Assembly (NCBI RefSeq): GCF_000472665.1 | Contig: NZ_AXAC01000005.1 | Location: forward strand, 1 to 64,000 | Reading direction: 5' to 3' | Origin: Acetobacterium malicum subsp. dehalogenans DSM 11527 | GTDB taxonomy: Bacteria > Bacillota > Clostridia > Eubacteriales > Eubacteriaceae | DNA length: 64,000 nucleotides | Shown here: piece by piece, positions 1 through 64,000 of the stretch | Layout of the letters: each line of letters begins with the position of its first letter | Position numbering within the stretch: position 1 is the stretch's first letter | The notes under the pieces: generated by a model | What the model saw: the letters and a program-made list of their open reading frames with translations, nothing else | Told to the model about the DNA's origin: nothing | Databases searched by the model: none | Translations under genes and position numbers: made by a program

Positions 1-1122
1 TATCATTGGAAAGACAAGCTGCTCGGTAAGGAGAATAAAATAACGATGTCAAAGAAATCGGTAAACTCCAAGAGCAACAAAGTCGCAGATGTCAAAGTCT
101 CAGCAAAAGACTTGTTACAGGATAAAGCTTCTTTGGAAAAGCAAGTAAAAGATCTTGAAAAAGACATACGCCGATTAAAACTTGAAAAAGATATTCTACA
201 AGAAGCCGCAAAAGTAATAAAAAAAGATCAGGGCATTAATCTTTCATCGCTAACAAATCGCGAAAAGGCCATAATTATTAATGCCCTACGAGATAGATAC
301 ATTCTAAAGTATCTTCTTGACATCTTGAACATGGCCAAAAGTAGTTATTGTTATCAGATTAATTCAATGAACCATGACAAATACGAGGGTTTACGTTCAT
401 ATGTTAAAAATGTTTTTAATGAAGCAAAAGGTCGTTATGGTTATCGACGAATTCATTCGGTAATAAAAACATCGGGTATCATAGTTTCAGAAAAGGTTGT
501 TCGTAAAATAATGAAAGAAGAACAACTTATAGCAAATCCTGTTCAAAACAAAAAATATAATTCGTATAGAGGTGAAATAAGCCCTGAAGTTGCTAACGTT
601 ATTGAAAGGAACTTCCATACAGATAAACCAAACACTAAATGGCTTACAGATATAACCGAGTTTCGTATCCCGGCTGGAAAGATATATCTGTCCCCAATAA
701 TAGATTGTTTTGATGGACTACCTGTAAGCTGGACAATTGGAACCACACCAGATGCAAACCTTGTAAATACCATGCTTGACGAAGCCATATCTATTCTTGA
801 AACTAATGAAAAGCCAATAGTCCATTCTGATCGGGGTTGCCATTATCGATGGCCGGGATGGATAGAACGAATTGAAGGAAACGGACTAAAACGATCTATG
901 TCGAGGAAAGGTTGTTCCCCAGATAACTCTGCTTGTGAAGGTTTCTTCGGTCGTTTGAAAAATGAGATGTTTTATGGCTATTCATGGTCAGATGTTTCAA
1001 TCAATCAGTTCATTGAGGTGTTGGATAAATATATTATTTGGTATGCTGAAAAGCGGATAAAGATTTCGCTTGGTGGAATGAGTCCGTTAGATTATCGAAG
1101 GAGTCTGGGATTGATCGTTTAG
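1..1122 (+). CDS. IS3-family transposase (DDE integrase core), 5' end outside window
   Basis: The frame is open from base 1, so the ATG at 46 is probably internal and the gene starts before the window. The first ~70 residues after that ATG form a charged coiled coil (leucine-zipper region of IS3 OrfA-type proteins). An HTH_21-like segment follows (GRYGYRRIH), then the rve/DDE integrase core with the catalytic triad visible as D in WLTDITEF, D in HSDRGCHY and E in DNSACEGFFGRLK. The C-terminus (GMSPLDYR) is typical of IS3 OrfB. OrfA and OrfB appear to be one continuous frame here, which is unusual because most IS3 elements use a -1 frameshift. The core looks intact, so the element may be active. 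Confidence 0.9.
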   Translation, partial: YHWKDKLLGKENKITMSKKSVNSKSNKVADVKVSAKDLLQDKASLEKQVKDLEKDIRRLKLEKDILQEAAKVIKKDQGINLSSLTNREKAIIINALRDRYILKYLLDILNMAKSSYCYQINSMNHDKYEGLRSYVKNVFNEAKGRYGYRRIHSVIKTSGIIVSEKVVRKIMKEEQLIANPVQNKKYNSYRGEISPEVANVIERNFHTDKPNTKWLTDITEFRIPAGKIYLSPIIDCFDGLPVSWTIGTTPDANLVNTMLDEAISILETNEKPIVHSDRGCHYRWPGWIERIEGNGLKRSMSRKGCSPDNSACEGFFGRLKNEMFYGYSWSDVSINQFIEVLDKYIIWYAEKRIKISLGGMSPLDYRRSLGLIV

Positions 1123-1141
1123 GTCCAAAAAAACGTCCGCA
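1..1141 (+). mobile_element. Right part of an IS3-family insertion sequence
   Basis: The transposase ends at 1122. A short A-rich stretch ending in CA at 1140-1141 would fit the TG...CA ends of the IS3 family, but the left inverted repeat is outside the window, so the exact right end is a guess. Beyond it, about 30 bases separate the IS from the surface-protein gene fragment. Confidence 0.5.
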
Positions 1142-1170
1142 TCCCCTGTGGCTCTAAATCGTCGGAATAC

Positions 1171-2097
1171 TCATGCTTCAATACGGTTGTTGTTATTACC
1201 TGCAATACCTGCTGTAGCAAGTGCTGCTTGGTTTGAATCAACAAAAACGATTGGTGAAGCTGTTGTGTTTGAACCTGTCAGTGTGAATGTTGCTTGACCG
1301 TTAGCATTTGTTGTAACAGTGAAAGCACGTTCATTTGTAGCTGACTGGAATGGTGTTACAGCTGCAAGACCTGTTGTAGGATCTGCGACAACTGCAGTAG
1401 TACCATTAGCTCCAATGTTTTCAAGAAGTGTCACATTAACAACTGCACCCTGAAGAGCTACGCTGTTTGCTGGGTTAACCAGTTTTACTGTGTAAGTACG
1501 GGTTGTACCATTAACGGCAGCACCGGTTGCACTTTCAGTTACTGTTAAGATGTCTGATACTCCCCAGAATACATTAGCAGTTGCACGAGTAGTAGGTGCG
1601 CCTGTTGGGTAAACTGCTACTGCATCAGTTCCTGCAGCATATTGAGTGTAAGAGTATGTTGCGATACCAGCTGCATCAGTGTATGCTTCTGCGATCACAT
1701 CATTGTTTAAGCTACCAGCTGGAGCATCAACATTAAATGTTACTGCTACGCCTGCTGTTGCCTGGCCAATGTTTGCTTTTAATGTTACTTCAGAACCGAC
1801 TTTAGATTGAATAGAGTTTGATTCTAAAGCGATGGTTGTTGGGATAACTGCTGAAATACCGGTGAAGGTTAAGCCAGTGTCTACTCCCTGATAAACAAGT
1901 TTGTATTCTGTTCCACCAACTTGTGCGCTGGTTGTCAGAACAACTACTTTTTTGTTTGTTTGTTTAACAGCTGCGTTTGCAACAGTTAAACCTTCAATAG
2001 CAAATTCGCTTTTATCAACGCTTGCTAATTCTTCTTCAAATGTTACTTCTACTGTTGTAGCGTTAATAGCAAAAAAAGGAGATGGTTCAGGCTCCAT
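1171..2097 (-). pseudogene. Promoterless internal fragment of the surface-protein gene (possible silent cassette)
   Basis: An open frame of 308 codons that matches an internal part of the large surface protein at 14312-18151. The homologous DNA is 1175-2072 against 16458-17370, in the same orientation. Long blocks are identical (for example the last ~160 bases, encoding TVEVTFEEELASVDKSEF). The centre differs by substitutions and a 5-codon length difference (LLENIGANG versus LWENVNSVDN). There is no signal peptide, no ribosome binding site before the ATG at 2097 and no cell-wall domain. The first few codons before the homology and the stop just after it come from unrelated flanking DNA. The reading frame has stayed open, so it may serve as a donor for gene conversion rather than as an expressed gene. 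Confidence 0.75.
1175..2072 (-). repeat. Direct-repeat copy 1 of surface-protein gene segment
   Basis: 898 bases homologous to 16458-17370 (913 bases) and in the same orientation. Homology stops abruptly at both ends. Recombination between the two copies would remove or circularise about 15 kb containing the whole mobile block. Confidence 0.85.
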
Positions 2098-2518
2098 CTG
2101 ACCGCTCTGAAACCCACTGAAATCAATACTTTCGGAGATTTAAAAAACGCACAATAGATGTTCTAAATATAATTAATATAGGTGCTTTCCTGTGAATATA
2201 AAAAAAATAGAAAAACAATTAATAGAATTTCAATAGGTACGAATTCCATTTGCTTTTCTAAAAACTGAGTGTTTCCAATGGTTTCATGATTTTGAGGTGA
2301 TGTTGTTGACAATTCTGAGGATGTTGTCCAGATTTCCAACATCCCCAGCTTTTTTCTTCCAACAATCCCGACCGTCGTGTCTCTCCCGACAAATGGCTGT
2401 CGGCAGAGACGGGAGTGACGGCAATTAGAAAACATATTTCTTGGAGATACTGCATTTCTCAGCGATTGATGACACTCCGTCCGCATTTCCGATCACTCTA
2501 ATTTAAATCCTGCAAGGA
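2098..2518. other. Gene-free stretch with a family D inverted repeat
   Basis: No convincing coding sequence: short frames here lack ribosome binding sites and overlap a palindrome. It holds the first family D inverted repeat (2371-2422), downstream of the Rpn gene, and otherwise AT-rich sequence. Confidence 0.5.
2371..2422. repeat. Family D inverted repeat, copy 1
   Basis: Outer arms ACCGTC / GACGGC enclose an inner hairpin CCGACA-aatggc-TGTCGG. It resembles copies at 3716, 5812, 10899, 12336 and 13853. It lies behind the 3' end of the minus-strand Rpn gene. Confidence 0.6.
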
Positions 2519-3529
2519 TCAGAGGTCTAAAAACTTTTTGACATCTTCTAAATTTTCAAAGCCTTTAATTCCCTCAATTAACATCTCTAAATTCGTTGAA
2601 TCCAATTTAGTGATCGCTTCAGAATAATCAGCAGGCATGACGCCGAATTTTTGAGTCAATAATTTGATTGCCATTTTGATTAATGTTTTGATTTCACCTT
2701 CTTCAATACCTTTTTCAATACCTTCTTCGATTAAAACTTCCGCTAATGTCATGGTTACTTCACTTCCTTCCTTGTAGGTTACTGCCAATTGATTAATAAC
2801 AATAGTCAATTGCTCCTTTGTAAGCTTTGGACCAGATGTCAAAATATAGCGCATACAGGTTTCAAAATACTGAAGACCCGTTTTCTTTTCATCCAGCTCG
2901 GCTAAAGCACTAGCCGCTTTAAAAATCGTTTCCAGAAATTCCTCACCGCTTTTTTTGAAAATATCTCTGGCAACTGACAGTGCAATCATCAGTTCTGCCT
3001 TTCCCTTGATATCTTCATCCGAAAACTGGGATAAATCATAGAGCTGGTAGCGGTAGTTGGGGATCACTTGTTTGATTTCTTCTGGAAACGTATCAAAATC
3101 CAGAATCAGATCACTGAACATGGGGCTGATTTTCCATTTCGTTTCCCCATGGCAAACCACCATTGGGATAATCATCGGAATATGGGTATCAAGTTTCTTA
3201 TTTACGTTCCGGTTCCAGATGCGAACCATATACGTCAGCAACTGCAATGCCACCATTCTGTCAGGGTAACTCTTGTGTTCAAACAGAAAATAAAGATATC
3301 CGTCCCGCTGATTAATTTTTGTCCTGAACAACATATCTGAGAATAACTCACTGAGTTCTGCATCAACGTGGCTACCATTCTGAATTTCCAGTTCACTCAG
3401 ATCAACCATTTTTAAAATTGATTCTGGCAAGTAGTTCTCGATGAAATCTCTGGCCACTAACGGATTCGAGAACGTATCCTTGAAAAACTTGTCATGAGGA
3501 TTCTGTGCTTTTTTCTTAGTCTCTTTCAT
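2519..3529 (-). CDS. Rpn family recombination-promoting nuclease / PD-(D/E)XK transposase-like protein
   Basis: 336 residues. The N-terminus (HDKFFKDTFSNPLVARDFIENYLP) is the hallmark opening of the Rpn/YhgA (Transposase_31) family. The PD-(D/E)XK nuclease core is visible as SDMLFRTK followed by FLFEHKS (E-x-K). These proteins are known to cut DNA and to stimulate RecA-independent recombination. The C-terminal part is helical and rich in EEGIEKGIEEG-type repeats, common in the family. A good ribosome binding site (AAGGTGA) precedes the ATG. It sits at the left edge of the mobile block, where such genes often occur in many copies per genome. Its target is not evident. Confidence 0.88.
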   Translation of the reverse strand: MKETKKKAQNPHDKFFKDTFSNPLVARDFIENYLPESILKMVDLSELEIQNGSHVDAELSELFSDMLFRTKINQRDGYLYFLFEHKSYPDRMVALQLLTYMVRIWNRNVNKKLDTHIPMIIPMVVCHGETKWKISPMFSDLILDFDTFPEEIKQVIPNYRYQLYDLSQFSDEDIKGKAELMIALSVARDIFKKSGEEFLETIFKAASALAELDEKKTGLQYFETCMRYILTSGPKLTKEQLTIVINQLAVTYKEGSEVTMTLAEVLIEEGIEKGIEEGEIKTLIKMAIKLLTQKFGVMPADYSEAITKLDSTNLEMLIEGIKGFENLEDVKKFLDL

Positions 3530-3890
3530 TCGTTCACCTTCTTAGATATTGACATCATTATAACCGATTCCCCTTTAAAATGCTATTAAAATTGATCCCT
3601 TTGATAGGCATCACCCCCTTTCATTTCAAGTGATGGATAGGGCTTGGCTATGATAGTCATATTCATTTGGGTTTTGCTCGTTTTCAGCTATCCACCCATC
3701 TTTTTTCTTTTCTAATTGCCGTCACTCCCGTCATTGCTGACCATTTTTCTTGAGATTGTCAGGAGTGACACCATTGTCGACAAATAGGGAAGAAGTTTGG
3801 GGAATGACTTGAGATGATTTCCGGGAGCACTCCCCCATTGACTTCGTCCCATCCATTTCTTCTGATCCCTCTCCAGATTGATTCTTTAAG
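3530..3890. other. Gene-free stretch with family D repeat
   Basis: Between the unknown protein at 3891 and the Rpn gene. It contains the family D inverted repeat at 3716-3773; frames here are short and lack translation signals. Confidence 0.45.
3716..3773. repeat. Family D inverted repeat, copy 2
   Basis: GTCACTCC (3721-3728) pairs with GGAGTGAC (3762-3769). A GCC precedes the left arm, as in the other copies. It is located just after the stop of the minus-strand gene at 3891-4697. Confidence 0.55.
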
Positions 3891-4697
3891 CTATTTCTTC
3901 TGCAGCAGCTTGTCCACCTCCCGCTGATAACCATAGCGTCTGAAGAATTCAATCAAAGCGACATCAACCACATCCCGTTGTTTGAGATTTTTGCTTTCGC
4001 AGTATTCCTTGAGCAGACGAATCAACATATCCGACATATAGATACTTTGCGTATTGAATTTTCCCGGAAGGGTATACCGTGGAATCATGCCATCAGATTG
4101 GGGCATCAGTAGGGTGATCAATCGGTCTTTGTTCTGAAGCAGTATGTCAAGTAGAGGCAGATAGGCTTCCAGTTCCATTAATGAATCGTCATTGAGTGTT
4201 CCTGTTTTTGATTGCTGTTTGACCATTGGCTGAAAAGTTTTGTTCTCCAAATCAACCGTTTCTGCTACTGAATCAACAGAGGCATCCCCAAACATCACAC
4301 CATAATTATTCTTGTTAGAATCCCAGAAGAGTTGCTTACTTTCCATATACTCGGCCAACTCCCGGTGATCATTGAATCCGAATTCTCTGGCAATGGATCT
4401 TGGCTCACTATCCGTACCCATTTCCTCAAATCGCCGGATGATCATATCGGCTTTGACAGGGGTATTGCTGTTTAGTTCTTCCAGAATCGTGTCAGCTTTG
4501 TTAGTAGCTGGAATGTAGGTATTGTTTGATCCATCCCACACGAAGCCTTTTCTTCGCATATAAATGTCCAAAGACTTCCAGCCTCCCAGCCCAAAGCCTT
4601 CAGCTAATACTTCCCGTGTTTTTCCTTCCATCAGACCGGCCAATGTCGTATTGACTCGCTCATCATAGGTCACTGTTTGTGGTTCCTGATTTTTCAT
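3891..4697 (-). CDS. Unknown protein with internal repeat and ribbon-helix-helix-like C-terminus
   Basis: 268 residues, family not recognised. Two N-terminal segments (about 35-62 and 100-130) share a pattern: a Gly-Phe/Trp start, YM..K, then WD...N.Y (YMRRKGFVWDGSNNTY and YMESKQLFWDSNKNNY), so it is an internally duplicated small domain. The last 55 residues (QSIYMSDMLIRLLKEYC...VVDVALIEFFRRYG) look like a ribbon-helix-helix DNA-binding or dimerisation unit of the CopG/Arc kind. A plasmid- or element-encoded DNA-binding role is inferred. It follows the tyrosine recombinase at 4722-5582 by 24 bases, so the two are probably cotranscribed. The ribosome binding site is AAAGGAAAGGA. Confidence 0.65.
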   Translation of the reverse strand: MKNQEPQTVTYDERVNTTLAGLMEGKTREVLAEGFGLGGWKSLDIYMRRKGFVWDGSNNTYIPATNKADTILEELNSNTPVKADMIIRRFEEMGTDSEPRSIAREFGFNDHRELAEYMESKQLFWDSNKNNYGVMFGDASVDSVAETVDLENKTFQPMVKQQSKTGTLNDDSLMELEAYLPLLDILLQNKDRLITLLMPQSDGMIPRYTLPGKFNTQSIYMSDMLIRLLKEYCESKNLKQRDVVDVALIEFFRRYGYQREVDKLLQKK

Positions 4698-4721
4698 CTT
4701 TAATTCCTTTCCTTTTTAAGC

Positions 4722-5582
4722 TTAGATTAAATTGACGGCAGCCTGCAATTGTCCCAGATCCTGATGAATGTAACGACTGGTGACACGCAGATCACTGTGG
4801 CCAAGCAATGACTGAACCGCTGGCAATGAAGCATTGTTTCGCACCAGGGTAGAGGCAAAGCTGTGTCTTAAAATATGGGCAGTGACGTGTTTTGTCCAAT
4901 TGAGTCGGGTGGTGGCTTCGTTTAGCTCATGATTGATGGTCTGCCTCGAGAGCTTCCCGGTTTTGGTCGTGGCAAAGAATTGATTGGATTTGACCAAAGA
5001 ACGCTGCTCTTTCAGGTACTTTGTCAATACTGCCAGCAATTTAGAATTGATGGGAACGGTGCGATCTTTGTTGCCTTTGCCCTGATGGACTTTGATCATC
5101 TGGGTTTTAAGATCCACATCATCCAGGGTTAGATTGCACAGTTCACTGACTCGCAGTCCGGTATTGGCCATGGTGATGGCCGCCACTTTCACTAATGGAT
5201 GATCGATGGCGTCAATGAGTATTTCCACTTCATCTGGCAGCAGATAGGTGCGTTCCTTTTTTTGTGTCTGAATGGGTTCCAGTTTCAAGCTAAGATTCTT
5301 TTCCACCAGATCCCGTTTGATCAGATAACTAAAGAATGACCGGAAGATGTAGAGGGCTCGGTTTCGACTCACCGGCTGATCACCCTGTTGTTTGCGGTAA
5401 TCCAGATAGCCTTCCATATGATCCACGGTGATTTCATCGAGGTACACCTGACCATTTAATTCTTTTTCCAGGTAGCGTAAAAAATCGGTCAGCACAATGG
5501 AATAGCCTCGTGATGTTTCTTTTGATCGTTCTTTGGATTGCAGATAGTGATTAAATTCTTCGGTAGCTTTTTTAAGTAGCAT
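4722..5582 (-). CDS. Tyrosine recombinase / integrase (XerC/D-like)
   Basis: 286 residues. The N-terminal SAM-like core-binding domain spans about 1-90 and the catalytic domain about 100-286. Catalytic residues visible: Arg in TGLRVSELCNL, His and Arg in HILRHSFAS, the LLGHSDL box and the Tyr nucleophile in VTSRYIHQDL. This is the full set R-K-H-R-H-Y for a working recombinase. It is unrelated in detail to the second integrase at 12439-13323. Preceded by AGGAGG. It probably acts on the ends of the mobile block or on an embedded cassette. Confidence 0.9.
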   Translation of the reverse strand: MLLKKATEEFNHYLQSKERSKETSRGYSIVLTDFLRYLEKELNGQVYLDEITVDHMEGYLDYRKQQGDQPVSRNRALYIFRSFFSYLIKRDLVEKNLSLKLEPIQTQKKERTYLLPDEVEILIDAIDHPLVKVAAITMANTGLRVSELCNLTLDDVDLKTQMIKVHQGKGNKDRTVPINSKLLAVLTKYLKEQRSLVKSNQFFATTKTGKLSRQTINHELNEATTRLNWTKHVTAHILRHSFASTLVRNNASLPAVQSLLGHSDLRVTSRYIHQDLGQLQAAVNLI

Positions 5583-5891
5583 CTAGTTTTCCTCCTAATT
5601 TTTGTTTGCTTGCTTTTCTATTACAATAATAATATATATCTGGAATGGGCATTCAGTTCGTCTGATTGTGATGATTATTTTCTGTATTTGGTCAATTATA
5701 TTCCTATTAATATAGGGGGAATATTTTCCAGCGATTTTTGCTGCTATTTTTGGGTGAGATGATCACTTCTTTGTCTACATGTCCATTCCCATCTTTTTTT
5801 GCCCCGTATTTGCCGTCAGTGCTGTCCATCCCGACATTTTTCTGACAGGACTGACTCGACTGACGGCATTCTAGGGACAATTTTTTTGAGA
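5583..5891. other. Gene-free stretch with family D repeat
   Basis: Separates the primase-helicase gene from the integrase. It holds the integrase promoter region (AT-rich, 5600-5720; no clear -35/-10 pair seen) and the family D repeat at 5812-5867. Confidence 0.45.
5812..5867. repeat. Family D inverted repeat, copy 3
   Basis: A perfect 9-base outer stem, GCCGTCAGT (5812-5820) with ACTGACGGC (5859-5867). It lies directly behind the stop codon of the minus-strand primase-helicase gene. Confidence 0.7.
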
Positions 5892-8477
5892 TTAGCCGAT
5901 TTCGCCGAGGAGTTCATTGATATCTATTTCCTCTGTAGGCTTGTCGTATTCCAACAAAGCCCTTGAACCTAAACGCTTCGGATTGATTGCTGATGTTTTA
6001 GGACGGGTTTCGACGATCTCCATTGCCCGATTATTCTCAATGGTGATTTTTTTGTAGTCACCACCATGTCGAATATCATAATTGATCCCGACTTCTTCAA
6101 GGTTACTTTTCACTTCTTTCAGCCGTTTGCTGAGTGAGCTGGCATCAGCTGGCCAGATTTTCTGACGAATGTTAATGTGTTCGTCCGCTGCAACCTGCTC
6201 AAGCTCTTTAAGCAGGCCTGAAACACTGCTTGTCCAGCTTGTCTGGTAGCGCATCATCGCGATGATGGCTGAAGCAGTGGGATTGGAGGAAAGGGCTTCT
6301 TCGTTGGCTTTGCCCTGATTATCCAGATATGCCTTTAAAAAAACGTCTCCAGTGACACCCAAAACTTCGGCAATGGCATAGCCCCAGTAGGTGAAGTCTA
6401 CCATTCGTCCCACTTCATCCAGTTTTTCAGTCCCATGAAGTGGAATTGCTGCAGCAAGAGCATTAAATATAGCACCCAGAATCCGGGGCAGATCTTCTTC
6501 AAACTTCTGCCAGATTTCTTCTTCTGTCAAACGATCTTTTTTCTTGATTCGCTCGAGTTCCAGGGTAATGGAACGATCCAGCAAATCTGACTTGGTAGCG
6601 ACGATGTTGACACCATTTAGCTGTATGCATTTTTTAAATTCATGAATGGTTTCATCTGAATCGGTATAACGGGTACGCTTGGAAAAGGCACCACCGGTTG
6701 CAGCCATGCATAGCATGTTACTTTTCTCTGCTGACAAGGTTTCAAGATTGTCAAAGGATGGCATGTAGTGATTATTCAGCACAATCGCCAGATCTTCTTT
6801 GGAAGTCGGCATTGACAAAAGATCCATCATCGCTGGATCAACGATTCTTTTGACCATTTGCATCGTTGTTGACTTACTGGCTCCTTTTTCCCCGAAGAAT
6901 ACCAGAATCGTATGTGGAATGCTTTGAATAAAGCAGGTCACCAGATTGACAACAAAAAGAATCAAATCAGCTTCATCCTTAATGCGAATATGTTTCTTGA
7001 TCAGGGGCAGTAATTCTTCAGGATTTGCATTAAAATCCGGCAGAACCTGTGCTTTCATGTTCTTGCTGCGGACAAAATACACGGGTGCTTCTTGAACTAT
7101 GGCACAGCCAGCTGCTGAAATTTTAACCATACGATGCTCAGCATCAGCCAGATCGTAGTAGATTTCCTTGGCTGCTGTCATCGCAACCCGTTTGTCAATA
7201 GCCTGTTCAACCCCTTCAAACAGAGCCTTCATTTCTACAATATCAAGGGTTTCGTTCATTCCATCCTTACCCGGTGCCGAATGTTTCTTCAGATAGTAGC
7301 GTTTTAAGAGGAATTGTCTGAATTTCTTGCTTCGAACCATCATGATTTCGGAATGACCATCAACCGGAACCTTGGCATAGGCTATTTCATCTTTATCATG
7401 AAAAAACTGACAGTCCACAACCAATTCCAAGATCACACTGGACTGCTTTTCACGTTTTTCTTTTTCATTTTTAATACCCAATTTTTCTTTTAGCGTTGAC
7501 CAGTCTTCATGAGAACAGCTATCATGATGGCACCCGGCAGCTACTGCACCATTGTCAAACTGAATGATATGGGCCGAATTGTTAGTATGCTCTGAGTTCC
7601 AGGGACAGGTACCTAGAACATAGATGGTATGCTTGCCACCTAGTTTTTTCTCAAAAGCCAGATTTAAATTGTGCTTTTCGATCAGTTCCGGAATATTCCA
7701 TTTGCTACCATTTGCTTTTGGAATATTTTGACACACTTCGGGCAAAGTATCTGCCACTGCTTTGATCTGTTCGATTGTTGCTGGCTGAATCTGCTCTGGC
7801 ACATGCAAAAGTTCCGAACGCCGATGCGGACGTTCTTCGGTATTTTCGCCCTTACAAGCCATGGTGCCATAGAGTTTGGTGATTCTGGCCGGATTGTAGG
7901 TGGTGCGATCGACTTCGGCAGTGTTAGTCGAAAATCTGAAGTGCAGAGCTTCCAGAAATTTCTTTATTATTGCTACATTTTCCGGAGTATTCTCAACATC
8001 CACCTTAAGAATCAGATGATAGCCATTACCCGAATCGGCAACAATTGCTTCTGGTATTCCGATTTTTTCCAGATATGCTTCAATCTCAGTCGCAAGTTTT
8101 AGCGCTTCTTCTTTTTCCTGGTTAGTAGCAGACACCCCCGTCGGACGGCTGGGATCCACATCGATAAGAATATATTGAATCTCTGCAATCTCGTTATCGG
8201 TAGTTGTCTGTTTGGCGTGAGCAGTCAACGTGTTTGGACTGCGATCGATCAATTCCGGCTTTACCGGATTCAACGTCATGAAAATATTGTGTTTACCATC
8301 GTAGAGGGTCGCTTTTGTGACCATCTGTTCCAGATCGTCGAAGTAGCCGGATACAACACCTTCTTTCGTATTCAGAATTCTGATCTCATTCAGATCTTCT
8401 TTTCGTTTGAATTTCTCCAGCGCACTGATAATCTTGGCCGAACTTAAACCTTCTAAGTTATTATTTATTGTTGGCAT
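5892..8477 (-). CDS. Primase-helicase replication protein of a mobile element
   Basis: 861 residues. The N-terminal third resembles an archaeo-eukaryotic-type primase: an acidic pair in ILIDVDPSRPTG, then VADSGNGYHLIL and DRTTYNPARITKLYGT, the three motifs seen in bifunctional primase/polymerase proteins. A Cys/His cluster follows (CPWNSEHTNN...CHHDSCSHEDW). The C-terminal half is a superfamily 3-like helicase with a Walker A variant GEKGASKST and a Walker B-like PSFDNLE, then a sensor segment with N in QLNGVNIVATK. Such fusions replicate plasmids, phages and integrative elements, and no other replication initiator is visible in the block. The ribosome binding site is AAGGAG. Single gene, with the 168-residue protein upstream. 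Confidence 0.8.
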   Translation of the reverse strand: MPTINNNLEGLSSAKIISALEKFKRKEDLNEIRILNTKEGVVSGYFDDLEQMVTKATLYDGKHNIFMTLNPVKPELIDRSPNTLTAHAKQTTTDNEIAEIQYILIDVDPSRPTGVSATNQEKEEALKLATEIEAYLEKIGIPEAIVADSGNGYHLILKVDVENTPENVAIIKKFLEALHFRFSTNTAEVDRTTYNPARITKLYGTMACKGENTEERPHRRSELLHVPEQIQPATIEQIKAVADTLPEVCQNIPKANGSKWNIPELIEKHNLNLAFEKKLGGKHTIYVLGTCPWNSEHTNNSAHIIQFDNGAVAAGCHHDSCSHEDWSTLKEKLGIKNEKEKREKQSSVILELVVDCQFFHDKDEIAYAKVPVDGHSEIMMVRSKKFRQFLLKRYYLKKHSAPGKDGMNETLDIVEMKALFEGVEQAIDKRVAMTAAKEIYYDLADAEHRMVKISAAGCAIVQEAPVYFVRSKNMKAQVLPDFNANPEELLPLIKKHIRIKDEADLILFVVNLVTCFIQSIPHTILVFFGEKGASKSTTMQMVKRIVDPAMMDLLSMPTSKEDLAIVLNNHYMPSFDNLETLSAEKSNMLCMAATGGAFSKRTRYTDSDETIHEFKKCIQLNGVNIVATKSDLLDRSITLELERIKKKDRLTEEEIWQKFEEDLPRILGAIFNALAAAIPLHGTEKLDEVGRMVDFTYWGYAIAEVLGVTGDVFLKAYLDNQGKANEEALSSNPTASAIIAMMRYQTSWTSSVSGLLKELEQVAADEHINIRQKIWPADASSLSKRLKEVKSNLEEVGINYDIRHGGDYKKITIENNRAMEIVETRPKTSAINPKRLGSRALLEYDKPTEEIDINELLGEIG

Positions 8478-8575
8478 TTTAATTCTCCTTCTTATTCTAA
8501 AAATCTTTTAATATTCCCGATGGACTGTTTTTTAAACTGATCCATCGGGTGTGAGTACTAGTTGTTTCGGTTCGC

Positions 8576-9082
8576 TTAATTTATGTCCAAGTGCTCTTCA
8601 ATGTCGAATTGTTGTTTTGACTGGAGCATATCTGGCAATGACCGCTCTGGTTGTTGAATCGACTGTTCAGAGTGCTGTTTTACGTCTCTTCGCTTCATGC
8701 TCACAATATTCGAATACGTCACATTTTCTTTTATCACATTTTCAATGATGACCTGGACTGACAAGCCTACCAGTGTGTCCAGTTCGAGGGTTTCACCTGG
8801 AGCGGGAAGTAGTTCTAGTTTTTCTAGAAACTTGACCATCCTACCCTTATTACTCCAGGTATAATTGACGGAATAATAAAGTTCAACGCAGTCTCCGTTG
8901 TTGTCAATTACTTCCGTTCGTACATTCAATACGATCTGTTTACCATCTTCAGAAAACGCTGACTCCCGTTCCAAAAGCTCTGCTTGCGTTATTTTGCCAA
9001 AATACGATCCGTCACTCACATTTTTTTGTCTCTCAATCGGCCGCACCAATGCCCGCTGGTTCAATATATCCTGTAATTTCAT
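8576..9082 (-). CDS. Unknown mobile-element protein upstream of the primase
   Basis: 168 residues from the ATG at 9082, chosen because GGAGG lies six bases upstream; an in-frame ATG at 9121 has no such site. The fold looks all-beta in the middle (NGDCVELYYSVNYTWSNKGR) with a polar, Gln-rich tail. Position just before a primase, and this composition, recall phage proteins that bind single-stranded DNA, but no family could be recognised. It probably shares a transcript with the primase gene about 100 bases downstream. Confidence 0.6.
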   Translation of the reverse strand: MKLQDILNQRALVRPIERQKNVSDGSYFGKITQAELLERESAFSEDGKQIVLNVRTEVIDNNGDCVELYYSVNYTWSNKGRMVKFLEKLELLPAPGETLELDTLVGLSVQVIIENVIKENVTYSNIVSMKRRDVKQHSEQSIQQPERSLPDMLQSKQQFDIEEHLDIN

Positions 9083-9406
9083 TACATACCTCCAAAAATA
9101 ATATTTTGATTTCCTACTCAATTATTTATAACAAGTAATCTACGTAGGTCATCGACTTGTTAATTATAGCAACCAGAAAAAATTTATATCCACGCATTTA
9201 ATTTCTTTCGTTTCAATTTTCGCTTGTGTGTTAATTTAAAAACTAGATATTAGAGGGGTTTCTTGATTTCTCTCAATCGAATATTGCTACTTTTAACGTC
9301 ATTTCATCGACAAAAATTAAAAAAGAAATCTCAAAATTATTCTGAGATTTCTCTAAAAAATGGCATTTATTTAGGAATTATTATTTGCTTGATATTATCA
9401 AACTAT
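9083..9406. other. Gene-free AT-rich stretch
   Basis: About 320 bases between two minus-strand genes. ACAAGT near 9131 and ACTTGT near 9156 form a loose dyad upstream of the gene at 8576. TATAAT on the minus strand lies close by but lacks a convincing -35. Confidence 0.3.
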
Positions 9407-10654
9407 CTATGATGCTAATTGATCATTGGGATTTTCATTACGAGGGATGATTATCATATTTCGACTTAAAACACCGTTAATCCGAGTCTCAAGCATCTCT
9501 TGACGCTTCTTTAGTATCTTCCCATACTGAGAGCAGATTTTATCATTAATTTCTTTGTATATTGCTATCTTGTCACTTTGTTCAATTGAATCTTCATTCT
9601 TATTCTTTTTTAAAAAGCTCAATTGTTCTATATTTCGTTTTAACATTCTGATTCTTTCCTTTTCATTCTTGTCTTGCTCATTTATTAAGTCCAAGATATT
9701 TGAGGGAACGTGTGACCCATTTAAAATAATAGCATAAGAAGACCTAAGTTCATCTAAGTCAGTGAATTGATTGTACTTACCTAGACTGCCTTCTATAAAA
9801 TCAAGTGGAAATATATATTCCAGTTCATTTTCTCTATTTGAATTTAAACCATAGGCCTCAAAAATTAAACTCCTGATCTCTTTTAGAACACTAATTTTAG
9901 TAAAGTTACTGATTTTGGCCATTGCAAGTTTATTTTCTACTTCTAGCACCTTTTTCTTTGCTGCTCTTTTATTGTTGTACTGTTTGGTAATCCAACTATT
10001 ATATAGTTTTTCAAAATTTCTGATAGTCTTTTTTATTTCTACAGTACTTAGTTCGACTAAACCTACATTTGAGTCATTTAAAATGCCGGGTATACTCCGA
10101 CAGACTGTATATTTTTCCCTGGTCTTTTTTCTGGTACTTCCATTACCATTGCTGATTTTCATCAGGTGATCGTACCGGCTGAATTTCCCATTATATTCTG
10201 AACAACCAAACATTATTTCCAGGCTCTCTGTTATCCCTTGCAAAAATAAATTCTCGTTAAAATTGTAACTGCTTCTGTCATCGATTGGACAGGTCAGGAT
10301 CTTTTCTAATTCTTTAGGTGTGACATTCTCATCCTTAACAAGCGTCATTATTGAAAAGAACATAGCTGAGATCAGAATTGGTATTTCTTTATGCATTCTT
10401 GTTTTAGTATATATTATCAGCGGCGATTTTATTATTTTTAAAACTTCGCCTAAGTTTTTATCACACAGCTTACAATAACGTTGATATTCTTCTTCAAGGT
10501 TATCATAATCATTTTGATTATCTACCGCTATTTCATCCTCATTTTCTGGATCAAGATAAGCTTCATGATTAAAAAGATAAAATGTTCGCTTGAAAATATC
10601 CTGCTTTGCTTGTCTACTGTTTCTAAATATATAATCCACATCATGTATCGCCAT
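9407..10654 (-). CDS. Unknown 415-residue protein
   Basis: No family recognised. It is Lys/Glu/Asn-rich and mostly helical; residues ~215-250 and ~325-395 are predicted-looking coiled coils (KKVLEVENKLAMAK, RIRMLKRNIEQLSFLKK). No signal peptide and no obvious enzyme motif. Composition is more AT-rich than the chromosomal genes to the right, consistent with acquired DNA. GGAGG precedes the ATG. It stands alone, with gaps of over 300 bases on both sides. Confidence 0.6.
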   Translation of the reverse strand: MAIHDVDYIFRNSRQAKQDIFKRTFYLFNHEAYLDPENEDEIAVDNQNDYDNLEEEYQRYCKLCDKNLGEVLKIIKSPLIIYTKTRMHKEIPILISAMFFSIMTLVKDENVTPKELEKILTCPIDDRSSYNFNENLFLQGITESLEIMFGCSEYNGKFSRYDHLMKISNGNGSTRKKTREKYTVCRSIPGILNDSNVGLVELSTVEIKKTIRNFEKLYNSWITKQYNNKRAAKKKVLEVENKLAMAKISNFTKISVLKEIRSLIFEAYGLNSNRENELEYIFPLDFIEGSLGKYNQFTDLDELRSSYAIILNGSHVPSNILDLINEQDKNEKERIRMLKRNIEQLSFLKKNKNEDSIEQSDKIAIYKEINDKICSQYGKILKKRQEMLETRINGVLSRNMIIIPRNENPNDQLAS

Positions 10655-11076
10655 TTTAATACCTCCAAGTTTTTTTGAAATCTAACCTTTATTGGATTCA
10701 TAGGATACCCCAAATAAACTTAATTATCAATCCCAATTTTTCATTCGATCAGTCACTTTTGGACATTTTTTTAGAAAAACTATTTTTAGGCAAACAGCTC
10801 CTTCCCAACAGCTTCTTCCGCTTTTCTTATTATTTTTTCTCAGTTTTCATTTCTTTGCTTGCTATTAAGCCATATTTAAGAAATATTCTTCCGTATTTGC
10901 CGACAGTCCCGTCCCTGCCGTCAGATTTTCTGTCGAGACTGCCACGACTGTCGGGAATTTAGGAACAAAAATATTGGGGAATCAACGAAAAAAAATACCC
11001 CAGCCATCCTCCTCAGAGTGGCCAGGGCAAAAATACTGTTTTGACAAAGTCTTACTTTCTTCCGTTTTTTAATCGA
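10655..11076. other. Gene-free stretch with family D repeat
   Basis: AT-rich upstream region of the 415-residue protein gene. It contains the family D repeat at 10899-10955. No translation signals are attached to the short frames here. Confidence 0.45.
10899..10955. repeat. Family D inverted repeat, copy 4 (compensatory stem)
   Basis: The outer stem is CCGACAGT (10900-10907) with ACTGTCGG (10947-10954). Compared with copies 3 and 5 (CCGTCAGT / ACTGACGG), both arms have changed together, so pairing is kept. Confidence 0.7.
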
Positions 11077-11415
11077 TTATTCCTCCACTGATCCAGAAGT
11101 TTCTTGATCATCGCTGGGCTCTGCCATTGTTTCTTCGTTATTTTGGTCAGCATCTAAACGACTCTTTTTCTTACTGCGGACAAAATAGATCGCACAAAGA
11201 ATCCCACCAATGATTAGAATCGGGATTCCCAGATACACAAAGATCGTAGCCCAGATGGTTACACAAATGAAGAAGATCAGGAACCAGGCACCAATGATTC
11301 CCAGTCCCAGATCAAGCATGTTTGATCCAAAAAAGAACAGCTTTAATTTCCCGAAAATAAAGAATGCTGAAACGATACTGAGAATAAGGATTGGAATATA
11401 TAGAATAACTTGCAT
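11077..11415 (-). CDS. Small membrane protein of the mobile block
   Basis: 112 residues from the ATG at 11415 (GGAGG seven bases upstream). Three or four hydrophobic segments fill residues ~3-85 (VILYIPILILSIVSAFFIF, LGLGIIGAWFLIFFICV, IFVYLGIPILIIGGILC), followed by a charged tail with KKKSR then an acidic Glu/Asp-rich end, so the tail is probably cytoplasmic. No family recognised. Its placement beside radC and tiny hydrophobic peptides suggests an element-encoded envelope function, unproven. Confidence 0.65.
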   Translation of the reverse strand: MQVILYIPILILSIVSAFFIFGKLKLFFFGSNMLDLGLGIIGAWFLIFFICVTIWATIFVYLGIPILIIGGILCAIYFVRSKKKSRLDADQNNEETMAEPSDDQETSGSVEE

Positions 11416-11470
11416 AATAAAACCTCCAATAGTTTTTAGAATTAATGATTTGACCAACAGCGATACGATA

Positions 11471-11932
11471 CTACTTTAAATCACCCCGTTCCTTCATGCT
11501 GCAGAACCGGTCTTCGGAACCAATGATGAGATGATCCAATAGTTCAATTCCCAACAAGGTACCCGCTTCCTGAATTCGTTTGGTGATGGAAATATCCTCC
11601 TGAGATGGAGAGGGGTCTCCTGAGGGATGATTGTGAAAAAGAATAATATTGGCAGCATTGGAAAGAATTGCTGTTTTAAATACCTCTCTGGGGTGCACAA
11701 GGCTGCTGTTGATGGTACCAATACTGACAATGTTCATTGAGACGGGCTGATTCTTGGTATCCAGACAACAGACAATGACCTGCTCCCGGTCGGTTTCTTC
11801 CAGAAACTTTCGTCCCAGTCCGGCTGCTTCTGTGGGTGAGCTTATTCGTCTTACCTCGTAGAGAAAACTCCCTTCTTTGACCATTCTTAATGAAACAATA
11901 TTCACACGCTTGGATGCTGTATCTTTTGACAT
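11471..11932 (-). CDS. radC: RadC-family JAB/MPN-domain protein
   Basis: 153 residues from the ATG at 11932 (AAGGAAA upstream). It consists of the JAMM metalloprotease-like domain only: the metal-binding motif is visible as HNHPSGDPSPSQED with the upstream Glu in the N-terminal half. The helix-hairpin-helix part of chromosomal RadC (~220 residues) is missing, as in the short RadC proteins carried by plasmids and integrative elements. These are common next to primases and anti-restriction genes; their biochemical role is unsettled. The next gene (11415) begins about 55 bases downstream. Confidence 0.85.
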   Translation of the reverse strand: MSKDTASKRVNIVSLRMVKEGSFLYEVRRISSPTEAAGLGRKFLEETDREQVIVCCLDTKNQPVSMNIVSIGTINSSLVHPREVFKTAILSNAANIILFHNHPSGDPSPSQEDISITKRIQEAGTLLGIELLDHLIIGSEDRFCSMKERGDLK

Positions 11933-12019
11933 CGTTATTTCCTTCCTGAAATCAGATTGAATTTTTGGCAAAATAATAGCCCTAATCCCTGGGAAGAGAT
12001 TAGAGCTTTAATTGATTCT

Positions 12020-12136
12020 TTATTTCTTTTTCTGTGTTTCCTTGGTGGCTGCGTAGGCGGTTAGTCCCAGCATGAATCCACTGGTGAACATTTCAATGGC
12101 GGTAACGGTTCCGACGGTTCCTAATAATGCAAACAT
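12020..12136 (-). CDS. 38-residue hydrophobic peptide
   Basis: A start ATG at 12136 with AAAGGAG at ideal distance and a stop at 12020. The peptide is almost entirely one transmembrane helix (FALLGTVGTVTAIEMF...FMLGLTAYAA) ending in a lysine-rich tail (TQKKK). It lies in a row with a second tiny membrane peptide (12187-12273). The strong ribosome binding site is the main evidence that it is translated. Function unknown; small toxins, holin-like peptides or membrane anchors are possible. Confidence 0.6.
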   Translation of the reverse strand: MFALLGTVGTVTAIEMFTSGFMLGLTAYAATKETQKKK

Positions 12137-12186
12137 GATTAGCTCCTTTCCTGAATCAGTGACTGATCCATTCTTAATTTGGCTGC

Positions 12187-12273
12187 TTATACGGTTTTAG
12201 TATTCTTAACATAGACTTCAACAATGACACAGGCAACAATACTGGTGATGATTCCTCCCACAAAATATGGCAT
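12187..12273 (-). CDS. 28-residue hydrophobic peptide
   Basis: ATG at 12273 with AAAGGAGGG upstream and stop at 12187. The sequence is one transmembrane helix (YFVGGIITSIVACVIVEVYV) with a basic tail (KNTKTV). The layout, short helix plus positive tail, is that of type I toxins and other membrane microproteins, but no antisense RNA could be identified. It is followed 50 bases downstream by the 38-residue peptide, probably on the same message. Confidence 0.55.
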   Translation of the reverse strand: MPYFVGGIITSIVACVIVEVYVKNTKTV

Positions 12274-12335
12274 GATGGTTCCCTCCTTTCTGATGGGGAC
12301 TATCCCATCTTTTTTCTTCTGTTTTTCCTGTCAGT

Positions 12336-12382
12336 GCCGTCAGTGCTGTCAACAAAATGTCGGGACTGTCTCGACTGACGGC
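12336..12382. repeat. Family D inverted repeat, copy 5
   Basis: GCCGTCAGT (12336-12344) pairs with ACTGACGGC (12374-12382), with GTC-rich loop sequence as in copy 3. It sits between the stop of the integrase gene and the tiny membrane peptides. Confidence 0.7.
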
Positions 12383-12438
12383 TATCTGGGCACATATTTT
12401 TTGCATACGTTCGGATTGATCAGCAACGACAACAATGC

Positions 12439-13323
12439 CTACAACAATCCCACGGCTTCCTGTTTATCCTCACGACTGGTATTGATGTAGTAGCTGGCAG
12501 TGGTCTGAATATTGGCATGTCCCGCTAATTTCGCTACCGTCGTCAGATCAACACCTTTCTTTAACAGTCGTGTGCAAAAGGTATGCCTGAATTTATGGGG
12601 AAAAATCGTCATGTTTAAGCTCTTTCCCAATTTCTTCAATACCTTATTGACCGTATCGCTATCCATCTTGCCTGATCGCTGGGTGACAAACAGATACTCA
12701 CTGGTGGCATAGGGACTGTCTCTTCGATCACTTTCCAGATAGGCTTTAATGGTTTCAGCAACTTCAGGTTTTAAAGGTACTTCCCGATATTTGCCACCCT
12801 TGCCAACGACTTTAAGACTCATGGTCAACAGATCCAAATCCTGAATTTTTAAATTGACCAATTCCCCAACTCTTAACCCCGCATACAGCAGAATATAGAT
12901 CATGGTTTTATCTCTTAAGGCTACCTGTTCCTTATTCTCCAGATAGAACAGCAACCGTTCCACTTCATCTTCTGAAAAGACAACGACTTCAGCCTCACTA
13001 CCCTGGGCAACTTTGATCTTATCCTTATTGGGATGAACGACTTTTTCATGGCAGAGTCCCTGACTCATCAGGAAATGGTTGAAGCTATGGAGACTGTTGA
13101 TCTTCTTATTAATGGTATTAACGCTGTAGTTGTTATCCAACAGATAGTTCCGGTAGCTGGTGATGCTCAGTCGTGACAGTCGGCCATCAAAGGGAAGGTT
13201 CTTTTGAGCAAGCCATTCCAGAAACTTGCGAATATCACCCATGTAGCTTTCAATGGTTGCCCGGCTTTTTCCGTCTTCCAGCAAGTGTTTCCCAAAATCG
13301 CCCTGATAGGTATCATCACTCAT
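12439..13323 (-). CDS. Tyrosine recombinase / integrase (XerD-like)
   Basis: 294 residues: N-terminal SAM-like domain (~1-95) and catalytic domain (~105-294). Catalytic residues are visible in YAGLRVGELVNL (Arg), FPHKFRHTFCTRLL (His, Arg), LAGHANI (His) and TTASYYINTS (Tyr). It is clearly distinct from the recombinase at 4722-5582, so the block carries two different site-specific recombinases. The ATG overlaps the upstream unknown gene (13316-13678) by eight bases, so the two are translationally coupled. Confidence 0.9.
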   Translation of the reverse strand: MSDDTYQGDFGKHLLEDGKSRATIESYMGDIRKFLEWLAQKNLPFDGRLSRLSITSYRNYLLDNNYSVNTINKKINSLHSFNHFLMSQGLCHEKVVHPNKDKIKVAQGSEAEVVVFSEDEVERLLFYLENKEQVALRDKTMIYILLYAGLRVGELVNLKIQDLDLLTMSLKVVGKGGKYREVPLKPEVAETIKAYLESDRRDSPYATSEYLFVTQRSGKMDSDTVNKVLKKLGKSLNMTIFPHKFRHTFCTRLLKKGVDLTTVAKLAGHANIQTTASYYINTSREDKQEAVGLL

Positions 13324-13678
13324 GGTTCACACCTTCCTTTTCAAAGGGATTATCTAATTGCTCAAGGATCAGTTTGCCATGACTTTTCAGCCAGACCTGA
13401 CTCGATGCGATCGATCCGCCCATGAAGTTGGGACTGTTCTCATAGTAATTGGAATCCATAAGCGGTTCCAGGGTGAAGTCAATATCCATCCCATCCACCA
13501 GATCAGAGGTACTGGTTTTGACCACGACTCTTGCTGTCAGTGACAAATGATTATTCTTGCGTTCAATGATGGTGGGCAGACTCACTCCCTGAAGCCATTG
13601 GGAATAGTCGCTGTTGATCTCTTTAAATTCCAGTGCCTGTTTTAATTCGCTGATGATTTTCTTTTCAAAATCGGTCAT
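13316..13678 (-). CDS. Unknown 120-residue protein coupled to the integrase
   Basis: The start at 13678 has GGAGG at good distance. The protein begins with an amphipathic helix (DFEKKIISELKQALEF) and continues with mixed beta segments (LSLTARVVVKTSTSDL). No family recognised. It overlaps the following recombinase gene by eight bases, which suggests an accessory role such as a directionality or recombination factor; this is inferred from position only. Confidence 0.6.
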   Translation of the reverse strand: MTDFEKKIISELKQALEFKEINSDYSQWLQGVSLPTIIERKNNHLSLTARVVVKTSTSDLVDGMDIDFTLEPLMDSNYYENSPNFMGGSIASSQVWLKSHGKLILEQLDNPFEKEGVNHE

Positions 13679-13852
13679 GCTGATTTCCTCCAAAAAAGTA
13701 TTAAAGACCATTGACTTCTTAAGCCAATGATCTTCAAAATTATAATATGTATTTGAGTTTTGGGTTTGATTCAGCTGAACCGATGATTGTGGGGAAATCT
13801 GGAACGTTTCTCAGGGGAATCGGTGATTGCCATTTAATTTGATCCGTTTTTC

Positions 13853-14022
13853 CCGACAGTCTCAACAATGGTGACAACTATCATTTCAGATCTGGCACCG
13901 AAATCATTGGCACCAACGTCCGGATTGAGTGGCTCTGACATCAGATCGACTGGCACTTCCGTCCGGAATGCTCACAACTGAAAATGCACCTGACACGACT
14001 GTCGGCACTGACGGCATTTAAG
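13853..14022. repeat. Family D inverted repeat, copy 6 (expanded)
   Basis: CCGACAGT (13853-13860) matches ACTGTCGG (13998-14005), followed by ACTGACGGC. The arms are about 140 bases apart rather than 30-40, as if sequence had been inserted in the loop. Confidence 0.5.
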
Positions 14023-14190
14023 GGAACAAAAAAGATGGACTGGCTGGAGAATTTAGATTCTTCAGTGAGTTTGGATGATGGGAAAGTCACGCAACTGATT
14101 GGAAACAGACAAAAGCAGACTGACAGCACTCACTCGGAAAACTTTTCCAGCCAGATTCCAACAGATTTTTCAGCCACTTCAAAAAAGAAA

Positions 14191-14224
14191 AGACGACCCG
14201 AGTCCCGAAGAACCCGAATCGTCT
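14191..14224 (-). terminator. Rho-independent terminator of the surface-protein gene
   Basis: On the minus strand a 13-base-pair stem (AGACGATTCGGGT with ACTCGGGTCGTCT, including G-U pairs) closes an 8-base loop and is followed by TTTCTTTTTT. It lies about 90 bases beyond the surface-protein stop. Confidence 0.8.
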
Positions 14225-14311
14225 CTTTTCTCTGTTTCAAAACCATCCAGCTCAATAAGTTAAGTTGAATAAGTTAAGTGACAGGCTTCGTTAGTCTATT
14301 TAGTTGTTAGA

Positions 14312-17300
14312 CTATTTTGTAGTTGGAGTTGTAGAAACTTCCAATGTTACTGGTTTTTCAGAACCAACTGCTTGTACTATTCTAACTGTTGGTGATGGTA
14401 CACCTGGATTAGTTACAACTTGAGTTGCTCCAAGTTTTGCTTGCAATGCTGTTGCAATTGCAGCTGCTTGATCATTTACAGTACCTGCTGTTGCAAAATC
14501 AGTACCTGCTGTTACTGTTTGTGTCACAACTACTGGAACTGGTGTAGTAGTATCAGTGATTTTAACAGTAATGGTTTCTCCAGCTACCAATGTTTGTAAC
14601 AGATTAAACTGGTTACTAGCTGCTACTGCAATTACTTGGTTTGCGCCACCTTCAAATGTATTGCTTGCTACTGGTATTGCAGCTGGTAAGAATCCAGCAC
14701 CGAAACCAGTTACAGTTACATCAGAATATGCTCCACCTTTTGCTCTAACTGCTGCTTGAATTAAAGCATCAGTATTATTTCCAGGTGTAGTATTAGCTAA
14801 ATCAATTTTAAGTACATCACCTACAAGATTAACAGCTAATACATCTCCTGCAGCTAATCTCAATTCAACGGTTTTACCGTTTAATGATGTTGAGTCACCT
14901 AAAGTAATTGCTTTTTCTAATTTTAATGTTGCTGCAACTGCTGCCGCATTAGTCACATTAAACTCGACTTTTGCTTTTGTTCCAGCAAAAACTGCTTTAC
15001 CAGCTGTATTTACAGTAACTGGTGAAACCAAAGGTCCTGCTACTACTACTGGTGTTAAGTCATTACCAGAATTAATTGATTTAGAAACATTTTTAACATT
15101 TGCTAAGTAGATAAATGAACCAGGTCCTGCAGCGTTAGCAGCAGTATCGATAGTTGCATTTACTCTATTACCAACTTCAAAAGCATTTTCAAACTTATTG
15201 AAAGCATCTTTTTGATCTAATACTGTAGCTACAGTATTTAATTGATTGAAGTTAACTCCAACATTAGCGAATGTTCCATCAGTACCTAAGTATATTTTAG
15301 AATCTGATATATTCGCACCTGAACGATTAGTACCATAAACAAATGTTACTACATCGCCAGAACCATCTAGTTTGACAACTACACGTCCAAAGTCAGTTGC
15401 AGAATCCACTACACTATATCCGAGGACTTCACCTGTAAGAACTTGACCATTTGTAGCTGCTGTAGCTTTTTTGATTGTAGCAGTTTTAGCTGCCTGTGAA
15501 ACGCTACCTGCATTACGTGAATCATCAGCTACTGTAGCTCGTACAGTTGTACCTGTTGCTGAAATTGATAATGTATTATCTTGACTTACTGGCACACCTG
15601 CTGTGAATCTTAATGTTGCAGCATTTGTTGCTGATGTATCAGTACCGACTACATAGCCAGCTGCTGTACCTGCAAGAGTTACGCTTGAACCTGCATTCAA
15701 TGTAATGGTTGCAATACCATCATTAGCATAATCTTGTGTACCACCAACTGCGAAAGTTGTTGTTACAGCTGTAAATGGTGTACCTGTAGTTGCATCCAAC
15801 ATACGTGGTGCAAATGTTAAAGCTACACCTGATGTGTTTGTTACTGTGTAAGTTACTCGGTTAAATCCAGCTGTTGTAGAGAGTGTATTACTCTGGTTTC
15901 TGATTTCGAAACGTGAGTTAATAACATCATTTGTTACGAAAGGACCATCTTTAACTGCTGGGGTTGTGTTGATATCCAAGTTAGATAAGCCTTGTGCTAA
16001 TTGTGCCTGGAATGTTGTTTTTGGTGCTAAAGCTTGTGGTTCGCCAGCTTCACGAACTTTGTTTGTATTTCCTGCTGCATCAAGGTCAATCCAGATTGCT
16101 GGAGTTGCTGATACATTACTTCTGTTTGCAACTGGTTCTGCAACATAGAATGTTACGATCCCGTTTGCATCAGCTGTTACAACTTGGCTTGCTTGACCTA
16201 GATCTGCGCCAGCTTTAGTTGTAAATACTGCTGTTGTTGTTGTTACCAGGTTATTGTCGATTAATTCGTCAAGACCTACAACAACGTTTCCGTTTGCGTA
16301 TACTGTACCATCAGCTTTTTTAACAACTGCTTTGTATTCGCGAGTGTTAACTAAGCCTGAAGCGTATTCAGCTGCTACCATTGGTGCGAAGTCAAATGTG
16401 TAAGCTGCTTGAGCGCCAGTAAATGCTACTGCTGGCATTTTAACTTGCAGTTCAGCTGCTTCGATACGTTTATTGGCATTACCAGCGATACCTGCTGTAG
16501 CAAGTGCTGCTGCGTTAGAATCTACAAATACTACTGGTGTAGCAGTGGTATTGCTGCCGGTTAGGGTAAATGTTGCTTTACCGTTAGCGTCAGTTGTAAT
16601 TTTGAATTCACGTTCGTTTGTTGCTGACTGGAATGGTGTTATTGTACCACCAGTACTTGGATCTGCAACAACTGCATTGGTGTCATTTGCTGTTGTGTTA
16701 TCTACTGAGTTTACATTTTCCCAAAGAGTTACATTAACAGTTTGACCATTAAGTGCTACGCTGTTTGCTGGGTTAACCAGTGTTACAGTGTAAGTACGGG
16801 TTGTACCATTAACGGCACCGCCTGTTGCACTTTCAGTTACGGTTAAGATGTCAGATACTCCCCAGAATACTTTAGCAGTTGCACGAGTAGTAGGTGCGCC
16901 TGTTGGGTAAACTGCTACTGCATCAGTTCCTGCAGCATATTGTGTGTAAGAGTATGTTGCGATACCTTCGGCATTGGTGTATGCTTCTGCGATCACATCA
17001 TTGTTTAAGCTACCAGCTGGAGCATCAACATTAAATGTTACTGCTACGCCTGCTGTTGCTTGGCCAATGTTTGCTTTTAATGTTACTTCAGAACCTACTT
17101 TAGATTGAATAGAGTTAGAATCTAAAGAGATAGTTGTTGGGATAACAGCTGAGATACCGGTGAAGGTTAAGCCAGTGTCAACACCTTGGTAAACAAGTTT
17201 GTATTCTGTTCCACCAACTTGTGCGCTGGTTGTCAGAACAACTACTTTTTTGTTTGTTTGTTTAACAGCTGCGTTTGCAACAGTTAAACCTTCAATAGCA

Positions 17301-18151
17301 AATTCGCTTTTATCAACGCTTGCTAATTCTTCTTCAAATGTTACTTCTACTGTTGTAGCGTTAATAGCAACTAAGCCAGTAACTTTACCCAGTTCAACTA
17401 AGTTTTCTTGAGCTGCTACGATTGCTGCTGTTGCGCTATCTACTTCAGACTGAAGGTCTGCTGTAGTCATTACATTAGCAAGAACAACTTCTTGGTAAGC
17501 TGCCCAAGATGCTGGTGTGTAGTCTTCTTCGTTAACAGCTTCTAAAGCTTCAGTGTAAGCTGTTAAATCAGCTTCAACTTGAACGATCTTAATTTCGATT
17601 GCTTCAAGTCTTAAACCTTTTCCTGAAGAACCTGACATTTCGCCATCTTTAACCCAGCCTTGTGCCCAACCTTCGTTTTCAATTTGGGTTTGGTATTCAA
17701 CTGAGTAGTCAGCTGCATTATCACCAGTTAGTTTGATTTCGATTCCTTCAAGACGTAAGCCTTTTCCTTCGGAACCTGACATTTCGCCATCTTCAACCCA
17801 ACCTTGTGCCCAACCTTCGTTTTGAATATGAGTACGGTAAGTGATTCCTAAACCATCAGGCAGTTGATCGCCTTCCAGTTTAATTTCGATGCCTTCTAAT
17901 CACAGTCCTTTACCTACAGAACCTGACATTGCGCCATCTTCAACCCAACCTTGTGCCCAACCTTCATTTTGAATGTGAGTACGGTAAGTAACGCCACCAA
18001 CTTGTGTATCTTCAGCTGTTTTTGCACTTCCAGTGATTAATCCTACAAATGAATCCCAAGCTGTTGTTTTTTCAGCTGCGAATACACTTGAAGAAAAGAC
18101 CATGGAAAGCATCAACATAGCTGTGAGAATACGAACTACATTTTTCTTCAT
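14312..18151 (-). CDS. Large secreted surface protein (putative S-layer), interrupted by in-frame TGA at codon 84
   Basis: A single frame of 1279 codons from the ATG at 18151 (GGAGG upstream), broken only by TGA at 17900-17902. Residues 1-25 are a signal peptide (MKKNVVRILTAMLML, cleavage near SVFA). Three ChW (clostridial hydrophobic, Trp) repeats follow at ~53-190, each with NEGWAQGWV and GLRLEGIEIK; then a FIVAR-like helical unit (~193-260) and a long series of beta-rich Ig-like domains rich in Ala, Thr and Val. ChW repeats bind the cell wall, so the protein is probably a wall-attached S-layer or adhesin. The nonsense codon falls where the repeats have Arg (GKGL-stop-LEGIEIK), consistent with CGA changed to TGA. 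A translation start at 17782 would give an 1156-residue protein without export signal. The segment 16458-17370 is duplicated at 1175-2072. Confidence 0.85.
16458..17370 (-). repeat. Direct-repeat copy 2 (in the expressed surface-protein gene)
   Basis: 913 bases homologous to 1175-2072. Edges are nearly identical; the middle third is diverged, including a 15-base length difference. Confidence 0.85.
17900..17902 (-). other. In-frame TGA stop within the first ChW repeat
   Basis: The frame is open on both sides (18151-17903 and 17899-14312) and repeat homology runs through the stop, so only one base differs from a sense Arg codon. It could be a real nonsense mutation, a readthrough site or a sequencing error. 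Selenocysteine is unlikely, as the sister repeats have Arg at this position. Confidence 0.9.
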
Positions 18152-18725
18152 ACTTTAAATCCTCCGTTGTAAAAATTTTGGTTTTTTATACCTGGAAAAT
18201 TCAGCAATAATATTCAATTTTATTCGCCTAAAAATTCCAGACTTTAATCATGCTCTGTATTTGCTCTTCCAGCTTGCGCCCTCTTCCTCCTCTCTCCTAA
18301 TCGTTTCGCAATGTCAGATCAATGTTCCTGTCAGTAGTTTCTACTGCTAGACTTCTGATCTGCCAAAATGTGGAATGGCAAAATGAGTAAGAGCGTTCTC
18401 ATATGAATTCTACACCTTCTTATTAAGATTTGCAATAAGATATTGTTATTTTTTTAATAAAATATCAGAATTGTTCTGATTTTCATTCTACAATTCGCGC
18501 TTTTAAATCAAATCCTGGCAATAATAACGCATTTCATCTTGACAATAGTACAATCAGCTTCTTAAAAGTTTATTGAAAAGTTTTTTCTATTCTTTACAAC
18601 CTTTCACTCTCAGATCCAATCTTTTATCCTGTAAAACCCGCTCTTCACATGTATAACGTAGTAGCTGCCAGATTTATTGCACGCTTTTTTGTTTTTTTTT
18701 ATTTTTTATACATTTTTCTGTATTT
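18152..18725. other. Long leader of the surface-protein gene
   Basis: Contains a promoter (18407-18435), giving a leader of about 250 bases, with small hairpins such as CAGTAG-ttt-CTACTG (18333-18347) and TGCCA/TGGCA (18361-18380). The part from 18440 to 18725 is AT-rich and includes the 3' flank of the anti-sigma gene. No coding sequence seen. Confidence 0.55.
18407..18435 (-). promoter_or_regulatory. Sigma-A-type promoter of the surface-protein gene
   Basis: On the minus strand, TTGCAA (18435-18430), a 17-base spacer and TAGAAT (18412-18407). The predicted start is near 18400. Confidence 0.65.
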
Positions 18726-19853
18726 TTAATTGATTTGCTCGTTTGCTTCTGGTGTATCCACTGAATTCAGATCTTTATCAACATTCAGTGGCGGTCGTAT
18801 CTCCGTGTCACCCGGGTCGGTAACCGGTTGATCTCCTGTATTTGATTCGGGAACCTTATCGTCCATATTTTCGGTCGTTTCTGGTTCCGGTAAGGTACCA
18901 TCATTAACGACCTTATCTTCGTTTTCCGGCAATGGGATTGTAACAGGTTCGGTCGTCATTGTTTCCGTCTGTTGGAGATCATCTTTTTTTGTGTTTTTAA
19001 TTTCGGTACTATCAGTTGCTGTCTGGAGATCATCTTCAACTATTTCTTCAGCTACTTTTTCGGCTAAATAATCGTCATCTGACTGAATTATTTTGTTTAA
19101 ATCGACGGCATTCTCTTTGGATACCTTGATCAGATCAGTGACCGACATCGGCGCTAGTTGTTCGATCGACAGGGCTTCCGATGAGGACGCTATTTCCTGA
19201 ATCATTTTCAGTTTACCAGTCGATACACTATACTCTTCTGCCAGTGCTGTTGCTTCTTTGTCTTCTGTCAAGGTCTGTCTTAACACCGTTGTGGCGATAT
19301 CCTGAGTCGATGCGGTATCTTTAACAACCTGATCCACACTGACCGCTAGATTATTCGCTTGTTCGGCACTCTTGTTTTCAACAGAAATCAGGATAACATT
19401 TTTATCCTCAGCGATATATCCCTGGCTGATCATGGATGTCACAATCAGATTGACTGATTCATCCAGATTAGCCTGTTCAAAATTCTGTCCTGCGATGATC
19501 ATTTTGGCATCTTCGTTTAACGCTTTGACTGACAATACCTGATTATGCTTATTGGTTACGATTTGAATACTGGGATTTACATCTAGATCAATGATGCTGT
19601 CTGGTGTTTTGAATTCAACAAACCAGGCTGAAAAACAAACCAGAACAATCACACAACTTGCAAATGTAAGTGACAATTGCCTGATGTATCTGGGAGAATG
19701 CTTCTGTTTTGGGGAATTCTCACGTTGTTGTCTAGTTATGTAATCATGTTCGGTCATTTTTACAACCGGAATTTTCGCAAGTTCTTCAAAATCCAAACCG
19801 GGAGCGCAATTGATCGTTTTCCGCAGCGACTTTTCCAAGTCTATTTCCTTCAT
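18726..19853 (-). CDS. RsgI-like membrane anti-sigma factor
   Basis: 375 residues. A cytoplasmic N-terminus (~1-55) precedes one transmembrane helix (~57-77, LSLTFASCVIVLVCFSAWFV) and an extracellular RsgI-type middle domain carrying the signature DLDVNPSIQIVTN. The C-terminal ~110 residues are a low-complexity Pro/Thr/Glu-rich region, suited to reach the wall. In RsgI proteins the N-terminal part holds the sigma factor and the outer part senses cell-surface polymers. The gene overlaps the sigma-factor gene by four bases (ATGA). The large surface-protein gene follows on the same strand. Confidence 0.82.
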   Translation of the reverse strand: MKEIDLEKSLRKTINCAPGLDFEELAKIPVVKMTEHDYITRQQRENSPKQKHSPRYIRQLSLTFASCVIVLVCFSAWFVEFKTPDSIIDLDVNPSIQIVTNKHNQVLSVKALNEDAKMIIAGQNFEQANLDESVNLIVTSMISQGYIAEDKNVILISVENKSAEQANNLAVSVDQVVKDTASTQDIATTVLRQTLTEDKEATALAEEYSVSTGKLKMIQEIASSSEALSIEQLAPMSVTDLIKVSKENAVDLNKIIQSDDDYLAEKVAEEIVEDDLQTATDSTEIKNTKKDDLQQTETMTTEPVTIPLPENEDKVVNDGTLPEPETTENMDDKVPESNTGDQPVTDPGDTEIRPPLNVDKDLNSVDTPEANEQIN

Positions 19854-20446
19854 AATTTTATCACCTCCTGTTCTATAAGGTATTTTTTTAGTTTTTTTAA
19901 ACCGCGATGGTATTTTGATAGTACGGTAGAAAGGTTCAGCTCTAAATTTTTGGCAATTTCCCGATGGGTAAATCCAGAAATTGCGTGTAGAAGGATAATT
20001 TCAATTTCTTGCCCATTTAGTACATTTAAAGCTGCCTGAAGCACCAGTCTGTCCTCGTTGTCATTAACATATGAAAAGTTCATGTCATTTTCAATATCTG
20101 CCATCTCAATGCTGTCATTCTTCTTTTTAAAGCGAAGCTTACTGATTGAGAGATTTCGGGCAATTGTAAAGACCCAAGCCATGGGTTTTCCCATTGGTTG
20201 ATACAAATGAGCGGCGGCCCGAATCTTTAAATAAGTGTCCTGAACCACGTCTAAGGCATCGTCATGATTTTTCAGGGTAGACAAAACAAAAGCGTAGACT
20301 GTTCGCTCTGTTAGACGGTAAAACTCTTCAAAAGCTACCATGTCATTCTCAGCAATTCGTTGAAATATGGCTTCATCGATTATTAATTTCTGTTGTTGCT
20401 CGCAGTCTGTGTTTTCTGGTACCACCATACTTAAAAATAGTATCAT
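19850..20446 (-). CDS. ECF-type RNA polymerase sigma factor
   Basis: 198 residues from the ATG at 20446, chosen because GGGGGAG lies seven bases upstream. A longer in-frame reading from 20608 would begin upstream of the predicted transcription start. Region 2 is at ~20-90 (EFYRLTERTVYAF, DALDVVQDTYLKI, GKPMAWVFTIARN) and region 4 at ~135-190 (LLHAISGFTHREIAKNLEL, STVLSKYHRGLKKL). The stop overlaps the start of the anti-sigma gene (ATGA), so both are made in fixed proportion. The neighbourhood suggests control of the surface-protein gene or of wall functions, but no ECF-type promoter was proven there. Confidence 0.88.
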   Translation of the reverse strand: MILFLSMVVPENTDCEQQQKLIIDEAIFQRIAENDMVAFEEFYRLTERTVYAFVLSTLKNHDDALDVVQDTYLKIRAAAHLYQPMGKPMAWVFTIARNLSISKLRFKKKNDSIEMADIENDMNFSYVNDNEDRLVLQAALNVLNGQEIEIILLHAISGFTHREIAKNLELNLSTVLSKYHRGLKKLKKYLIEQEVIKL

Positions 20447-20596
20447 TAGGTATCTCCCCCAACATTGTATTAACGTTTTTAGATCACGTTTTATTGCATT
20501 GTATTTCTTTTTTTTATATTTTATTTTTGCTTCTATATTTTTGCAGTCTTCAGACTGATCACCTGGCGCAATTTCACCAATCTGTTTAGTTCCAGG

Positions 20597-20625
20597 ATTA
20601 TACAACACTATGGTAATATCGCCAA
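20597..20625 (-). promoter_or_regulatory. Promoter of the sigma/anti-sigma operon
   Basis: On the minus strand, TTGGCG (20625-20620), 17 bases, TATAAT (20602-20597). The -35 lies inside one arm of an inverted repeat, ATATCGCCAATA (20616-20627) with TATTGGCAATAT (20654-20665). Confidence 0.7.
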
Positions 20626-21186
20626 TACTTTCTATTATCGTTTATAACGTCACTATTGGCAATATGTGGCATTCTGTGTGCCACTTTTTTTTTGATTTTT
20701 TACTTTTTTTCAACCCCAGACGTGATAATGGGACGTTTTATCTGTCTTTTTATATGGAATCATATTGAAAAAAGACTGACGAAAACGCCCCGTTATTTTA
20801 CTTATCGCTTGTCTATAAAATTTGATTACTGCAATGGCTTTTGGTTATGATATTATAGCATAAATCATTATGATTTAAACAATTTATTTTTTATGACACG
20901 TTTTTTTTATTTTACTTAAGATTCATACCATTCTTAATTTCCTTCCTTATATAAGAGTCCGCATATAAGAGCCCGCGGAGTCAACTGCTACAACTCATCC
21001 ATTATGAAAGAAAGTGGTGGGTGAATTTTTATCCCAGGGCCGCCAAGGTTTATAGGTGACTTTTTTCATTTGACGTGATAGAATGTATCTATTATGGGAA
21101 TATAAAGAGTATCGCATTTTCTTATGTACACGATATCAATCATCATGATGTCTTAGGGATAATTTTTTTTATGGAGGAGTATTATA
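20626..21186. other. Gene-free region between sigma operon and chemoreceptor
   Basis: About 560 bases between divergent genes. It holds the inverted repeat near 20616-20665, a second small one (GTGGCA...TGCCAC, 20665-20683) and a GC-richer stretch at ~20957-21060 with possible stems (TCCGC/GCGGA; TCATCCA/TGGGTGA) ahead of the chemoreceptor, which may be a structured leader. No known riboswitch was recognised. Confidence 0.45.
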
Positions 21187-22242
21187 ATGGAGAAGAAATT
21201 AAGCTACACCGTCGATGAGCTCATTGATCTACATGTCTTGCAACAGTTTCAGGATAGTTTTGCTAAAGCTTTGGGGATGGCCAGTGTTTCGGTTGACAAT
21301 GTCAAAGGAACCATCACGGAGCCCAGTAATTTCACCGATTTTTGTATGAAATACACCCGCGGTTCCACCGAGGGTAACAAACGCTGTATCGCCTGTGATA
21401 TCGACGGCGGCAAGAAATCCGGAAATACCGGTAAGCCGGCGGTTTATTCCTGTCATGCCGGGCTGGTCGACTTTGCCGCACCGATCGTCGTGGATGGGGT
21501 CCAAATCGGCGCGATCCTTGGTGGCCAGGTTCTTGATGCTCCGCCTGATGAGGATAAGTTCCGCCGCATTGCCCGGGAAATCGGCGTTGATGAAGATGAA
21601 TATATTGCGGCGCTGCGTAAAATAACCGTTGTGCCCCGGGAAAAGATTAATGCCGCGGCCGATATGCTCTATGTTTTCGCCAACTCGATTTCTAAGATGG
21701 GACATCACAACCGCTTACTGGTTCATGAAACGGAAAACTTCCAGGTCATTTCTGAAAATATGTTTGACAATATCCGTTCCGTTACCGATGTGGTCAATAA
21801 TTTCTCAGTCCAGATTGAAGCGTTGATTAAAGCATCGGATGAATTGTTGGAGTCTTCAACGATTTCCAAGAACAAGGTTAAAGAAACCGATTCGATTCTT
21901 AAATTTATCCGCGACGTCGCCACCCAGACCAATCTGCTGGGGCTGAATGCCGCAATCGAAGCCACCCGGGCCGGCGAATTTGGCCGCGGCTTTAACGTCG
22001 TTGCCGACGAGGTCCGCAAGCTGGCGGTCATGAGTGTTGATTCGGCCAAAAAGATTGAAAGCATTCTGGACAGCATTGTCGTCAGCATGAACTCAGTCGA
22101 ATCTCAGGCGGCCAAATCTTACAAGATCATCGGCGAGCATCAGGCCGCGATGGGTGAGATTAATGAAAAACTGAGCTTACTCAACGACATATCGGATAAA
22201 CTAAAAGTCGAGATTAATAATCTTAAGGCTAATCTTTACTAG
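21187..22242 (+). CDS. Soluble chemoreceptor-like protein with PocR sensory domain
   Basis: 351 residues, no membrane segment. Residues ~10-170 are a PocR ligand-binding domain with its conserved cysteines ([44 protein letters not shown]). Residues ~190-350 are a methyl-accepting chemotaxis signalling region, with the hairpin tip visible as [33 protein letters not shown], split here by description only. PocR domains are known to sense small organic molecules such as propanediol or similar metabolites; the ligand here is unknown. Expected to work in the cytoplasm with CheA/CheW. Transcribed alone, ending at the terminator at 22252. Confidence 0.87.
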
Positions 22243-22251
22243 GATTTGTAA

Positions 22252-22275
22252 GGCGGGGAAACCCGCCTTTTTTTT
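22252..22275 (+). terminator. Terminator after the chemoreceptor gene
   Basis: GGCGGG-GAAA-CCCGCC followed by eight T. Confidence 0.92.
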
Positions 22276-22323
22276 ATGCCCGAAATTCAGGAGTTTTTTG
22301 CGGCATCTTTTTGGGTTTCTTTC

Positions 22324-22348
22324 TATTTAAATGGTGTGACACCATTTT
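22324..22348 (+). promoter_or_regulatory. Dyad upstream of holin gene, shared with the DUF1659 gene
   Basis: TATTTAAAT, two bases, then TGTGACACC and ATTTT. The centre is a palindrome, AATGGTGT-g-ACACCATT. A closely similar string lies at 23380-23405 upstream of the DUF1659 gene. Possibly a promoter element or operator common to the two units. Confidence 0.4.
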
Positions 22349-22371
22349 GAGAAAGGAGGTTGAGCGATGAA

Positions 22372-22770
22372 ATGAAGATGATTTTGGAAGTACTGCCCGG
22401 GGTTTTTGCAGTGCTGGGGTCGGTGCTGGGTTTTCTGTTAGGTGGTTTTGACGGGTATTTGGTTACCCTGATTGGCTTTGTCCTGATTGATTATCTCACC
22501 GGTCTGGCCCTGGCGGTGACCCGACGGCAGCTGTCCAGTGAAATTGGCTTTGTGGGGATTCTCAAGAAAATGCTGATTCTGGTGATGGTGGCCATGGGTC
22601 ACCTGCTGGATGTTAACCTGCTGGGGGGTGGTGCCACCATGCGCACCGCCGTAATTTTCTTTTATGCGGCCAATGAAGGGATCAGCATTACGGAAAATTT
22701 AGCTAAACTTAATTTTCCCATTCCAACAAAACTGAAGCAGGTGTTGGCACAGTTAAGAGAAGAAGAATAA
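22372..22770 (+). CDS. Phage-type holin (TcdE/Cph1 family)
   Basis: 132 residues from the ATG at 22372, 12 bases after AGGAGG; a TTG at 22360 is too close to that site. Three to four membrane segments: VFAVLGSVLGFLLGG, LVTLIGFVLIDYLTGLALAV, MLILVMVAMGHLLDV and MRTAVIFFYAANEGISI. The D-YLTG and NEG(I/L)SI(T)EN signatures match the toxin-secretion/phage-lysis holin family. Such proteins form membrane pores that release a cell-wall hydrolase or toxin. The next gene, 16 bases on, encodes a peptidase, and the cluster also has a sigma factor, much like the TcdE/TcdR arrangement. Confidence 0.85.
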   Translation: MKMILEVLPGVFAVLGSVLGFLLGGFDGYLVTLIGFVLIDYLTGLALAVTRRQLSSEIGFVGILKKMLILVMVAMGHLLDVNLLGGGATMRTAVIFFYAANEGISITENLAKLNFPIPTKLKQVLAQLREEE

Positions 22771-22785
22771 TGAGGAGGAAATTAG

Positions 22786-23139
22786 ATGAGTAGAAATGAT
22801 GAACAGATTACGGCGCATTTTAACCGGCAGGAGTTTATCTGCTGTTGTGAGGGGCGTTACTGCGATGGCTTTCCAGCTGAGATGAGCCGGGAACTGGTGG
22901 GTCGAATGGAAGCGGTCCGGATGGTGCTGGGAACAGCGATTATTGTGACTTCCGGGGTCCGCTGTCCGACCCGGAATGAGGAGGTCGGCGGTATCCCCTA
23001 CTCCCGGCACCTGGTTGGCGCAGCCGCCGATTGTTATGCCCCGGGGATCTCGGTTTATGACCTGGCCGATGCCGCCATCGCGGCGGGGTTAGGCGTGATT
23101 GTTTATGCGGATGAGGGGTTTTGTCATGTGGAGATTTAA
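22786..23139 (+). CDS. M15-family peptidase (endolysin-like)
   Basis: 117 residues. The Peptidase_M15_3 zinc motif is visible as SRHLVGAAADCYAPG (S-x-H...D) and the second site as CHVEI at the end; the N-terminus (HFNRQEFICC) is the usual opening. It would cleave peptidoglycan cross-links. The protein stops right after the second zinc ligand, where relatives usually continue several residues, and a repeat of family B begins right behind it, so the tail may have been trimmed. It pairs with the holin upstream. Ribosome binding site AGGAGG. Confidence 0.85.
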   Translation: MSRNDEQITAHFNRQEFICCCEGRYCDGFPAEMSRELVGRMEAVRMVLGTAIIVTSGVRCPTRNEEVGGIPYSRHLVGAAADCYAPGISVYDLADAAIAAGLGVIVYADEGFCHVEI

Positions 23140-23149
23140 GATGTGGTGA

Positions 23150-23245
23150 GATGGCCGGGCGCGACATGGGGACATTTCGCCTTTCATCCCGTTTCATGTT
23201 TTACTGATCGGCTCGGCCATGACACGGGGACGCGACGTCAAAAGA
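23150..23245. repeat. Family B repeat, copy 1
   Basis: Contains GACATGGGGACATTTCGCC, TTTCATCCC and CGGGGACGCGACGT, as in other members between 25.8 and 31.2 kb. This copy is rearranged: both halves point the same way. Confidence 0.7.
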
Positions 23246-23251
23246 TAACGT

Positions 23252-23353
23252 AGTACCGACAATTGTTACATCATGTTGTACGCATCGGGGCGAACAGGTT
23301 GATAAACCTGTCCGATCCCGCGGCGAACAACAGATTAGCAATTGGTCGGTACG
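23252..23353 (+). repeat. Family A repeat, short form (copy 1)
   Basis: Starts with GTACCGACAATTGTTAC and ends with CAATTGGTCGGTAC, imperfect terminal inverted repeats of about 28 bases around a GC-rich core with an AACAGGTT...AACCTGTCC hairpin. About 100 bases long. Confidence 0.85.
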
Positions 23354-23379
23354 GCAGTATATTGCTAACCTTGATAAAT

Positions 23380-23405
23380 TATTTAAATTTATGTGGCACC
23401 TTTTT
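23380..23405 (+). promoter_or_regulatory. Shared motif upstream of the DUF1659 gene
   Basis: TATTTAAAT, three bases, TGTGGCACC, TTTTT, matching the motif before the holin gene at 22324-22348. It is the only recognisable control element between repeat A1 and the gene. Confidence 0.4.
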
Positions 23406-23453
23406 CCTGATTGTTCCATTTATTAGTATAACCGATGAAAGGAGGTACACACA

Positions 23454-23678
23454 ATGCCAGTAACAACAGATTTTATCAGCAATAAGCTGCAGGTTCGTTC
23501 GAACTATGGGATGGTTGAAGGTAAAGAAGTGATTAAGTCTAAGACTTATTCAAATCTCAAAGAAACCGCCGTTGATGATGATATTTACGCTGTGGCTGAG
23601 GCGCTTGCCGGTTTGCAGGCACCCACCATGGAAGAAGTATTCAAAATTGAAACCACCCTATTGATTCCCGGTGTCTAA
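23454..23678 (+). CDS. DUF1659-family small protein
   Basis: 74 residues, matching the DUF1659 pattern: an N-terminal strand (SNKLQVRSNYG), KSKTYSNLKETAVDDDIYAVAEALAGLQ, and a short C-terminal strand. No catalytic motif or membrane segment is present. In Firmicutes such proteins are regularly next to a DUF2922 protein, as here (23716), often near YvrJ-like and sigma-factor genes; their role is unknown. A strong AAAGGAGG site precedes the ATG. Confidence 0.82.
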   Translation: MPVTTDFISNKLQVRSNYGMVEGKEVIKSKTYSNLKETAVDDDIYAVAEALAGLQAPTMEEVFKIETTLLIPGV

Positions 23679-23715
23679 CGCACCGCTAAACGACTACGAA
23701 AGGAGGTAAAAAAAT

Positions 23716-23940
23716 ATGGCAGAAATTAAAGCAGCCATGGTCTTTCAACGGACCGATGGTAAAAACGCAACGATTTCCGTGTCGGATGCTGATCCGGCCG
23801 TGACCGCGGCTGAACTGAATACGGCGATGGATACGATCCTGGCCCGGAATGTGTTTGCTCCGGACAATATGGGACTGGTGAAAAAGGTCAGCGGAAAGCT
23901 GATCAGCACCACAACTCAGGATTTTGAAATGACGGTGTAA
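23716..23940 (+). CDS. DUF2922-family small protein
   Basis: 74 residues; DUF2922 signature: VFQRTDGKNATISVSDADP, TAAELNTAMDTILARNVF, then a C-terminal strand region (SGKLISTTTQDFEMTV). Probably a small alpha/beta protein, cytoplasmic. It follows the DUF1659 gene by 37 bases with its own AAAGGAGG and ends at a strong terminator, so the two form a two-gene unit. The conserved pairing suggests the products interact. Confidence 0.85.
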   Translation: MAEIKAAMVFQRTDGKNATISVSDADPAVTAAELNTAMDTILARNVFAPDNMGLVKKVSGKLISTTTQDFEMTV

Positions 23941-23947
23941 ATGGTCA

Positions 23948-23972
23948 AGCGGGGGGTGACCCCCGCTTTTTT
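23948..23972 (+). terminator. Terminator after the DUF1659-DUF2922 unit
   Basis: AGCGGGGG-GTGA-CCCCCGCT followed by a T run. Confidence 0.92.
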
Positions 23973-24004
23973 AATGACTGAGGTACCCGGGCATCTCTTT
24001 TTTC

Positions 24005-24064
24005 CAACCATTTTGAACGTTTGTTCGCAAAATGGTTGAAAATTGAGTGGGATTGGTATATAAT
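24005..24064 (+). promoter_or_regulatory. Promoter of the sigma-factor gene with overlapping dyad
   Basis: TTGAAA (24036-24041), 17 bases, TATAAT (24059-24064). An inverted repeat, CAACCATTTTG (24005-24015) and CAAAATGGTTG (24028-24038), overlaps the -35 and contains GAAC/GTTC inside. The arrangement fits an operator for a repressor or an autoregulatory site. Confidence 0.75.
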
Positions 24065-24109
24065 AGTTCAAAAGAACTTATGTTCTAAATGATTGAAAGA
24101 GGTGACAAT

Positions 24110-24688
24110 ATGGAAAATAATGAAATGATTCTTTTGGTTCGGGGTGCCCGGCAACGGGATACCCGGTGTCAATTGGCTTTGATTGAGGGCTTCAAGCCGT
24201 TGATGCTTTCGATGATTCGTCGTTATATTTATGAAATGGATGCCGTCGATGACTACCTGAGTGAGGCGGCCATTGTTCTGCTTAACGCTGTGGAAACCTT
24301 TAATGAAGACCTCGGGGTGCCCTTTTCCGGCTATTTGAAAAAAGAACTATTTTATTATTTTGTCAATGTGGCCAAGGTTCACCAGAATTTCTACTCACTG
24401 GATTCATCCGCCAGAGATGAGGATTCTTTTTCGTTGCTGAACAGCCTGGCGGATGCTACTGATATTGAGGGGGATTATCTCCGGGCCGCCGATTTATCGG
24501 CCTTACAGCAGTATCTGCCACGGCTCCGGGAACGACAGCGCTGGATTATTGAGGAACATTACGGCAAGAATCGCAGTTTCCGGGAGATTGCCGGCAGTAT
24601 TGGGGTCAGTGCCAACAGCCTGGTCAAATTGCACCGCCGGGCGATTGCCGATTTACGCACGTATTTTGGATTGGAACTGGTGAATTAA
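24110..24688 (+). CDS. Sigma-70 family factor, TcdR/UviA/SigO-like
   Basis: 192 residues from the ATG at 24110 (AAAGAGGTGA upstream), preferred to the ATG at 24089. Region 2 is at ~20-90 (YIYEMDAVDDYLSEAAIVLLNAVETFNEDLGVPFSGYL) and region 4 at ~125-185 (LRERQRWIIEEHYGKN, SFREIAGSIGVSANSLVKLHRRAI). Region 2 is compact and lacks the usual ECF spacing; the type recalls the small sigma factors that drive toxin or bacteriocin genes beside holins. It has its own vegetative promoter. Probable targets are the holin-peptidase and DUF1659-DUF2922 units just upstream, which share an unusual upstream motif. Confidence 0.8.
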   Translation: MENNEMILLVRGARQRDTRCQLALIEGFKPLMLSMIRRYIYEMDAVDDYLSEAAIVLLNAVETFNEDLGVPFSGYLKKELFYYFVNVAKVHQNFYSLDSSARDEDSFSLLNSLADATDIEGDYLRAADLSALQQYLPRLRERQRWIIEEHYGKNRSFREIAGSIGVSANSLVKLHRRAIADLRTYFGLELVN

Positions 24689-24694
24689 AAAAAA

Positions 24695-24730
24695 GGCCAG
24701 ACAGACGAATTGACATTCGGCTGTCTGGCC
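24695..24730. terminator. Bidirectional terminator between sigma factor and whiA
   Basis: GGCCAGACAG (24695-24704) and CTGTCTGGCC (24721-24730) with an A run before and a T run after, serving both converging genes. Confidence 0.92.
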
Positions 24731-24734
24731 CTTT

Positions 24735-25751
24735 TTATTTTCGTTTGAGATCGGCGGCGATCTGGTTGAGTTTCTTCAGGCGGTGATAGACGCCGGACTT
24801 TCCGACCGGGGGGTCCAGGCGTTCGCCCAGCTCTTTGATACTGGCATCGGGGTAGTTCAGTCGCAGTTCGGCAATCTCATAAAGATTCCGGGGCAGATTC
24901 TTTAAGCCAAACTGTTCTTTAATCAGCATGATATCCGCCACCTGATCGTAGGAGGCCGCAATGGTCTTATTGAGGTTGGCGGTTTCGCAGTTCACCTGGC
25001 GGTTGACGTCATTACGCACTTCTTTGACAATCCGGATGTTTTCCATTTCCAGCAGTCCCCGATGCGCGCCGATGACACTGAGAAAATCTACCACACTGGC
25101 CCCTTCTTTGAGGTAAAGGACCCAATGGGCTTTTCGGTGGATCAGGTTTGACTTGATCTCATAACTGTCAAGAATCGTTTTGATGCTTTGCAGATAGGCG
25201 CATTGTTCCGTACCTGTTGCCGAGCTGCGCTCGATTTTCTTTTCGATCTTTTTATTTGCTAAGGGTGTCTTCTTGCCGACCAGTTCTAAATGATAGGTTT
25301 TTTCAGGATTAGATACCGAGCCGCTGCCTAAAAAGGCACCACGGATATAAGCTTTTGTCTGATTTTGCTGCTTTTTGAATTTTTCCGGTACCTGATTGGC
25401 AAAAAACGCCTGGCCATTGGCATTGTAACTTAAAATCTGACAGTCTTCCAGGATTATCTTGGCCGTCCACGGTTCTTCAACCACCACCCGGTAGGCCCGG
25501 TGTTCTTTAAATTTCCGGGTTTTTTCTATTTTTATTTTTGGTTTAATCTGATACAGCGTTTTCATGAGCTGATAGCATCGGGCCGCCACCGCGGGGTTTT
25601 CGGTTTTGATACTAATCGCCATGGCTCCGTTTTCACTGACCGAGATGGTCGCCACGGATCCGATCATCCCGGACAGTTCGGCCCGCTGACAGGCTTTGGA
25701 GCCAAAGGGAAGCTTGGAAAGATCTTTTTTTAGAATGGCTGAAAATGTCAT
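24735..25751 (-). CDS. whiA: DNA-binding protein WhiA
   Basis: 338 residues from the ATG at 25751 (AAAGGAG). The N-terminal two thirds form a LAGLIDADG-homing-endonuclease-like domain without catalytic residues (GAFLGSGSVSNPEKTYHLEL). The C-terminus is the WhiA helix-turn-helix (LPRNLYEIAELRLNYPDASIKELGE, KSGVYHRLKKL). Known role in Firmicutes: cell division and chromosome segregation; in actinomycetes sporulation. It ends the rapZ-yvcK-whiA order conserved in low-GC Gram-positives. Repeats C1 and B2 separate it from yvcK, so the cluster may not be one transcript. Confidence 0.95.
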   Translation of the reverse strand: MTFSAILKKDLSKLPFGSKACQRAELSGMIGSVATISVSENGAMAISIKTENPAVAARCYQLMKTLYQIKPKIKIEKTRKFKEHRAYRVVVEEPWTAKIILEDCQILSYNANGQAFFANQVPEKFKKQQNQTKAYIRGAFLGSGSVSNPEKTYHLELVGKKTPLANKKIEKKIERSSATGTEQCAYLQSIKTILDSYEIKSNLIHRKAHWVLYLKEGASVVDFLSVIGAHRGLLEMENIRIVKEVRNDVNRQVNCETANLNKTIAASYDQVADIMLIKEQFGLKNLPRNLYEIAELRLNYPDASIKELGERLDPPVGKSGVYHRLKKLNQIAADLKRK

Positions 25752-25775
25752 GGCGGCTCCTTTCTTTCGGTGCGA

Positions 25776-25812
25776 GTTGCGAACGCACAGGGGGACGGTT
25801 CTTTTGTGTCCT
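25776..25812. repeat. Family C repeat, copy 1 (half element)
   Basis: Carries CGCACAGGGGGACGGTTC followed by TTTTGTG. Only one arm is present, in contrast to the full palindrome at 26972-27066. Confidence 0.7.
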
Positions 25813-25844
25813 TCGGCTGTGGTGTTTTCATTATATACCACGAT

Positions 25845-25922
25845 GCCCGGGCATGACATAGGGACGCGACATCTTTCATCCCGATGGGATGACATTCGTA
25901 ACGTCCCCAAGTCATGCCCTAT
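25845..25922. repeat. Family B repeat, copy 2
   Basis: CCCGGGCATGACATAGGGACG at the left is answered by CGTCCCCAAGTCATGCCC at the right, closing around TTTCATCCCGATGGGATGACA. A near-perfect palindrome of about 75 bases. Confidence 0.8.
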
Positions 25923-25934
25923 CATCGCCTTTTT

Positions 25935-26945
25935 CTACTTGACATAGGTTTCGAAGATGCGGCGGGCCAGGAGGTCGGCGTCGTGGCGAACAAAACCGTT
26001 TTCCATGACAACATAGTCATCGAGAATATATTCGTATTGTTCGATTGGATTCTTAATCCCTACTACGGTCGCAGCGCATTTTTTATATTTTTCTTCAATA
26101 CTTCGGGGCAGATTGCCGGTGTTGGCCACCACATAATCGAAAATTCGGCCTTCAGCCTGATCCAGGTGATCTTCAATCGCCCGGATATGGTCTTCCTGGG
26201 TATAGCCATCGGTTTCTCCCGGTTGGGTCATGATGTTGCAGATGTAAAAACGGCGGGCCCGACTGTCAAAAATAGCTCTGGCCACATCCTTCACCAGCAG
26301 ATTGGGGATCACACTGGTGTAGAGGCTGCCGGGACCAAGCACAATCATATCGGCATTTTTGATCGCTTCGATGGTTTCGGGCAGCGGTTTGGTATCATCC
26401 TGTTTTAAAAATATCTGGGTGATCGGACTCTGCTGTTCCAGAGCCGCCAGTGGAATGGCTGTTTCACCCTCAATAATTTCGCCGTTTTTCAGGGTTGCCA
26501 TCAGTACCATCGGAGACAGGGTCACGGGCAGCACTTCCCCTTTGATCTGCAACACGTCCGAAGTGCGCCGGACGGCATCGTAAAAATCATGGCTGATGCC
26601 ATTCATAGCGGCCAGAAACAAATTGCCGAAGCTCTGCCCGGCCATCGGGCCACCAGGAAAACGATAGTTAAAGAGCTCCTGCATGACGTTTTCGTCGTCA
26701 GCCAGGGCCAGTATGCAGCTTCTGATATCGCCGGGGGGAAGAATACCCAGTTCTTCTCGCAGTTTTCCCGAGCCGCCACCGTCATCTCCGACGGTAACGA
26801 CGGCGGTGAGATTATCGGTGTATTTTTTTAAGCCCCGGAGGATCACCGATAAACCGGTGCCGCCGCCGATGGCAACGACTTTGGGGTTTCTCACTTTTAC
26901 GATATCTTTCAAGGTAAACTCCCTTATATATTCTTTCATATCCAT
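25935..26945 (-). CDS. yvcK: YvcK/CofD-like UDP-sugar-binding protein (gluconeogenesis factor)
   Basis: 336 residues from the ATG at 26945 (AAAGGATG upstream). Typical motifs: VVAIGGGTGLSVILRGLK, VVTVGDDGGGSGKLR, PPGDIRSCILAL, NLFLAAM and VLGPGSLYTSVIPNLLV. YvcK is known to bind UDP-N-acetylglucosamine and to steer carbon into the cell wall under gluconeogenic growth, a natural need of an acetogen. It is not the CofD transferase of F420 synthesis, as no other F420 genes are near. Conserved between rapZ and whiA. Confidence 0.93.
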   Translation of the reverse strand: MDMKEYIREFTLKDIVKVRNPKVVAIGGGTGLSVILRGLKKYTDNLTAVVTVGDDGGGSGKLREELGILPPGDIRSCILALADDENVMQELFNYRFPGGPMAGQSFGNLFLAAMNGISHDFYDAVRRTSDVLQIKGEVLPVTLSPMVLMATLKNGEIIEGETAIPLAALEQQSPITQIFLKQDDTKPLPETIEAIKNADMIVLGPGSLYTSVIPNLLVKDVARAIFDSRARRFYICNIMTQPGETDGYTQEDHIRAIEDHLDQAEGRIFDYVVANTGNLPRSIEEKYKKCAATVVGIKNPIEQYEYILDDYVVMENGFVRHDADLLARRIFETYVK

Positions 26946-26971
26946 GGAATCACATCCTTTATTATTGTTCT

Positions 26972-27066
26972 CGCGCACAGGGGGACGGTTCTTTTGTGCA
27001 CTTTCTAGTGAAATTTTAAGGAAAGCACAAGAAAAACCGTCCCCCGGTGCGCCACGTTATCCTTGT
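26972..27066. repeat. Family C repeat, copy 2 (full palindrome)
   Basis: GCACAGGGGGACGGTTCTTT at the left pairs with AAACCGTCCCCCGGTGC at the right, with a GTGCACTTTC...GAAAGCAC inner stem. It lies between yvcK and rapZ. This motif resembles a repeat frequent in clostridial intergenic DNA, a recollection rather than a search. Confidence 0.75.
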
Positions 27067-27074
27067 GCTATGTC

Positions 27075-27947
27075 TTAGTGGTCAAGCCGGTTTCTTTTGA
27101 TGTCCCGGTGTTTGAGGGTGGTTTCGTAGCCTTTTTCTTTGAGGGCTTTGTTTAACAGCCAGGCAAAGGTGACCGAGCGATGCTGGCCGCCGGTGCAGCC
27201 GATGGCAATTTCGACGGTATTTTTGGAAACCTTGGCAAATTGGGGAATGACAAATTCCATCAGATCCAGCAGTTTGTCATAGAAGACCGCCGCTTCCTGA
27301 AAGGACATCACGTAGTCTCTTACTGGCTGATCTTCGCCGGTTAAACTTCGCAGTTCCTGTTTATAGAAGGGATTAGGGAGAAAGCGGACATCAAAGACAA
27401 AATCGGCGCCCATCGGGCTGGCATATTTAAAACCGAAGGAATAAATTTTTACTTTTGGCCGGGAATGATCCCGGTCGACTGATAGTATTTTTTCCAGTTG
27501 TTCTTTGAGTTCTCTGACCTTAATGTCTGAAGTATCGATCACTTCATCGGCTATTTCTCTAAAATGCTCCAGGCATTTTCGTTCCTGGTGGATGGCTTCA
27601 ATCAAATTACTGGCCGTAGCAGTCAACGGATGATTGCGCCGGGTTTCCTGATAGCGGGATACCAGGACCTCGTCTCTGGCATCTAAAAAAATGAGTTTGA
27701 TATCATCTTTGGCGGACTTGTATTCAGCCAGGGGTGTATCTTTGCCATCCAGAAATACATCGCCCCGGACATCGGTTACGAGGGCTATTTTTTCGATTTC
27801 GGTGGCGGATTGCTGACAGAGATTGATGAAAGTCACAATCAGTTGCGGGGGAATGTTATCGACGCAGAAATAACCCAGATCTTCGAGGATTTGAATGGCC
27901 TGGGATTTTCCGGCTCCGGACATGCCGGTGATGATAATGATTTTCAT
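27075..27947 (-). CDS. rapZ: RNase adapter protein / nucleotide-binding protein RapZ (YvcJ)
   Basis: 290 residues. The N-terminal P-loop (GMSGAGKSQA) and Walker B-like VTDVRGDVFL define a kinase-like domain; the C-terminal RapZ domain shows GFKYASPMGADFVFDVRFLPNP, GCTGGQHRSVTFA and a closing HRDI motif. In E. coli RapZ controls GlmS through small-RNA decay; the Gram-positive homologue YvcJ binds GTP. Both link to amino-sugar supply for the cell wall, matching the yvcK and murB neighbours. AAAGGAG precedes the ATG. Confidence 0.95.
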   Translation of the reverse strand: MKIIIITGMSGAGKSQAIQILEDLGYFCVDNIPPQLIVTFINLCQQSATEIEKIALVTDVRGDVFLDGKDTPLAEYKSAKDDIKLIFLDARDEVLVSRYQETRRNHPLTATASNLIEAIHQERKCLEHFREIADEVIDTSDIKVRELKEQLEKILSVDRDHSRPKVKIYSFGFKYASPMGADFVFDVRFLPNPFYKQELRSLTGEDQPVRDYVMSFQEAAVFYDKLLDLMEFVIPQFAKVSKNTVEIAIGCTGGQHRSVTFAWLLNKALKEKGYETTLKHRDIKRNRLDH

Positions 27948-27974
27948 GGGGTCTCCTTTGCTTCTATGTTATAT

Positions 27975-28166
27975 GGCCCGGGTGTGATATGGGGACGCGA
28001 CGGGATGTCATCTCTCATAATACACTGCGATACCCGGGTATGACAGGGGGACATTTCGCCTTTCATCGCGATTATGCCCTACTGCTCGGCTCGGGCATGA
28101 CATGGGGACGCGACGTCTTTCATCCCTATCGGGCTGACAGCCGTATCGTCCCCAAGTCATACCCTA
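27975..28166. repeat. Family B repeats, copy 3 (tandem cluster)
   Basis: Three successive partial or complete B units, of which the last (28076-28166) is the cleanest palindrome: CTCGGGCATGACATGGGGACG...CGTCCCCAAGTCATACCC. The cluster fills the gap between rapZ and the PHP gene. Confidence 0.8.
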
Positions 28167-28167
28167 C

Positions 28168-28899
28168 CTATTCTGCGATGTTGATGATGCGGGTGATGGG
28201 GATGCCGGCAGCTTTGATGGTTTCCAGGGCATTGCCCATATGGCCGAGGGCGGCAATGCTATGGGCGTCGCTATTGATGGCGAAGCTGACCGGGTATTTC
28301 ATGGCGATTTTTATTTCTTCAGCGTTCAAATGATTATGTCTGGGGTTGATTTCCAGAATCACGCCGTGTTCAGCAGCGGCTTTGGCCACCGCTTCGATAT
28401 TGATGGGCATTTTATCGTTGGGATGAGTAATCAGCTTGATGGTATTGCGTTCCATCATTTTGATATAGGTCCGGGTGTTCATCGCGACTACTGCTTTTCT
28501 TAAAAAAGGCAGTACCCGGGCGGCATAATTGGGGATCGCAAAAACAAAGATATCTTTGAAACTGGCGGGGATATAACCGTAGTGGTATCCGGCTGAAATC
28601 CAGTCACAATATTTTTTTTCTTCGTCACCGATATCGATGTTTCCCTCAGCTCCGGTGATGTTGGATTCGACTGAGAGATAGATCTCGATATCGTCGTATT
28701 TTTGATTAAGGGCATCAATTTCAGCCCGCATTTTGGCAAAATTCTTTTTTCGTACCCCAAACATCGGATGGCTGCGGCCGTGATCAGAAATGGTGATCGC
28801 TGTCAGGCCAATTTCACGGGCCTGGGCCACCATTTCGGCAATGGTATTTTTGCCGTGGCTATAGGTTGTATGGGTGTGCATATCATGTGTTATTTTCAT
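28168..28899 (-). CDS. PHP-domain phosphoesterase (YcdX-like)
   Basis: 243 residues from the ATG at 28899 (AAGGAA upstream). PHP metal ligands: DMHTHTTYSHGKN, ITISDHGRSHP, YLSVESNITG, ITHPND, LEINPRH and FAINSDAHS. PHP proteins bind two or three metals and hydrolyse phosphate esters. It is the PHP gene placed between murB and rapZ in many clostridia; the substrate is unknown (histidinol phosphate is only one candidate). Confidence 0.85.
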   Translation of the reverse strand: MKITHDMHTHTTYSHGKNTIAEMVAQAREIGLTAITISDHGRSHPMFGVRKKNFAKMRAEIDALNQKYDDIEIYLSVESNITGAEGNIDIGDEEKKYCDWISAGYHYGYIPASFKDIFVFAIPNYAARVLPFLRKAVVAMNTRTYIKMMERNTIKLITHPNDKMPINIEAVAKAAAEHGVILEINPRHNHLNAEEIKIAMKYPVSFAINSDAHSIAALGHMGNALETIKAAGIPITRIINIAE

Positions 28900-28952
28900 G
28901 CTGTTCCTTATATCGTCTTGAGACATGGGATATTTCTTTAATTATACAACGG

Positions 28953-29030
28953 TACCCGGGCATGACATGGGGACATTTCGCCTTTCATCCCGACGGGCTG
29001 ACAGGCGTAACGTCCCCAAGTCACACTCGA
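28953..29030. repeat. Family B repeat, copy 4
   Basis: ACCCGGGCATGACATGGGGAC...ACGTCCCCAAGTCACACTC with the TTTCATCCCGACGGGCTGACA core. It lies immediately behind the murB stop codon. Confidence 0.8.
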
Positions 29031-29031
29031 C

Positions 29032-29937
29032 TTAGTCGTTTCCGATGACGATGACTTCGGTTTTCAGGTCGACGTCAAATTTTTCTTTAACCGCTGCCTG
29101 GATCGCACCGATGAGGTTTAAGATATCGGCAGCGGTGGCACCGCCTTTATTGATAACAAAGCCGCTGTGTTTTTCGGACACCTGGGCTCCGCCGATGGCA
29201 TAACCTTGAAAACCGGCATCCTGAACCAGTTTGCCGGCATAGTAACCGACTGGTCGGCGGAAGGTGCTGCCGGCACTGGGGTATTCCAGCGGTTGCTTGC
29301 TTTGTCGTTGGTTATTTAAATCGAGCATTTTTGCTTCGATTTGTTGGTAGTCGCCACTTTTCAAACCCAGTTCGACACTGACCAGAACCCAATGGTGCTG
29401 TTGCAGGATGCTGGACCGGTAGCCAAAATGGCACTGATCGGCAGGAATTGTTTTCAGGCTGCCATCTTCTAAGATCACGGTGATGCTCGTGATGACCCCC
29501 TTCATTTCACCGTCGTAGGCACCGGCATTCATGGTAACGGCACCACCCAGACTACCGGGAATGCCCGAGGCAAATTCCAGACCGGTGAGTTTTTCTTTCA
29601 GGGCCACGTTGGCCAGATCTTTCAGACTGATTCCCGGCTCGGCAATCAGGGTTTCCCCCACTGTTTCAACCTGATTAAGGGCTTTGGTATTGATGATGAT
29701 GCCACTGTAACCTTTATCCCGGACGATCAGGTTGCTGCCGTTACCCATAATATAGAGGGGTTTTTGGGATTCTTTGCAGATTTCCAGTACAGCTTGCAAT
29801 TCTGCCCGGGACTGGGGCATTAAAAAAAGGTCTGCCGGCCCCCCAACCTTAAAGGATGTATGGTTTTTCATGGGTTCATTTTCTTTTATATTTTCGACCG
29901 CCATAATGGCCTGCAGTTTTTTAATGAGATTATTCAT
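29032..29937 (-). CDS. murB: UDP-N-acetylenolpyruvoylglucosamine reductase
   Basis: 301 residues. FAD-binding PCMH fold: NHTSFKVGGPADLFLMP, YIMGNGSNLIVRDKGYSGIII and the GIPGSLGGAVTMNAGAYDGE loop; the catalytic Ser is in PSAGSTFRRP and the end shows AQVSEKHSGFVINKGGATA (Glu/Lys of the active site). It makes UDP-N-acetylmuramate with NADPH in peptidoglycan synthesis. Type II MurB size. AGGAAG lies upstream of the ATG. It heads the murB-PHP-rapZ-yvcK-whiA group. Confidence 0.96.
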   Translation of the reverse strand: MNNLIKKLQAIMAVENIKENEPMKNHTSFKVGGPADLFLMPQSRAELQAVLEICKESQKPLYIMGNGSNLIVRDKGYSGIIINTKALNQVETVGETLIAEPGISLKDLANVALKEKLTGLEFASGIPGSLGGAVTMNAGAYDGEMKGVITSITVILEDGSLKTIPADQCHFGYRSSILQQHHWVLVSVELGLKSGDYQQIEAKMLDLNNQRQSKQPLEYPSAGSTFRRPVGYYAGKLVQDAGFQGYAIGGAQVSEKHSGFVINKGGATAADILNLIGAIQAAVKEKFDVDLKTEVIVIGND

Positions 29938-29962
29938 ATGATTACTTCCTAACTTTTTACAA

Positions 29963-30113
29963 CGATGCTCGGGTATGACATGGGGACATTTCGTCTTTCA
30001 GAACGACGGCGCTGCTCGGATGAGACAATGGGACATTTCGCCTGTCATCCCGATGGGCTGACAGGTGTAACGTCCCCTTTTCTCATCCTTCCGGTCCCCA
30101 TGTCATACCCTAC
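29963..30113. repeat. Family B repeats, copy 5 (double)
   Basis: Two B-type units between comF and murB. The second has the core TCATCCCGATGGGCTGACA and a CCGGTCCCCATGTCATACCC end. Confidence 0.75.
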
Positions 30114-30169
30114 TGCCAGTGCTTTTTTGTAATAAATTCATCATACCATTATTTTTTGAGATTCGCCAC

Positions 30170-30198
30170 AAAAAAAGGCCCGGGGCGGGTCTTTTTAA
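30170..30198 (-). terminator. Terminator after comF
   Basis: On the minus strand GACCCG...CGGGCC with a short loop, then a run of seven T. Confidence 0.7.
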
Positions 30199-30210
30199 GA
30201 ATCTTTAATG

Positions 30211-30960
30211 CTATTCGGTGACGGCGCAGAGGGTAGCGATACAGACCTGGGCGGCGCCGGCTTCCAGTAGGGTGGCGCTGGTTTCTGCCAGAGTGGCGCC
30301 GGTGGTGAGGACATCATCGACCAGCAGGATGGTTTTATTTTGAATGGCTGCGGCGGTTTCTACATTAAAAGCACCGGTGAGGTTGCGAAGTCGTTCTTCC
30401 CGGCCCTGGCCGATCTGATGGGGTGTATCCCGGCTGCGAAGAAGGATTTTGGTGGTCAATTCCGGGGCTGGGGAAATTTTCTGAGCTAAACCTTCATGAA
30501 TACCCTGAGCGATCTTTTCACTCTGGTTGTAGCCCCGTTCTGATTGGCGGTTGGGGTGTAGCGGAACCGGAATGATCAGATCCACTTCATCGATCCACTG
30601 ACATTGGGCGATGGCCGCTCCCATTTGGGTACCAACCCAGATCCCCAGGTAGGGACGGTCTTTGAATTTGATGGCATGGACGATTTTTTTACCGGCGTCT
30701 TCATAGTTCAGATGGGCATAACCAGCGGCAAAGGGCAGGTTGAGTTTAGCACAGGGGTTACACACATCACGATGATCACGAAAAATCGGTCGTCCACACC
30801 GGACACAGGTGGGGTTGTTGATGATCGGCAGATCATCTTCGCATTGATGGCATAAAAACCGGTCGGTCACAAAAAGCACCTTGCCACAGATGGGGCAGGT
30901 GCCGTTTTTGAGAAAAAGGTTGTTTTCGAGGAAGGTCAGGAGGGTTTGTCTCAGGTTCAT
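30211..30960 (-). CDS. comF: ComF-family phosphoribosyltransferase-like protein
   Basis: 249 residues. An N-terminal zinc-binding double-Cys region (CPICGKVL, CHQCEDD, CVRCGRP, CNPC) is followed by the PRPP-binding type I phosphoribosyltransferase fold with LIIPVPLHPNRQSERGYNQSE and the PRPP loop ILLVDDVLTTGATLAE. ComFC proteins take part in DNA uptake for natural transformation. Downstream of recD2 on the same strand, but repeats B6 lie between them. Confidence 0.9.
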   Translation of the reverse strand: MNLRQTLLTFLENNLFLKNGTCPICGKVLFVTDRFLCHQCEDDLPIINNPTCVRCGRPIFRDHRDVCNPCAKLNLPFAAGYAHLNYEDAGKKIVHAIKFKDRPYLGIWVGTQMGAAIAQCQWIDEVDLIIPVPLHPNRQSERGYNQSEKIAQGIHEGLAQKISPAPELTTKILLRSRDTPHQIGQGREERLRNLTGAFNVETAAAIQNKTILLVDDVLTTGATLAETSATLLEAGAAQVCIATLCAVTE

Positions 30961-31011
30961 GGTTACCTCTTTTCGGGCGAAGACGGTTCGCCGCTGGGAA
31001 ATAATACAAAG

Positions 31012-31150
31012 TTGTCCGGATGTGACAAGGGGACATTTCGCCTTTCATCCCTTACTGTTCGGCCCGGGCATGACATGGGGACGCGACGTCTTTCATCCCG
31101 ATCGGGCTGACATCCGTAACGTCCCCAAGTCATGCCCTATCTGCCCCTAA
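31012..31150. repeat. Family B repeats, copy 6 (double)
   Basis: A partial unit followed by a complete palindrome, CCCGGGCATGACATGGGGACG...ACGTCCCCAAGTCATGCCC. The last copy to the right; none is seen beyond recD2. Confidence 0.8.
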
Positions 31151-31161
31151 GTCACGTCCTC

Positions 31162-33375
31162 TTACACCATCGGGTTTTTGATGTAGGCGATAATACGGTC
31201 GCGGAGAGCGGTCTGGCGGTTTTGGGATTCGCTGGATTTGATCATTTGCCGAAAGACGTACTGATTGCCCATCAGGATCAGCAATTTCTTGGCCCGGGTG
31301 ACGGCGGTGTAGAGGAGCTTCCGATTGAGAAAGAGGGGTGGTCCGCCAACGATGGGCATGACGACCACCGGGAACTCGCTGCCCTGGCTTTTGTGCACGG
31401 TCATGGCGTAGGCGTGAGTGATTTCATCCATCTGGTCAAAGTCATAGGTCACCCGCTTGCCGTCGTTGAAAAGAATGGCAAAGGATTTTTCGCGGCTGCT
31501 GATATTTTCCAGAATACCGATATCACCGTTGTAGATTCCTTCGCCTTGTTCCAGCGATAAGGTGTCTTCCCACTTGATCCGGTAATTGTTTTTAATCTGC
31601 ATGACCTTATCGCCCTCCCTGTAAATAACCATTCCAAATTCCCGTTGGGCCCGATTATCCCGGGGCGGATTGAGGACCGCTTGGAGTTCCCGGTTCAGGT
31701 TGATGACCCCGACCTTGCCATTTTTCATCGGGGAGATCACCTGGATGTCACTGATACTGTCAAACCCTTTGGCGATGGGCAGCCGGTTGGTAACCAGCTC
31801 CAGGATATCCCGCAGCAGTTTATCACCGTCGTTTTTATTGAGAAATAAAAAATCCGAATCGTTGTTGATGTCCGGGATCTGGCCGTGGTTGATTTCATAG
31901 GCGTTAACGGAAATCATACTTTCATCCGACTGGCGATAGATCCGGTCAAGACTGAGTACCTTGATGGCACCACTTTCGATGATGTCTTTTAAAACATTGC
32001 CCGGTCCCACCGATGGCAGTTGGTCGGCATCGCCCACCATAATCAATCGGGTGCCGGGCTGGACGGCCATCAACAGACTGTCCATCAACAGAATATCAAT
32101 CATCGAGGATTCATCGACGATGATGGCATCGACATCGAGGGGATTGGTTTCATCCTTGCTGAAGCTGGGAAAGTCATCGTCCTGGCTGTATTCATATTCC
32201 AACAGGCGATGGATGGTTTTGGCCTCGTTGCCGGTGGTTTCGGCGATCCGCTTGGCGGCCCGACCAGTGGGTGCCGCCAGCACGGTTTTCAGACCCAGAT
32301 CTTTAAAAATCCGGACGATCCCGTTGATGATGGTGGTTTTACCAGTGCCTGGACCGCCGGTGATGATAATCACGCCGTTGTCCATCGCCGCGGCAATGGC
32401 TTCCCGCTGTTTATTATCCAGGGTAATTGACATATCGCGTTCATAGTCTTTTATCTTGGCATCGATGTTAACATTAGCGATTTTATAGGTCATCTGACTG
32501 ATTCTGGCCATCGAAAGGGCGGCGTTGTCCTCGGCTTCGTAAAGATTACGGGGATAATAAACGCGCTGGTCGGCCACTTCCTCCTGGATGATCCGTCCCA
32601 TTAACACCAGTTCCCCCAATTGGGCGTTAATCTCGTCTTCATCCACCCCCAGGATCCGGGAGCTGGTCTGAATCAGCTCGGTTTCGGTCATATAGGTATT
32701 GCCACGATTATAACATTCGCCCAGTGAATAGTTAATCCCGGCCAGGATCCGGCCGGGGCTATTCTCTTCAAAGCCCAGATGGTTGGCAATCTGATCAGCG
32801 ATTTTAAAGCCGATACCGCGGATATCGTCGATCATCTGATAAGGGTTATTCAGCAGCACCGAAATGGTATCAAATTTGTAGGTCTTGTAGAGCTTCATGG
32901 CCCAGTTGGCAGAAATGCCATAGTCCTGGATCTGGATCATGATCTGTCTTACTTCCCGCTGTTCATGATAGACTTCTTTGATGGCCGCCAGGGTTTTCTT
33001 GCCGATGCCTTTAATTTCCGACAACCGCTCGGGATTATTATCCAGGATATTCAGGGTTTCTTCACCAAACCGGGCGACGATTGCTTTCGCAGTTTTTTCG
33101 CCGATACCGGGCAGGATACCAGACGACAGATAGCGGGTGATACCTTCGGTGGAAGTGGGGATTTCCATCGCATATGTTTCCATGGTGAACTGATCGCCGT
33201 AGTTTTTATGCTCGGTCCAGTAACCGGTGAGTTTGAGGTATTCCCCATGATTCAGTTCGTCGAAATTACCGACCACGGTGACCAGATCGCCGTCGATATC
33301 AAAATGAGCGACGGTGTAGCCGTTGCTTGTGTTTCTAAAGACGATGTGCTCCACCGTTCCCTTAATGGTTTCCAT
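31162..33375 (-). CDS. recD2: RecD2-type SF1B DNA helicase
   Basis: 737 residues. N-terminal OB-like part and helix-hairpin-helix repeats (LSEIKGIGKKTLAAIKEV, IDDIRGIGFKIADQIANHLG), then the helicase core with Walker A IITGGPGTGKTTIINGI, motif II VDAIIVDESSMIDILL, motif III MVGDADQLPSVGPGNVL, motif V/VI AYAMTVHKSQGSEFP and LLYTAVTRAKKLL. RecD2 unwinds DNA 5' to 3' outside a RecBCD complex and acts in repair. AGGAG site upstream of the ATG; the gene stands alone behind the hydrogenase terminator. Confidence 0.95.
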   Translation of the reverse strand: METIKGTVEHIVFRNTSNGYTVAHFDIDGDLVTVVGNFDELNHGEYLKLTGYWTEHKNYGDQFTMETYAMEIPTSTEGITRYLSSGILPGIGEKTAKAIVARFGEETLNILDNNPERLSEIKGIGKKTLAAIKEVYHEQREVRQIMIQIQDYGISANWAMKLYKTYKFDTISVLLNNPYQMIDDIRGIGFKIADQIANHLGFEENSPGRILAGINYSLGECYNRGNTYMTETELIQTSSRILGVDEDEINAQLGELVLMGRIIQEEVADQRVYYPRNLYEAEDNAALSMARISQMTYKIANVNIDAKIKDYERDMSITLDNKQREAIAAAMDNGVIIITGGPGTGKTTIINGIVRIFKDLGLKTVLAAPTGRAAKRIAETTGNEAKTIHRLLEYEYSQDDDFPSFSKDETNPLDVDAIIVDESSMIDILLMDSLLMAVQPGTRLIMVGDADQLPSVGPGNVLKDIIESGAIKVLSLDRIYRQSDESMISVNAYEINHGQIPDINNDSDFLFLNKNDGDKLLRDILELVTNRLPIAKGFDSISDIQVISPMKNGKVGVINLNRELQAVLNPPRDNRAQREFGMVIYREGDKVMQIKNNYRIKWEDTLSLEQGEGIYNGDIGILENISSREKSFAILFNDGKRVTYDFDQMDEITHAYAMTVHKSQGSEFPVVVMPIVGGPPLFLNRKLLYTAVTRAKKLLILMGNQYVFRQMIKSSESQNRQTALRDRIIAYIKNPMV

Positions 33376-33413
33376 GATTTGCTCCTGTAAGTGTAGATTA
33401 TTGCCTTAATTAT

Positions 33414-33450
33414 AACACAAAAAAAGACCCATTATTGGGCCTTTTTTTTG
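33414..33450 (-). terminator. Terminator of the hydrogenase operon
   Basis: CCCA-TTAT-TGGG flanked by A-run and T-run; readable in both directions, placed between hydA1 and recD2. Confidence 0.75.
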
Positions 33451-33497
33451 TTTATCTGTTTCTATTTAAAGCTTAATCGCTTATTTAATCTTTCTGA

Positions 33498-35249
33498 TTA
33501 AACCAATTTTGGTTTTACTGAGTAAGATGTGTGTAATAAGTGATGGGCTTTGTGACCGTTTGGTTCTTCCAGGTATTCTTCGTAAAGACGGATTACGGAA
33601 GGATTCTGGTGAGATTTACGGTAGGTTAAAACATTGGCATCTTCATCATAAAGGGCTTTGGCTCTTTCAACGCGGATATCCACATCCATTTTATCTTTAG
33701 CCGATACGATTGGTTGTCCACCACCGTTGACACAGCCGCCTGGGCAAGCCATCAGTTCGATGAAGTGGGTATCAGCCAGTTCGCCAGCTTTTAATTGTTC
33801 CATGACTTCGCGGATATTAGCTCCACCATGAGCAACCATCAGATTTACTTTTAAATCTGGCGTTACATCAACGCTGGCTTTTTTGATGCCGTCAACGCCA
33901 CGAACAACTTGATATTCAATTTCTTGAATGTCTTTTTTGTTTAATACGTCAGCAACGGTTCTAACGGCTGCTTCCATAACACCACCGGTAGCTCCGAAGA
34001 TAACGGCGGCACCTGTAGATTCACCATAGTAATCGTCAAAGTCTTCGTCTGGCAATTTATTAAACAGGATCCGGGCTTCTTTGATCATTCGCGCTAATTC
34101 ACGGGTAGTGATGGAAATATCAACATCGGCGTTGCCGTCGGTACATAATTCTTCTCGTTGTACTTCGTATTTTTTAGCGGTACAAGGCATGATTGAAACA
34201 ACAACCATATCTTTAGGATCGATGCCATTAGCTTGAGCATAGTGGCTCTTTAATAAAGCACCAGTAATGTTTTGTGGTGATTTACAGCTGGACAGATGAG
34301 GAATTGCTTCTGGATAGTAGGTTTCGATAAATTTAATCCAACCTGGTGAACAGGAAGTAATCATTGGCAGAACGCCACCATTGGTCACACGGCCAATCAG
34401 TTCGGTTCCTTCTTCCATGATACAGACATCAGCACCGAAATCGGTATCGAATACTTTATCAAATCCCAGTCTGCGCAATGCAGCAGCCATTTTTCCGGTT
34501 ACTGATGTTCCCATTGGGTAACCGAATTCTTCACCTAAACCGGCACGAACAGCGGGAGCTGTTTGCACGATAACGGTTTTTGAAGGATCCGCGATGGCAT
34601 CCCAGACCCGTTGAATGTCTGATTTTTCTTTTAAAGCGCCAACTGGACAGTTGATGATACATTGACCACAGTTAATACAGCCAACTTCTGCCAGTGATTT
34701 GTTAAATACTGGTTGAACCTGTGAGGTAAAGCCACGGCCAACGCTGCCAAGTACGGCAACGCTTTGAACGTTGGTACAAACGGATACACAACGCTTGCAA
34801 AGGATACATTTCGTTTCGTCTCTTACTACTGATGTAGATAAATCATCAACTAATGTTCCTGATTTATCGCCTTCGAAGGGAATTTCAGAAACGCCCAGGT
34901 CAGTTGCCAGCGATTGTAATTCGCAGTTTTCGCTACGAACACAGGTAGTACATTCGCGATTATGGTTAGAAAGGATTAATTCAAGATTTACACGTCTTGC
35001 TTTTCTGACTGCTGGAGAGTTTGTCAGTACTTCGATGCCATTGGCAACTGGGTAAACACAAGCTGCTTGTAAAGCTCTTGCTCCAGCGATTTCAACTAAA
35101 CACATCCGACAAGCACCAATCTCGTTAACATCTTTCAGGTAACAGAGAGTGGGGATATCGATATTGCTTTGGCGAGCCGCTTCTAAAATGGTTGTTCCTT
35201 CGGGAACAGTCATTTCCTGACCGTTTATTTTAAATGTTACTTCTTTCAT
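33498..35249 (-). CDS. hydA1: [FeFe] hydrogenase catalytic subunit of electron-bifurcating hydrogenase
   Basis: 583 residues. N-terminal [2Fe-2S] domain (IPTLCYLKDVNEIGACRMC), a His-Cys3 [4Fe-4S] segment (HNRECTTCVRSENCELQ), two [4Fe-4S] motifs (CILCKRCVSVC, CINCGQCIINCP), then the H-cluster domain with TSCSPGW, MPCTAKKYE and MACPGGCVNGGGQP. This layout is the monomer core of group A trimeric/tetrameric bifurcating hydrogenases. With HydB and HydC it couples H2 to NAD and ferredoxin at once in the cytoplasm. Last gene of the operon; ribosome binding site GGAGG. The three maturase genes are not in the window. Confidence 0.95.
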   Translation of the reverse strand: MKEVTFKINGQEMTVPEGTTILEAARQSNIDIPTLCYLKDVNEIGACRMCLVEIAGARALQAACVYPVANGIEVLTNSPAVRKARRVNLELILSNHNRECTTCVRSENCELQSLATDLGVSEIPFEGDKSGTLVDDLSTSVVRDETKCILCKRCVSVCTNVQSVAVLGSVGRGFTSQVQPVFNKSLAEVGCINCGQCIINCPVGALKEKSDIQRVWDAIADPSKTVIVQTAPAVRAGLGEEFGYPMGTSVTGKMAAALRRLGFDKVFDTDFGADVCIMEEGTELIGRVTNGGVLPMITSCSPGWIKFIETYYPEAIPHLSSCKSPQNITGALLKSHYAQANGIDPKDMVVVSIMPCTAKKYEVQREELCTDGNADVDISITTRELARMIKEARILFNKLPDEDFDDYYGESTGAAVIFGATGGVMEAAVRTVADVLNKKDIQEIEYQVVRGVDGIKKASVDVTPDLKVNLMVAHGGANIREVMEQLKAGELADTHFIELMACPGGCVNGGGQPIVSAKDKMDVDIRVERAKALYDEDANVLTYRKSHQNPSVIRLYEEYLEEPNGHKAHHLLHTSYSVKPKLV

Positions 35250-35268
35250 TGTTTTAATGACCTCCTAA

Positions 35269-37068
35269 TCAACCCTTGGAAATGGAGCCAAATGGACAGG
35301 CTTCAATACAGGCACCACATTTAATACATTTTGCTGTATCAATGGTGTATGGTTTCTTCTTTTCACCGGTGATTGCATCGGCTGGACATTTTTTAGCACA
35401 GATTCCGCAACCCTTACAGGTATCTGGATCGATTGTGAAGTCTAACAGATGTTTACATACGCCAGCGGGACATTTTTTATCATTGATATGTGCTTCATAT
35501 TCATCACGGAAGTAGCGAATAGTTGACAGAACAGGGTTAGGAGCAGTTTGTCCCAAGCCGCAAAGTGCTGAAGCTTTGATCCCTACAGCCAGTTCTTCTA
35601 AGCGTTCGATATCGCCTTCGATCCCTTTACCGTCGCAGATCCGTTCCAGAATTTCTAACATTCTCTTGGTACCGATACGGCAAGGAGGACACTTACCACA
35701 GGATTCGTCCTGAGTAAAGTCAAGGAAGAAACGGGCAACGTCAACCATACAGTTGTCTTCGTCCATTACGATCAGTCCACCAGAACCCATCATGGAGCCG
35801 ATGGCAATCAGGTTATCATAATCAATTTTTGTATCTAATAAAGAAGCAGGGATACATCCGCCTGATGGTCCACCGGTTTGAGCCGCTTTGAAGGCTTTAC
35901 CGTTAGGAATACCACCACCGATTTCAAATACGATTTCTCTCAGGGTTGTGCCCATTGGGATTTCTAATAGACCGGTGTTGTTGATTTTTCCACCAAGTGC
36001 GAATACTTTTGTTCCTTTAGATTTTTCGGTTCCTACTGATGCAAACCATTCTGCGCCTTTTAAGATAATAGCAGGAATATTTGCATAGGTTTCAACGTTA
36101 TTTAAGACGGTTGGTTTTCCAAACAAACCTTTGTTAGCTGGGAATGGTGGACGTGGACGCGGTTCACCACGTTTACCTTCGATCGAGTTCATCAGTGCGG
36201 TTTCTTCACCACATACGAAAGCGCCGGCGCCTAAGCGAATTTCAAGGTCAAAAGCGAAATCGGTATCAAAGATGTTTTCGCCTAATAAACCATATTCTTT
36301 GGCCTGGTCAATCGCAATTTGGAGACGATTAACAGCGATTGGGTACTCAGCTCGGACATATACATAACCTTTAGCTGCGCCAACTGCAAAGCCTGCAATT
36401 GCCATCGCTTCGATTAATGCATGGGGATCTCCTTCTAATACAGATCGATCCATGAATGCACCGGGGTCACCCTCATCGGCGTTACATGCGACGTATTTTA
36501 CGCCATCTTCTGATACAGCGTCATGGGCAAACTGCCATTTAAGACCGGTTGGGAATCCTCCGCCCCCACGACCACGAAGACCGGAAGCTTTAACTTCATT
36601 AATAACGTCAACTGGTGTCATGGTTAACAGTACTTTTTCAAGTGCCATGTAACCGTCAAAGCCAATGTATTCATCAATGTTTTCTGGGTCAATAACGCCA
36701 CAATTTGCTAAAGCAATACGTTTTTGTTTCTTAAAGAATCCTAATTCGTTGATTGACAGTGGATGATGACCATCACCTTTTTCGGTGTAGATCAGGCGAT
36801 CCAAGGGACGACCTTTGACAAGGTGTTCTTCAACCATTTCTGGGATATCTGCTGCTTCAACACGGCTGTAGAAGGTACCTTCTGGGTAAACAATTACAAC
36901 GGGTCCCAGTTCACACAAACCAAAACAACCAGTTGCAACAACTTCAACTTCATCAAGGATATCGTGTTTTACTAATTCTTTTTTTAATTCTTTTACCAAT
37001 ATCATGGATCCTGAGGACGTACATCCTGTACCACCACAAATCAGTATCTGCGAACGTTTATATGCCAT
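35269..37068 (-). CDS. hydB: Electron-bifurcating hydrogenase NuoF-like flavoprotein subunit
   Basis: 599 residues: a thioredoxin-like [2Fe-2S] domain (ILICGGTGCTSSGS... GLCELGP), the NuoF FMN/NADH domain (LRGRGGGGFPTGLKW, CNADEGDPGAFMDR, GAGAYICGEE-type GAGAFVCGEETALM), an SLBB segment, the CGKCPPCRIGTKRM cluster motif and two C-terminal [4Fe-4S] motifs (CKGCGICAKKCP, CIKCGACIEACP). It binds NAD(H) and FMN and is the flavin site of bifurcation. Twenty bases lie between it and hydA1. GGAGGAG upstream of the ATG. Confidence 0.95.
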   Translation of the reverse strand: MAYKRSQILICGGTGCTSSGSMILVKELKKELVKHDILDEVEVVATGCFGLCELGPVVIVYPEGTFYSRVEAADIPEMVEEHLVKGRPLDRLIYTEKGDGHHPLSINELGFFKKQKRIALANCGVIDPENIDEYIGFDGYMALEKVLLTMTPVDVINEVKASGLRGRGGGGFPTGLKWQFAHDAVSEDGVKYVACNADEGDPGAFMDRSVLEGDPHALIEAMAIAGFAVGAAKGYVYVRAEYPIAVNRLQIAIDQAKEYGLLGENIFDTDFAFDLEIRLGAGAFVCGEETALMNSIEGKRGEPRPRPPFPANKGLFGKPTVLNNVETYANIPAIILKGAEWFASVGTEKSKGTKVFALGGKINNTGLLEIPMGTTLREIVFEIGGGIPNGKAFKAAQTGGPSGGCIPASLLDTKIDYDNLIAIGSMMGSGGLIVMDEDNCMVDVARFFLDFTQDESCGKCPPCRIGTKRMLEILERICDGKGIEGDIERLEELAVGIKASALCGLGQTAPNPVLSTIRYFRDEYEAHINDKKCPAGVCKHLLDFTIDPDTCKGCGICAKKCPADAITGEKKKPYTIDTAKCIKCGACIEACPFGSISKG

Positions 37069-37087
37069 CTGCTCTTCTCCTCCTCAA

Positions 37088-37486
37088 TTAACCCTTAACC
37101 GTTGGATCAATGACTTTACCATCAACCACAGTCATGGTATATTCATCGACCACTTTGCCTTGAGCCAAGTGTTCATCTACAACTCGTGCAACCTTTTCAG
37201 CGTTCATGTGCACATAGGTTACTTTTTCATTGTTGGCATCGTAAACTTCTACAATTGGTTCCAATCGACATGATCCGATACATCCGGTTTGCGCAACAGT
37301 AACGTCGACTAAACCTTTGGCATCCACTTCTTCCATCAATTTAACCATTACTGGTCGGGCGCCGGCAGCGATGCCACAGGTTGCCATTCCAACTACAACG
37401 CGGTAACCGTTTTTGCCGTGTCGTAAATTGATTTCGTTTAATTTTTTATCACGAATCGCTTTTAGTTCTGCTAAGGACTTTGCCAT
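37088..37486 (-). CDS. hydD: Thioredoxin-like [2Fe-2S] ferredoxin subunit of the hydrogenase
   Basis: 132 residues from the ATG at 37486 (GGAGG upstream), which overlaps the stop of the ATPase gene as TAATG. The fold is the [2Fe-2S] thioredoxin-like type (VVVGMATCGIAAGARPVM, VTVAQTGCIGSCRLEP). It corresponds in place and size to HydD of the A. woodii HydABCD complex, where it is a copurifying subunit; the letter is assigned from memory of that operon. It may pass electrons between HydB and HydA1 or stabilise the complex. Confidence 0.8.
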   Translation of the reverse strand: MAKSLAELKAIRDKKLNEINLRHGKNGYRVVVGMATCGIAAGARPVMVKLMEEVDAKGLVDVTVAQTGCIGSCRLEPIVEVYDANNEKVTYVHMNAEKVARVVDEHLAQGKVVDEYTMTVVDGKVIDPTVKG

Positions 37487-38043
37487 TATTTTTCCTCCAT
37501 AATTTCTTGAATTTCTTTTAGACCCTCTGAAACAAACTCTCGAATCCAATTAAGAATTTCCGGTTCGTTTAAAGATTCAACTTCCAGGGTCTCTTTAATT
37601 TCTCGTGTATTAAAAACAAATAATTGGTTATTGCAGTTGTGTTCATAGCTAAGATCTGCCGCTCCAAAAGACATTACCATGGTGAGAATCGTATCTGCCA
37701 TATTCCCCAGGGGAGCACGGTCGATATGATCTCGCATGAAGGTTCCAACCACCTTTGTGCCAACACCTGGAGTTGAGCTTATCTCGAAATATCCGCCGCA
37801 TGCTTCCGCTGCTGCTTTGAATAGGGATAAACCCAGACCAACCCTACGGGTTGTTCGGGTCGTCACAAATGGATCGGTGATATTTTGAAGCCGGTCGGCC
37901 GGTATTCCGCACCCGTCATCTTCGATGATAATGGTGAGTTCATTGTTTGCCACGGATTCAATAATCACTAATTTAACAAGCTTTGCCTGTGCTCTGATGG
38001 AATTCTGGGTAATATCCAATATATGAAGGGACAATTCTTTCAT
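37486..38043 (-). CDS. hydE: Histidine-kinase-like ATPase of the hydrogenase operon
   Basis: 185 residues. A GHKL ATPase fold: N box (ITQNSIRAQAKLV), G1 box (EDDGCGIPADR) and G2 box (TRRVGLGLSLFKAAAE). There is no His phosphoacceptor, sensor or membrane segment, so it is an ATP-binding protein rather than a full two-component kinase. The same gene lies at this position in hydrogenase operons of other acetogens, but its product is not part of the purified complex as far as I recall. The symbol follows the A. woodii naming and is tentative. Coupled to the next gene by TAATG. Confidence 0.75.
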   Translation of the reverse strand: MKELSLHILDITQNSIRAQAKLVKLVIIESVANNELTIIIEDDGCGIPADRLQNITDPFVTTRTTRRVGLGLSLFKAAAEACGGYFEISSTPGVGTKVVGTFMRDHIDRAPLGNMADTILTMVMSFGAADLSYEHNCNNQLFVFNTREIKETLEVESLNEPEILNWIREFVSEGLKEIQEIMEEK

Positions 38044-38052
38044 AACTGATAA

Positions 38053-38523
38053 CTAGAATTTTTCTAGGATTCCTGGAATTTCATCTACGGTCAAACGTCC
38101 AAATACTTCTTCGTTAATCATCATTACTGGAGCTAAACCACATGCGCCAACACATCGTGTTGCATCAACTGACCATTTTCCATCTTCAGTTGTATCGCCA
38201 ACAGCTGTTCCCAGAATGCCATTAACCTTGTCAATAATTGGTTGGGCGCCTCTAACATAACAAGCAGTTCCCAAACAGATTCCAATTTTGTATTTACCTT
38301 TTGGTGTAAGAGTAAATTGTGAATAAAATGTTGCCACACCGTAGACTTCAGTTAAGGGAATTCCTAACTCATCTGCGATGGTTCCTTGTAGTTCAAGGGG
38401 TAAATAGCCGTACTTTTCTTGTGTTTCCTGCAGAATCTGCATTAAACAACCTGGTACTTCTCTGTGCTCAGCGACTATTGCCTTTACTACGTCCAAATTT
38501 TCAACTGGTATTAATTCAGCCAA
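38053..38523 (-). CDS. hydC: Electron-bifurcating hydrogenase NuoE-like [2Fe-2S] subunit
   Basis: 156 residues. NuoE family: LMQILQETQEKYGYLPLE, CLGTACYVRGAQ and DATRCVGACGLAPVMMI, giving the four cysteines of a [2Fe-2S] cluster. It starts with TTG at 38523, eight bases after AGGAGG; no better ATG exists. First gene of the hyd operon. A vegetative-like -10 and a 20-bp perfect palindrome lie 60-100 bases upstream. The weak start codon could set the ratio of subunits. Confidence 0.93.
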   Translation of the reverse strand: MAELIPVENLDVVKAIVAEHREVPGCLMQILQETQEKYGYLPLELQGTIADELGIPLTEVYGVATFYSQFTLTPKGKYKIGICLGTACYVRGAQPIIDKVNGILGTAVGDTTEDGKWSVDATRCVGACGLAPVMMINEEVFGRLTVDEIPGILEKF

Positions 38524-38590
38524 TTTTCAAACCTCCTAATTAAATCGTGCAAACCTTTACGCTTGTGATTGCATATTTTCTAACGAAGTC

Positions 38591-38620
38591 ATTATAACAC
38601 ATAACGAAATATTTCGTTAT
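38591..38620 (-). promoter_or_regulatory. hydC promoter with perfect palindromic operator
   Basis: TATAAT on the minus strand (38596-38591) sets the start near 38584, 60 bases before hydC. ATAACGAAATATTTCGTTAT (38601-38620) is a perfect 20-base palindrome centred near -26.5, in the spacer/-35 region. No good -35 hexamer is visible. Position fits a repressor; it does not match the Rex (TTGTGA) or Fur consensus. Confidence 0.7.
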
Positions 38621-38799
38621 ATTTATAACAGATAAATTTTTTACCCTTTTCGCCCCAATTTTTAATGAAAACCTTTAACTTTATCGATTTTTGAAGCAAA
38701 AATTCTACTCATTTGTTTTTTTAGTAAAAAAAGTGTAATAATTTTGCACAAAAAAACAGGTACTTCGAAAAATACCTGTAAAGTTCACGGCCAGCTACC

Positions 38800-38899
38800 G
38801 TACCGACCAATTGTTAATCTGTTGTTCGCTGCGGAATCGGACAGGTTTATCAACCTGTCCGCTCCGATGCGTACAACATGATGTAACAATTGTCGGTAC
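38800..38899 (-). repeat. Family A repeat, short form (copy 2)
   Basis: 100 bases, inverted relative to copy 1. Perfect inner hairpin GGACAGGTT-tatc-AACCTGTCC; ends GTACCGAC/GTCGGTAC. Confidence 0.88.
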
Positions 38900-38911
38900 T
38901 ACTTATTGAAT

Positions 38912-39655
38912 TTAACCCAAATAACCGATCAGCGTTTGTCGTTGCATATCCGGGAGTTCCAGAAAGTATTCCCGTTCAGCCATATCTTCTAATTGATGCG
39001 CGTCAGAGCCATGGATAAACTGATAGTCTTTGAAGAAGCGGAAGTTCTTCAGAACATTGTCGAATGTTTCTTTTTTTGAAACTTCACAGGTTTTTATATC
39101 CAAATCCAGGGGAATAAAACCCAGCGACGCCAGGATGCTGTAGGACTTTCGGTCGATATGAGCCGGCACCAGAATCCCGCCGAGATCGGTGACAATTTCC
39201 CAGAGTTTTTCGACACTGATATCCGTGGCCGAAATCAGAAGCTTGTCGACTTCGCCGATGATCTGATCGTTTTCGTCCATGATATACTGCGGTCCAAATA
39301 ATGCTTTTTCATTCATCACATCGGGCAAATGCTGATAAATGATCGCGTCCAATTTCAGGGCGGCTTCCAGGGTTGGCAAATAGGCTAGAATGTGGGCTTC
39401 TTCCCTGGTCGTGACTTCGATTCCGGGCAGAATGCAAATCCCTTTTTCCGTTTCTTTGGCCAGTTCTTTGGCCACCGCCATAACGGCAGGTAAATTCCTG
39501 GCGCTGTTATGATCGGTTACCGCAATAAAATCCAGTTCTTTAATGAGGGCCATATTCACAATGTTATTGGGGGTCATCTCTTCTTCTCCGCAGGGGGATA
39601 AGACCGAGTGGATGTGTAAATCTATGGCTACCTTATCCATTTTAGATGCCGGCAT
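38912..39655 (-). CDS. PHP-domain phosphoesterase of the sensory operon
   Basis: 247 residues (or 242 if it starts at the ATG at 39640, right behind the upstream stop). PHP motifs: IDLHIHSVLSPCGEEEMTP, AVTDHNSARN, PGIEVTTREEAHIL, VPAHIDRKSYS and IHGSDAHQLEDM; related to the TrpH/YciV type, which removes phosphate from short nucleic acids or 3',5'-bisphosphonucleosides. The start overlaps the DRTGG gene, so the two are translationally coupled. Its role in a redox-sensing operon is unclear; nucleotide signal breakdown is a possibility only. Confidence 0.82.
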   Translation of the reverse strand: MPASKMDKVAIDLHIHSVLSPCGEEEMTPNNIVNMALIKELDFIAVTDHNSARNLPAVMAVAKELAKETEKGICILPGIEVTTREEAHILAYLPTLEAALKLDAIIYQHLPDVMNEKALFGPQYIMDENDQIIGEVDKLLISATDISVEKLWEIVTDLGGILVPAHIDRKSYSILASLGFIPLDLDIKTCEVSKKETFDNVLKNFRFFKDYQFIHGSDAHQLEDMAEREYFLELPDMQRQTLIGYLG

Positions 39656-39974
39656 TTCCTAAAATTTTACAGACTTCGTAGGCGTTAAGACCGGTGGTAA
39701 GAATTGGGATATCCTCAATGATGGCGCGCTCCAGGGTACTTTCTTCCACTTCAGCACCTTCAGGAATAATAACGCAGGTCATTTCCAGCAAGGTGGCCAC
39801 GGCAATGATATTGACATGGGTCTGGATCGTCACCCAGGCGCAGCCATTGCCGGCATTGGCCATAACCCAGCTCAACAAGTCACCGACATAGCCACTTTTA
39901 ATGACCCCTTCAATTCCTACCTGAGGATTGAGACACTTGAATTCTTTGTTTTCTAATAATCCACTAACCTTCAT
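39642..39974 (-). CDS. DRTGG-domain protein (second copy)
   Basis: 110 residues, one DRTGG domain: a CBS-like alpha/beta fold with GYVGDLLSWVMANAG, TIQTHVNIIAVATLLEMTCVIIPEG and IPILTTGLNAYEVCKILG. Such domains may bind nucleotides; a single-domain form is common next to iron-only hydrogenase genes of clostridia. It is a distant relative of the protein at 41781-42131, so the operon contains two of these. AAAGGAG upstream. Confidence 0.8.
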   Translation of the reverse strand: MKVSGLLENKEFKCLNPQVGIEGVIKSGYVGDLLSWVMANAGNGCAWVTIQTHVNIIAVATLLEMTCVIIPEGAEVEESTLERAIIEDIPILTTGLNAYEVCKILGNAGI

Positions 39975-40005
39975 TCATATTCTCCTTTATGATTTTTTTC
40001 ATAAA

Positions 40006-41349
40006 CTAATCTTTTTTAATCAGGGGCTTTTCGGTGGGGTGTTCCACTTGTAAGAGTTCATTGGTTAAGACTGAGAGATCTCTGACCCGGTCTTTTAAGA
40101 CGAAAACGCAATCGATTTCTTTGGCTTTTCCGGCGACAATGTCTTCGGCCAGGGCCCGGCAGCCGGGGGCTCCGCAGGAACCACAGTCCAAACCAGGCAG
40201 TTTGCTTTCCAGCACTTCGATTTGTTTCATTTTTTCAATCGCCCGGTTGATGTCCTGATCCAGCGGTTCGGGACTTCTGGGCAGAATCCGTTCTTTGATA
40301 TGCATCATCCCGGAATTATATATATTTTTGACGTACTCGTCTGACATATGCACAATCGATGTCTGTTTCATTTTTTTGGCCCGATCCTGGATATACATTT
40401 TAGCCACATAATTATTTTCCACGGTCAGACAGCCGCCAACGCAACCGCCAATACAGGCCAGACCTTCAAAAAATTCGATGGTATCCAGTTTACCGCATTC
40501 AATTTCTTCGAGGACATTGATGACGTTTTGGATGCCATCCACATGAAGGACATTTTTATTTTTAAGATAATCACTTTCACCACCGGACAAGGCCCAGGTG
40601 CAGGATTCGGGGGTGGTATTATGAATCCCTTCCTGGATCGGACAACTGCCGATCAGACTGGCGAGATCGCTGTAAATATCTTTAATGGCAATGGCGCCAT
40701 CGATCTGATCGTATTTATCGTATTCGCTGGCGGCCGGATTATTAACCATGGTGGCCTTTGCCGCGCAGGGAGTGATGAAAAAAACACCGACATCACTGTT
40801 TTTATAGTTCCCCTCTTCTCTGATCCGTTTTCTGATCAGTCTGGCCGTCATCGCCATCGGTGATTTTAAGCGACAGACATTGCCGGTCAGCTCGGGAAAG
40901 CGTACCTGAATCAGCTTGACCACGGCCGGACAGGCTGATGAAATCAGCGGCCGTGGATAGCGTTTGGCATGGTATTCATACTTCAGCGCCTGACCAACGA
41001 TTTCAGCTCCATAGGCCACTTCCACCACCTCATCAAAGCCCAGAGCCTTAACTGCCGAAAGAATCTGATCGATGGAATACTTGGGCTTAAACTGACCGAT
41101 GATCGCCGGTGCTACCATGGCCACGGTGTATTCATAGTCGTCTTTCTTTGACAGCGGATCTGTTTTTGCCAGCTTGGCGTGATGGGGACAGATCCGAATA
41201 CACTCGCCGCAGTCAATGCATTTGGACTCGTTGATAATCGCTTTGCCGCCCCGTACCCGGATGGCTCCGGTGGGACAGCTTCTGAGACAGGTGGTACAGC
41301 CCAGACATTTTTCCTCATCAAGGTATACAGAATGAAGTAATTTTTCCAT
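40006..41349 (-). CDS. Hydrogenase-like iron-sulfur sensor protein (group C/D-type)
   Basis: 447 residues. Two N-terminal [4Fe-4S] motifs ([24 protein letters not shown]), an [FeFe]-hydrogenase large-subunit domain with altered H-cluster motifs (SSACPA instead of [24 protein letters not shown]), and a C-terminal FeS domain ([21 protein letters not shown]). The Cys ligands of the H-cluster seem kept while catalytic surroundings differ, as in putative sensory hydrogenases. No PAS domain. The operon partners (RsbW-like ATPase, DRTGG proteins) suggest that it senses H2 or ferredoxin redox state. GGTGA upstream. Confidence 0.82.
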
Positions 41350-41367
41350 ATGTCACCTTCTTCCTGT

Positions 41368-41784
41368 TTATACTAAAAATTTCATGACAATTTTTGTACC
41401 TTCTCCAATTTTTGAAGAAATCTGAAAATTGTCAGCATTGTTTTTCATATTCGGCAGGCCCATTCCCGCCCCGAAACCCATTTGCCGGACTTCATCCCCG
41501 GCCGTTGACCAACCGGCCGTCATCGCCAGATCGATATTCGCGATCCCCGGACCGGTATCTTCAATGGTCAGAACCAATTCTTCTTCGCCCACTTCCAGAA
41601 TGATTTTTCCGCCCGCTGAATGGATTGCCAAATTCATTTCACCTTCGTAACCGGCAATCGACACCTTCCTTATCACCTTATTGGAAATCCCCAACTGCTG
41701 GAGGGTCCGTTTGATTTTTCGTGAGGCTTCGCCGGCGGTATCAAAGTCTCCCCGTTCCACATCAAAGACGAGTTCGTAACTCAT
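41368..41784 (-). CDS. RsbW-like anti-sigma / serine kinase ATPase
   Basis: 138 residues, a GHKL ATPase: N box EGEMNLAIHSAGG, G1 box IEDTGPGIANIDLA and G2 box GFGAGMGLPNMK. It is the anti-sigma regulatory factor type, which binds a sigma factor or phosphorylates an anti-anti-sigma partner; neither is encoded next door. The start overlaps the DRTGG gene (ATGA). The hydrogenase-like sensor follows 18 bases downstream, so a signal-transducing complex with it is plausible. Confidence 0.83.
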   Translation of the reverse strand: MSYELVFDVERGDFDTAGEASRKIKRTLQQLGISNKVIRKVSIAGYEGEMNLAIHSAGGKIILEVGEEELVLTIEDTGPGIANIDLAMTAGWSTAGDEVRQMGFGAGMGLPNMKNNADNFQISSKIGEGTKIVMKFLV

Positions 41785-42131
41785 CTAAGGTGGGCTCCTT
41801 TAAGACCATTTTTATAGAGAATGCCACAGCATTCAAAAAGAATATATTTGGTGGACATAACCAGAAGATTGCGTTCTTTGGCCATCTCGATCATTTCCTG
41901 ACTGGGCATTTTATCTCTGACAAAGATGATACTGTTCATATTTGCCATATCGGCGGTATTCAGCACCTGCTTGTTGACCAGACCGGTGAGAAGAATGGCA
42001 TCTTCCCGGGCAAAGCACAGAACATCACTCATCAGATCACAGCCAAACCCGGACTGAACTTCTTCATCCAGGTGGCTCTCTCCGGATAATACAACAGCAT
42101 CGAGAAGGTCTCTTACCAGACTTAATTTCAT
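41781..42131 (-). CDS. DRTGG-domain protein (first copy)
   Basis: 116 residues, single DRTGG domain (GFGCDLMSDVLCFAREDAILLTG, NSIIFVRDKMPSQEMIEMA, STKYILFECCGILY). First gene of the five-gene operon that runs toward the hydrogenase. Overlaps the RsbW-like gene by four bases. AAAAGGAG site upstream. DRTGG domains occur in PTA and pyrophosphatase fusions, where they may sense adenine nucleotides. Confidence 0.82.
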   Translation of the reverse strand: MKLSLVRDLLDAVVLSGESHLDEEVQSGFGCDLMSDVLCFAREDAILLTGLVNKQVLNTADMANMNSIIFVRDKMPSQEMIEMAKERNLLVMSTKYILFECCGILYKNGLKGAHLR

Positions 42132-42162
42132 CGAAGGTTCTCCTTTTTTAGTTATTGCTATT

Positions 42163-42192
42163 ATTGTAAAGGATTTCTGCCAACTAAAGCAA
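42163..42192 (-). promoter_or_regulatory. Possible promoter of the sensory operon
   Basis: On the minus strand TTGCTT (42192-42187), 18 bases, TACAAT (42168-42163), about 30 bases before the DRTGG gene. Confidence 0.5.
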
Positions 42193-42230
42193 GGTGTTTA
42201 GGCGAAATTTTATATTTCTTTGGATAATTC

Positions 42231-44540
42231 TTACAGAATTATTTTATGATAGGGGGCACCCAATGATTTTAACAGCTTTTCTTCATCATCGTCACAGGTA
42301 AAAAGGATCACCTGACGTTTGCTGCTGAGTTCTGAAAGCAGTTTAAGAGCCTGGGTTTTTCGCTGTTTATCGTACCTCACAAAGGGTTCGTCCAGAATAA
42401 AGGGCATCTCATGACTGATCAGTTCGCCGATTCCATAGCGGAAGGCAAAATGAACCTGATCCATGGTGCCGGCACTTAATTGTTCGGCCTCCTTAAAATC
42501 TCCGCCGTTCGGATCGACCACCTTAAGTTTCATGGTTTCATCAATTTTCACCCCTTTATAATGCTGGGTGATGGTTTCCAGGATGTCACCGATATTTTTG
42601 TTCAGCTCTGGTGCCGACTCCAGATGACTGTCTTTCTGAATCGTCTCCAAGGCTTCCAGGGCGGCGTTACAGGCTTTGATTTCGGTATCAAAGGCCTGGA
42701 TTTGGGCATCCAGCGATTTAATGGTCTCCTGGATTTCCACCGGCAGGCCAATGCCATCGGTCAGGGCACTGTTTTCCCCTTCCAGCCGGGCTATTTCTTT
42801 GCCCAGACTTAACAACTCTTCCGATTTTGGTGAGGCTTTCTGCCAAACCGACTGTCCGTCATCGGTTTTACCGCCGTTGACGGTTTCCAGCAGATTCTCC
42901 AGCAGTTGCAGATTTCCGTTAAACCGGATTTTCAGTTCTTCCAGCTGCTGCGCTTTTTCGCAGCGTTCAGCATATTCGGCAATGTTCTTAACCTCGTATT
43001 GGGCCAGTTTTCGCTCAAGATCGCGCATGATTCCCCGACGCTGTTCAAAGAGCACCTCATAACCGGCCTGATGACGGGAATGCTGAATAATCAGCAATTC
43101 ACCTTCATTTTGCATCTGTTCCAGTTCTTTCTGGTTTCGGACTACTTTTTTATAGTAACTGTCAAAACCGGGTCCATCTTTTAACTGGTATTTAGCCAGT
43201 ATTTCTTCCTGGATCGGGATTAATTGTTTTTCCTTCAAGATTCTCCGTTTTTTAAGCGTTTCCGAGATGCCAAAGCTTAACCCGACGACCCCAACAATTG
43301 CCAGGGTCACGCCAACGGTTAATGACAGGTTTTCAATCCCCTGACTGGTACCCAGCAAGCCCATATTGGCTAATCCCACCAGCCCCATTCCCAGTAGCGC
43401 GACCAGCGCCGAAATGATGTTGATGATAACATTTGTTTTTTTATCGACTGCGGCGACTTCATCTTGTTCTTTTTTGAAAAGCTCGTAGTCTTCAGTAATC
43501 GCTTCGAGGGTGTGCCCTGCCAGGGAACTGCGTTTGGCTGCTTCTTTCTGGCGGATGGTTTTTAAATGATCCGAGGCATCAGCCATTTCCTTCTCAATAT
43601 AGTCCATCTGATCGCTGAGCCGGTCGGCTTGATTTGAGATTGCCTTTAAACCCTCCAGATTCTTGTAGTTGTAGTCTTCATAGATCTGGTCTTCTCTGAT
43701 TATTTTTGACAAGCGATTGTTTTCTTTTTCCAGTTTGTTGATTTTTTCATAGGACTGCAGCAGTTCTTTTTTTCGTTTGACCACTGATTCCTGGCTCAAA
43801 TAATCATTTTCGGTTTCGATGCGTTTCATCATCTTCTGATTGTGGGTAATCTTTTCCTGATTTTCAGCCACCTTAGCATAGGCTGCCTCGGCTTCTTTTA
43901 ATAATTGCTGAAGTTCGTCCCGTTCTCTGATAGCCGCACCGATTCTTGACTTACTTTGCCCGGACCGGCCGATGTTGCTCTTTTTTTCTTCCAGCCGTCT
44001 GGCAATTCCTTTAAAATTAATCTCAATGCCGCTGGAATTCTGCATCTCGATATAAGAATCCCGGATTTCGTCCTGACTGCCAGACTCATTATCATGGACC
44101 ATCTGGCGCATATTAACGGTGTTATTATAAATGACTGAGGTCATTCCCAGATTTCCCAATGGTAAATGCTGACGGATCACCCCGTCGTATTTAAATTGGT
44201 CGTTGATTATTTTTCCGGTGGTATTATCGTAAATAAACAACGAGTCTTTGGCTCTTAAAAAATTACGTTCCAGTCGGATTTCCCGGCCATCCACCTCATA
44301 AACCAGGGAACCGCTATAGTCAAATTGACCCCAGGGCATATATTTTTCGTATTCTTCGCTGTAGGTTTTCTTTTTTCGGTAGGGCTTGTAAAAACCGAAA
44401 AACATCCCCTGGATAAAGGTTTGAACGGTTGTTTTCCCGGCTTCGTTTGTTCCATAAACCAGATTGAGTCCGGGTTTCAACTCAAGCGTCTGATCTTTGA
44501 ATTTTCCAAAGGCTTTGATTGTCAGAGTTTTAATTCTCAT
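42231..44540 (-). CDS. SbcC/YhaN-like SMC-type ATPase
   Basis: 769 residues. Walker A (LVYGTNEAGKTTVQTFIQG) at the N-terminus and signature/Walker B (LSAGTMDQVHFAFRYGIGELI, FILDEPFVRYD) at the C-terminus enclose a long coiled coil. Two transmembrane helices lie in the middle (IINIISALVALLGMGLVGLAN, LSLTVGVTLAIVGVVGLSFGI), a feature of the YhaN branch rather than classical SbcC. It is coupled (ATGA overlap) to the SbcD/YhaO-like nuclease upstream; the pair probably processes DNA ends or hairpins at the membrane. Confidence 0.88.
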   Translation of the reverse strand: MRIKTLTIKAFGKFKDQTLELKPGLNLVYGTNEAGKTTVQTFIQGMFFGFYKPYRKKKTYSEEYEKYMPWGQFDYSGSLVYEVDGREIRLERNFLRAKDSLFIYDNTTGKIINDQFKYDGVIRQHLPLGNLGMTSVIYNNTVNMRQMVHDNESGSQDEIRDSYIEMQNSSGIEINFKGIARRLEEKKSNIGRSGQSKSRIGAAIRERDELQQLLKEAEAAYAKVAENQEKITHNQKMMKRIETENDYLSQESVVKRKKELLQSYEKINKLEKENNRLSKIIREDQIYEDYNYKNLEGLKAISNQADRLSDQMDYIEKEMADASDHLKTIRQKEAAKRSSLAGHTLEAITEDYELFKKEQDEVAAVDKKTNVIINIISALVALLGMGLVGLANMGLLGTSQGIENLSLTVGVTLAIVGVVGLSFGISETLKKRRILKEKQLIPIQEEILAKYQLKDGPGFDSYYKKVVRNQKELEQMQNEGELLIIQHSRHQAGYEVLFEQRRGIMRDLERKLAQYEVKNIAEYAERCEKAQQLEELKIRFNGNLQLLENLLETVNGGKTDDGQSVWQKASPKSEELLSLGKEIARLEGENSALTDGIGLPVEIQETIKSLDAQIQAFDTEIKACNAALEALETIQKDSHLESAPELNKNIGDILETITQHYKGVKIDETMKLKVVDPNGGDFKEAEQLSAGTMDQVHFAFRYGIGELISHEMPFILDEPFVRYDKQRKTQALKLLSELSSKRQVILFTCDDDEEKLLKSLGAPYHKIIL

Positions 44541-45655
44541 TTTAAAACCCCCTCGCTGATCATCGCTTCGATGCTGTAGATGATCGCTTTTTTCCGGACT
44601 TCGGGTTCTGCTATTTTCCCCAGTTCGCTGAGAATCTGACCGATGGGGTTATTTTTATTTTCTCTGATCAGTAATTCCAGATCGATATCCGGTTCCAGTT
44701 TGGAGGTATCTGTTTCAATATAATAAAAGGATTCCTCCAGATCGTCGTTGATCCAATCCATTTGAATTTCCGGATTGATATAGCCGGTAAAACGGATGCG
44801 ATAGTAATTCTGCTGACGGTTGGCTTCGGTGTCGCAGCTGATTGCTTTCTTGATGATTTCCTGATAGGAATCTTCCGGAGCAATCTGAATTTCGATGGTC
44901 TCATATTTTCTTGATTCAATGGGATTAAAACCACTGCTGGTGATATAGGTCTGGTTTTCATAATCGGTTTCGACCTGTGAAATTAAAAAACCCCGTTCGC
45001 CGGTTTCGCCAAAATTAAGGGGCACTGGCGATCCGCAATAAGCGACCCCCCCGGGGGTCAGACCCGGTTTATGAATGTGTCCCAGGGCAATAAAATCGAA
45101 CCCCTTCTTTTCGATCAATCTTAAATCAATGGGGAGATAAAGGCTTTGATTGGTTACTTCACCATGCACCATTAAGATGTTATAGCGGGTGTCATTGAGT
45201 TTGATGCTATTAAATGAGCGTTCGGGAAAAGCCCGATACTCGTTTTTCACCCAGGACATGCCATAGATTTCGGTGTTGAGTTCTTTTATATAAACGGATC
45301 GGAATACATCTTCTTTAAAGATGTAGACATTACTGGACCACTCAACTTTTTTATAGGGTGAGCTGTCGCCATGATAATCGTGGTTTCCGGTGATAATAAC
45401 CACCCAGGTTTTATCCAGGCTGGCCAATCCTTCGGCGGCTCTTTTTATATCCATGGTCAATACATTGACACTATCAAATAAATCTCCGGCAATGAGCAAA
45501 AGTGGAACCGCTTCTTCCTTGACGTATGCAATCATCTCGTCAAAGGCTTTCCATAGTTCTTTTCTTTTATTCTTACCGTAGTAGTTTCCTTGCTGTTGAA
45601 AGGTAAAGGGGCGACCTAAATGAAAATCACCTGTATGAACAAAGGTTGTCAGCAT
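44537..45655 (-). CDS. SbcD/YhaO-like metallophosphoesterase
   Basis: 372 residues. Calcineurin-like phosphoesterase motifs: TGDFHLGRPF, LLIAGDLFDS, VIITGNHDYHGD, MVHGEV and ALGHIHKPG, binding two metals. C-terminal capping region of about 120 residues contacts the ATPase in relatives. Same operon as the SMC-like partner. DNA 3'-exonuclease and endonuclease activity is known for the SbcCD/Mre11 family; hairpin-rich repeats in this genome would be natural substrates, which is a speculation. Confidence 0.9.
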   Translation of the reverse strand: MLTTFVHTGDFHLGRPFTFQQQGNYYGKNKRKELWKAFDEMIAYVKEEAVPLLLIAGDLFDSVNVLTMDIKRAAEGLASLDKTWVVIITGNHDYHGDSSPYKKVEWSSNVYIFKEDVFRSVYIKELNTEIYGMSWVKNEYRAFPERSFNSIKLNDTRYNILMVHGEVTNQSLYLPIDLRLIEKKGFDFIALGHIHKPGLTPGGVAYCGSPVPLNFGETGERGFLISQVETDYENQTYITSSGFNPIESRKYETIEIQIAPEDSYQEIIKKAISCDTEANRQQNYYRIRFTGYINPEIQMDWINDDLEESFYYIETDTSKLEPDIDLELLIRENKNNPIGQILSELGKIAEPEVRKKAIIYSIEAMISEGVLK

Positions 45656-45739
45656 CCTCTTTGCCTCCTGATCTATAAATTTTACTTATTTGTCTTCTAA
45701 CTGATTTTTCATTATAACATCTTTTGGCAAATGTTACAT

Positions 45740-46909
45740 TTAAATTTTATTAGAATTGATGAGTTTATCTGTTTCAAGAAGCTGAAAGAGGGTAGGCTTT
45801 AAGGAAAATGCCTGGATGGCGTTTTCTACTTCGGCGTGCGCCTGGGCCTTTCTTTTTTCTGTTAATTGGGTCTTTTTGGCCCGGATCAGGATGTTTTTGG
45901 GGGTGTGGGCCAGATCGACGAATTCCAGCAGTTGGACCTTGTAACCGCAGGCTTCGAGGAGACTGCCGCGGATGGCGTCGGTGATCAGAGCGGCGGTTCG
46001 TTCTTTGATGATGCCGTATTTTGTCAACAGGCTCAGTTCTGCTGTTTCCAGCTGGGCGTTTAGCTCATGCTGACAGCAGGGCACTGAAAAAATTAACCTG
46101 GCATCCCATTTGATGGCATTGTAGAGGGCATAATCGGTGGCGGTATCGCAGGCGTGAAGGGTGATGATCATATCCACCGGAAAACTGCTTTCATAGGCAT
46201 CGATATTTCCCAATTTGAAGGACAGATTATCATAGCCGTATTTTTCGGCACTGGCATTACAGCGGTCGATGACATCGCTTTTTAAATCCAGGCCCACCAT
46301 GTTCACCCTGATGTTTTTTATTTCGGTGAGGTAGTAATACAAGATGAAGGTCAGATAAGATTTGCCGCAGCCAAAGTCAATCACATTGAGCTCGGTGCCG
46401 GGGGCAAGACTTTTTATTTCGTCGTCGATGATTTCGACAAAGCGGTTGATCTGGCGGAATTTATCGGTCATCGTCTTCACGACCTTACCTTCTTTAGTAA
46501 AGATCCCCATATCCACCAACGGTGCGATGACGACGCCTTCCTTAAGGATATAGTTTTTTTGGCGGTTGTGGGTATTGGCTTTGGCGGGGGCTTCTTTGAC
46601 GGCTTTTCTGGTCATCGATGGCTTCCCTTTTTTACTGATCTGTATGATATATTCAAACTGGTCGTCCCAGGCATTGTATTGCTGAAAATCATATTCCAGG
46701 GCTTGGTTCAGAAATTCGATTAGCTGCCCGGTTACCAGGTTTTCATTAAATACCTGGGTGGCGGTAAATTTTTCCAGATGATAGGTTTCATTAATTTGAC
46801 TGATGACTATCTTGTGATAGTCCTTTGTTTTTGTTCTTGGTTTGCTAAGGATGATTTTGTATACTTTTTGATTAAAACAGGCTTCAACGGTTGTTATTAA
46901 ATCGTTCAT
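45740..46909 (-). CDS. Class I SAM-dependent methyltransferase (Methyltransf_32 type)
   Basis: 389 residues. The N-terminal ~140 residues are a separate domain (probably substrate binding). SAM-binding motif I is VIDFGCGKSYLTFILYYYL, motif II VGLDLKSDVIDRCN, and HACDTATDYAL and SVPCCQHELN follow. This arrangement is shared with GSTCD-like methyltransferases, whose substrate is unknown, with RNA likely. Preceded by GAGGTGA. Standing alone between the SbcCD-like pair and the ZIP gene. Confidence 0.83.
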   Translation of the reverse strand: MNDLITTVEACFNQKVYKIILSKPRTKTKDYHKIVISQINETYHLEKFTATQVFNENLVTGQLIEFLNQALEYDFQQYNAWDDQFEYIIQISKKGKPSMTRKAVKEAPAKANTHNRQKNYILKEGVVIAPLVDMGIFTKEGKVVKTMTDKFRQINRFVEIIDDEIKSLAPGTELNVIDFGCGKSYLTFILYYYLTEIKNIRVNMVGLDLKSDVIDRCNASAEKYGYDNLSFKLGNIDAYESSFPVDMIITLHACDTATDYALYNAIKWDARLIFSVPCCQHELNAQLETAELSLLTKYGIIKERTAALITDAIRGSLLEACGYKVQLLEFVDLAHTPKNILIRAKKTQLTEKRKAQAHAEVENAIQAFSLKPTLFQLLETDKLINSNKI

Positions 46910-47031
46910 TTAGTCACCTCGTGGTTTTTTATATGAATATGGTAACATTCATTGGGATAAAATAAAAGGATTAGGTTTTTTGATCGGATATCCGTTTATT
47001 TTGTTTGTTTCTGGAACCTTTCTATTCTTCA

Positions 47032-47060
47032 TTGACAACTCTGATTGATCGATGTTAAAC
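47032..47060 (+). promoter_or_regulatory. Promoter of the ZIP transporter gene
   Basis: TTGACA (47032-47037), 17 bases, TTAAAC (47055-47060). The -35 is perfect, the -10 weak. Confidence 0.5.
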
Positions 47061-47144
47061 TCAATTAAACTACAACTGGTTACTGCACTTTTTCCGCTTC
47101 TTTTCCCGACTCACAAATAACCGACAATAAGGAGGTTCGACCCT

Positions 47145-47903
47145 ATGGCTACGGCAGCATTATATGGCTTGGTAAGCGGCTCCACCCTGTTCATTGGAGC
47201 GCTTATTGGTATCTATCTCAACATCCCTACCCGTTTGCTTGGTGCAATTTTAGCCTTCAGCTCCGGGGTCATGATTTCTTCTTTAACCTTCGATCTGATG
47301 GAGAATGCTTTTTTATCCGGGGGCTTTACCTCGGTTTCAATTGGCTTCCTGATTGGAACCCTGCTTTTTGTACTGGGTGACTATTTAATTGATCGTGCTG
47401 ATGCTTATTTTCACCGTGACTCCGAACCAGCGCCTGGCTCGCTCCGTCAAACCGGAACCCTCCGTCGCGACTCTGGTTCCACCGTCCTGCTTGGTTTTGT
47501 TTTAGACGGGATTCCGGAATCGCTGGCGATCGGGATTGGTCTGGCGGCTGAGGAAAGTATTGGTCTTTCGATGATGATTGCAGTTTTACTGAGCAATCTG
47601 CCGGAAGGCATATCTGGCGCGATTGATATGAAAAACTCTGGTCGCTCTAATTTCTATATCTTATCAATCTGGGGCGTCACTATTTTCGCCGCGATCCTTG
47701 CGGCGGCAGTCGGCTATGGGCTTTTAGGCGGGGCCTCCCCCCATGTCATCGCCATTAATCTTTCCATCGCGGCCGGGGCCATTTTAGCGATGCTCTCAAA
47801 TAAAGAGCTGCCGGAAGCCTTTGCAATAAGCGGCCGTTTCACCGCGATTGTGACGGCACTGGGCTTCTTTATCACTTTTTATATTATCCATTTAGCTGAT
47901 TGA
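47145..47903 (+). CDS. ZIP-family divalent metal transporter
   Basis: 252 residues, eight membrane segments. The metal-binding helices carry VLDGIPESLAIGIGL and LSNLPEGISGAIDM (H-x-x-x-E replaced by the D/N-x-P-E form of ZupT-like ZIPs). It imports zinc or related ions; the exact metal cannot be told. A hydrophilic loop at ~85-115 links TM3 and TM4. Ribosome binding site AAGGAGG. A terminator follows directly. Confidence 0.88.
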   Translation: MATAALYGLVSGSTLFIGALIGIYLNIPTRLLGAILAFSSGVMISSLTFDLMENAFLSGGFTSVSIGFLIGTLLFVLGDYLIDRADAYFHRDSEPAPGSLRQTGTLRRDSGSTVLLGFVLDGIPESLAIGIGLAAEESIGLSMMIAVLLSNLPEGISGAIDMKNSGRSNFYILSIWGVTIFAAILAAAVGYGLLGGASPHVIAINLSIAAGAILAMLSNKELPEAFAISGRFTAIVTALGFFITFYIIHLAD

Positions 47904-47921
47904 TGATCGTTACAACTAAAA

Positions 47922-47954
47922 AACGAGTTGCCTGATAACAAGGCAACTCGTTTG
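47922..47954 (+). terminator. Terminator after the ZIP gene
   Basis: AAACGAGTTGCC (47922-47933) and GGCAACTCGTTT (47943-47954) with T-ending stem; 12 base pairs. Confidence 0.8.
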
Positions 47955-47974
47955 AGGTTGTCGATAAACTATCG

Positions 47975-48161
47975 TACCGACCAATTGTTAATCTGTTGTT
48001 CGCCGCGCCATGCGAAATCCGCTACACTCCTTTCGCATTGGTCGTGGGCAGTCGCCAACTACAAGCAAGCTTGTGATTGGCTCGTTGCCTTCGCGCAGAA
48101 TCGGACAGGCTTTGCCGTATCCGCTCCGATGCGTACAACATGATGCAACAATTGTCGGTAC
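47975..48161 (-). repeat. Family A repeat, long form (copy 3)
   Basis: 187 bases. Same ends as the short form; extra internal hairpins ATGCGAAA...TTTCGCAT and ACAAGC-aa-GCTTGT. Confidence 0.88.
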
Positions 48162-48231
48162 TGGGTTTTATTTTTTGACAGTCTGAATACTATTGTTGAA
48201 AACCGCGACGGTAAATCGATTCGGTTATTTT

Positions 48232-49947
48232 TTATACTGTTCCCATAAACATGGCCATGTCAGCATCAACTGAGTCGATACCGCCGATACCAAAGGTATC
48301 GACCAGAACATTGGCGACATTCGCAGATAAGAAGGCCGGTAAGGTTGGCCCCAGATGGATATTTTTGACCCCCAGGTGCAGCAGCGCCAGTAGCACGATA
48401 ACAGCTTTTTGTTCATACCAGGCAATATTATAGGCGATCGGCAGTTCGTTGATATCGTTAAGCTCAAAGACCTCTTTCAATTTCAGGGCGATCAGTGCCA
48501 ATGAGTATGAATCGTTGCACTGTCCGGCATCCAGCAGTCGGGGAATGCCGCCGATGTCGCCCAGATCGAGTTTATTGTAACGGTATTTTGCACAGCCAGC
48601 CGTTAAAATCACCGTATCTTTTGGCAGTTTTTCAGCAAATTCGGTATAGTAATCCCGGGATTTCATGCGACCATCGCAGCCGGCCATGACAAAGAATTTT
48701 TTAATGGCGCCGGATTTAACCGCATCGACGACCTTATCGGCCAGGGCAAAAACCTGTTCGTGGGCAAAACCGCCGACAATTTTGCCAGTTTCGATTTCGG
48801 TGGGTGCTTTTAAGCGTTTAGCCATTTCGATAATTTTCGAAAAGTCCTTTTTGCCGTTAGCATCCGCTTCAATATGGGTACAGCCGGGATGACCGGAGGC
48901 CCCGGTGGTGAAGATTCGACCCCGGACTTCGTCACTCTTGGGCGGGACAATACAATTGGTGGTGAACAGAATCGGACCATTGAAGGATTCAAACTCTTCC
49001 AGTTGTTTCCACCAGGCATTCCCGTAGTTCCCGACGAAGTTGTCATATTTCTTGAAGGCCGGGTAGTAATGGGCCGGTAGCATTTCACTGTGGGTATAGA
49101 CATCAACGCCGGACCCTTTGGTCTGTTCCAATAACTGCTCCAGATCGGTCAAGTCATGACCGGAAATTAGAATAGCGGGATTCTTTTTAACCCCAATATT
49201 AACTTCGGTGATTTCGGGGTTACCGTATTTCCCGGTGTTGGCACCATCAAGCAGGGCCATGGCGGTAACACCAAACTGACCGGTTTTTAAGGTCAGGGCG
49301 ACCAGATCGTCGGCGGATAGTTTGTCATTCAGGGTCGCGGCCATAGCCTCATAGATAAAACCATATAAGCTCAGGTCTTCTTTACCCAGATTGAGAGCAT
49401 GCTCGGCATAGGCGGCCAGGCCCTTGACGCCATAGGTAATCAATTCTCTGAGTGAACGGACATCTTCATTGGTGGTGGCCAGAACGCCAACGTTCGCAGC
49501 TTTTTTAATCATCTCTGCTTTTGTGGCAGTTTCAAAGCGGGCGGCGTCATGGAGGGTCGAAATATTTATTTTCTTGCCGTTCTGTTCTTTCTTTAAGCCC
49601 AACAGTTTCTGGAAAAAGCCGGGTGCGTTCTTTTTATTGGCAGCATCTATCATATCTCGCAACTGATTTCTCAGGGTAGTCATCTTCTTTATTTCTTTGA
49701 CGAAGGCATCGGCATCAAAGTTGGCATTGGTAATGGTCATAAATAGGCTTTTTAACACCTCATGATTGACTTCACCCAATTCTTTGGCTTCCAGTTCGCC
49801 TTTTACCACGATTTCGGAAATCCCTTTGACGGTGTAGATCAACAGATCCTGAAGTTTGGCAACCTCTTCACTTTTTCCACAAACCCCTTTAACACTACAG
49901 CCTTTTCCTTTGGCCGCTTCCTGACACTGATAACAAAACATACTCAT
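48232..49947 (-). CDS. hcp: Hybrid-cluster protein (hydroxylamine / NO reductase)
   Basis: 571 residues. The N-terminal cluster motif [20 protein letters not shown] binds a [4Fe-4S] cluster; the hybrid [4Fe-2S-2O] cluster ligands are found in the C-terminal half ([40 protein letters not shown]). Hcp reduces hydroxylamine and, in E. coli, nitric oxide and so protects anaerobes from nitrosative stress. Its promoter has a CRP/FNR-type dyad at -41.5. Start with AGGAGG upstream. Confidence 0.95.
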
Positions 49948-50029
49948 CGTATTGTCCTCCTGAAATTTTATTTAGTCTTAACGATTCTTCTAAGATCAAC
50001 TGGTATCGCTACCTCGTTTGTATGTTGCT

Positions 50030-50073
50030 ATTATATCTGGGGTTCCAGGTTAATTCCGTTGCAAATGCAACGG
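50030..50073 (-). promoter_or_regulatory. hcp promoter with CRP/FNR-family activator site
   Basis: TATAAT (50035-50030 on the minus strand) puts the start near 50023. CCGTTGCA-aa-TGCAACGG (50056-50073), a perfect palindrome with CGTTG-N6-CAACG spacing, is centred at -41.5, the class II activator position. HcpR, a CRP/FNR relative, is known to control hcp in many anaerobes. Confidence 0.75.
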
Positions 50074-50104
50074 TGCTGTTCTTTTTTTGAAAAAGCGCTG
50101 AAAT

Positions 50105-50130
50105 GCGAAAAAAAACACCTTTCGGTGTTT
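50105..50130 (-). terminator. Terminator after the small Cys-rich gene
   Basis: On the minus strand AACACC-GAAA-GGTGTT followed by a run of T. Confidence 0.85.
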
Positions 50131-50135
50131 TCGTT

Positions 50136-50297
50136 TTACTCGCTTTTTTTATCGTCTGTCTGGATATTCTTATTTTTGTAGAAAATACAGCCGGTTTCCT
50201 TGTATGGATTCTTTAACACATCCATGTCCGGACAACGTCCATTGACATTAAAACCGCAGTTTAAATAAGAACATGCATTTTTTTCTGCTGATTCCAT
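50136..50297 (-). CDS. 53-residue Cys-rich protein
   Basis: ATG at 50297 with GAGGAGA upstream, TAA at 50136 and a terminator right behind. Cysteines are arranged as ACSYLNCG, GRCPD and TGCIFY, enough for a zinc or iron-sulfur site. The tail is basic and acidic mixed (KNKNIQTDDKKSE). No family recognised. Its own promoter (50355-50383) and terminator make it a monocistronic gene, upstream of hcp on the same strand. Confidence 0.75.
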   Translation of the reverse strand: MESAEKNACSYLNCGFNVNGRCPDMDVLKNPYKETGCIFYKNKNIQTDDKKSE

Positions 50298-50320
50298 TTG
50301 GCTCTCCTCTTAAGTTTAAA

Positions 50321-50383
50321 CACGCAAAGTGCTTTTTAATTTTAATTGCGTGTAATTATATCAGTTGGATCACCAATACTCAA
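50321..50383 (-). promoter_or_regulatory. Promoter of the small Cys-rich gene with dyad at the start site
   Basis: TTGAGT (50383-50378), 17 bases, TATAAT (50360-50355). CACGCAA (50321-50327) and TTGCGTG (50346-50352) form an inverted repeat just after the start, and AAGCGC-tcatt-GCGCTT (50382-50398) lies at the -35 edge. Confidence 0.65.
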
Positions 50384-50510
50384 GCGCTCATTGCGCTTTA
50401 ATTATTGCCGTGGGTTAAAAAAAACACCGGTTAAGTAAACCACTCATTCTGGCAATAAATGGAATCTGTTCAATTCGTGTCAGTCCAGGTGGTTTCTATA
50501 TCTATGCGAT

Positions 50511-50741
50511 CTATGCGATTTTTTCATACTCCATTATTGTCAATTCGCTTGCCAGAGTCTCAGCCTTATCCATCAGAACGTCGAGCTTTTCAGCGACAGA
50601 AGCAGAAAACAAAATTTCTCCACACTGTTCGCATTTGTGACAAGGGACGTTTTTAATGATGATGATGCAGTTCTTCAGATCAGCAAAGTAGGTCGTGGTA
50701 GAAGCTTCCATATTTCCGTTTTTACAGCTTAAACATTTCAT
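50511..50741 (-). CDS. YgiT-type zinc-finger antitoxin-like protein
   Basis: 76 residues from the ATG at 50741 (AAAGGAG). The N-terminus MKCLSCKNGNMEASTTTYFAD and CHKCEQCGEILFS hold the two CxxC pairs of the YgiT/MqsA zinc finger; the usual C-terminal HTH is missing, so it is the short form. Overlaps the DUF4258 gene (ATGA). The pair resembles toxin-antitoxin operons in which the zinc-finger protein neutralises the partner. Confidence 0.85.
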   Translation of the reverse strand: MKCLSCKNGNMEASTTTYFADLKNCIIIIKNVPCHKCEQCGEILFSASVAEKLDVLMDKAETLASELTIMEYEKIA

Positions 50742-51055
50742 TTCAAGCACTCCTTTCTGGTTTTCATATCCGACTCCCATTTATCTTTGTCTGGATAATA
50801 AGCGGTTACAATTTTTGCAGATTCTCCGTTACTAGCAATTACGACATGGAGTGATGTGTCAGGCGTGATATAACCCAATATCAAACAACTCGGTGTCGGA
50901 AAATCATCCGGATAGTCTTCGATTATTTCGCCAGTCATTACCGCAATGCGTATGTGCTTTGGGCGAATATCACGCTGCTTGCACCGCTCAATCACGTGTT
51001 GGGTTAAGAACACAAAATCTTTTTCATAGAGCTCTTTTAATTCCTCTATTTTCAT
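50738..51055 (-). CDS. DUF4258-domain protein (putative toxin)
   Basis: 105 residues. DUF4258 pattern: FLTQHVIERCKQRDI, EIIEDYPDDFPTPSCLILGY, LHVVIAS, IVTAYYPDKDKWE, which is related to the BrnT/RelE-like RNase fold with a His-Arg-rich active surface. Together with the YgiT protein it forms a likely toxin-antitoxin pair; the toxin comes first, as in mqsRA and brnTA. Toxicity is inferred, not shown. Confidence 0.82.
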   Translation of the reverse strand: MKIEELKELYEKDFVFLTQHVIERCKQRDIRPKHIRIAVMTGEIIEDYPDDFPTPSCLILGYITPDTSLHVVIASNGESAKIVTAYYPDKDKWESDMKTRKECLK

Positions 51056-51211
51056 TAATACCCCTACCTTACATCGCTTAAGAAGAAAATTACTTTACCG
51101 AAGATAAGCCTTTAATTTTATTATACGCCAATTTGGAATAATGTAAATCGCTAAATCCTATTCCTTTGAAATATGACAACACTTTCGCCCGATATCAGCC
51201 CAAAAATCACT

Positions 51212-51607
51212 TTAAGATGGTTTGCGTTGCTCTTGTTTTGTATCATTTAATTCAATAATCCCATTGAAAAGAATATCATTTTCATGTCGTTCTATGTACC
51301 AATTTTTCATCAATAATTCAATCAGTTAAATTAATTGTCTAGCCTCATTTGGATCAATGTCTACAATCAAGTTTACATCTTGTTCCATGTGTGCGCCAAT
51401 ATTCCCTAATTCACGCAAACTGTGTAGTACTTTTTTTATCTGAGGAGTGACTCTATCATCAATAGCTTTGATTTCCTTAGCTAAGCTATCTTTATTGGTA
51501 ATGGTCCAAAAATCTCTTATCATACCTTGAAGACACCTTCTTGAAAGTGTAGCTGAAGCCCTAGGGCTAAGATCAACGATCTTACAAGCCTTTTCATACG
51601 TTTTGAC
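51212..51607 (-). pseudogene. Remnant of a DUF4145-domain gene
   Basis: The frame encodes a clear DUF4145 part (DLSPRASATLSRRCLQGMIR, LHSLRELGNIGAHMEQ, DIDPNEARQLI), is interrupted by TAA near 51326, continues in the same frame (LIELLMKNWYIERHE) and ends at 51212. The N-terminal zinc-binding half is gone: a stop lies immediately upstream of 51607. Such proteins are associated with restriction and defence loci; this copy is dead. Confidence 0.8.
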
Positions 51608-51630
51608 TCAATAGTACCATAAGAAAGAAG

Positions 51631-52149
51631 GTGATACCACTGGAAAACAAATTAAATTTAATAGAACTGCTCGGCCATATCGACCCGTCATCCTTGGATT
51701 ACCAGAATTGGATCAATGTCAGTATTGCACTAAAAGAAGATGGTTATGCTACCTCTGATTGGGATGAATGGAGCTGTCAGGATTCGAGGCGCTACCACGC
51801 AAATGAATGCTTCAAGAAGTGGGACACTTTCCGGGTCACATCCCAGCCAGTCACCGCCGGAACGATTGTTCAATTGTTCAAAATGGCAAAGGATCAAGGC
51901 TGGTCCCCGGATCGTGGCGGTCACAAACTGGAATGGGACGATATAATCGGAGCCAGAGACGAGCTTGTGGTAATTGACAAAAACTGGGTAGAGGGCAAGG
52001 AAGTTGCTGCTCCAGATGATTGGAATCCAGTTGATCAGCTGGTTAAGTACTTGGAAATCTTATTTGAATCATCTGAAAATGCTGGTTATGTCACTAACAC
52101 CTTGGAAGCGTTTGGAATCTTTGATGGAATACTTGCTTATTTTGGATAG
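51631..52149 (+). pseudogene. Truncated primase-like protein (PriCT-2 domain) of an integrated element
   Basis: 172 codons. The N-terminal ~95 residues match the PriCT-2 module found in phage/plasmid replication proteins (SLDYQNWINVSIALKEDGY, WDEWSCQDSRRYHANECFKKWDTF). Relatives continue for several hundred residues with a VapE-like helicase; here the frame ends soon after, at a junction with an integrase remnant. The start is GTG at 51631 or, judging by the AAGGTGAT site, a CTG at 51640 that may once have been ATG. Probably non-functional. Confidence 0.7.
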
Positions 52150-52173
52150 AGCTGAGCGATTAGTGGTCACTTC

Positions 52174-52527
52174 TTGCGGATCATCCCCTTTGATGATGAT
52201 TTTTGTGAATACTTAAAGGATAATCCCCGGATAAAAAGGGATAATCATCTGTTTAAAACGAAATATAAAAAGCTCATGGGGCTTCGTTCATGGGCCCGGC
52301 ATCATTACAGCATATTCTTGTCTGACTTGAAAGCTAAACACCCAGAGATCCCTCAGCTGGCACCGCACGAGCTCCGGCATACCTATGGCACGTTACTCTA
52401 CAAAGCCGGCACTGATGTTTTTACACTCCAAAAATTATTGGGTCACGCTTCCATCGAAACGACGACAAAAATTTACGTTCACGACGACATTAGTGATGTC
52501 GAAAAGAACATAAAACGGCCGGAATAA
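52174..52527 (+). pseudogene. C-terminal remnant of a tyrosine integrase
   Basis: 117 codons without a plausible start. It holds the end of the catalytic domain: APHELRHTYGTLLYKAG (His, Arg), LLGHASIETTTKIYVH (His, Tyr). The N-terminal core-binding part and first catalytic Arg are absent. It lies about 110 bases from the 3' end of tRNA-Lys, a standard position for an integrase after integration at a tRNA gene. Confidence 0.8.
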
Positions 52528-52594
52528 ATCGCCACTTTGATCGCCACTTAATGTCCATAACGCACCGTAAATGGCCTGTATTCTAAATTAGGCA

Positions 52595-52626
52595 TAAAAA
52601 AAACAGAGTCGCTAAACGGCTCTGTT
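52595..52626 (-). terminator. Terminator of the tRNA operon
   Basis: AACAGAG...CTCTGTT with a run of T on the minus strand, directly after tRNA-Lys. Confidence 0.88.
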
Positions 52627-52638
52627 ATGCGCTATTAT

Positions 52639-52715
52639 TGGTGCTCCCTCAGAGACTCGAACTCTGGACACCCTGATTAAGAGTCAGGTGCTCTAGCCAA
52701 CTGAGCTAAGGGAGC
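52639..52715 (-). tRNA. tRNA-Lys (anticodon CTT)
   Basis: 77 nucleotides including encoded CCA. Acceptor GCTCCCT/AGGGAGC, D-arm GCTCAGTTGGCTAGAGC, anticodon loop CTCTTAA, T-arm with GTTCGAGTC. Confidence 0.96.
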
Positions 52716-52720
52716 AATAG

Positions 52721-52807
52721 TGGTGCCGAAGGCGGGACTCGAACCCGCACGTGATCACTCACAACGGATTTTGAGTCCGTCACGTCTGCCAATTCCATCA
52801 CTTCGGC
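52721..52807 (-). tRNA. tRNA-Leu (anticodon CAA)
   Basis: 87 nucleotides including CCA. Acceptor GCCGAAG/CTTCGGC, anticodon loop CTCAAAA, long variable arm as expected for tRNA-Leu, T-loop GTTCGAGTC. Six bases upstream of tRNA-Lys. Confidence 0.95.
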
Positions 52808-52898
52808 GTAAAAAATAGTTATTAAATTGTGGAAATTGTACCCCTAATAGGATAGAGATAACTAAGCGATTCACACCAAATCAAAGATTTGGGTTCTC

Positions 52899-52937
52899 TG
52901 CTTATGCCAATTCCATCACTTCGGCATAATAAATAGT
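52899..52937 (-). repeat. Duplicate of the tRNA-Leu 5' end
   Basis: A 20-base exact copy of the first 20 nucleotides of tRNA-Leu at 52905-52924, with similar flanks (TAATAAATAG against TAAAAAATAG). It sits 98 bases upstream of the real gene in the leader. Confidence 0.8.
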
Positions 52938-52971
52938 TTATTTACTTCATGTCCATAGGACACTGTCATAA

Positions 52972-53000
52972 ATAATAACACAGCTTAAAAAGAATTTCAA
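52972..53000 (-). promoter_or_regulatory. Promoter of the tRNA-Leu/tRNA-Lys operon
   Basis: TTGAAA (53000-52995), 17 bases, TATTAT (52977-52972). Confidence 0.7.
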
Positions 53001-53165
53001 TCATTTTTTTTAATTTTGAATTATTTTTTAAAAATGAAAACACGACAAAATATTATCTTGTTTTTTTAAATTTATGGGGTACTATAAGTTAATAGTGGAT
53101 TGGTTATCAACAACGAATCGAATAGCCCTTCCGATAATTTTATTTCCAGAAAGCCAGGTGAAGTG

Positions 53166-53414
53166 ATGAGCATGTTTGAAAACCATAAAACAATCGCTTA
53201 TAAGGAATTCAGAGAATTTGTAAACGAGTCTGTTCTTGAGTTGATTAAGAAAACAAAAGATAAAAAATGCAACGGCTGTATTGATTTTATATTTGACGAA
53301 GAAACCTGCACGGGGCATTGCGAGGCACTGGAAACTACCTGGCCGGTTAAAAACCCCGATGCGGTCCAACGACTGACTGATTGCTATATTTGCGATCTCA
53401 AAGCCATGAAATAA
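53166..53414 (+). CDS. Small Cys-rich protein, 82 residues
   Basis: From the ATG at 53166, which has AGGTGA in front; an upstream ATG-like start at 53100 lacks a site. The cysteines occur as KKCNGCIDF, ETCTGHCEAL and DCYICDLK, so six or seven could bind metal. N-terminal half is a charged helix (AYKEFREFVNESVLELIKK). No family recognised. A weak hairpin (53424-53446) follows. Divergent from the tRNA operon. Confidence 0.65.
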   Translation: MSMFENHKTIAYKEFREFVNESVLELIKKTKDKKCNGCIDFIFDEETCTGHCEALETTWPVKNPDAVQRLTDCYICDLKAMK

Positions 53415-53423
53415 TAAAGTGTA

Positions 53424-53450
53424 ACACCGATCAATCCGGTCGGTGTATTA
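53424..53450 (+). terminator. Possible terminator after the small Cys-rich gene
   Basis: ACACCGA and TCGGTGT with a 9-base loop, then ATTATTTT. Confidence 0.6.
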
Positions 53451-53518
53451 TTTTGTTCAGATTTCCCCATATCGTTCACTATTTTTTCTTTTTTTACTCT
53501 ATATCTTCAGCTTTGACA

Positions 53519-54037
53519 TTATTTCAAATAGAAAGCTTCTTTTATTTTCTGACAACAGGCTTCGGCAGTCCAGGTTTCGGTTGAAATCTGAAAATCACAG
53601 ACATCGTAGTACTTCTGCCGTTCAGCCAGCATTTGTCTGATTCGCAACAGCGGATCTTCACACTTAAGCAAAGGTCTGGTCGTATCATCTTTGACACGTC
53701 CATAGATGGTTTCCGGCTGAGCTGACAGACTGACCACAAAGGCCTTCTCTGCCAATAATTTTCGATTTCTTTTAAATAGAATAATCCCGCCACCGGTGGA
53801 AAGGACGCAGTTTTCCATGGTCAATGCTTTTTTTAAGGCCTCATGTTCGGCGTCACGAAAGGCGTCTTCGCCAAGCTGGGCAAAAATGTCAGTGATGCTC
53901 ATGCCCATCTCCGCTTCGATTATCGCATCGGTATCAAAATAATCATATTCCAGTTCCCGAGCCAGCAGCGGACCGATAGTCGATTTTCCGGTTGCCATAA
54001 AACCAATCAGAGCAATGCATTTTTTTTCATTCTTCAT
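53519..54037 (-). CDS. aroK: Shikimate kinase
   Basis: 172 residues. Walker A GFMATGKSTIGPLLA, the shikimate-binding DTDAIIE, GEDAFRDAEHEAL and GGGIILF, LID with DDTTRPLL. Phosphorylates shikimate at O3 in aromatic amino-acid synthesis. Overlaps the end of aroE by 11 bases on the same strand; the two form a unit. No other aro genes in the window. Confidence 0.95.
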   Translation of the reverse strand: MKNEKKCIALIGFMATGKSTIGPLLARELEYDYFDTDAIIEAEMGMSITDIFAQLGEDAFRDAEHEALKKALTMENCVLSTGGGIILFKRNRKLLAEKAFVVSLSAQPETIYGRVKDDTTRPLLKCEDPLLRIRQMLAERQKYYDVCDFQISTETWTAEACCQKIKEAFYLK

Positions 54038-54896
54038 TTTGCTTTATCCCTTCCTCCAGTAAATTTTTCCCCAGGACCGGATCCGGAAAAATCCCCGTCC
54101 ATAATTCAAAGGCCAAAAGTCCCTGGTACAAGAGCATGTCCAAACCATTTTGAGTTTGAGCGCCAATGTCATTGGCATCTTTCAATAATTGCGTCACCGC
54201 GGGACTGTAGATCATATCATAAACCAGCAATTCTTTTTTAATCAGCTCTTTGGGCAGTGGTGATCCAGGGGTATCAGCCATCCCCAGATTGGTTCCGTTG
54301 ACCACGACCATTGCCTCATCAATGGCTCTTTTTAGGACTTCGGGTGCCATACTGATGGCTTGCGCTTGCCCCGGCCAGTTTTCATTAATCTGGTTTGCCA
54401 ACTCTTCAGCTTTTGCTGTTGTGCGATTGGCAATGATCACTTTTTTAATGCCCCAATCAGCCAAAGCCATGGCTACCGATTTAACAGCCCCCCCGCACCC
54501 TAAAATCAGAATGGTTAGTTCATCCTTGGGGATCTCAGCATTTTTTGTTTCAAGCGATTTAATAAAGCCAAATCCGTCGGTATTGTAACCCACCATTTCA
54601 CCGTCACGGTAAACCACCGTATTCACCGCCCCAATTTTTTCAGCTAAGGGATCCAATCGATCCAGGTATTCCATGATCGCCATTTTATGGGGTTTAGTGA
54701 TGTTGAACCCGCCAAAATTCATCACTCTGAAGCCATCGATCAGCTTTTTCAACTCCTCAGACTTGACCGCAATCGGCAGGTAAAGAGCATCCACCCCAGT
54801 TTCTTTGAATAATCCGTTATGTAATTGGGGCGATAAGCTTTGGGCAATCGGCTCGCCGATAACGGCATATATTTTCGTATCAACTGAAATTTTCAT
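54027..54896 (-). CDS. aroE: Shikimate dehydrogenase
   Basis: 289 residues from the ATG at 54896 (AAGGAG seven bases upstream). Substrate domain with VIGEPIAQSLSPQLHN and GGFNITKPHK (catalytic Lys), NADP domain with ILGCGGAVKSVAMALA, VIANRTTAKAEELA and NGTNLGM; C-terminal NGLDMLLYQG. It reduces 3-dehydroshikimate with NADPH. The longer reading from 55001 lacks a binding site. Divergent from the permease gene, sharing a 180-base promoter region. Confidence 0.94.
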   Translation of the reverse strand: MKISVDTKIYAVIGEPIAQSLSPQLHNGLFKETGVDALYLPIAVKSEELKKLIDGFRVMNFGGFNITKPHKMAIMEYLDRLDPLAEKIGAVNTVVYRDGEMVGYNTDGFGFIKSLETKNAEIPKDELTILILGCGGAVKSVAMALADWGIKKVIIANRTTAKAEELANQINENWPGQAQAISMAPEVLKRAIDEAMVVVNGTNLGMADTPGSPLPKELIKKELLVYDMIYSPAVTQLLKDANDIGAQTQNGLDMLLYQGLLAFELWTGIFPDPVLGKNLLEEGIKQNEE

Positions 54897-55017
54897 TCGC
54901 GCACTCCTTAAATTTATGGCTTTATCTGCATTGTAACACAGGTTGGAGGGCTGGTAAATAATCGCAAACAGCCTTCTTGATATTTTTTTATTATTATGCA
55001 TTTAATTGTATAAAGTC

Positions 55018-55046
55018 TTTGCGCCTCACCATTCCTGTGTTATAAT
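55018..55046 (+). promoter_or_regulatory. Promoter of the NCS2 permease gene
   Basis: TTGCGC-like -35 around 55019 and TATAAT at 55041-55046, 16-17 bases apart, about 35 bases before the start codon. Confidence 0.6.
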
Positions 55047-55080
55047 TTCAAAGGAAAATGAAAAGAACGGAGGAAATGTT

Positions 55081-56421
55081 TTGGACGATCGAAGAATTAT
55101 ACAAGTGGAGGAAAAGGTGCCCTTGAAGATGCTGGTGCCGTTAAGCTTGCAGCATATGTTTGCGATGTTTGGCGCATCGGTTCTGGTGCCCTTCCTCTTT
55201 GGAATCAACCCAGCCATTGTGCTCTTTATGAATGGTGTGGGGACGTTATTATTTATGGTCATCACCAAGGGTAAGGCCCCAGCTTATCTGGGTTCGAGTT
55301 TTGCATTTTTGGCTCCGGCCGGCATTGTTATCGCCACCTGGGGCTATTCTTATGCACTCGGCGGTTTTGTCGTCGTTGGTTTATGCGGTTGTATTCTGGC
55401 TGGGATTATTTATAAGTTCGGGATTGAGTGGATTAACGTGGTGCTCCCTCCTGCGGCGATGGGCCCGGTCGTCGCACTGATTGGTCTGGAGTTAGCCGGT
55501 ACAGCTGCCAGCACCGCTGGTATTATCAGCAGCACCAGTTATGTCCTCGACGAAGCTTCCGGCCTTTATGAACAGGTGGTCACTGCCATCGTTCCTGAAA
55601 ATGTCATCGTTTTTCTGGTTACTCTGGCCTTTGCAGTTTTTGGATCGGTTATGTTCCGGAAATTTCTGGCCGTTATTCCGATCCTGATCGCCATTGTAGC
55701 CGGTTACATCACCGCCCTGATTACCGGTGTGGTTGGTCCGGCTACCTACGAGGCAGTGGCTGCGGCGCCCTGGTTTTCGTTGCCGAACTTCCAGTTTCCG
55801 CAATTTAATTTAGAAGCAATTATTATCATCTTACCCGTGCTGCTGGTTATTGCTTCTGAACACATCGGTCACCAGATTGTCACCAGCAAGGTCGTCGGAC
55901 GGGATCTCTTAAAAGATCCGGGCTTGCATCGCTCTTTGTTTGCCGATAATTTTTCCACCATGTTATCGGGTTTAATTGGTTCCGTACCAACGACCACCTA
56001 TGGTGAAAATATTGGCGTAATGGCCGTAACCAAGGTCTACTCGGTTCAGGTTATTGCCGGAGCAGCAATTATTTCAATTGTTTGTTCGTTTGTGGGTAAA
56101 TTGTCGATGCTGATCTCCACCATTCCCGGCCCAGTCATCGGCGGAATTTCCTTCCTTTTATATGGGATGATCGGTGCTGCCGGTATCCGTATTCTGGTTG
56201 ATGCCCAGGTCGATTATGGCAAATCCCGTAATCTGGCTCTGACCTCTGTGGTCTTTGTGGTCGGCTTGTCCGGCATTGCCGTGACCTTTGGCAGTATTCA
56301 ACTCAAAGGCATGGTTCTGGCTGCCGTTGTCGGAATGATCTTAAGCCTGATCTTCTTTGTCCTGGACAAACTGAATCTGACCAATGACCGGGAAGAAGAA
56401 CACCTTTACGACCAACCTTAA
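55081..56421 (+). CDS. uraA: Uracil/xanthine permease (NCS2 family)
   Basis: 446 residues from TTG at 55081 (CGGAGG seven bases upstream); no ATG in frame has a better site. Twelve to fourteen membrane helices; VPLSLQHMFAMFGASVLVPFL at the start, substrate-binding helix ASEHIGHQIVTSKVVGRDL and the NCS2 signature TTYGENIGVMAVTKVYS. The E-H and E-N pairs fit a uracil carrier. Imports uracil with protons; no pyr genes adjacent. Repeat A4 follows directly. Confidence 0.9.
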   Translation: MDDRRIIQVEEKVPLKMLVPLSLQHMFAMFGASVLVPFLFGINPAIVLFMNGVGTLLFMVITKGKAPAYLGSSFAFLAPAGIVIATWGYSYALGGFVVVGLCGCILAGIIYKFGIEWINVVLPPAAMGPVVALIGLELAGTAASTAGIISSTSYVLDEASGLYEQVVTAIVPENVIVFLVTLAFAVFGSVMFRKFLAVIPILIAIVAGYITALITGVVGPATYEAVAAAPWFSLPNFQFPQFNLEAIIIILPVLLVIASEHIGHQIVTSKVVGRDLLKDPGLHRSLFADNFSTMLSGLIGSVPTTTYGENIGVMAVTKVYSVQVIAGAAIISIVCSFVGKLSMLISTIPGPVIGGISFLLYGMIGAAGIRILVDAQVDYGKSRNLALTSVVFVVGLSGIAVTFGSIQLKGMVLAAVVGMILSLIFFVLDKLNLTNDREEEHLYDQP

Positions 56422-56781
56422 GTTAGTTGCTAATTGACCGTACCGACCAATTGTTAATCTGTTGTTCGCCGCGCCATGCGAAATCCGCTTTGCTCCTTTC
56501 GCATTGGTCGCGGGCAGTCGCCAACTACAAGCAAGCTTGTGATTGGCTCGTTGCCTGCGCGCAGAATCGGACAGGCTCTGCCGTGTCCGCTCCGATGCGT
56601 ACAACATGATGTAACAATTGTCGGTACTACGTTAGTGCTTTATCTTCAACATCTAGACTGATCATTATGATCAGTTTTTTTTATGGCGACTGTCGGTTGT
56701 AAAATAGGGTGATTTCCATTATACTGGTAGTAATAATAAGAACGAAAATAACTAATCGCTATAGAAATAGAAGGATGACCG
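56422..56781. other. Gap mostly filled by repeat A4
   Basis: Repeat A4 (56440-56627) is followed by a short hairpin with T run (GACTGATCATTATGATCAGT region near 56657) that may end the permease transcript, then the NYN gene leader. Confidence 0.5.
56440..56627 (-). repeat. Family A repeat, long form (copy 4)
   Basis: 188 bases, nearly identical to copy 3, with substitutions in loops. Ends GTACCGACC...GTCGGTAC. Confidence 0.88.
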
Positions 56782-57543
56782 ATGAAAAATGATATGAAAA
56801 TTGCCGTCTTAATTGATGCCGATAATGTGTCGGACAAATATGTTAAGTATATTTTTGATGAAATCTCCAACCTTGGCATGCCGACGTTCAAGCGCATCTA
56901 CGGTGACTGGACCAAACCTCAGCTGGGGTCCTGGAAAACGGTATTACTGAACTATTCCATTACCCCAATTCAGCAATACAGTTACACCACCGGAAAAAAC
57001 GCCACCGATGCCGCGCTGATTATCGATGCCATGGATATTCTTTATTCCAATAACGTGGACGGATTCTGTATTGTTTCCAGTGACAGCGACTTCACCCGTC
57101 TGGCTACCCGACTCCGGGAAGCCGGGATGTATGTAGTAGGCATGGGCGAAAAGAAAACCCCCACGCCCTTTATCTCGGCCTGTGAAAAGTTTAAATATCT
57201 GGAAGTTCTGGCCAGTGATCCGGAAGCTGCGGCGGAACAATCTGAAAACGTCCAAAACGGCAAACAAGGTGCCCAAAAAGAAGGCATGGCCAGCAAGAAA
57301 GAATTGATTCAATCACTGAAAACCATTATTACTGAAAGTTCTGATGAAGATGGATGGGCGAACTTGGGCGAGGTCGGCTCCCGGCTCAACAACCGCTATC
57401 CAGATTTTGATACCCGGAACTACGGTCACTCTAAACTGCGTCCACTGATTTTATCCTTGAACCAATTTGAAATTGAAGCGCGCCGAACCAGCAAAAATCA
57501 GAATTCGCACTATGTTGTCCGCAACAAAGCCAAGCAAAGATAA
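56782..57543 (+). CDS. NYN (PIN-like RNase) and OST-HTH/LOTUS domain protein
   Basis: 253 residues. The NYN domain (~1-145) has the acidic active site: AVLIDADNVS, NATDAALIIDAMDILYS and IVSSDSDFTRLATRLRE. Residues ~175-250 are a LOTUS/OST-HTH module (ELIQSLKTIITESSDEDGWANL, YPDFDTRNYGHSKLRPLI), known to bind G-rich or double-stranded RNA. A bacterial RNA-processing or RNA-silencing role is likely; the substrate is unknown. The stop overlaps the start of the corA gene (TAATG). Confidence 0.88.
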   Translation: MKNDMKIAVLIDADNVSDKYVKYIFDEISNLGMPTFKRIYGDWTKPQLGSWKTVLLNYSITPIQQYSYTTGKNATDAALIIDAMDILYSNNVDGFCIVSSDSDFTRLATRLREAGMYVVGMGEKKTPTPFISACEKFKYLEVLASDPEAAAEQSENVQNGKQGAQKEGMASKKELIQSLKTIITESSDEDGWANLGEVGSRLNNRYPDFDTRNYGHSKLRPLILSLNQFEIEARRTSKNQNSHYVVRNKAKQR

Positions 57544-58469
57544 TGATATCCAGCTATCGTCTTGAAAATCAGGCCTTCACAACGGATTTTTTTGAACATA
57601 TTGATCCTAACAACGATCAAATCCATCTCTGCATCCTTGACTTCCCGGAGCTGGCGGCAGTCAGCGGCAAGCTGGGAATCGGCGAACGGCTGGTTGACGA
57701 ATGTTTGAACAGCCGCTCATCAAAATTTGACAGCTATGATGGCTTTGATTTTATCACGATCATTCTTCCCGAAGCGATTTGCCAGGATCTCAAACCGCAG
57801 CGGATCGGTATCTATTTCCGGGCTGACTTATTGCTTTTTGTGTCAGATCGCAGCAATTTTATCAACGATATTGTTATCAACACCCAGACCGAAGGGATTA
57901 AGGTTCACAGCCTGGGGAAATTTTTCCATTTGTTTTTTGACAAACTCACCATTGATGACCGGGAGGTCTTGGTGTCAATTGAAGAGGAAATCTCCAGTCT
58001 GGAAGAGGAATTTATTGTGTCGGTTAAAAATGATCTGGCGGATTATCTGATCACCTTCCGCAAGCGTCTGCTCAGTCTTAAACAGTATTATGAACAGCTT
58101 TTTGAAATCTCTGAGGCCATCGAGGAAAATGAAAATAACCTGATTGATAAAAAGGAACTGCGTTATTTTAAAATTCTCACCAATCGGACCAACCGCCTCT
58201 TTACCAATGTGCTGAACCTCCGGGATTATGGCACCCAGGTCCGGGAAGCCTACCAGGCCCAACTGGACATAAATCTGAATAAGGTCATGAAAATTTTTAC
58301 TGTCGTTACTTCTATTTTTCTGCCGCTGACTCTTATCGTTGGCTGGTACGGCATGAACATCATGATGCCAGAGTTTCATTGGGAATATGGTTATCCTTTT
58401 GTGATTGTTTTATGTATCGTAGTGGTGTTGGGGACACTGCTGTATTTCAAAAAAAACAAGTGGTTTTAG
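57543..58469 (+). CDS. corA: CorA-family magnesium/cobalt transporter
   Basis: 308 residues. Cytoplasmic N-terminal domain, a long helix (~155-245), then two membrane helices at the end with the YGMNIMMPE signature at the pore mouth. Ends KKNKWF, the basic tail of the family. Imports Mg2+ or Co2+. Coupled to the NYN gene by TAATG overlap. Terminator follows. Confidence 0.92.
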   Translation: MISSYRLENQAFTTDFFEHIDPNNDQIHLCILDFPELAAVSGKLGIGERLVDECLNSRSSKFDSYDGFDFITIILPEAICQDLKPQRIGIYFRADLLLFVSDRSNFINDIVINTQTEGIKVHSLGKFFHLFFDKLTIDDREVLVSIEEEISSLEEEFIVSVKNDLADYLITFRKRLLSLKQYYEQLFEISEAIEENENNLIDKKELRYFKILTNRTNRLFTNVLNLRDYGTQVREAYQAQLDINLNKVMKIFTVVTSIFLPLTLIVGWYGMNIMMPEFHWEYGYPFVIVLCIVVVLGTLLYFKKNKWF

Positions 58470-58487
58470 AATCCACTTGTTTTTTTT
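58456..58487. terminator. Terminator between corA and pucR-type gene
   Basis: ACAAGTGG (58456-58463) and CCACTTGT (58473-58480) with an A run and a T run on opposite sides, usable in both directions. Confidence 0.85.
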
Positions 58488-59829
58488 AGCCAATTTGCTC
58501 TTCCCCTAAATAATTCAGAATCTTGAAGGACAGCTGTAAGGAAAATTTTGTTTCGGGATCTGCTAAACTGATATTGAGGATTTCTTCTATTTTTTTGATC
58601 CGGTATTTCATGGAATTGCGGTGGATTTGAAAATATTGGGCAGTTTTGGTGACGTTGCCGTCATGGAGTAAATGAATATAGAGATTATGTTGATAGTCGG
58701 TTTGGTAGTGGCGATCATAGTCGATTAAGTCAAACAATACCGGGTTACAGAAGGCTTTCAGGTCCGAGTCTGCTCCGGCCGTTTCCAGCAAATGATAGAC
58801 AGCATAAGCATTATAATCATAAAAAAGATCTTGGGGGCTTAGGGCTGTCCCCAGTTCCAGCGCTTTGATGGACTGGCGATAATGGATTTTAAACTCGGTC
58901 AACGACTGGAAACAGGGGCTGATCCCGGCCCGCATTTCGTTAGTCGCTAAAAAGTCCCGCAGTTTATTCACAATGGCATTGGCAACCTCCTCTTTTCGGT
59001 GGCTTTGCAGTAGAATCGTAATCTTATTATGATAAACAATCGATTTTTCGGTGCCGATCAGGCGGTTGATGATGGTTTTTAGATAACTCAGGGACATCAC
59101 CTTTTCGGCTTTTTGATCCGGGCTGATTGTGACCAGCAGCGAATATTTTCGGGAATTCAAGTTCAGTTTTTTTGCCTGCTTCTGTATGGTGTCAGTTCTG
59201 GTGATTTTCTCTTCCAGCAGATCCAGTAAAAAATGCTCATATTCATTTTCAAAGTGACTGCTCTGGATATTTTCTTTTTGCAGTTCACTGGCGACAATAC
59301 TGCACAAAAACTGGAGCAGCTCCAGATCCATATCCGCAAATATTTTATGTGCTTCGACCACGGCAATATGGCCGATATTTTTTTCTTTGATAGTCAATTT
59401 GTGGGCCATCCAGCGGGTCGACGAATAGTCGAAATTCTCAATGCAGGGAACTGGACTGGCATAAAGGCGTTCAAATACGCCGCTGTCGTTAAGTTTTTTG
59501 ATGCGCTCATAGGCCTCAAATTCTGTTTCCGGTTCGGCGGTGGGCCAGGAAGGGTCGCCCACCTCGGCATTTTTATTGAAGGCCAATACATGATACCCCA
59601 GATCACTGACAAACATCGGATTGCCCAGGACTTCATAACCCACATCAATGATATGCTGCAGACCACGGCATGATAAGAGCGCCGCCACCAGTCTTGCTTT
59701 TTTTCCTTCAATGCACCGCTTTTTTGAAAATAACGCGGTCAGCATTTGCTCCCGGCCGGGATCATTCAGAGAACGTTTCACCCGGATTCTATTCGGATTC
59801 TTATTATCTTTCTTGTCCATCATTTTCAC
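58486..59829 (-). CDS. PucR/CdaR-family transcriptional regulator
   Basis: 447 residues. The C-terminal ~60 residues are the PucR HTH (LLHDGNVTKTAQYFQIHRNSMKYRIKKIEEIL), preceded by a GGDEF-like region (~225-370). The N-terminal ~200 residues probably sense a ligand (GLQHIIDVGYEVLGNPMFV). Regulators of this kind respond to substrates of amino-acid, purine or sugar-acid pathways. It is divergent from the Old-Yellow-Enzyme-type gene at 60025, its most likely target. Confidence 0.87.
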   Translation of the reverse strand: MKMMDKKDNKNPNRIRVKRSLNDPGREQMLTALFSKKRCIEGKKARLVAALLSCRGLQHIIDVGYEVLGNPMFVSDLGYHVLAFNKNAEVGDPSWPTAEPETEFEAYERIKKLNDSGVFERLYASPVPCIENFDYSSTRWMAHKLTIKEKNIGHIAVVEAHKIFADMDLELLQFLCSIVASELQKENIQSSHFENEYEHFLLDLLEEKITRTDTIQKQAKKLNLNSRKYSLLVTISPDQKAEKVMSLSYLKTIINRLIGTEKSIVYHNKITILLQSHRKEEVANAIVNKLRDFLATNEMRAGISPCFQSLTEFKIHYRQSIKALELGTALSPQDLFYDYNAYAVYHLLETAGADSDLKAFCNPVLFDLIDYDRHYQTDYQHNLYIHLLHDGNVTKTAQYFQIHRNSMKYRIKKIEEILNISLADPETKFSLQLSFKILNYLGEEQIG

Positions 59830-59952
59830 CCTGCTTCTTTAATTTTTGAACCGCATTGTTTTGTTCATATTATACGCATTTAATAATTTAATAGCAAATA
59901 CAGTATCGTCATTTTGCAATAAAACTATTCTTTATTTTTTGCTGTTCTGACA

Positions 59953-59980
59953 TTGTTTTAAATCTCATTCCTGATAGAAT
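59953..59980 (+). promoter_or_regulatory. Possible promoter of the reductase gene
   Basis: TTGTTT (59953-59958), 16 bases, TAGAAT (59975-59980), 45 bases before the start codon. Confidence 0.45.
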
Positions 59981-60024
59981 TTTGTTAAGTAAACGATTTA
60001 ATCAAATAGAAAGAGGTTTAATAA

Positions 60025-61941
60025 ATGAACGTAAAGTACGCAAAAATTTTTTCCCCCATTAAAATTGGCAATATACTCGTCAAGAATCGGATTGAAACCT
60101 CCCCGGCCGCACCGCGGCTGGCATCTCCCGAAGGTTTGGTAACGCCTGAACTGATCGAGTGGACCCGGGAACTGGCCAAAGGCGGGGCCGGCATTGTCAC
60201 CGTGGGGATTTCCATGGTCACGCCCCCCTTTGGACACATGAATGGCTTCTGTGTGAATATTGGTGATGACAATGTCGTGCCCGGTCTGGCCGTCCTAGCC
60301 GATACGGTTCATCGTTATGGAGCCAAGGCGTCCATTGAGCTGGCCGGATTCGCAATGGGACATGAGCTGCCGGAGGAAGGCAAATCACCCATCGACATGA
60401 TGAGTCAGGAAGATATTGACAACTGGATTAGTCTCTTTGCCAATGCCGCCGAACGGGCCATGAAAGCTGGCATGGACATGGTGCTGATTCACGGCGGCCA
60501 TGGCATTCTGGTCAGCAATTTCTTCTCTCCCCTATTTAACCACCGCACCGACAAATATGGCGGCAGCCTTGAGAACCGAGCCCGGTTTGCCTGTGAATTA
60601 TTTGCTGCCATCCGCCGCAAGGTCGGTCGTAAACTGGCCATTGAGTTTCGTTTAAGCGCCGCTGAACTGGTTCCCGGCGGCGTGGAACTGGAGGAAACCA
60701 TTGCCTTTATTAAAATTATTCAAGATCAGATCGATCTGGTTCATGTTTCGGCCGGGATGCTGCTGGATGATGCCATGGTCCCGATTACCACCCAGCCCAC
60801 CTATTTTAAACGCGGTTATAATGCCCATTATGCCGCCAGCATTAAAAAAGCCCCCGGCATTACCGTCCCGGTGACGACAGTTGGCTCCATCGATCTGGAT
60901 CTGGCGGCGGAAATTATCGAGAATGATGAGGCTGACATTTGTGCCATGATCCGGACCGTGATCGCCGATCCCGGCAGTGTTAACAAGGCCCGTACCGGCA
61001 AGGAGGCCGAAATCCGGCCCTGTATCCGCTGCGTGTTATGCTTGAACCGCACCCATGGGATGGAACCGCTGCGGGTGGCTTGTGCGGTTAATCCCAAGGC
61101 CGGCCGGGAATGTGAGTTAAAAGATACGCCAAAACTGGCGGATCAACCGAAAAAGGTGGTCATCATCGGCGGCGGACCAGCCGGTCTGGAAGCGGCCCGA
61201 ACCGCTGGTGATCGCGGTCATCAGGTCGTCCTTTTCGAAAAAAGCGACAGCCTTGGCGGCACCCTGCGACTGGCGGTTGCTCCGGATTTCAAGGCCGATC
61301 TTAAAAACTATCTGGACTGGTCGATCCGCATGACCAGCCGCCACCCCAATGTCCAAATCCGGCTGGCCACCGCTGCCACCACCGAAAACATTCTCGCCGA
61401 AACGCCAGATACACTGATTATCGCCGTCGGTTCAGAAAGCAATATACCACCGATTCCGGGACTTACTGGAGATGATGTGGTTTGGGTCGGTGACGTGGAA
61501 TCCGGCTCGGCTTCCGTCGGACAAGATGTCATCATTGCCGGCGGCGGATTAACCGGCTGTGAAACCGCTCTGGATCTGGCCCGCAAAGGGAAAAATGTGA
61601 CCATTATTGAAATGGTCAGCGAGCAGCAGATGCTCACCCCTTCTCCGATTCCGATGACCGCTTTGCTACAGCTGCTAAAAAAAGAAAATGTCACCATTCT
61701 AGCTGAACATAAGCTCGAAAAAGTCAAAGATCATACTGTTCTGTTAAGCGGTGCTGAGGCTCAGAAAGAGCTTGCTTTTGATACCTTGATTCTATCGTTG
61801 GGGGTTAAACCAAAGCTGCTGGAAGTCTCCAAATTTGCAAATTTAATTGATGATGTCTTCTGTATTGGTGATTGCACCACCAGCCAGGGGACCCTCTACA
61901 CGGCCACCACCGCCGGCTACAATGCCGGAATGGATATCTGA
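60025..61941 (+). CDS. NADH:flavin oxidoreductase / 2-enoate or dienoyl-CoA reductase type (FMN, [4Fe-4S], FAD)
   Basis: 638 residues. N-terminal OYE barrel (~1-340): IKIGNILVKNRIETSPA, HGGHGILVSNFFSPLFNHRTDKYGG and FRLSAAEL. Cys motif CIRCVLCLNRTH with a further Cys in VACAVNP for the [4Fe-4S] cluster. The C-terminal half is an FAD/NAD pair of Rossmann domains (VVIIGGGPAGLEAARTAGDRG, DVIIAGGGLTGCETALDLARKG, FCIGDCTTSQGTLYTA). It reduces C=C bonds of enoates or enoyl-CoA with NADH. In acetogens such enzymes act on phenylacrylates or amino-acid derivatives; the substrate is not known here. Single-gene unit with PucR regulator divergent. Confidence 0.88.
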   Translation: MNVKYAKIFSPIKIGNILVKNRIETSPAAPRLASPEGLVTPELIEWTRELAKGGAGIVTVGISMVTPPFGHMNGFCVNIGDDNVVPGLAVLADTVHRYGAKASIELAGFAMGHELPEEGKSPIDMMSQEDIDNWISLFANAAERAMKAGMDMVLIHGGHGILVSNFFSPLFNHRTDKYGGSLENRARFACELFAAIRRKVGRKLAIEFRLSAAELVPGGVELEETIAFIKIIQDQIDLVHVSAGMLLDDAMVPITTQPTYFKRGYNAHYAASIKKAPGITVPVTTVGSIDLDLAAEIIENDEADICAMIRTVIADPGSVNKARTGKEAEIRPCIRCVLCLNRTHGMEPLRVACAVNPKAGRECELKDTPKLADQPKKVVIIGGGPAGLEAARTAGDRGHQVVLFEKSDSLGGTLRLAVAPDFKADLKNYLDWSIRMTSRHPNVQIRLATAATTENILAETPDTLIIAVGSESNIPPIPGLTGDDVVWVGDVESGSASVGQDVIIAGGGLTGCETALDLARKGKNVTIIEMVSEQQMLTPSPIPMTALLQLLKKENVTILAEHKLEKVKDHTVLLSGAEAQKELAFDTLILSLGVKPKLLEVSKFANLIDDVFCIGDCTTSQGTLYTATTAGYNAGMDI

Positions 61942-62007
61942 TCGAAGCCCCGTAGCTTTGTCAGCAAAAAAACGAAGTACCAAAAATTGTCATCTATTAC
62001 TAACCTC

Positions 62008-62037
62008 AGGAAACGCATCAACGCGTTTCCTGTTTTT
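62008..62037 (+). terminator. Terminator after the reductase gene
   Basis: AGGAAACGC (62008-62016) and GCGTTTCCT (62023-62031) followed by GTTTTTG. Confidence 0.85.
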
Positions 62038-62344
62038 GATTGCCTCACTGGCTTTAATCATTTAAATAAACGCTTGCATTATTATTCGGCATGTTGTATC
62101 ATACCCACATGGTGGCATCGTCAAGAGCTGCACATGATTAACGCATAAAAACTTTAAATTCATTAAATAATAATCAATTAAAAACCTGCTCTAATCCCTG
62201 GTGATAGAGACTGAATAAAGCGATACTGTTTTGCATTTTTATAATGTCACGATAGGTCTTTTTGCAGTTGTTTATTTTCAGTGCAGAGGACCTTTTTTCT
62301 TTGCCCAAATTTAGACTACTGTCTATCCGGTTTTGTCGAACAGA

Positions 62345-62527
62345 GTACCGACAATTGTTACATCATGTTGTTTGCATCGGGGCGAACAGGTTGATAAACC
62401 TGCGTGGAGGCAATGAGCCAATCACAAGCTGGCTTGTAGTTGGCGACTGCCCGCGACTAATAAGAAATTTTATTTCTTATTAGTCGCCGATCCCGCAGCA
62501 AACAACAGATTAACAATTGGTCGGTAC
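62345..62527 (+). repeat. Family A repeat, long form with a replaced inner arm (copy 5)
   Basis: 183 bases. The stem-loop ATGCGAAA...TTTCGCAT of copies 3 and 4 is replaced by a different perfect palindrome (16-base arms at 62453-62468 and 62472-62487, CTAATAAGAAAT type). Confidence 0.85.
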
Positions 62528-62629
62528 GGGGTTTTCAACACCCTGAGTTTTCAACAGCCACAGGTTTGCGTGCCATGTGTTTCTCTGCTCTTTGCGGTCA
62601 TAACCAAATACTACTAACAGGTGAAACGC

Positions 62630-63487
62630 ATGAAAATCGGATTTATTGGCGCCGGCAAAGTCGGCACCGCCCTGGGCATTTTTTTCAAACAAAATAGTCT
62701 TACTCTCTCAGGTTACCTAAGCCGCAGCGAGACCTCCTCTCAATGCGCGGCCAAAGCAACTGATTCCGCTGTTTTCTTCGACCTTCCCAGCCTTGTTGCC
62801 GCAAGTGAAGTGATTTTTATTACCACCGGGGATGATCAAATTTCTGCGGTTATCAATCAACTCGCCCAAACCGCCTGCTTGACCGGGCATCATACTCTTG
62901 TCCATACCAGCGGTGCCCTGTCCACCGATCTTTTTGATCCACTTTTAGCTTCAGGGTGCGGTTTGTGTTCGCTTCATCCGATCATGAGTTTTTCTGATCC
63001 CTTCACTGCGTCTCAAAATTTAAAGCAAGCGATTTTTACCCTGGAAGGCAATGAAAAAGGTCGGGCCGCTGCACAAAAAATCCTTAAGATCACCAGCAAT
63101 CCCTATTCCGTTATTGACAAGGGCGATAAGGTCCTCTACCATGCCGCTGCCTGTGTCCTTTCCAACTATCTGGTGACCCTGATTGATTCGGGTTTTGAAC
63201 TGCTAAAGACCACCGGAATCGCCGCCGATGAGATCACCAGGGCCTTTATGCCGCTGATCACCGCCACGCTGGGCAACATCGAAAGATCCGGAACGGTTAA
63301 TGCTCTCACCGGCCCGCTGGTCCGGGGGGATGAAAACACCATCGGTAAACACATTGAAGCCTTAAAAACCCAAGCTCCGGAATTTATGACCCTCTACCAG
63401 ACTATGGGTTTAGCCACCATTGACATGATCAAAGACAAACGGATTGATGCCGAAACCTATGAACATTTAGAAAGCAAACTAAAATAA
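62630..63487 (+). CDS. panG: DUF2520 / Rossmann-like protein, candidate alternative ketopantoate reductase
   Basis: 285 residues from the ATG at 62630 (AGGTGA upstream; a GTG at 62621 lies too near). NAD(P)-binding IGFIGAGKVGTALGIFF, ITTGDDQIS, HTSGALS, GLCSLHPIMSF and the DUF2520 part with YHAAACVLSNYLVTLIDSGFE. It lies 22 bases before panB. PanG of Francisella, a member of this family, replaces PanE/IlvC as ketopantoate reductase, so the assignment rests on neighbourhood and family. Confidence 0.75.
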   Translation: MKIGFIGAGKVGTALGIFFKQNSLTLSGYLSRSETSSQCAAKATDSAVFFDLPSLVAASEVIFITTGDDQISAVINQLAQTACLTGHHTLVHTSGALSTDLFDPLLASGCGLCSLHPIMSFSDPFTASQNLKQAIFTLEGNEKGRAAAQKILKITSNPYSVIDKGDKVLYHAAACVLSNYLVTLIDSGFELLKTTGIAADEITRAFMPLITATLGNIERSGTVNALTGPLVRGDENTIGKHIEALKTQAPEFMTLYQTMGLATIDMIKDKRIDAETYEHLESKLK

Positions 63488-63508
63488 TAAAAACAAAGGA
63501 AGATACTA

Positions 63509-64000
63509 ATGAAAAGTAAATTTACTGTCAGTTCTTTTTTGCAAGCCAAAGCAAACAAGGAAAAAATCACCATGTTAACAGCCTATGATTATTCCATGGC
63601 CAAAATTGTCAACGACGCCGGCATTGATGCGATTCTGGTGGGCGATTCTCTGGGAATGGTGGTCCAGGGCTATGAATCCACCCTGGAAGTGACCATGAAC
63701 GACATGGTATATCACTGTCGCGCCGTTGCCCGGGGCGCTGAAAACGCCCTGATCGTCGGTGACATGCCCTTTTTGTCCTATCACGTTTCGGTGGAAGACG
63801 CCGTTCGCAATGCCGGCCGATTGATTCAGGAAGGTAAGTCCCAGGCTGTCAAGCTTGAAGGCGGTGTGGAGCAGGTTGCCAATGTTACAGCCATTGTCAA
63901 GGCGCAGATTCCCGTCATGGGCCATATCGGCCTGACCCCCCAATCGGTTAACCTATTCGGTGGATTTAAGGTTCAGGGCAAGGACACTGTCCAGGCTCAA
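63509..64000 (+). CDS. panB: 3-methyl-2-oxobutanoate hydroxymethyltransferase, 3' end outside window
   Basis: 164 codons to the window edge. PanB motifs: [71 protein letters not shown] and [12 protein letters not shown]. It transfers a hydroxymethyl group from methylene-tetrahydrofolate to ketoisovalerate, the first step of pantothenate synthesis. Starts at 63509 after AAAGGAAG. panC and panD are expected next. Confidence 0.95.

Follow-up and report, generated by a model that had tools for sequence, protein, structure and literature searches.

A putative signalling cassette around a group D [FeFe] hydrogenase of Acetobacterium, with a possible Rex output in some lineages

Background

The [FeFe] hydrogenases of group D (M2e) are a class of putative sensors, whose member from Thermoanaerobacter mathranii, TamHydS, is known from work on the purified protein (PMC8163306, PMC10407848, PMC13104023); a first-pass annotation of the DNA considered here had described the signal path as biochemically uncharacterised to its knowledge, which does not hold for this sensor class. 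The C-terminal cluster of TamHydS proved unresponsive to H2 (PMC13104023; Schumann et al. 2026, who also describe knowledge of its partners as limited), which disfavours one obvious route for a signal, i.e. that via this cluster, and the conclusions of Land et al. 2020 had already raised signal transmission by group D hydrogenases as a question. The proximity of such genes to kinases and to a trimeric hydrogenase is remarked upon by Carere et al. 2012 (PMC3561251). A second group of putative H2 sensors, likewise with a C-terminal FeS domain, is formed by the PAS-containing group C (M2f) HydS proteins, such as TmHydS, RaHydS and HfsB. Two further systems offer points of comparison, namely the SpoIIAB/RsbW/RsbT kinases of partner switching and the NADH-sensing repressor Rex. 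We describe here a conserved set of genes around a group D hydrogenase, which looks like an undescribed signalling switch. The hydrogenase belongs to a class already known, and what is new is its partners as a unit: the TamHydS papers treat the hydrogenase, and we did not find the partners described together in the literature searched.

Results and discussion

The locus in Acetobacterium

The window, i.e. the whole stretch of 64,000 nucleotides from Acetobacterium malicum subsp. dehalogenans DSM 11527 that was analysed (contig NZ_AXAC01000005.1, positions 1 to 64,000), contains a minus-strand run (42131-38912) of five genes, here termed D1, W, S, D2 and P, all with open reading frames and placed as the first-pass annotation had it (Table 1). 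The coupling by overlaps that it described holds for D1/W (4 bp) and D2/P (14 bp), but W and S are spaced by 18 bp and S and D2 by 31 bp. The lone GHKL ATPase that it noticed within the hyd operon, here K, is also real and lies between hydC and hydD; it is not, however, a separate oddity, since it is fused to the PHP protein P in four relatives (L040, L084, L088 and L103), and on this genomic evidence we count it as the sixth member of the cassette. The terminator-like hairpin between P and hydC suggests that hyd may be transcribed separately from D1-W-S-D2-P in the window. HydA scores above the cut-off of the NCBIfam model for the NADH-dependent group A6. Among the module and hyd genes of the window Pfam recognised no HisKA, receiver, STAS or sigma domain, and we accordingly rejected a filing of the locus under classical two-component or anti-sigma systems. 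The earlier observation that no regulator is encoded is hence true within the window, but in some relatives D1 is joined to a rex gene, by coupling or by fusion, which makes Rex a candidate transcriptional output.

Table 1. Features of the cassette and the adjoining hyd operon in the window
Feature	Coordinates	Strand	Basis or remark
D1, single-domain DRTGG protein, 116 aa	41781..42131	-	first gene; Pfam, under cut-off; fold match of a relative
W, GHKL ATPase, SpoIIAB/RsbW fold, 138 aa	41368..41784	-	HATPase_c; fold match of a relative
S, group D (M2e) [FeFe] hydrogenase, putative H2/redox sensor, 447 aa	40006..41349	-	Pfam; group D residues
D2, second single-domain DRTGG protein, 110 aa	39642..39974	-	Pfam, under cut-off; S=D2 fusions in relatives
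P, PHP-family phosphoesterase-like protein, 247 aa	38912..39655	-	PF02811; conserved residues
K, GHL-type ATPase without HisKA, within hyd operon	37486..38043	-	HATPase_c; model; P=K fusions
hydC, NuoE-like subunit of adjoining hydrogenase	38053..38523	-	
hydD, 2Fe-2S thioredoxin-like protein	37088..37486	-	Pfam 21.5 bits, below cut-off 24.8
hydB, NuoF-like subunit	35269..37068	-	
hydA, group A [FeFe] hydrogenase	33498..35249	-	NCBIfam FeFe_hydrog_A6 873 bits, cut-off 765
Terminator-like hairpin between P and hydC	38756..38779	-	2 such sites in the stretch, 3.8 expected from shuffles
Perfect 20-bp palindrome, hydC promoter region	38601..38620	.	candidate operator

S is a group D hydrogenase of the TamHydS kind

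By its sequence S is a group D (M2e) [FeFe] hydrogenase of the putative sensor class to which TamHydS belongs, and it probably senses H2 rather than producing it. Pfam detects two Fer4 domains, Fe_hyd_lg_C (131.8 bits) and FeS PF04060 (48.6 bits), with PAS not among the listed domains; this corresponds to the group D plan of two N-terminal [4Fe-4S] motifs, an H-domain and a C-terminal Cx2Cx4Cx16C motif (C389, C392, C397, C414). The altered active site reported earlier is borne out: the four H-cluster cysteines are kept, and Ala, Thr and Leu stand where the group A HydA of the window has Cys, Met and Met (A139, T193, C140, C195, C299 and C303 in S's own numbering), so that S carries the group D marks of a replaced CpI C299 and a Ser/Thr in place of CpI M353. 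The proton path given for TamHydS (E252, E289, S249, D265) has counterparts in S at E258, E295, S255 and D271, which were placed by the motifs and spacings published for TamHydS. S thus resembles TamHydS in its PAS-less domain plan, cysteine motifs and proton-path residues, as well as in being encoded upstream of a trimeric hydrogenase. From the group C HydS proteins it differs in having no PAS domain by Pfam and in its separate position in a midpoint-rooted H-domain tree, in which all 27 of 27 S sequences were monophyletic with a support of 0.40 and no named group D reference was included. The genome of the window seems to hold a group C HydS too (L002, 567 aa, with the PAS domain read from the sequence).

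W, D1 and D2 resemble partner switching, possibly with DRTGG in the place of STAS

W matches Pfam HATPase_c at 38.8 bits (cut-off 26.4), and E47, N51, D76, G78, G80, G103, G105, G107 and G109 are invariant in all 76 aligned sequences, the window included, i.e. the ATP site is intact. A PDB sequence search returned no relative of W at E up to 0.01. In the AF2 model of a D1=W relative, the W part has 1til and 1l0o as its best PDB matches (TMt 0.84), which points to a SpoIIAB-type GHKL fold, and the D1 part resembles the solved DRTGG protein 2ioj (TMt 0.78). D1 and D2 themselves score 23.7 and 21.1 bits with Pfam DRTGG, both just below the cut-off of 25.2, and the D2 part of one S=D2 fusion (L048) rises above it at 25.7 bits. 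The first-pass description of single-domain DRTGG proteins beside a GHKL ATPase is thus upheld, with the DRTGG fold of D1 supported by the modelled match to 2ioj. This model of a natural fusion has a high pLDDT (91.8) but a pTM of 0.56, so it leaves the arrangement of the two domains loose and offers no confident D1-W interface. S35 and T49 of D1 are invariant in all 57 aligned sequences including that of the window, although such conservation of Ser/Thr in D1 and D2 may be common to the DRTGG family as a whole.

The view of W as a fragment of a histidine kinase was rejected, its Pfam matches being HATPase domains (plus a chance-level RecX match) and its fold that of SpoIIAB. With the SpoIIAB and RsbW kinases, and presumably also with RsbT, W shares the SpoIIAB fold, an intact GHKL site and a Glu in the N-box. 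The cassette differs from these systems in that its conserved set has neither a STAS partner nor a sigma factor, with DRTGG proteins in the STAS place. This bears on the alternative that W is a true anti-sigma factor acting on an unlinked sigma factor, with D1 and D2 as anti-anti-sigma proteins of a new fold. Such a role would agree with the modelled fold and with the NCBIfam spIIAB match of W at E 3.2e-13; however, W lies far beneath the curated cut-offs of both families (spIIAB 49.8 bits against 135, RsbW 13.3 against 145), and no sigma factor was recognised among the 28 largest clusters of recurrent neighbours, which were read by eye. We regard this alternative as decidedly improbable.

P and K

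P matches the PHP profile PF02811 at 27.6 bits (cut-off 26.4). Its H14, H16, D48 and H49 are invariant in 63 of 63 aligned sequences, and E80, H166, D218 and H220 are conserved at 95% or more; we take these to be the metal-binding residues of the PHP site. A PDB sequence search gave a single weak match (7ug9, E 0.0041), and the best NCBIfam model, TrlF, scored 59.1 against a cut-off of 350. The nucleoside bisphosphate phosphatase (29.1 bits) and RNase RNM (29.8 bits) models also appeared, far below their cut-offs, and could be cited for a reading in which the cassette signals through a nucleotide, e.g. pAp, that P hydrolyses and the DRTGG or CBS domains sense, with S setting only the redox input. 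The CBS pairs that 10 of the 180 W frames carry as fusions would suit it too. Against it, the conserved set holds no nucleotide-making enzyme, and P does not directly follow D2 in 17 of 80 tallied loci (four of these being P=K fusions), so that we judge this reading improbable.

K contains a HATPase_c domain (62.4 bits). Histidine kinases head the Foldseek matches of its ATPase part, but VIA-align with the whole chain of the model puts TopoVI-B and MutL at the top, with Z about 14, and the label 'histidine kinase' is probably wrong for K.

Recurrence, fusions and exchange of sensors

The run D1-W-S-D2-P is found again, complete or with most of its genes, in loci from 80 genera and also in other phyla; among the matches listed the module genes occur in records, many of them MAGs, from Bacteroidales, Spirochaetes, Synergistaceae, Nitrospirae, Aminicenantes, Desulfobacterales and Actinobacteria. 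One-per-genus loci were chosen by hand, all for having S, from 80 of the 98 other genera with a match; with L091 left out because its S is fused to W, 79 of these and the window make up the 80 loci tallied. Their S proteins have a median pairwise identity of 46% (579 pairs), yet W is immediately upstream of S in 76 of the 80 and D2 immediately downstream in 68, with S=D2 fusions in two more. A second set of 80 loci overlaps partly with the first (L072 = L135 and L058 = L166 by coordinates), and the loci are related, so counts from them are not independent. Of four other window genes flanking the module, three were found in 0 of 160 relative loci and RecD2 in one (phmmer, E up to 1e-8). Order kept across 80 genera at such divergence, while the flanking genes are almost never shared, indicates a grouping beyond chance. 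Moreover, in 398 genomes S is present in 163, W in 169 and both in 160, i.e. in 160 of the 172 genomes holding either.

Fusions join the members directly: D1=W in 13 loci, W=S in four, P=K in four and S=D2 in two (L048 and L065). The one-per-genus tally flagged ten frames as fused by a length rule, and domain assignment divides these into six D1=W, three CBS=W (L049, L100, L113) and one with another extension (L073). The fusions suggest W and D2 as partners of S, D1 as partner of W and, in some lineages, Rex as partner of D1. Taken together, the strict co-occurrence, which was among the checks proposed in the first-pass annotation, the conserved order and the fusions support its idea of a path from an FeS or H2 sensor to a kinase-like ATPase.

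The sensor itself appears to be exchangeable. Six of the CBS=W loci, from four genomes, have no S in the stretch, some of these genomes having S elsewhere (G304, G387, G117), and in L160 and L173 a HisKA kinase precedes D1-W-D2-P, again with no S in the stretch, Pfam detecting a receiver in L160. Hence D1-W-D2-P-K has the appearance of a cassette into which sensors of different kinds can be fitted.

That the genes merely share a hydrogenase island with no common pathway would accord with hyd genes lying within the stretch in 57 of the 80 one-per-genus loci. It is nonetheless hardly credible in view of the fusions between neighbours, the tie between S and W, and copies of the set without S and without hyd. 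At the thresholds used, neither hyd nor rnf genes were seen in 20 of 80 and 33 of 80 loci of the two sets, some of which are ended by contig ends. Among recurrent neighbours we take to be folC (26 loci), valS (17), hydG (9) and hydF (8), named on reading the sequences, the first two outnumber rex (16 by the same count) in the vicinity of the module, so nearness alone proves little.

Rex and the adjoining hydrogenase as possible targets

In eight loci (L057, L068, L080, L085, L093, L116, L129, L130) rex overlaps a D1=W gene by 4 bp, and in two actinobacterial loci it is fused to D1 (L202 by Pfam, L206 by phmmer). The linkage is that of a minority, with rex within the stretch in 15 of the 80 one-per-genus loci and 8 of the 80 in the second set. 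The module-linked Rex proteins are spread over several separate branches of a Rex tree, for which 25 genomes were searched, 13 having a module-linked Rex and some of the others being arbitrary picks. Palindromes scored as Rex-like at 10 or more of 12 positions occur upstream of D1 in 30 of 144 loci (mean 5.4, maximum 12 for 39 scrambled palindromes) and upstream of hydC in 18 of 101 (mean 4.0, maximum 9). In print, EMSA supports Rex sites upstream of the hyd operon that follows a group D hydS in C. bescii (PMC6391272), and for C. thermocellum a DAP-seq peak of Rex is reported at the orthologous operon (PMC8457756). In the Rex literature searched we found no report that connects this repressor to a cassette with a hydrogenase sensor.

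In the window's genome the sole rex is on another contig, and the best match to a Rex site before D1 or hydC reaches 8 of 12 positions, i.e. no good site was found; Rex is thus a possible output of the cassette which for this organism we infer from its relatives. The 20-bp palindrome before hydC is not Rex-like and was rejected as a Rex operator. No other place in the genome matches its sequence with 3 mismatches or fewer, and in the 11 congeners in which hydC was found it has 1 to 3 mismatches in eight and 6 to 10 in three; its left half, the adjoining sequence on that side and the -10 region appear no less conserved there than the entire palindrome. An inverted repeat after P was likewise discarded as a hyd regulatory element, since it is a repeat to which the genome contains at least 42 matches, a count for which 40 of the 124 candidates were scored.

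An unlikely, though by no means negligible, alternative is that the cassette acts on the hydrogenase (or Rnf) enzyme itself, through an ATP-dependent step in which the complex is modified or assembled and with no transcription involved, K being the acting end. The place of K in the window, the order hydC then K in many relatives, the modelled likeness of K to MutL/TopoVI ATPase clamps and the presumed maturase genes hydG and hydF nearby in nine and eight loci would all fit. On the other side, the fusion of Rex to D1 and the rex overlaps indicate transcription, and K also follows P where no nearby hyd gene was found (L047, L067, L079). The C. bescii expression values speak for direct control, as deletion of rex barely alters hyd expression: the first hyd gene changes by log2 -0.13 to -0.38, a small downward shift and not the rise expected under strong Rex repression (PMC6391272).

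A proposed mechanism

On balance we favour D1-W-S-D2-P-K as one six-protein signalling cassette with a Rex output in some lineages. The sequences themselves show the gene set, intact ATPase and metal-site residues, strict joint inheritance, fusions, exchange of sensors and, in a minority of relatives, linkage to rex; the biochemical steps that follow are proposals throughout. At its H-cluster S would register H2 or low-potential electrons, and the resulting change of shape would alter the state of W, a SpoIIAB-fold ATPase probably serving either as a protein kinase or as a switch driven by ATP. W would have D1 as its target and S would act with D2, so that DRTGG proteins fill the role that STAS proteins have in classical partner switching. 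P would strip the phosphoryl mark or nucleotide signal and so reset the switch, and K would serve as a second, MutL-like ATP switch beside the target enzyme. In some lineages D1 may pass the signal to Rex, which would add the H2 state to the NADH state in the control of hyd (or rnf).

More tentatively, it is possible that D1-W-D2-P-K defines a separate signalling class, a GHKL-DRTGG switch that takes a group D hydrogenase, a CBS pair or a histidine kinase with a receiver as its sensor, has DRTGG in place of STAS and is reset by a PHP protein phosphatase. By gating Rex, H2 tension and adenylate state would then shift the NADH set-point of a redox regulon.

Conclusions

The cassette of small proteins built around S looks like a signalling switch, as the gene fusions among its members suggest, and in some lineages it appears to lead into Rex, a repressor of hydrogen-metabolism genes. 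With the partners suggested by the fusions, the path is directly testable with a few purified proteins. If the proposal is true, it would tie H2 sensing to a repressor of major importance for redox control in fermenting and acetogenic bacteria, and would bear on ethanol and H2 yields in fuel strains and on how H2 is exchanged within communities of gut and sediment.

Gene content and neighborhood of the cassette

The first-pass annotation had described a five-gene run next to the hydrogenase operon, and this run is indeed present as D1-W-S-D2-P, where D1 and D2 are single-domain DRTGG proteins, W is a GHKL ATPase of the SpoIIAB/RsbW fold, S is a hydrogenase-like putative H2/redox sensor and P is a PHP protein. 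The claimed coupling by overlaps holds for D1/W (4 bp) and D2/P (14 bp), but not for W-S and S-D2, which are separated by gaps of 18 bp and 31 bp. Pfam recovered HATPase_c in W, PHP in P, and two Fer4 domains, Fe_hyd_lg_C and an FeS domain (PF04060) in S; the DRTGG matches of D1 and D2 were sub-threshold, and these two proteins were the sole DRTGG matches (E up to 0.05) in the genome (4.05 Mb, 76 contigs). The run is followed by a terminator-like hairpin and the hyd operon, in the order hydC, K (a lone GHKL ATPase), hydD, hydB and hydA. Besides S, Fe_hyd_lg_C occurs in HydA and in a 567-aa protein encoded on contig C6, a second putative sensory hydrogenase that is group-C-like by motifs and length. 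The single Rex gene lies on a contig other than that of the window.

Several further features were observed here. HydA has TSCSPGW, plus a downstream Cys within SSCKSP, where the corresponding motif of CpI (the numbering reference for H-cluster residues) is TSCCPGW; the Ser also occurs in 6 of 7 aligned relative HydAs. One copy of a MITE- or REP-like inverted repeat of ~106 bp abuts the stop codon of P; scoring 40 of 124 candidates gave at least 42 genomic matches to this repeat, two of which hit the reverse strand of a copy that had been counted. In the hydC promoter region, a perfect 20-bp palindrome has a second one, GTTATAAATATAAC, to its left, and both are largely kept throughout the genus.

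Coordinates of features in the window and in fetched loci (L-numbers)
Sequence	Positions	Strand	Feature
Window	42131 to 38912	minus	D1-W-S-D2-P
Window	33498-35249		HydA
Window	38795-38912		~106-bp inverted repeat
Window	23245-23357		~106-bp inverted repeat
Window	38590-38640		hydC promoter region
Window	38601-38620		20-bp palindrome
L002 (own genome)	1285-2988		567-aa group-C-like protein
L160	12690-13457		receiver-GCV_H protein
L069	5434-7347		Fe_hyd_lg_C-FeS-MCP protein
L188	6615-7796		SpoIIE-type PP2C phosphatase
L182	7548-8738		SpoIIE-type PP2C phosphatase
L056	3127-3603		RseC/MucC-like protein (PF04246)

Conservation, fusions and predicted structures

Co-occurrence analysis, suggested in the first-pass annotation, bore out the association: in a phylum-wide search of 398 genomes (E up to 1e-40 for S and 1e-25 for W) S was found in 163, W in 169 and both in 160, with S lacking W in 3 and W lacking S in 9. 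Gene order was sampled at one locus per genus, in 80 of the 98 other genera with a match. The tally covers 80 loci with S, i.e. 79 fetched loci and the window, L091 being left out because S is fused to W there. W is immediately upstream of S in 76 of these 80 and is preceded by a separate D1 in 57; D2 immediately follows S in 68 and P comes next in 63. The gene that follows is hydC in 46 loci; 17 have K or a P=K fusion at that place. The median pairwise identity of S is 46%. Of the window's flanking genes, RecD2 recurs in one of 160 relative loci and the SbcC-like, SbcD-like and methyltransferase-like genes recur in none. Scanning named genome contigs with the D1=W fusion gave at least 570 relatives; among the best 80, which were kept, S is present in 77, and record titles include Clostridia, Bacteroidales, Spirochaetes, Synergistaceae, Nitrospirae, Aminicenantes, Coatesbacteria, Desulfobacterales, Actinobacteria and others, with many MAGs.

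Custom profiles detected 13 loci with a D1=W fusion, four with W=S (L091, L119, L202, L206), two with S=D2 (L048, L065) and four with P=K (L040, L084, L088, L103), and Pfam confirmed one example of each of the last three. The lone GHKL ATPase that had been noted in the hyd operon, K, is joined to P in these four loci and therefore belongs to the cassette. Only D2-P lacks a fusion among the loci profiled, and these two genes overlap in the window. Together with the Rex-D1 frames described below, natural fusions thus suggest contacts for W-S, D1-W, S-D2, P-K and Rex-D1.

In the AF2 model of the L129 D1=W fusion (98 sequences; pLDDT 91.8, pTM 0.56) Foldseek matched the W part to SpoIIAB-like structures (1til, 1l0o; TMt 0.84) and the D1 part to the DRTGG protein AF1212 (2ioj, TMt 0.78) and to CBS-pyrophosphatase DRTGG. 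For K (pLDDT 92.8, pTM 0.89) Foldseek ranked histidine kinase ATPase domains at the top; in whole-chain comparison with VIA-align, TopoVI-B (9o0g; Z 14.2, rmsd 2.7, 138 aligned) came first in a tie with MutL (9n2k; Z 14.0, rmsd 3.0, 147 aligned). Such fold likeness of W, D1 and K is no proof of function.

The sensor and its variants

Judged by its motifs, S is a group D hydrogenase. Published accounts give as marks of this group the absence of PAS, loss of C299, M353 replaced by Ser/Thr, the residues E252, E289, S249 and D265, charged residues conserved close to the clusters, and Cx2Cx4Cx16C at the C-terminus (PMC8163306, PMC10407848, PMC13104023). The window S matches them with A139, T193, E258, E295, S255, D271 and C389-C414, and with R31, R33, E402 and D403 near the clusters. 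In S sequences from diverse lineages, Glu occupies the E289 position in 27/27 and the E252 position in 23/27 (exceptions L049, L191, L203 and L202). In a midpoint-rooted H-domain tree built without a named reference the S sequences are monophyletic, at a node support of 0.40. The classification from which the alternative label M2e comes is reportedly that of Calusinska in 2010. The sensor class is thus already known, and the description of the system as biochemically uncharacterised does not apply to the sensor, given the published work on TamHydS, the purified group D HydS of Thermoanaerobacter mathranii (PMC13104023). Carere et al. (PMC3561251) place group D hydrogenase genes of C. bescii, C. 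thermocellum and C. subterraneus tengcongensis within a few genes of the trimeric hydrogenase and remark on kinases nearby.

Gene neighborhoods suggest that the sensor can be exchanged. Of 180 W frames, 10 carry a fused CBS pair (six Pfam-checked). Six of the ten loci lack S within the stretch and come from four genomes; L252 and L257, for example, have the order rex, D1, CBS=W, D2, P, K, and their genomes (G304, G387) carry S elsewhere. Two other loci with no S in the stretch, L160 (record title Thermodesulfovibrionia) and L173 (record title Nitrospirae), have a histidine kinase with HisKA and a receiver protein, that of L173 named by likeness only, ahead of D1-W-D2-P. Near the S-less cassette of L160 a receiver domain is joined to GCV_H (24.7 bits, cut-off 22.2). 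In L069, W-S has as neighbors CheW, a histidine kinase, an OmpR-type regulator and a hydrogenase-like chemoreceptor in which Fe_hyd_lg_C and FeS share a frame with an MCP signalling domain. The rnf genes occur in place of, or alongside, hyd in L046, L049, L081, L132 and L138. In Bacteroidota, SpoIIE-type PP2C phosphatase genes lie beside the cassette (L188, L182), with a PAS-type hydrogenase in L182; the RseC/MucC-like gene of L056 has K and rex on either side, and its own sequence cluster is represented in 6 loci.

Rex as a possible output

Rex is a possible output of the cassette. A single frame in L202 contains Rex (PF06971 and PF02629 by Pfam) and ends in D1 (custom profile), a plan shared by L206 (phmmer), and the end of rex overlaps the start of D1=W by 4 bp in eight loci (L057, L068, L080, L085, L093, L116, L129, L130). 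Rex lies in the stretch in 15/80 one-per-genus loci and in 8/80 named loci (the best 80 of at least 570), against a rough chance expectation of ~1/80 (17 kb stretches, ~2.6 Mb genomes, 1-2 Rex genes), although folC- and valS-like genes, which also recur near the cassette, count against this reading. Module-linked copies fall in several separate branches of the Rex tree, in which some rows labelled STD duplicate these module-linked genes; a further Rex match is present elsewhere in 6/6 genomes with linked Rex in one set and 10/13 in another. Rex-type palindromes (at least 10/12) precede D1 in 30/144 loci and hydC in 18/101, versus means of 5.4 (maximum 12) and 4.0 (maximum 9), respectively, for 39 scrambled palindromes.

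In published work, EMSA backs Rex sites upstream of the Athe_1295-1299 hyd operon (PMC6391272), just ahead of which lies the group D hydS Athe_1292 (PMC3561251), and a Rex DAP-seq peak is reported at the orthologous Clo1313_1885-1881 (PMC8457756); T. saccharolyticum Tsac_1856, a PHP-domain gene that may correspond to P, has a predicted Rex site (PMC5886521). Against a Rex output, rex deletion in C. bescii shifted expression of the first gene of the hyd operon by a log2 of only -0.13 to -0.38 (PMC6391272), and the window's own genome has neither a Rex link to the cassette nor a good Rex site.

Proposed mechanism

A search of titles and abstracts combining DRTGG, PHP, RsbW/anti-sigma and Rex with sensory hydrogenase found no description of the cassette; neither the cassette nor its connection with Rex seems to have been described before. 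Most likely, the path runs from S through W to D1 and, where Rex is coupled, on to Rex, and is reset by P, with chemistry that we infer. H2 would elicit a shape change in S; such a change on H2 is reported for TamHydS, in which H2 does not reduce the cluster at the C-terminus (PMC13104023). W would sense the state of S through contact and then act on D1, which, in lineages with a coupled Rex, may act through Rex, while P would reset the switch.
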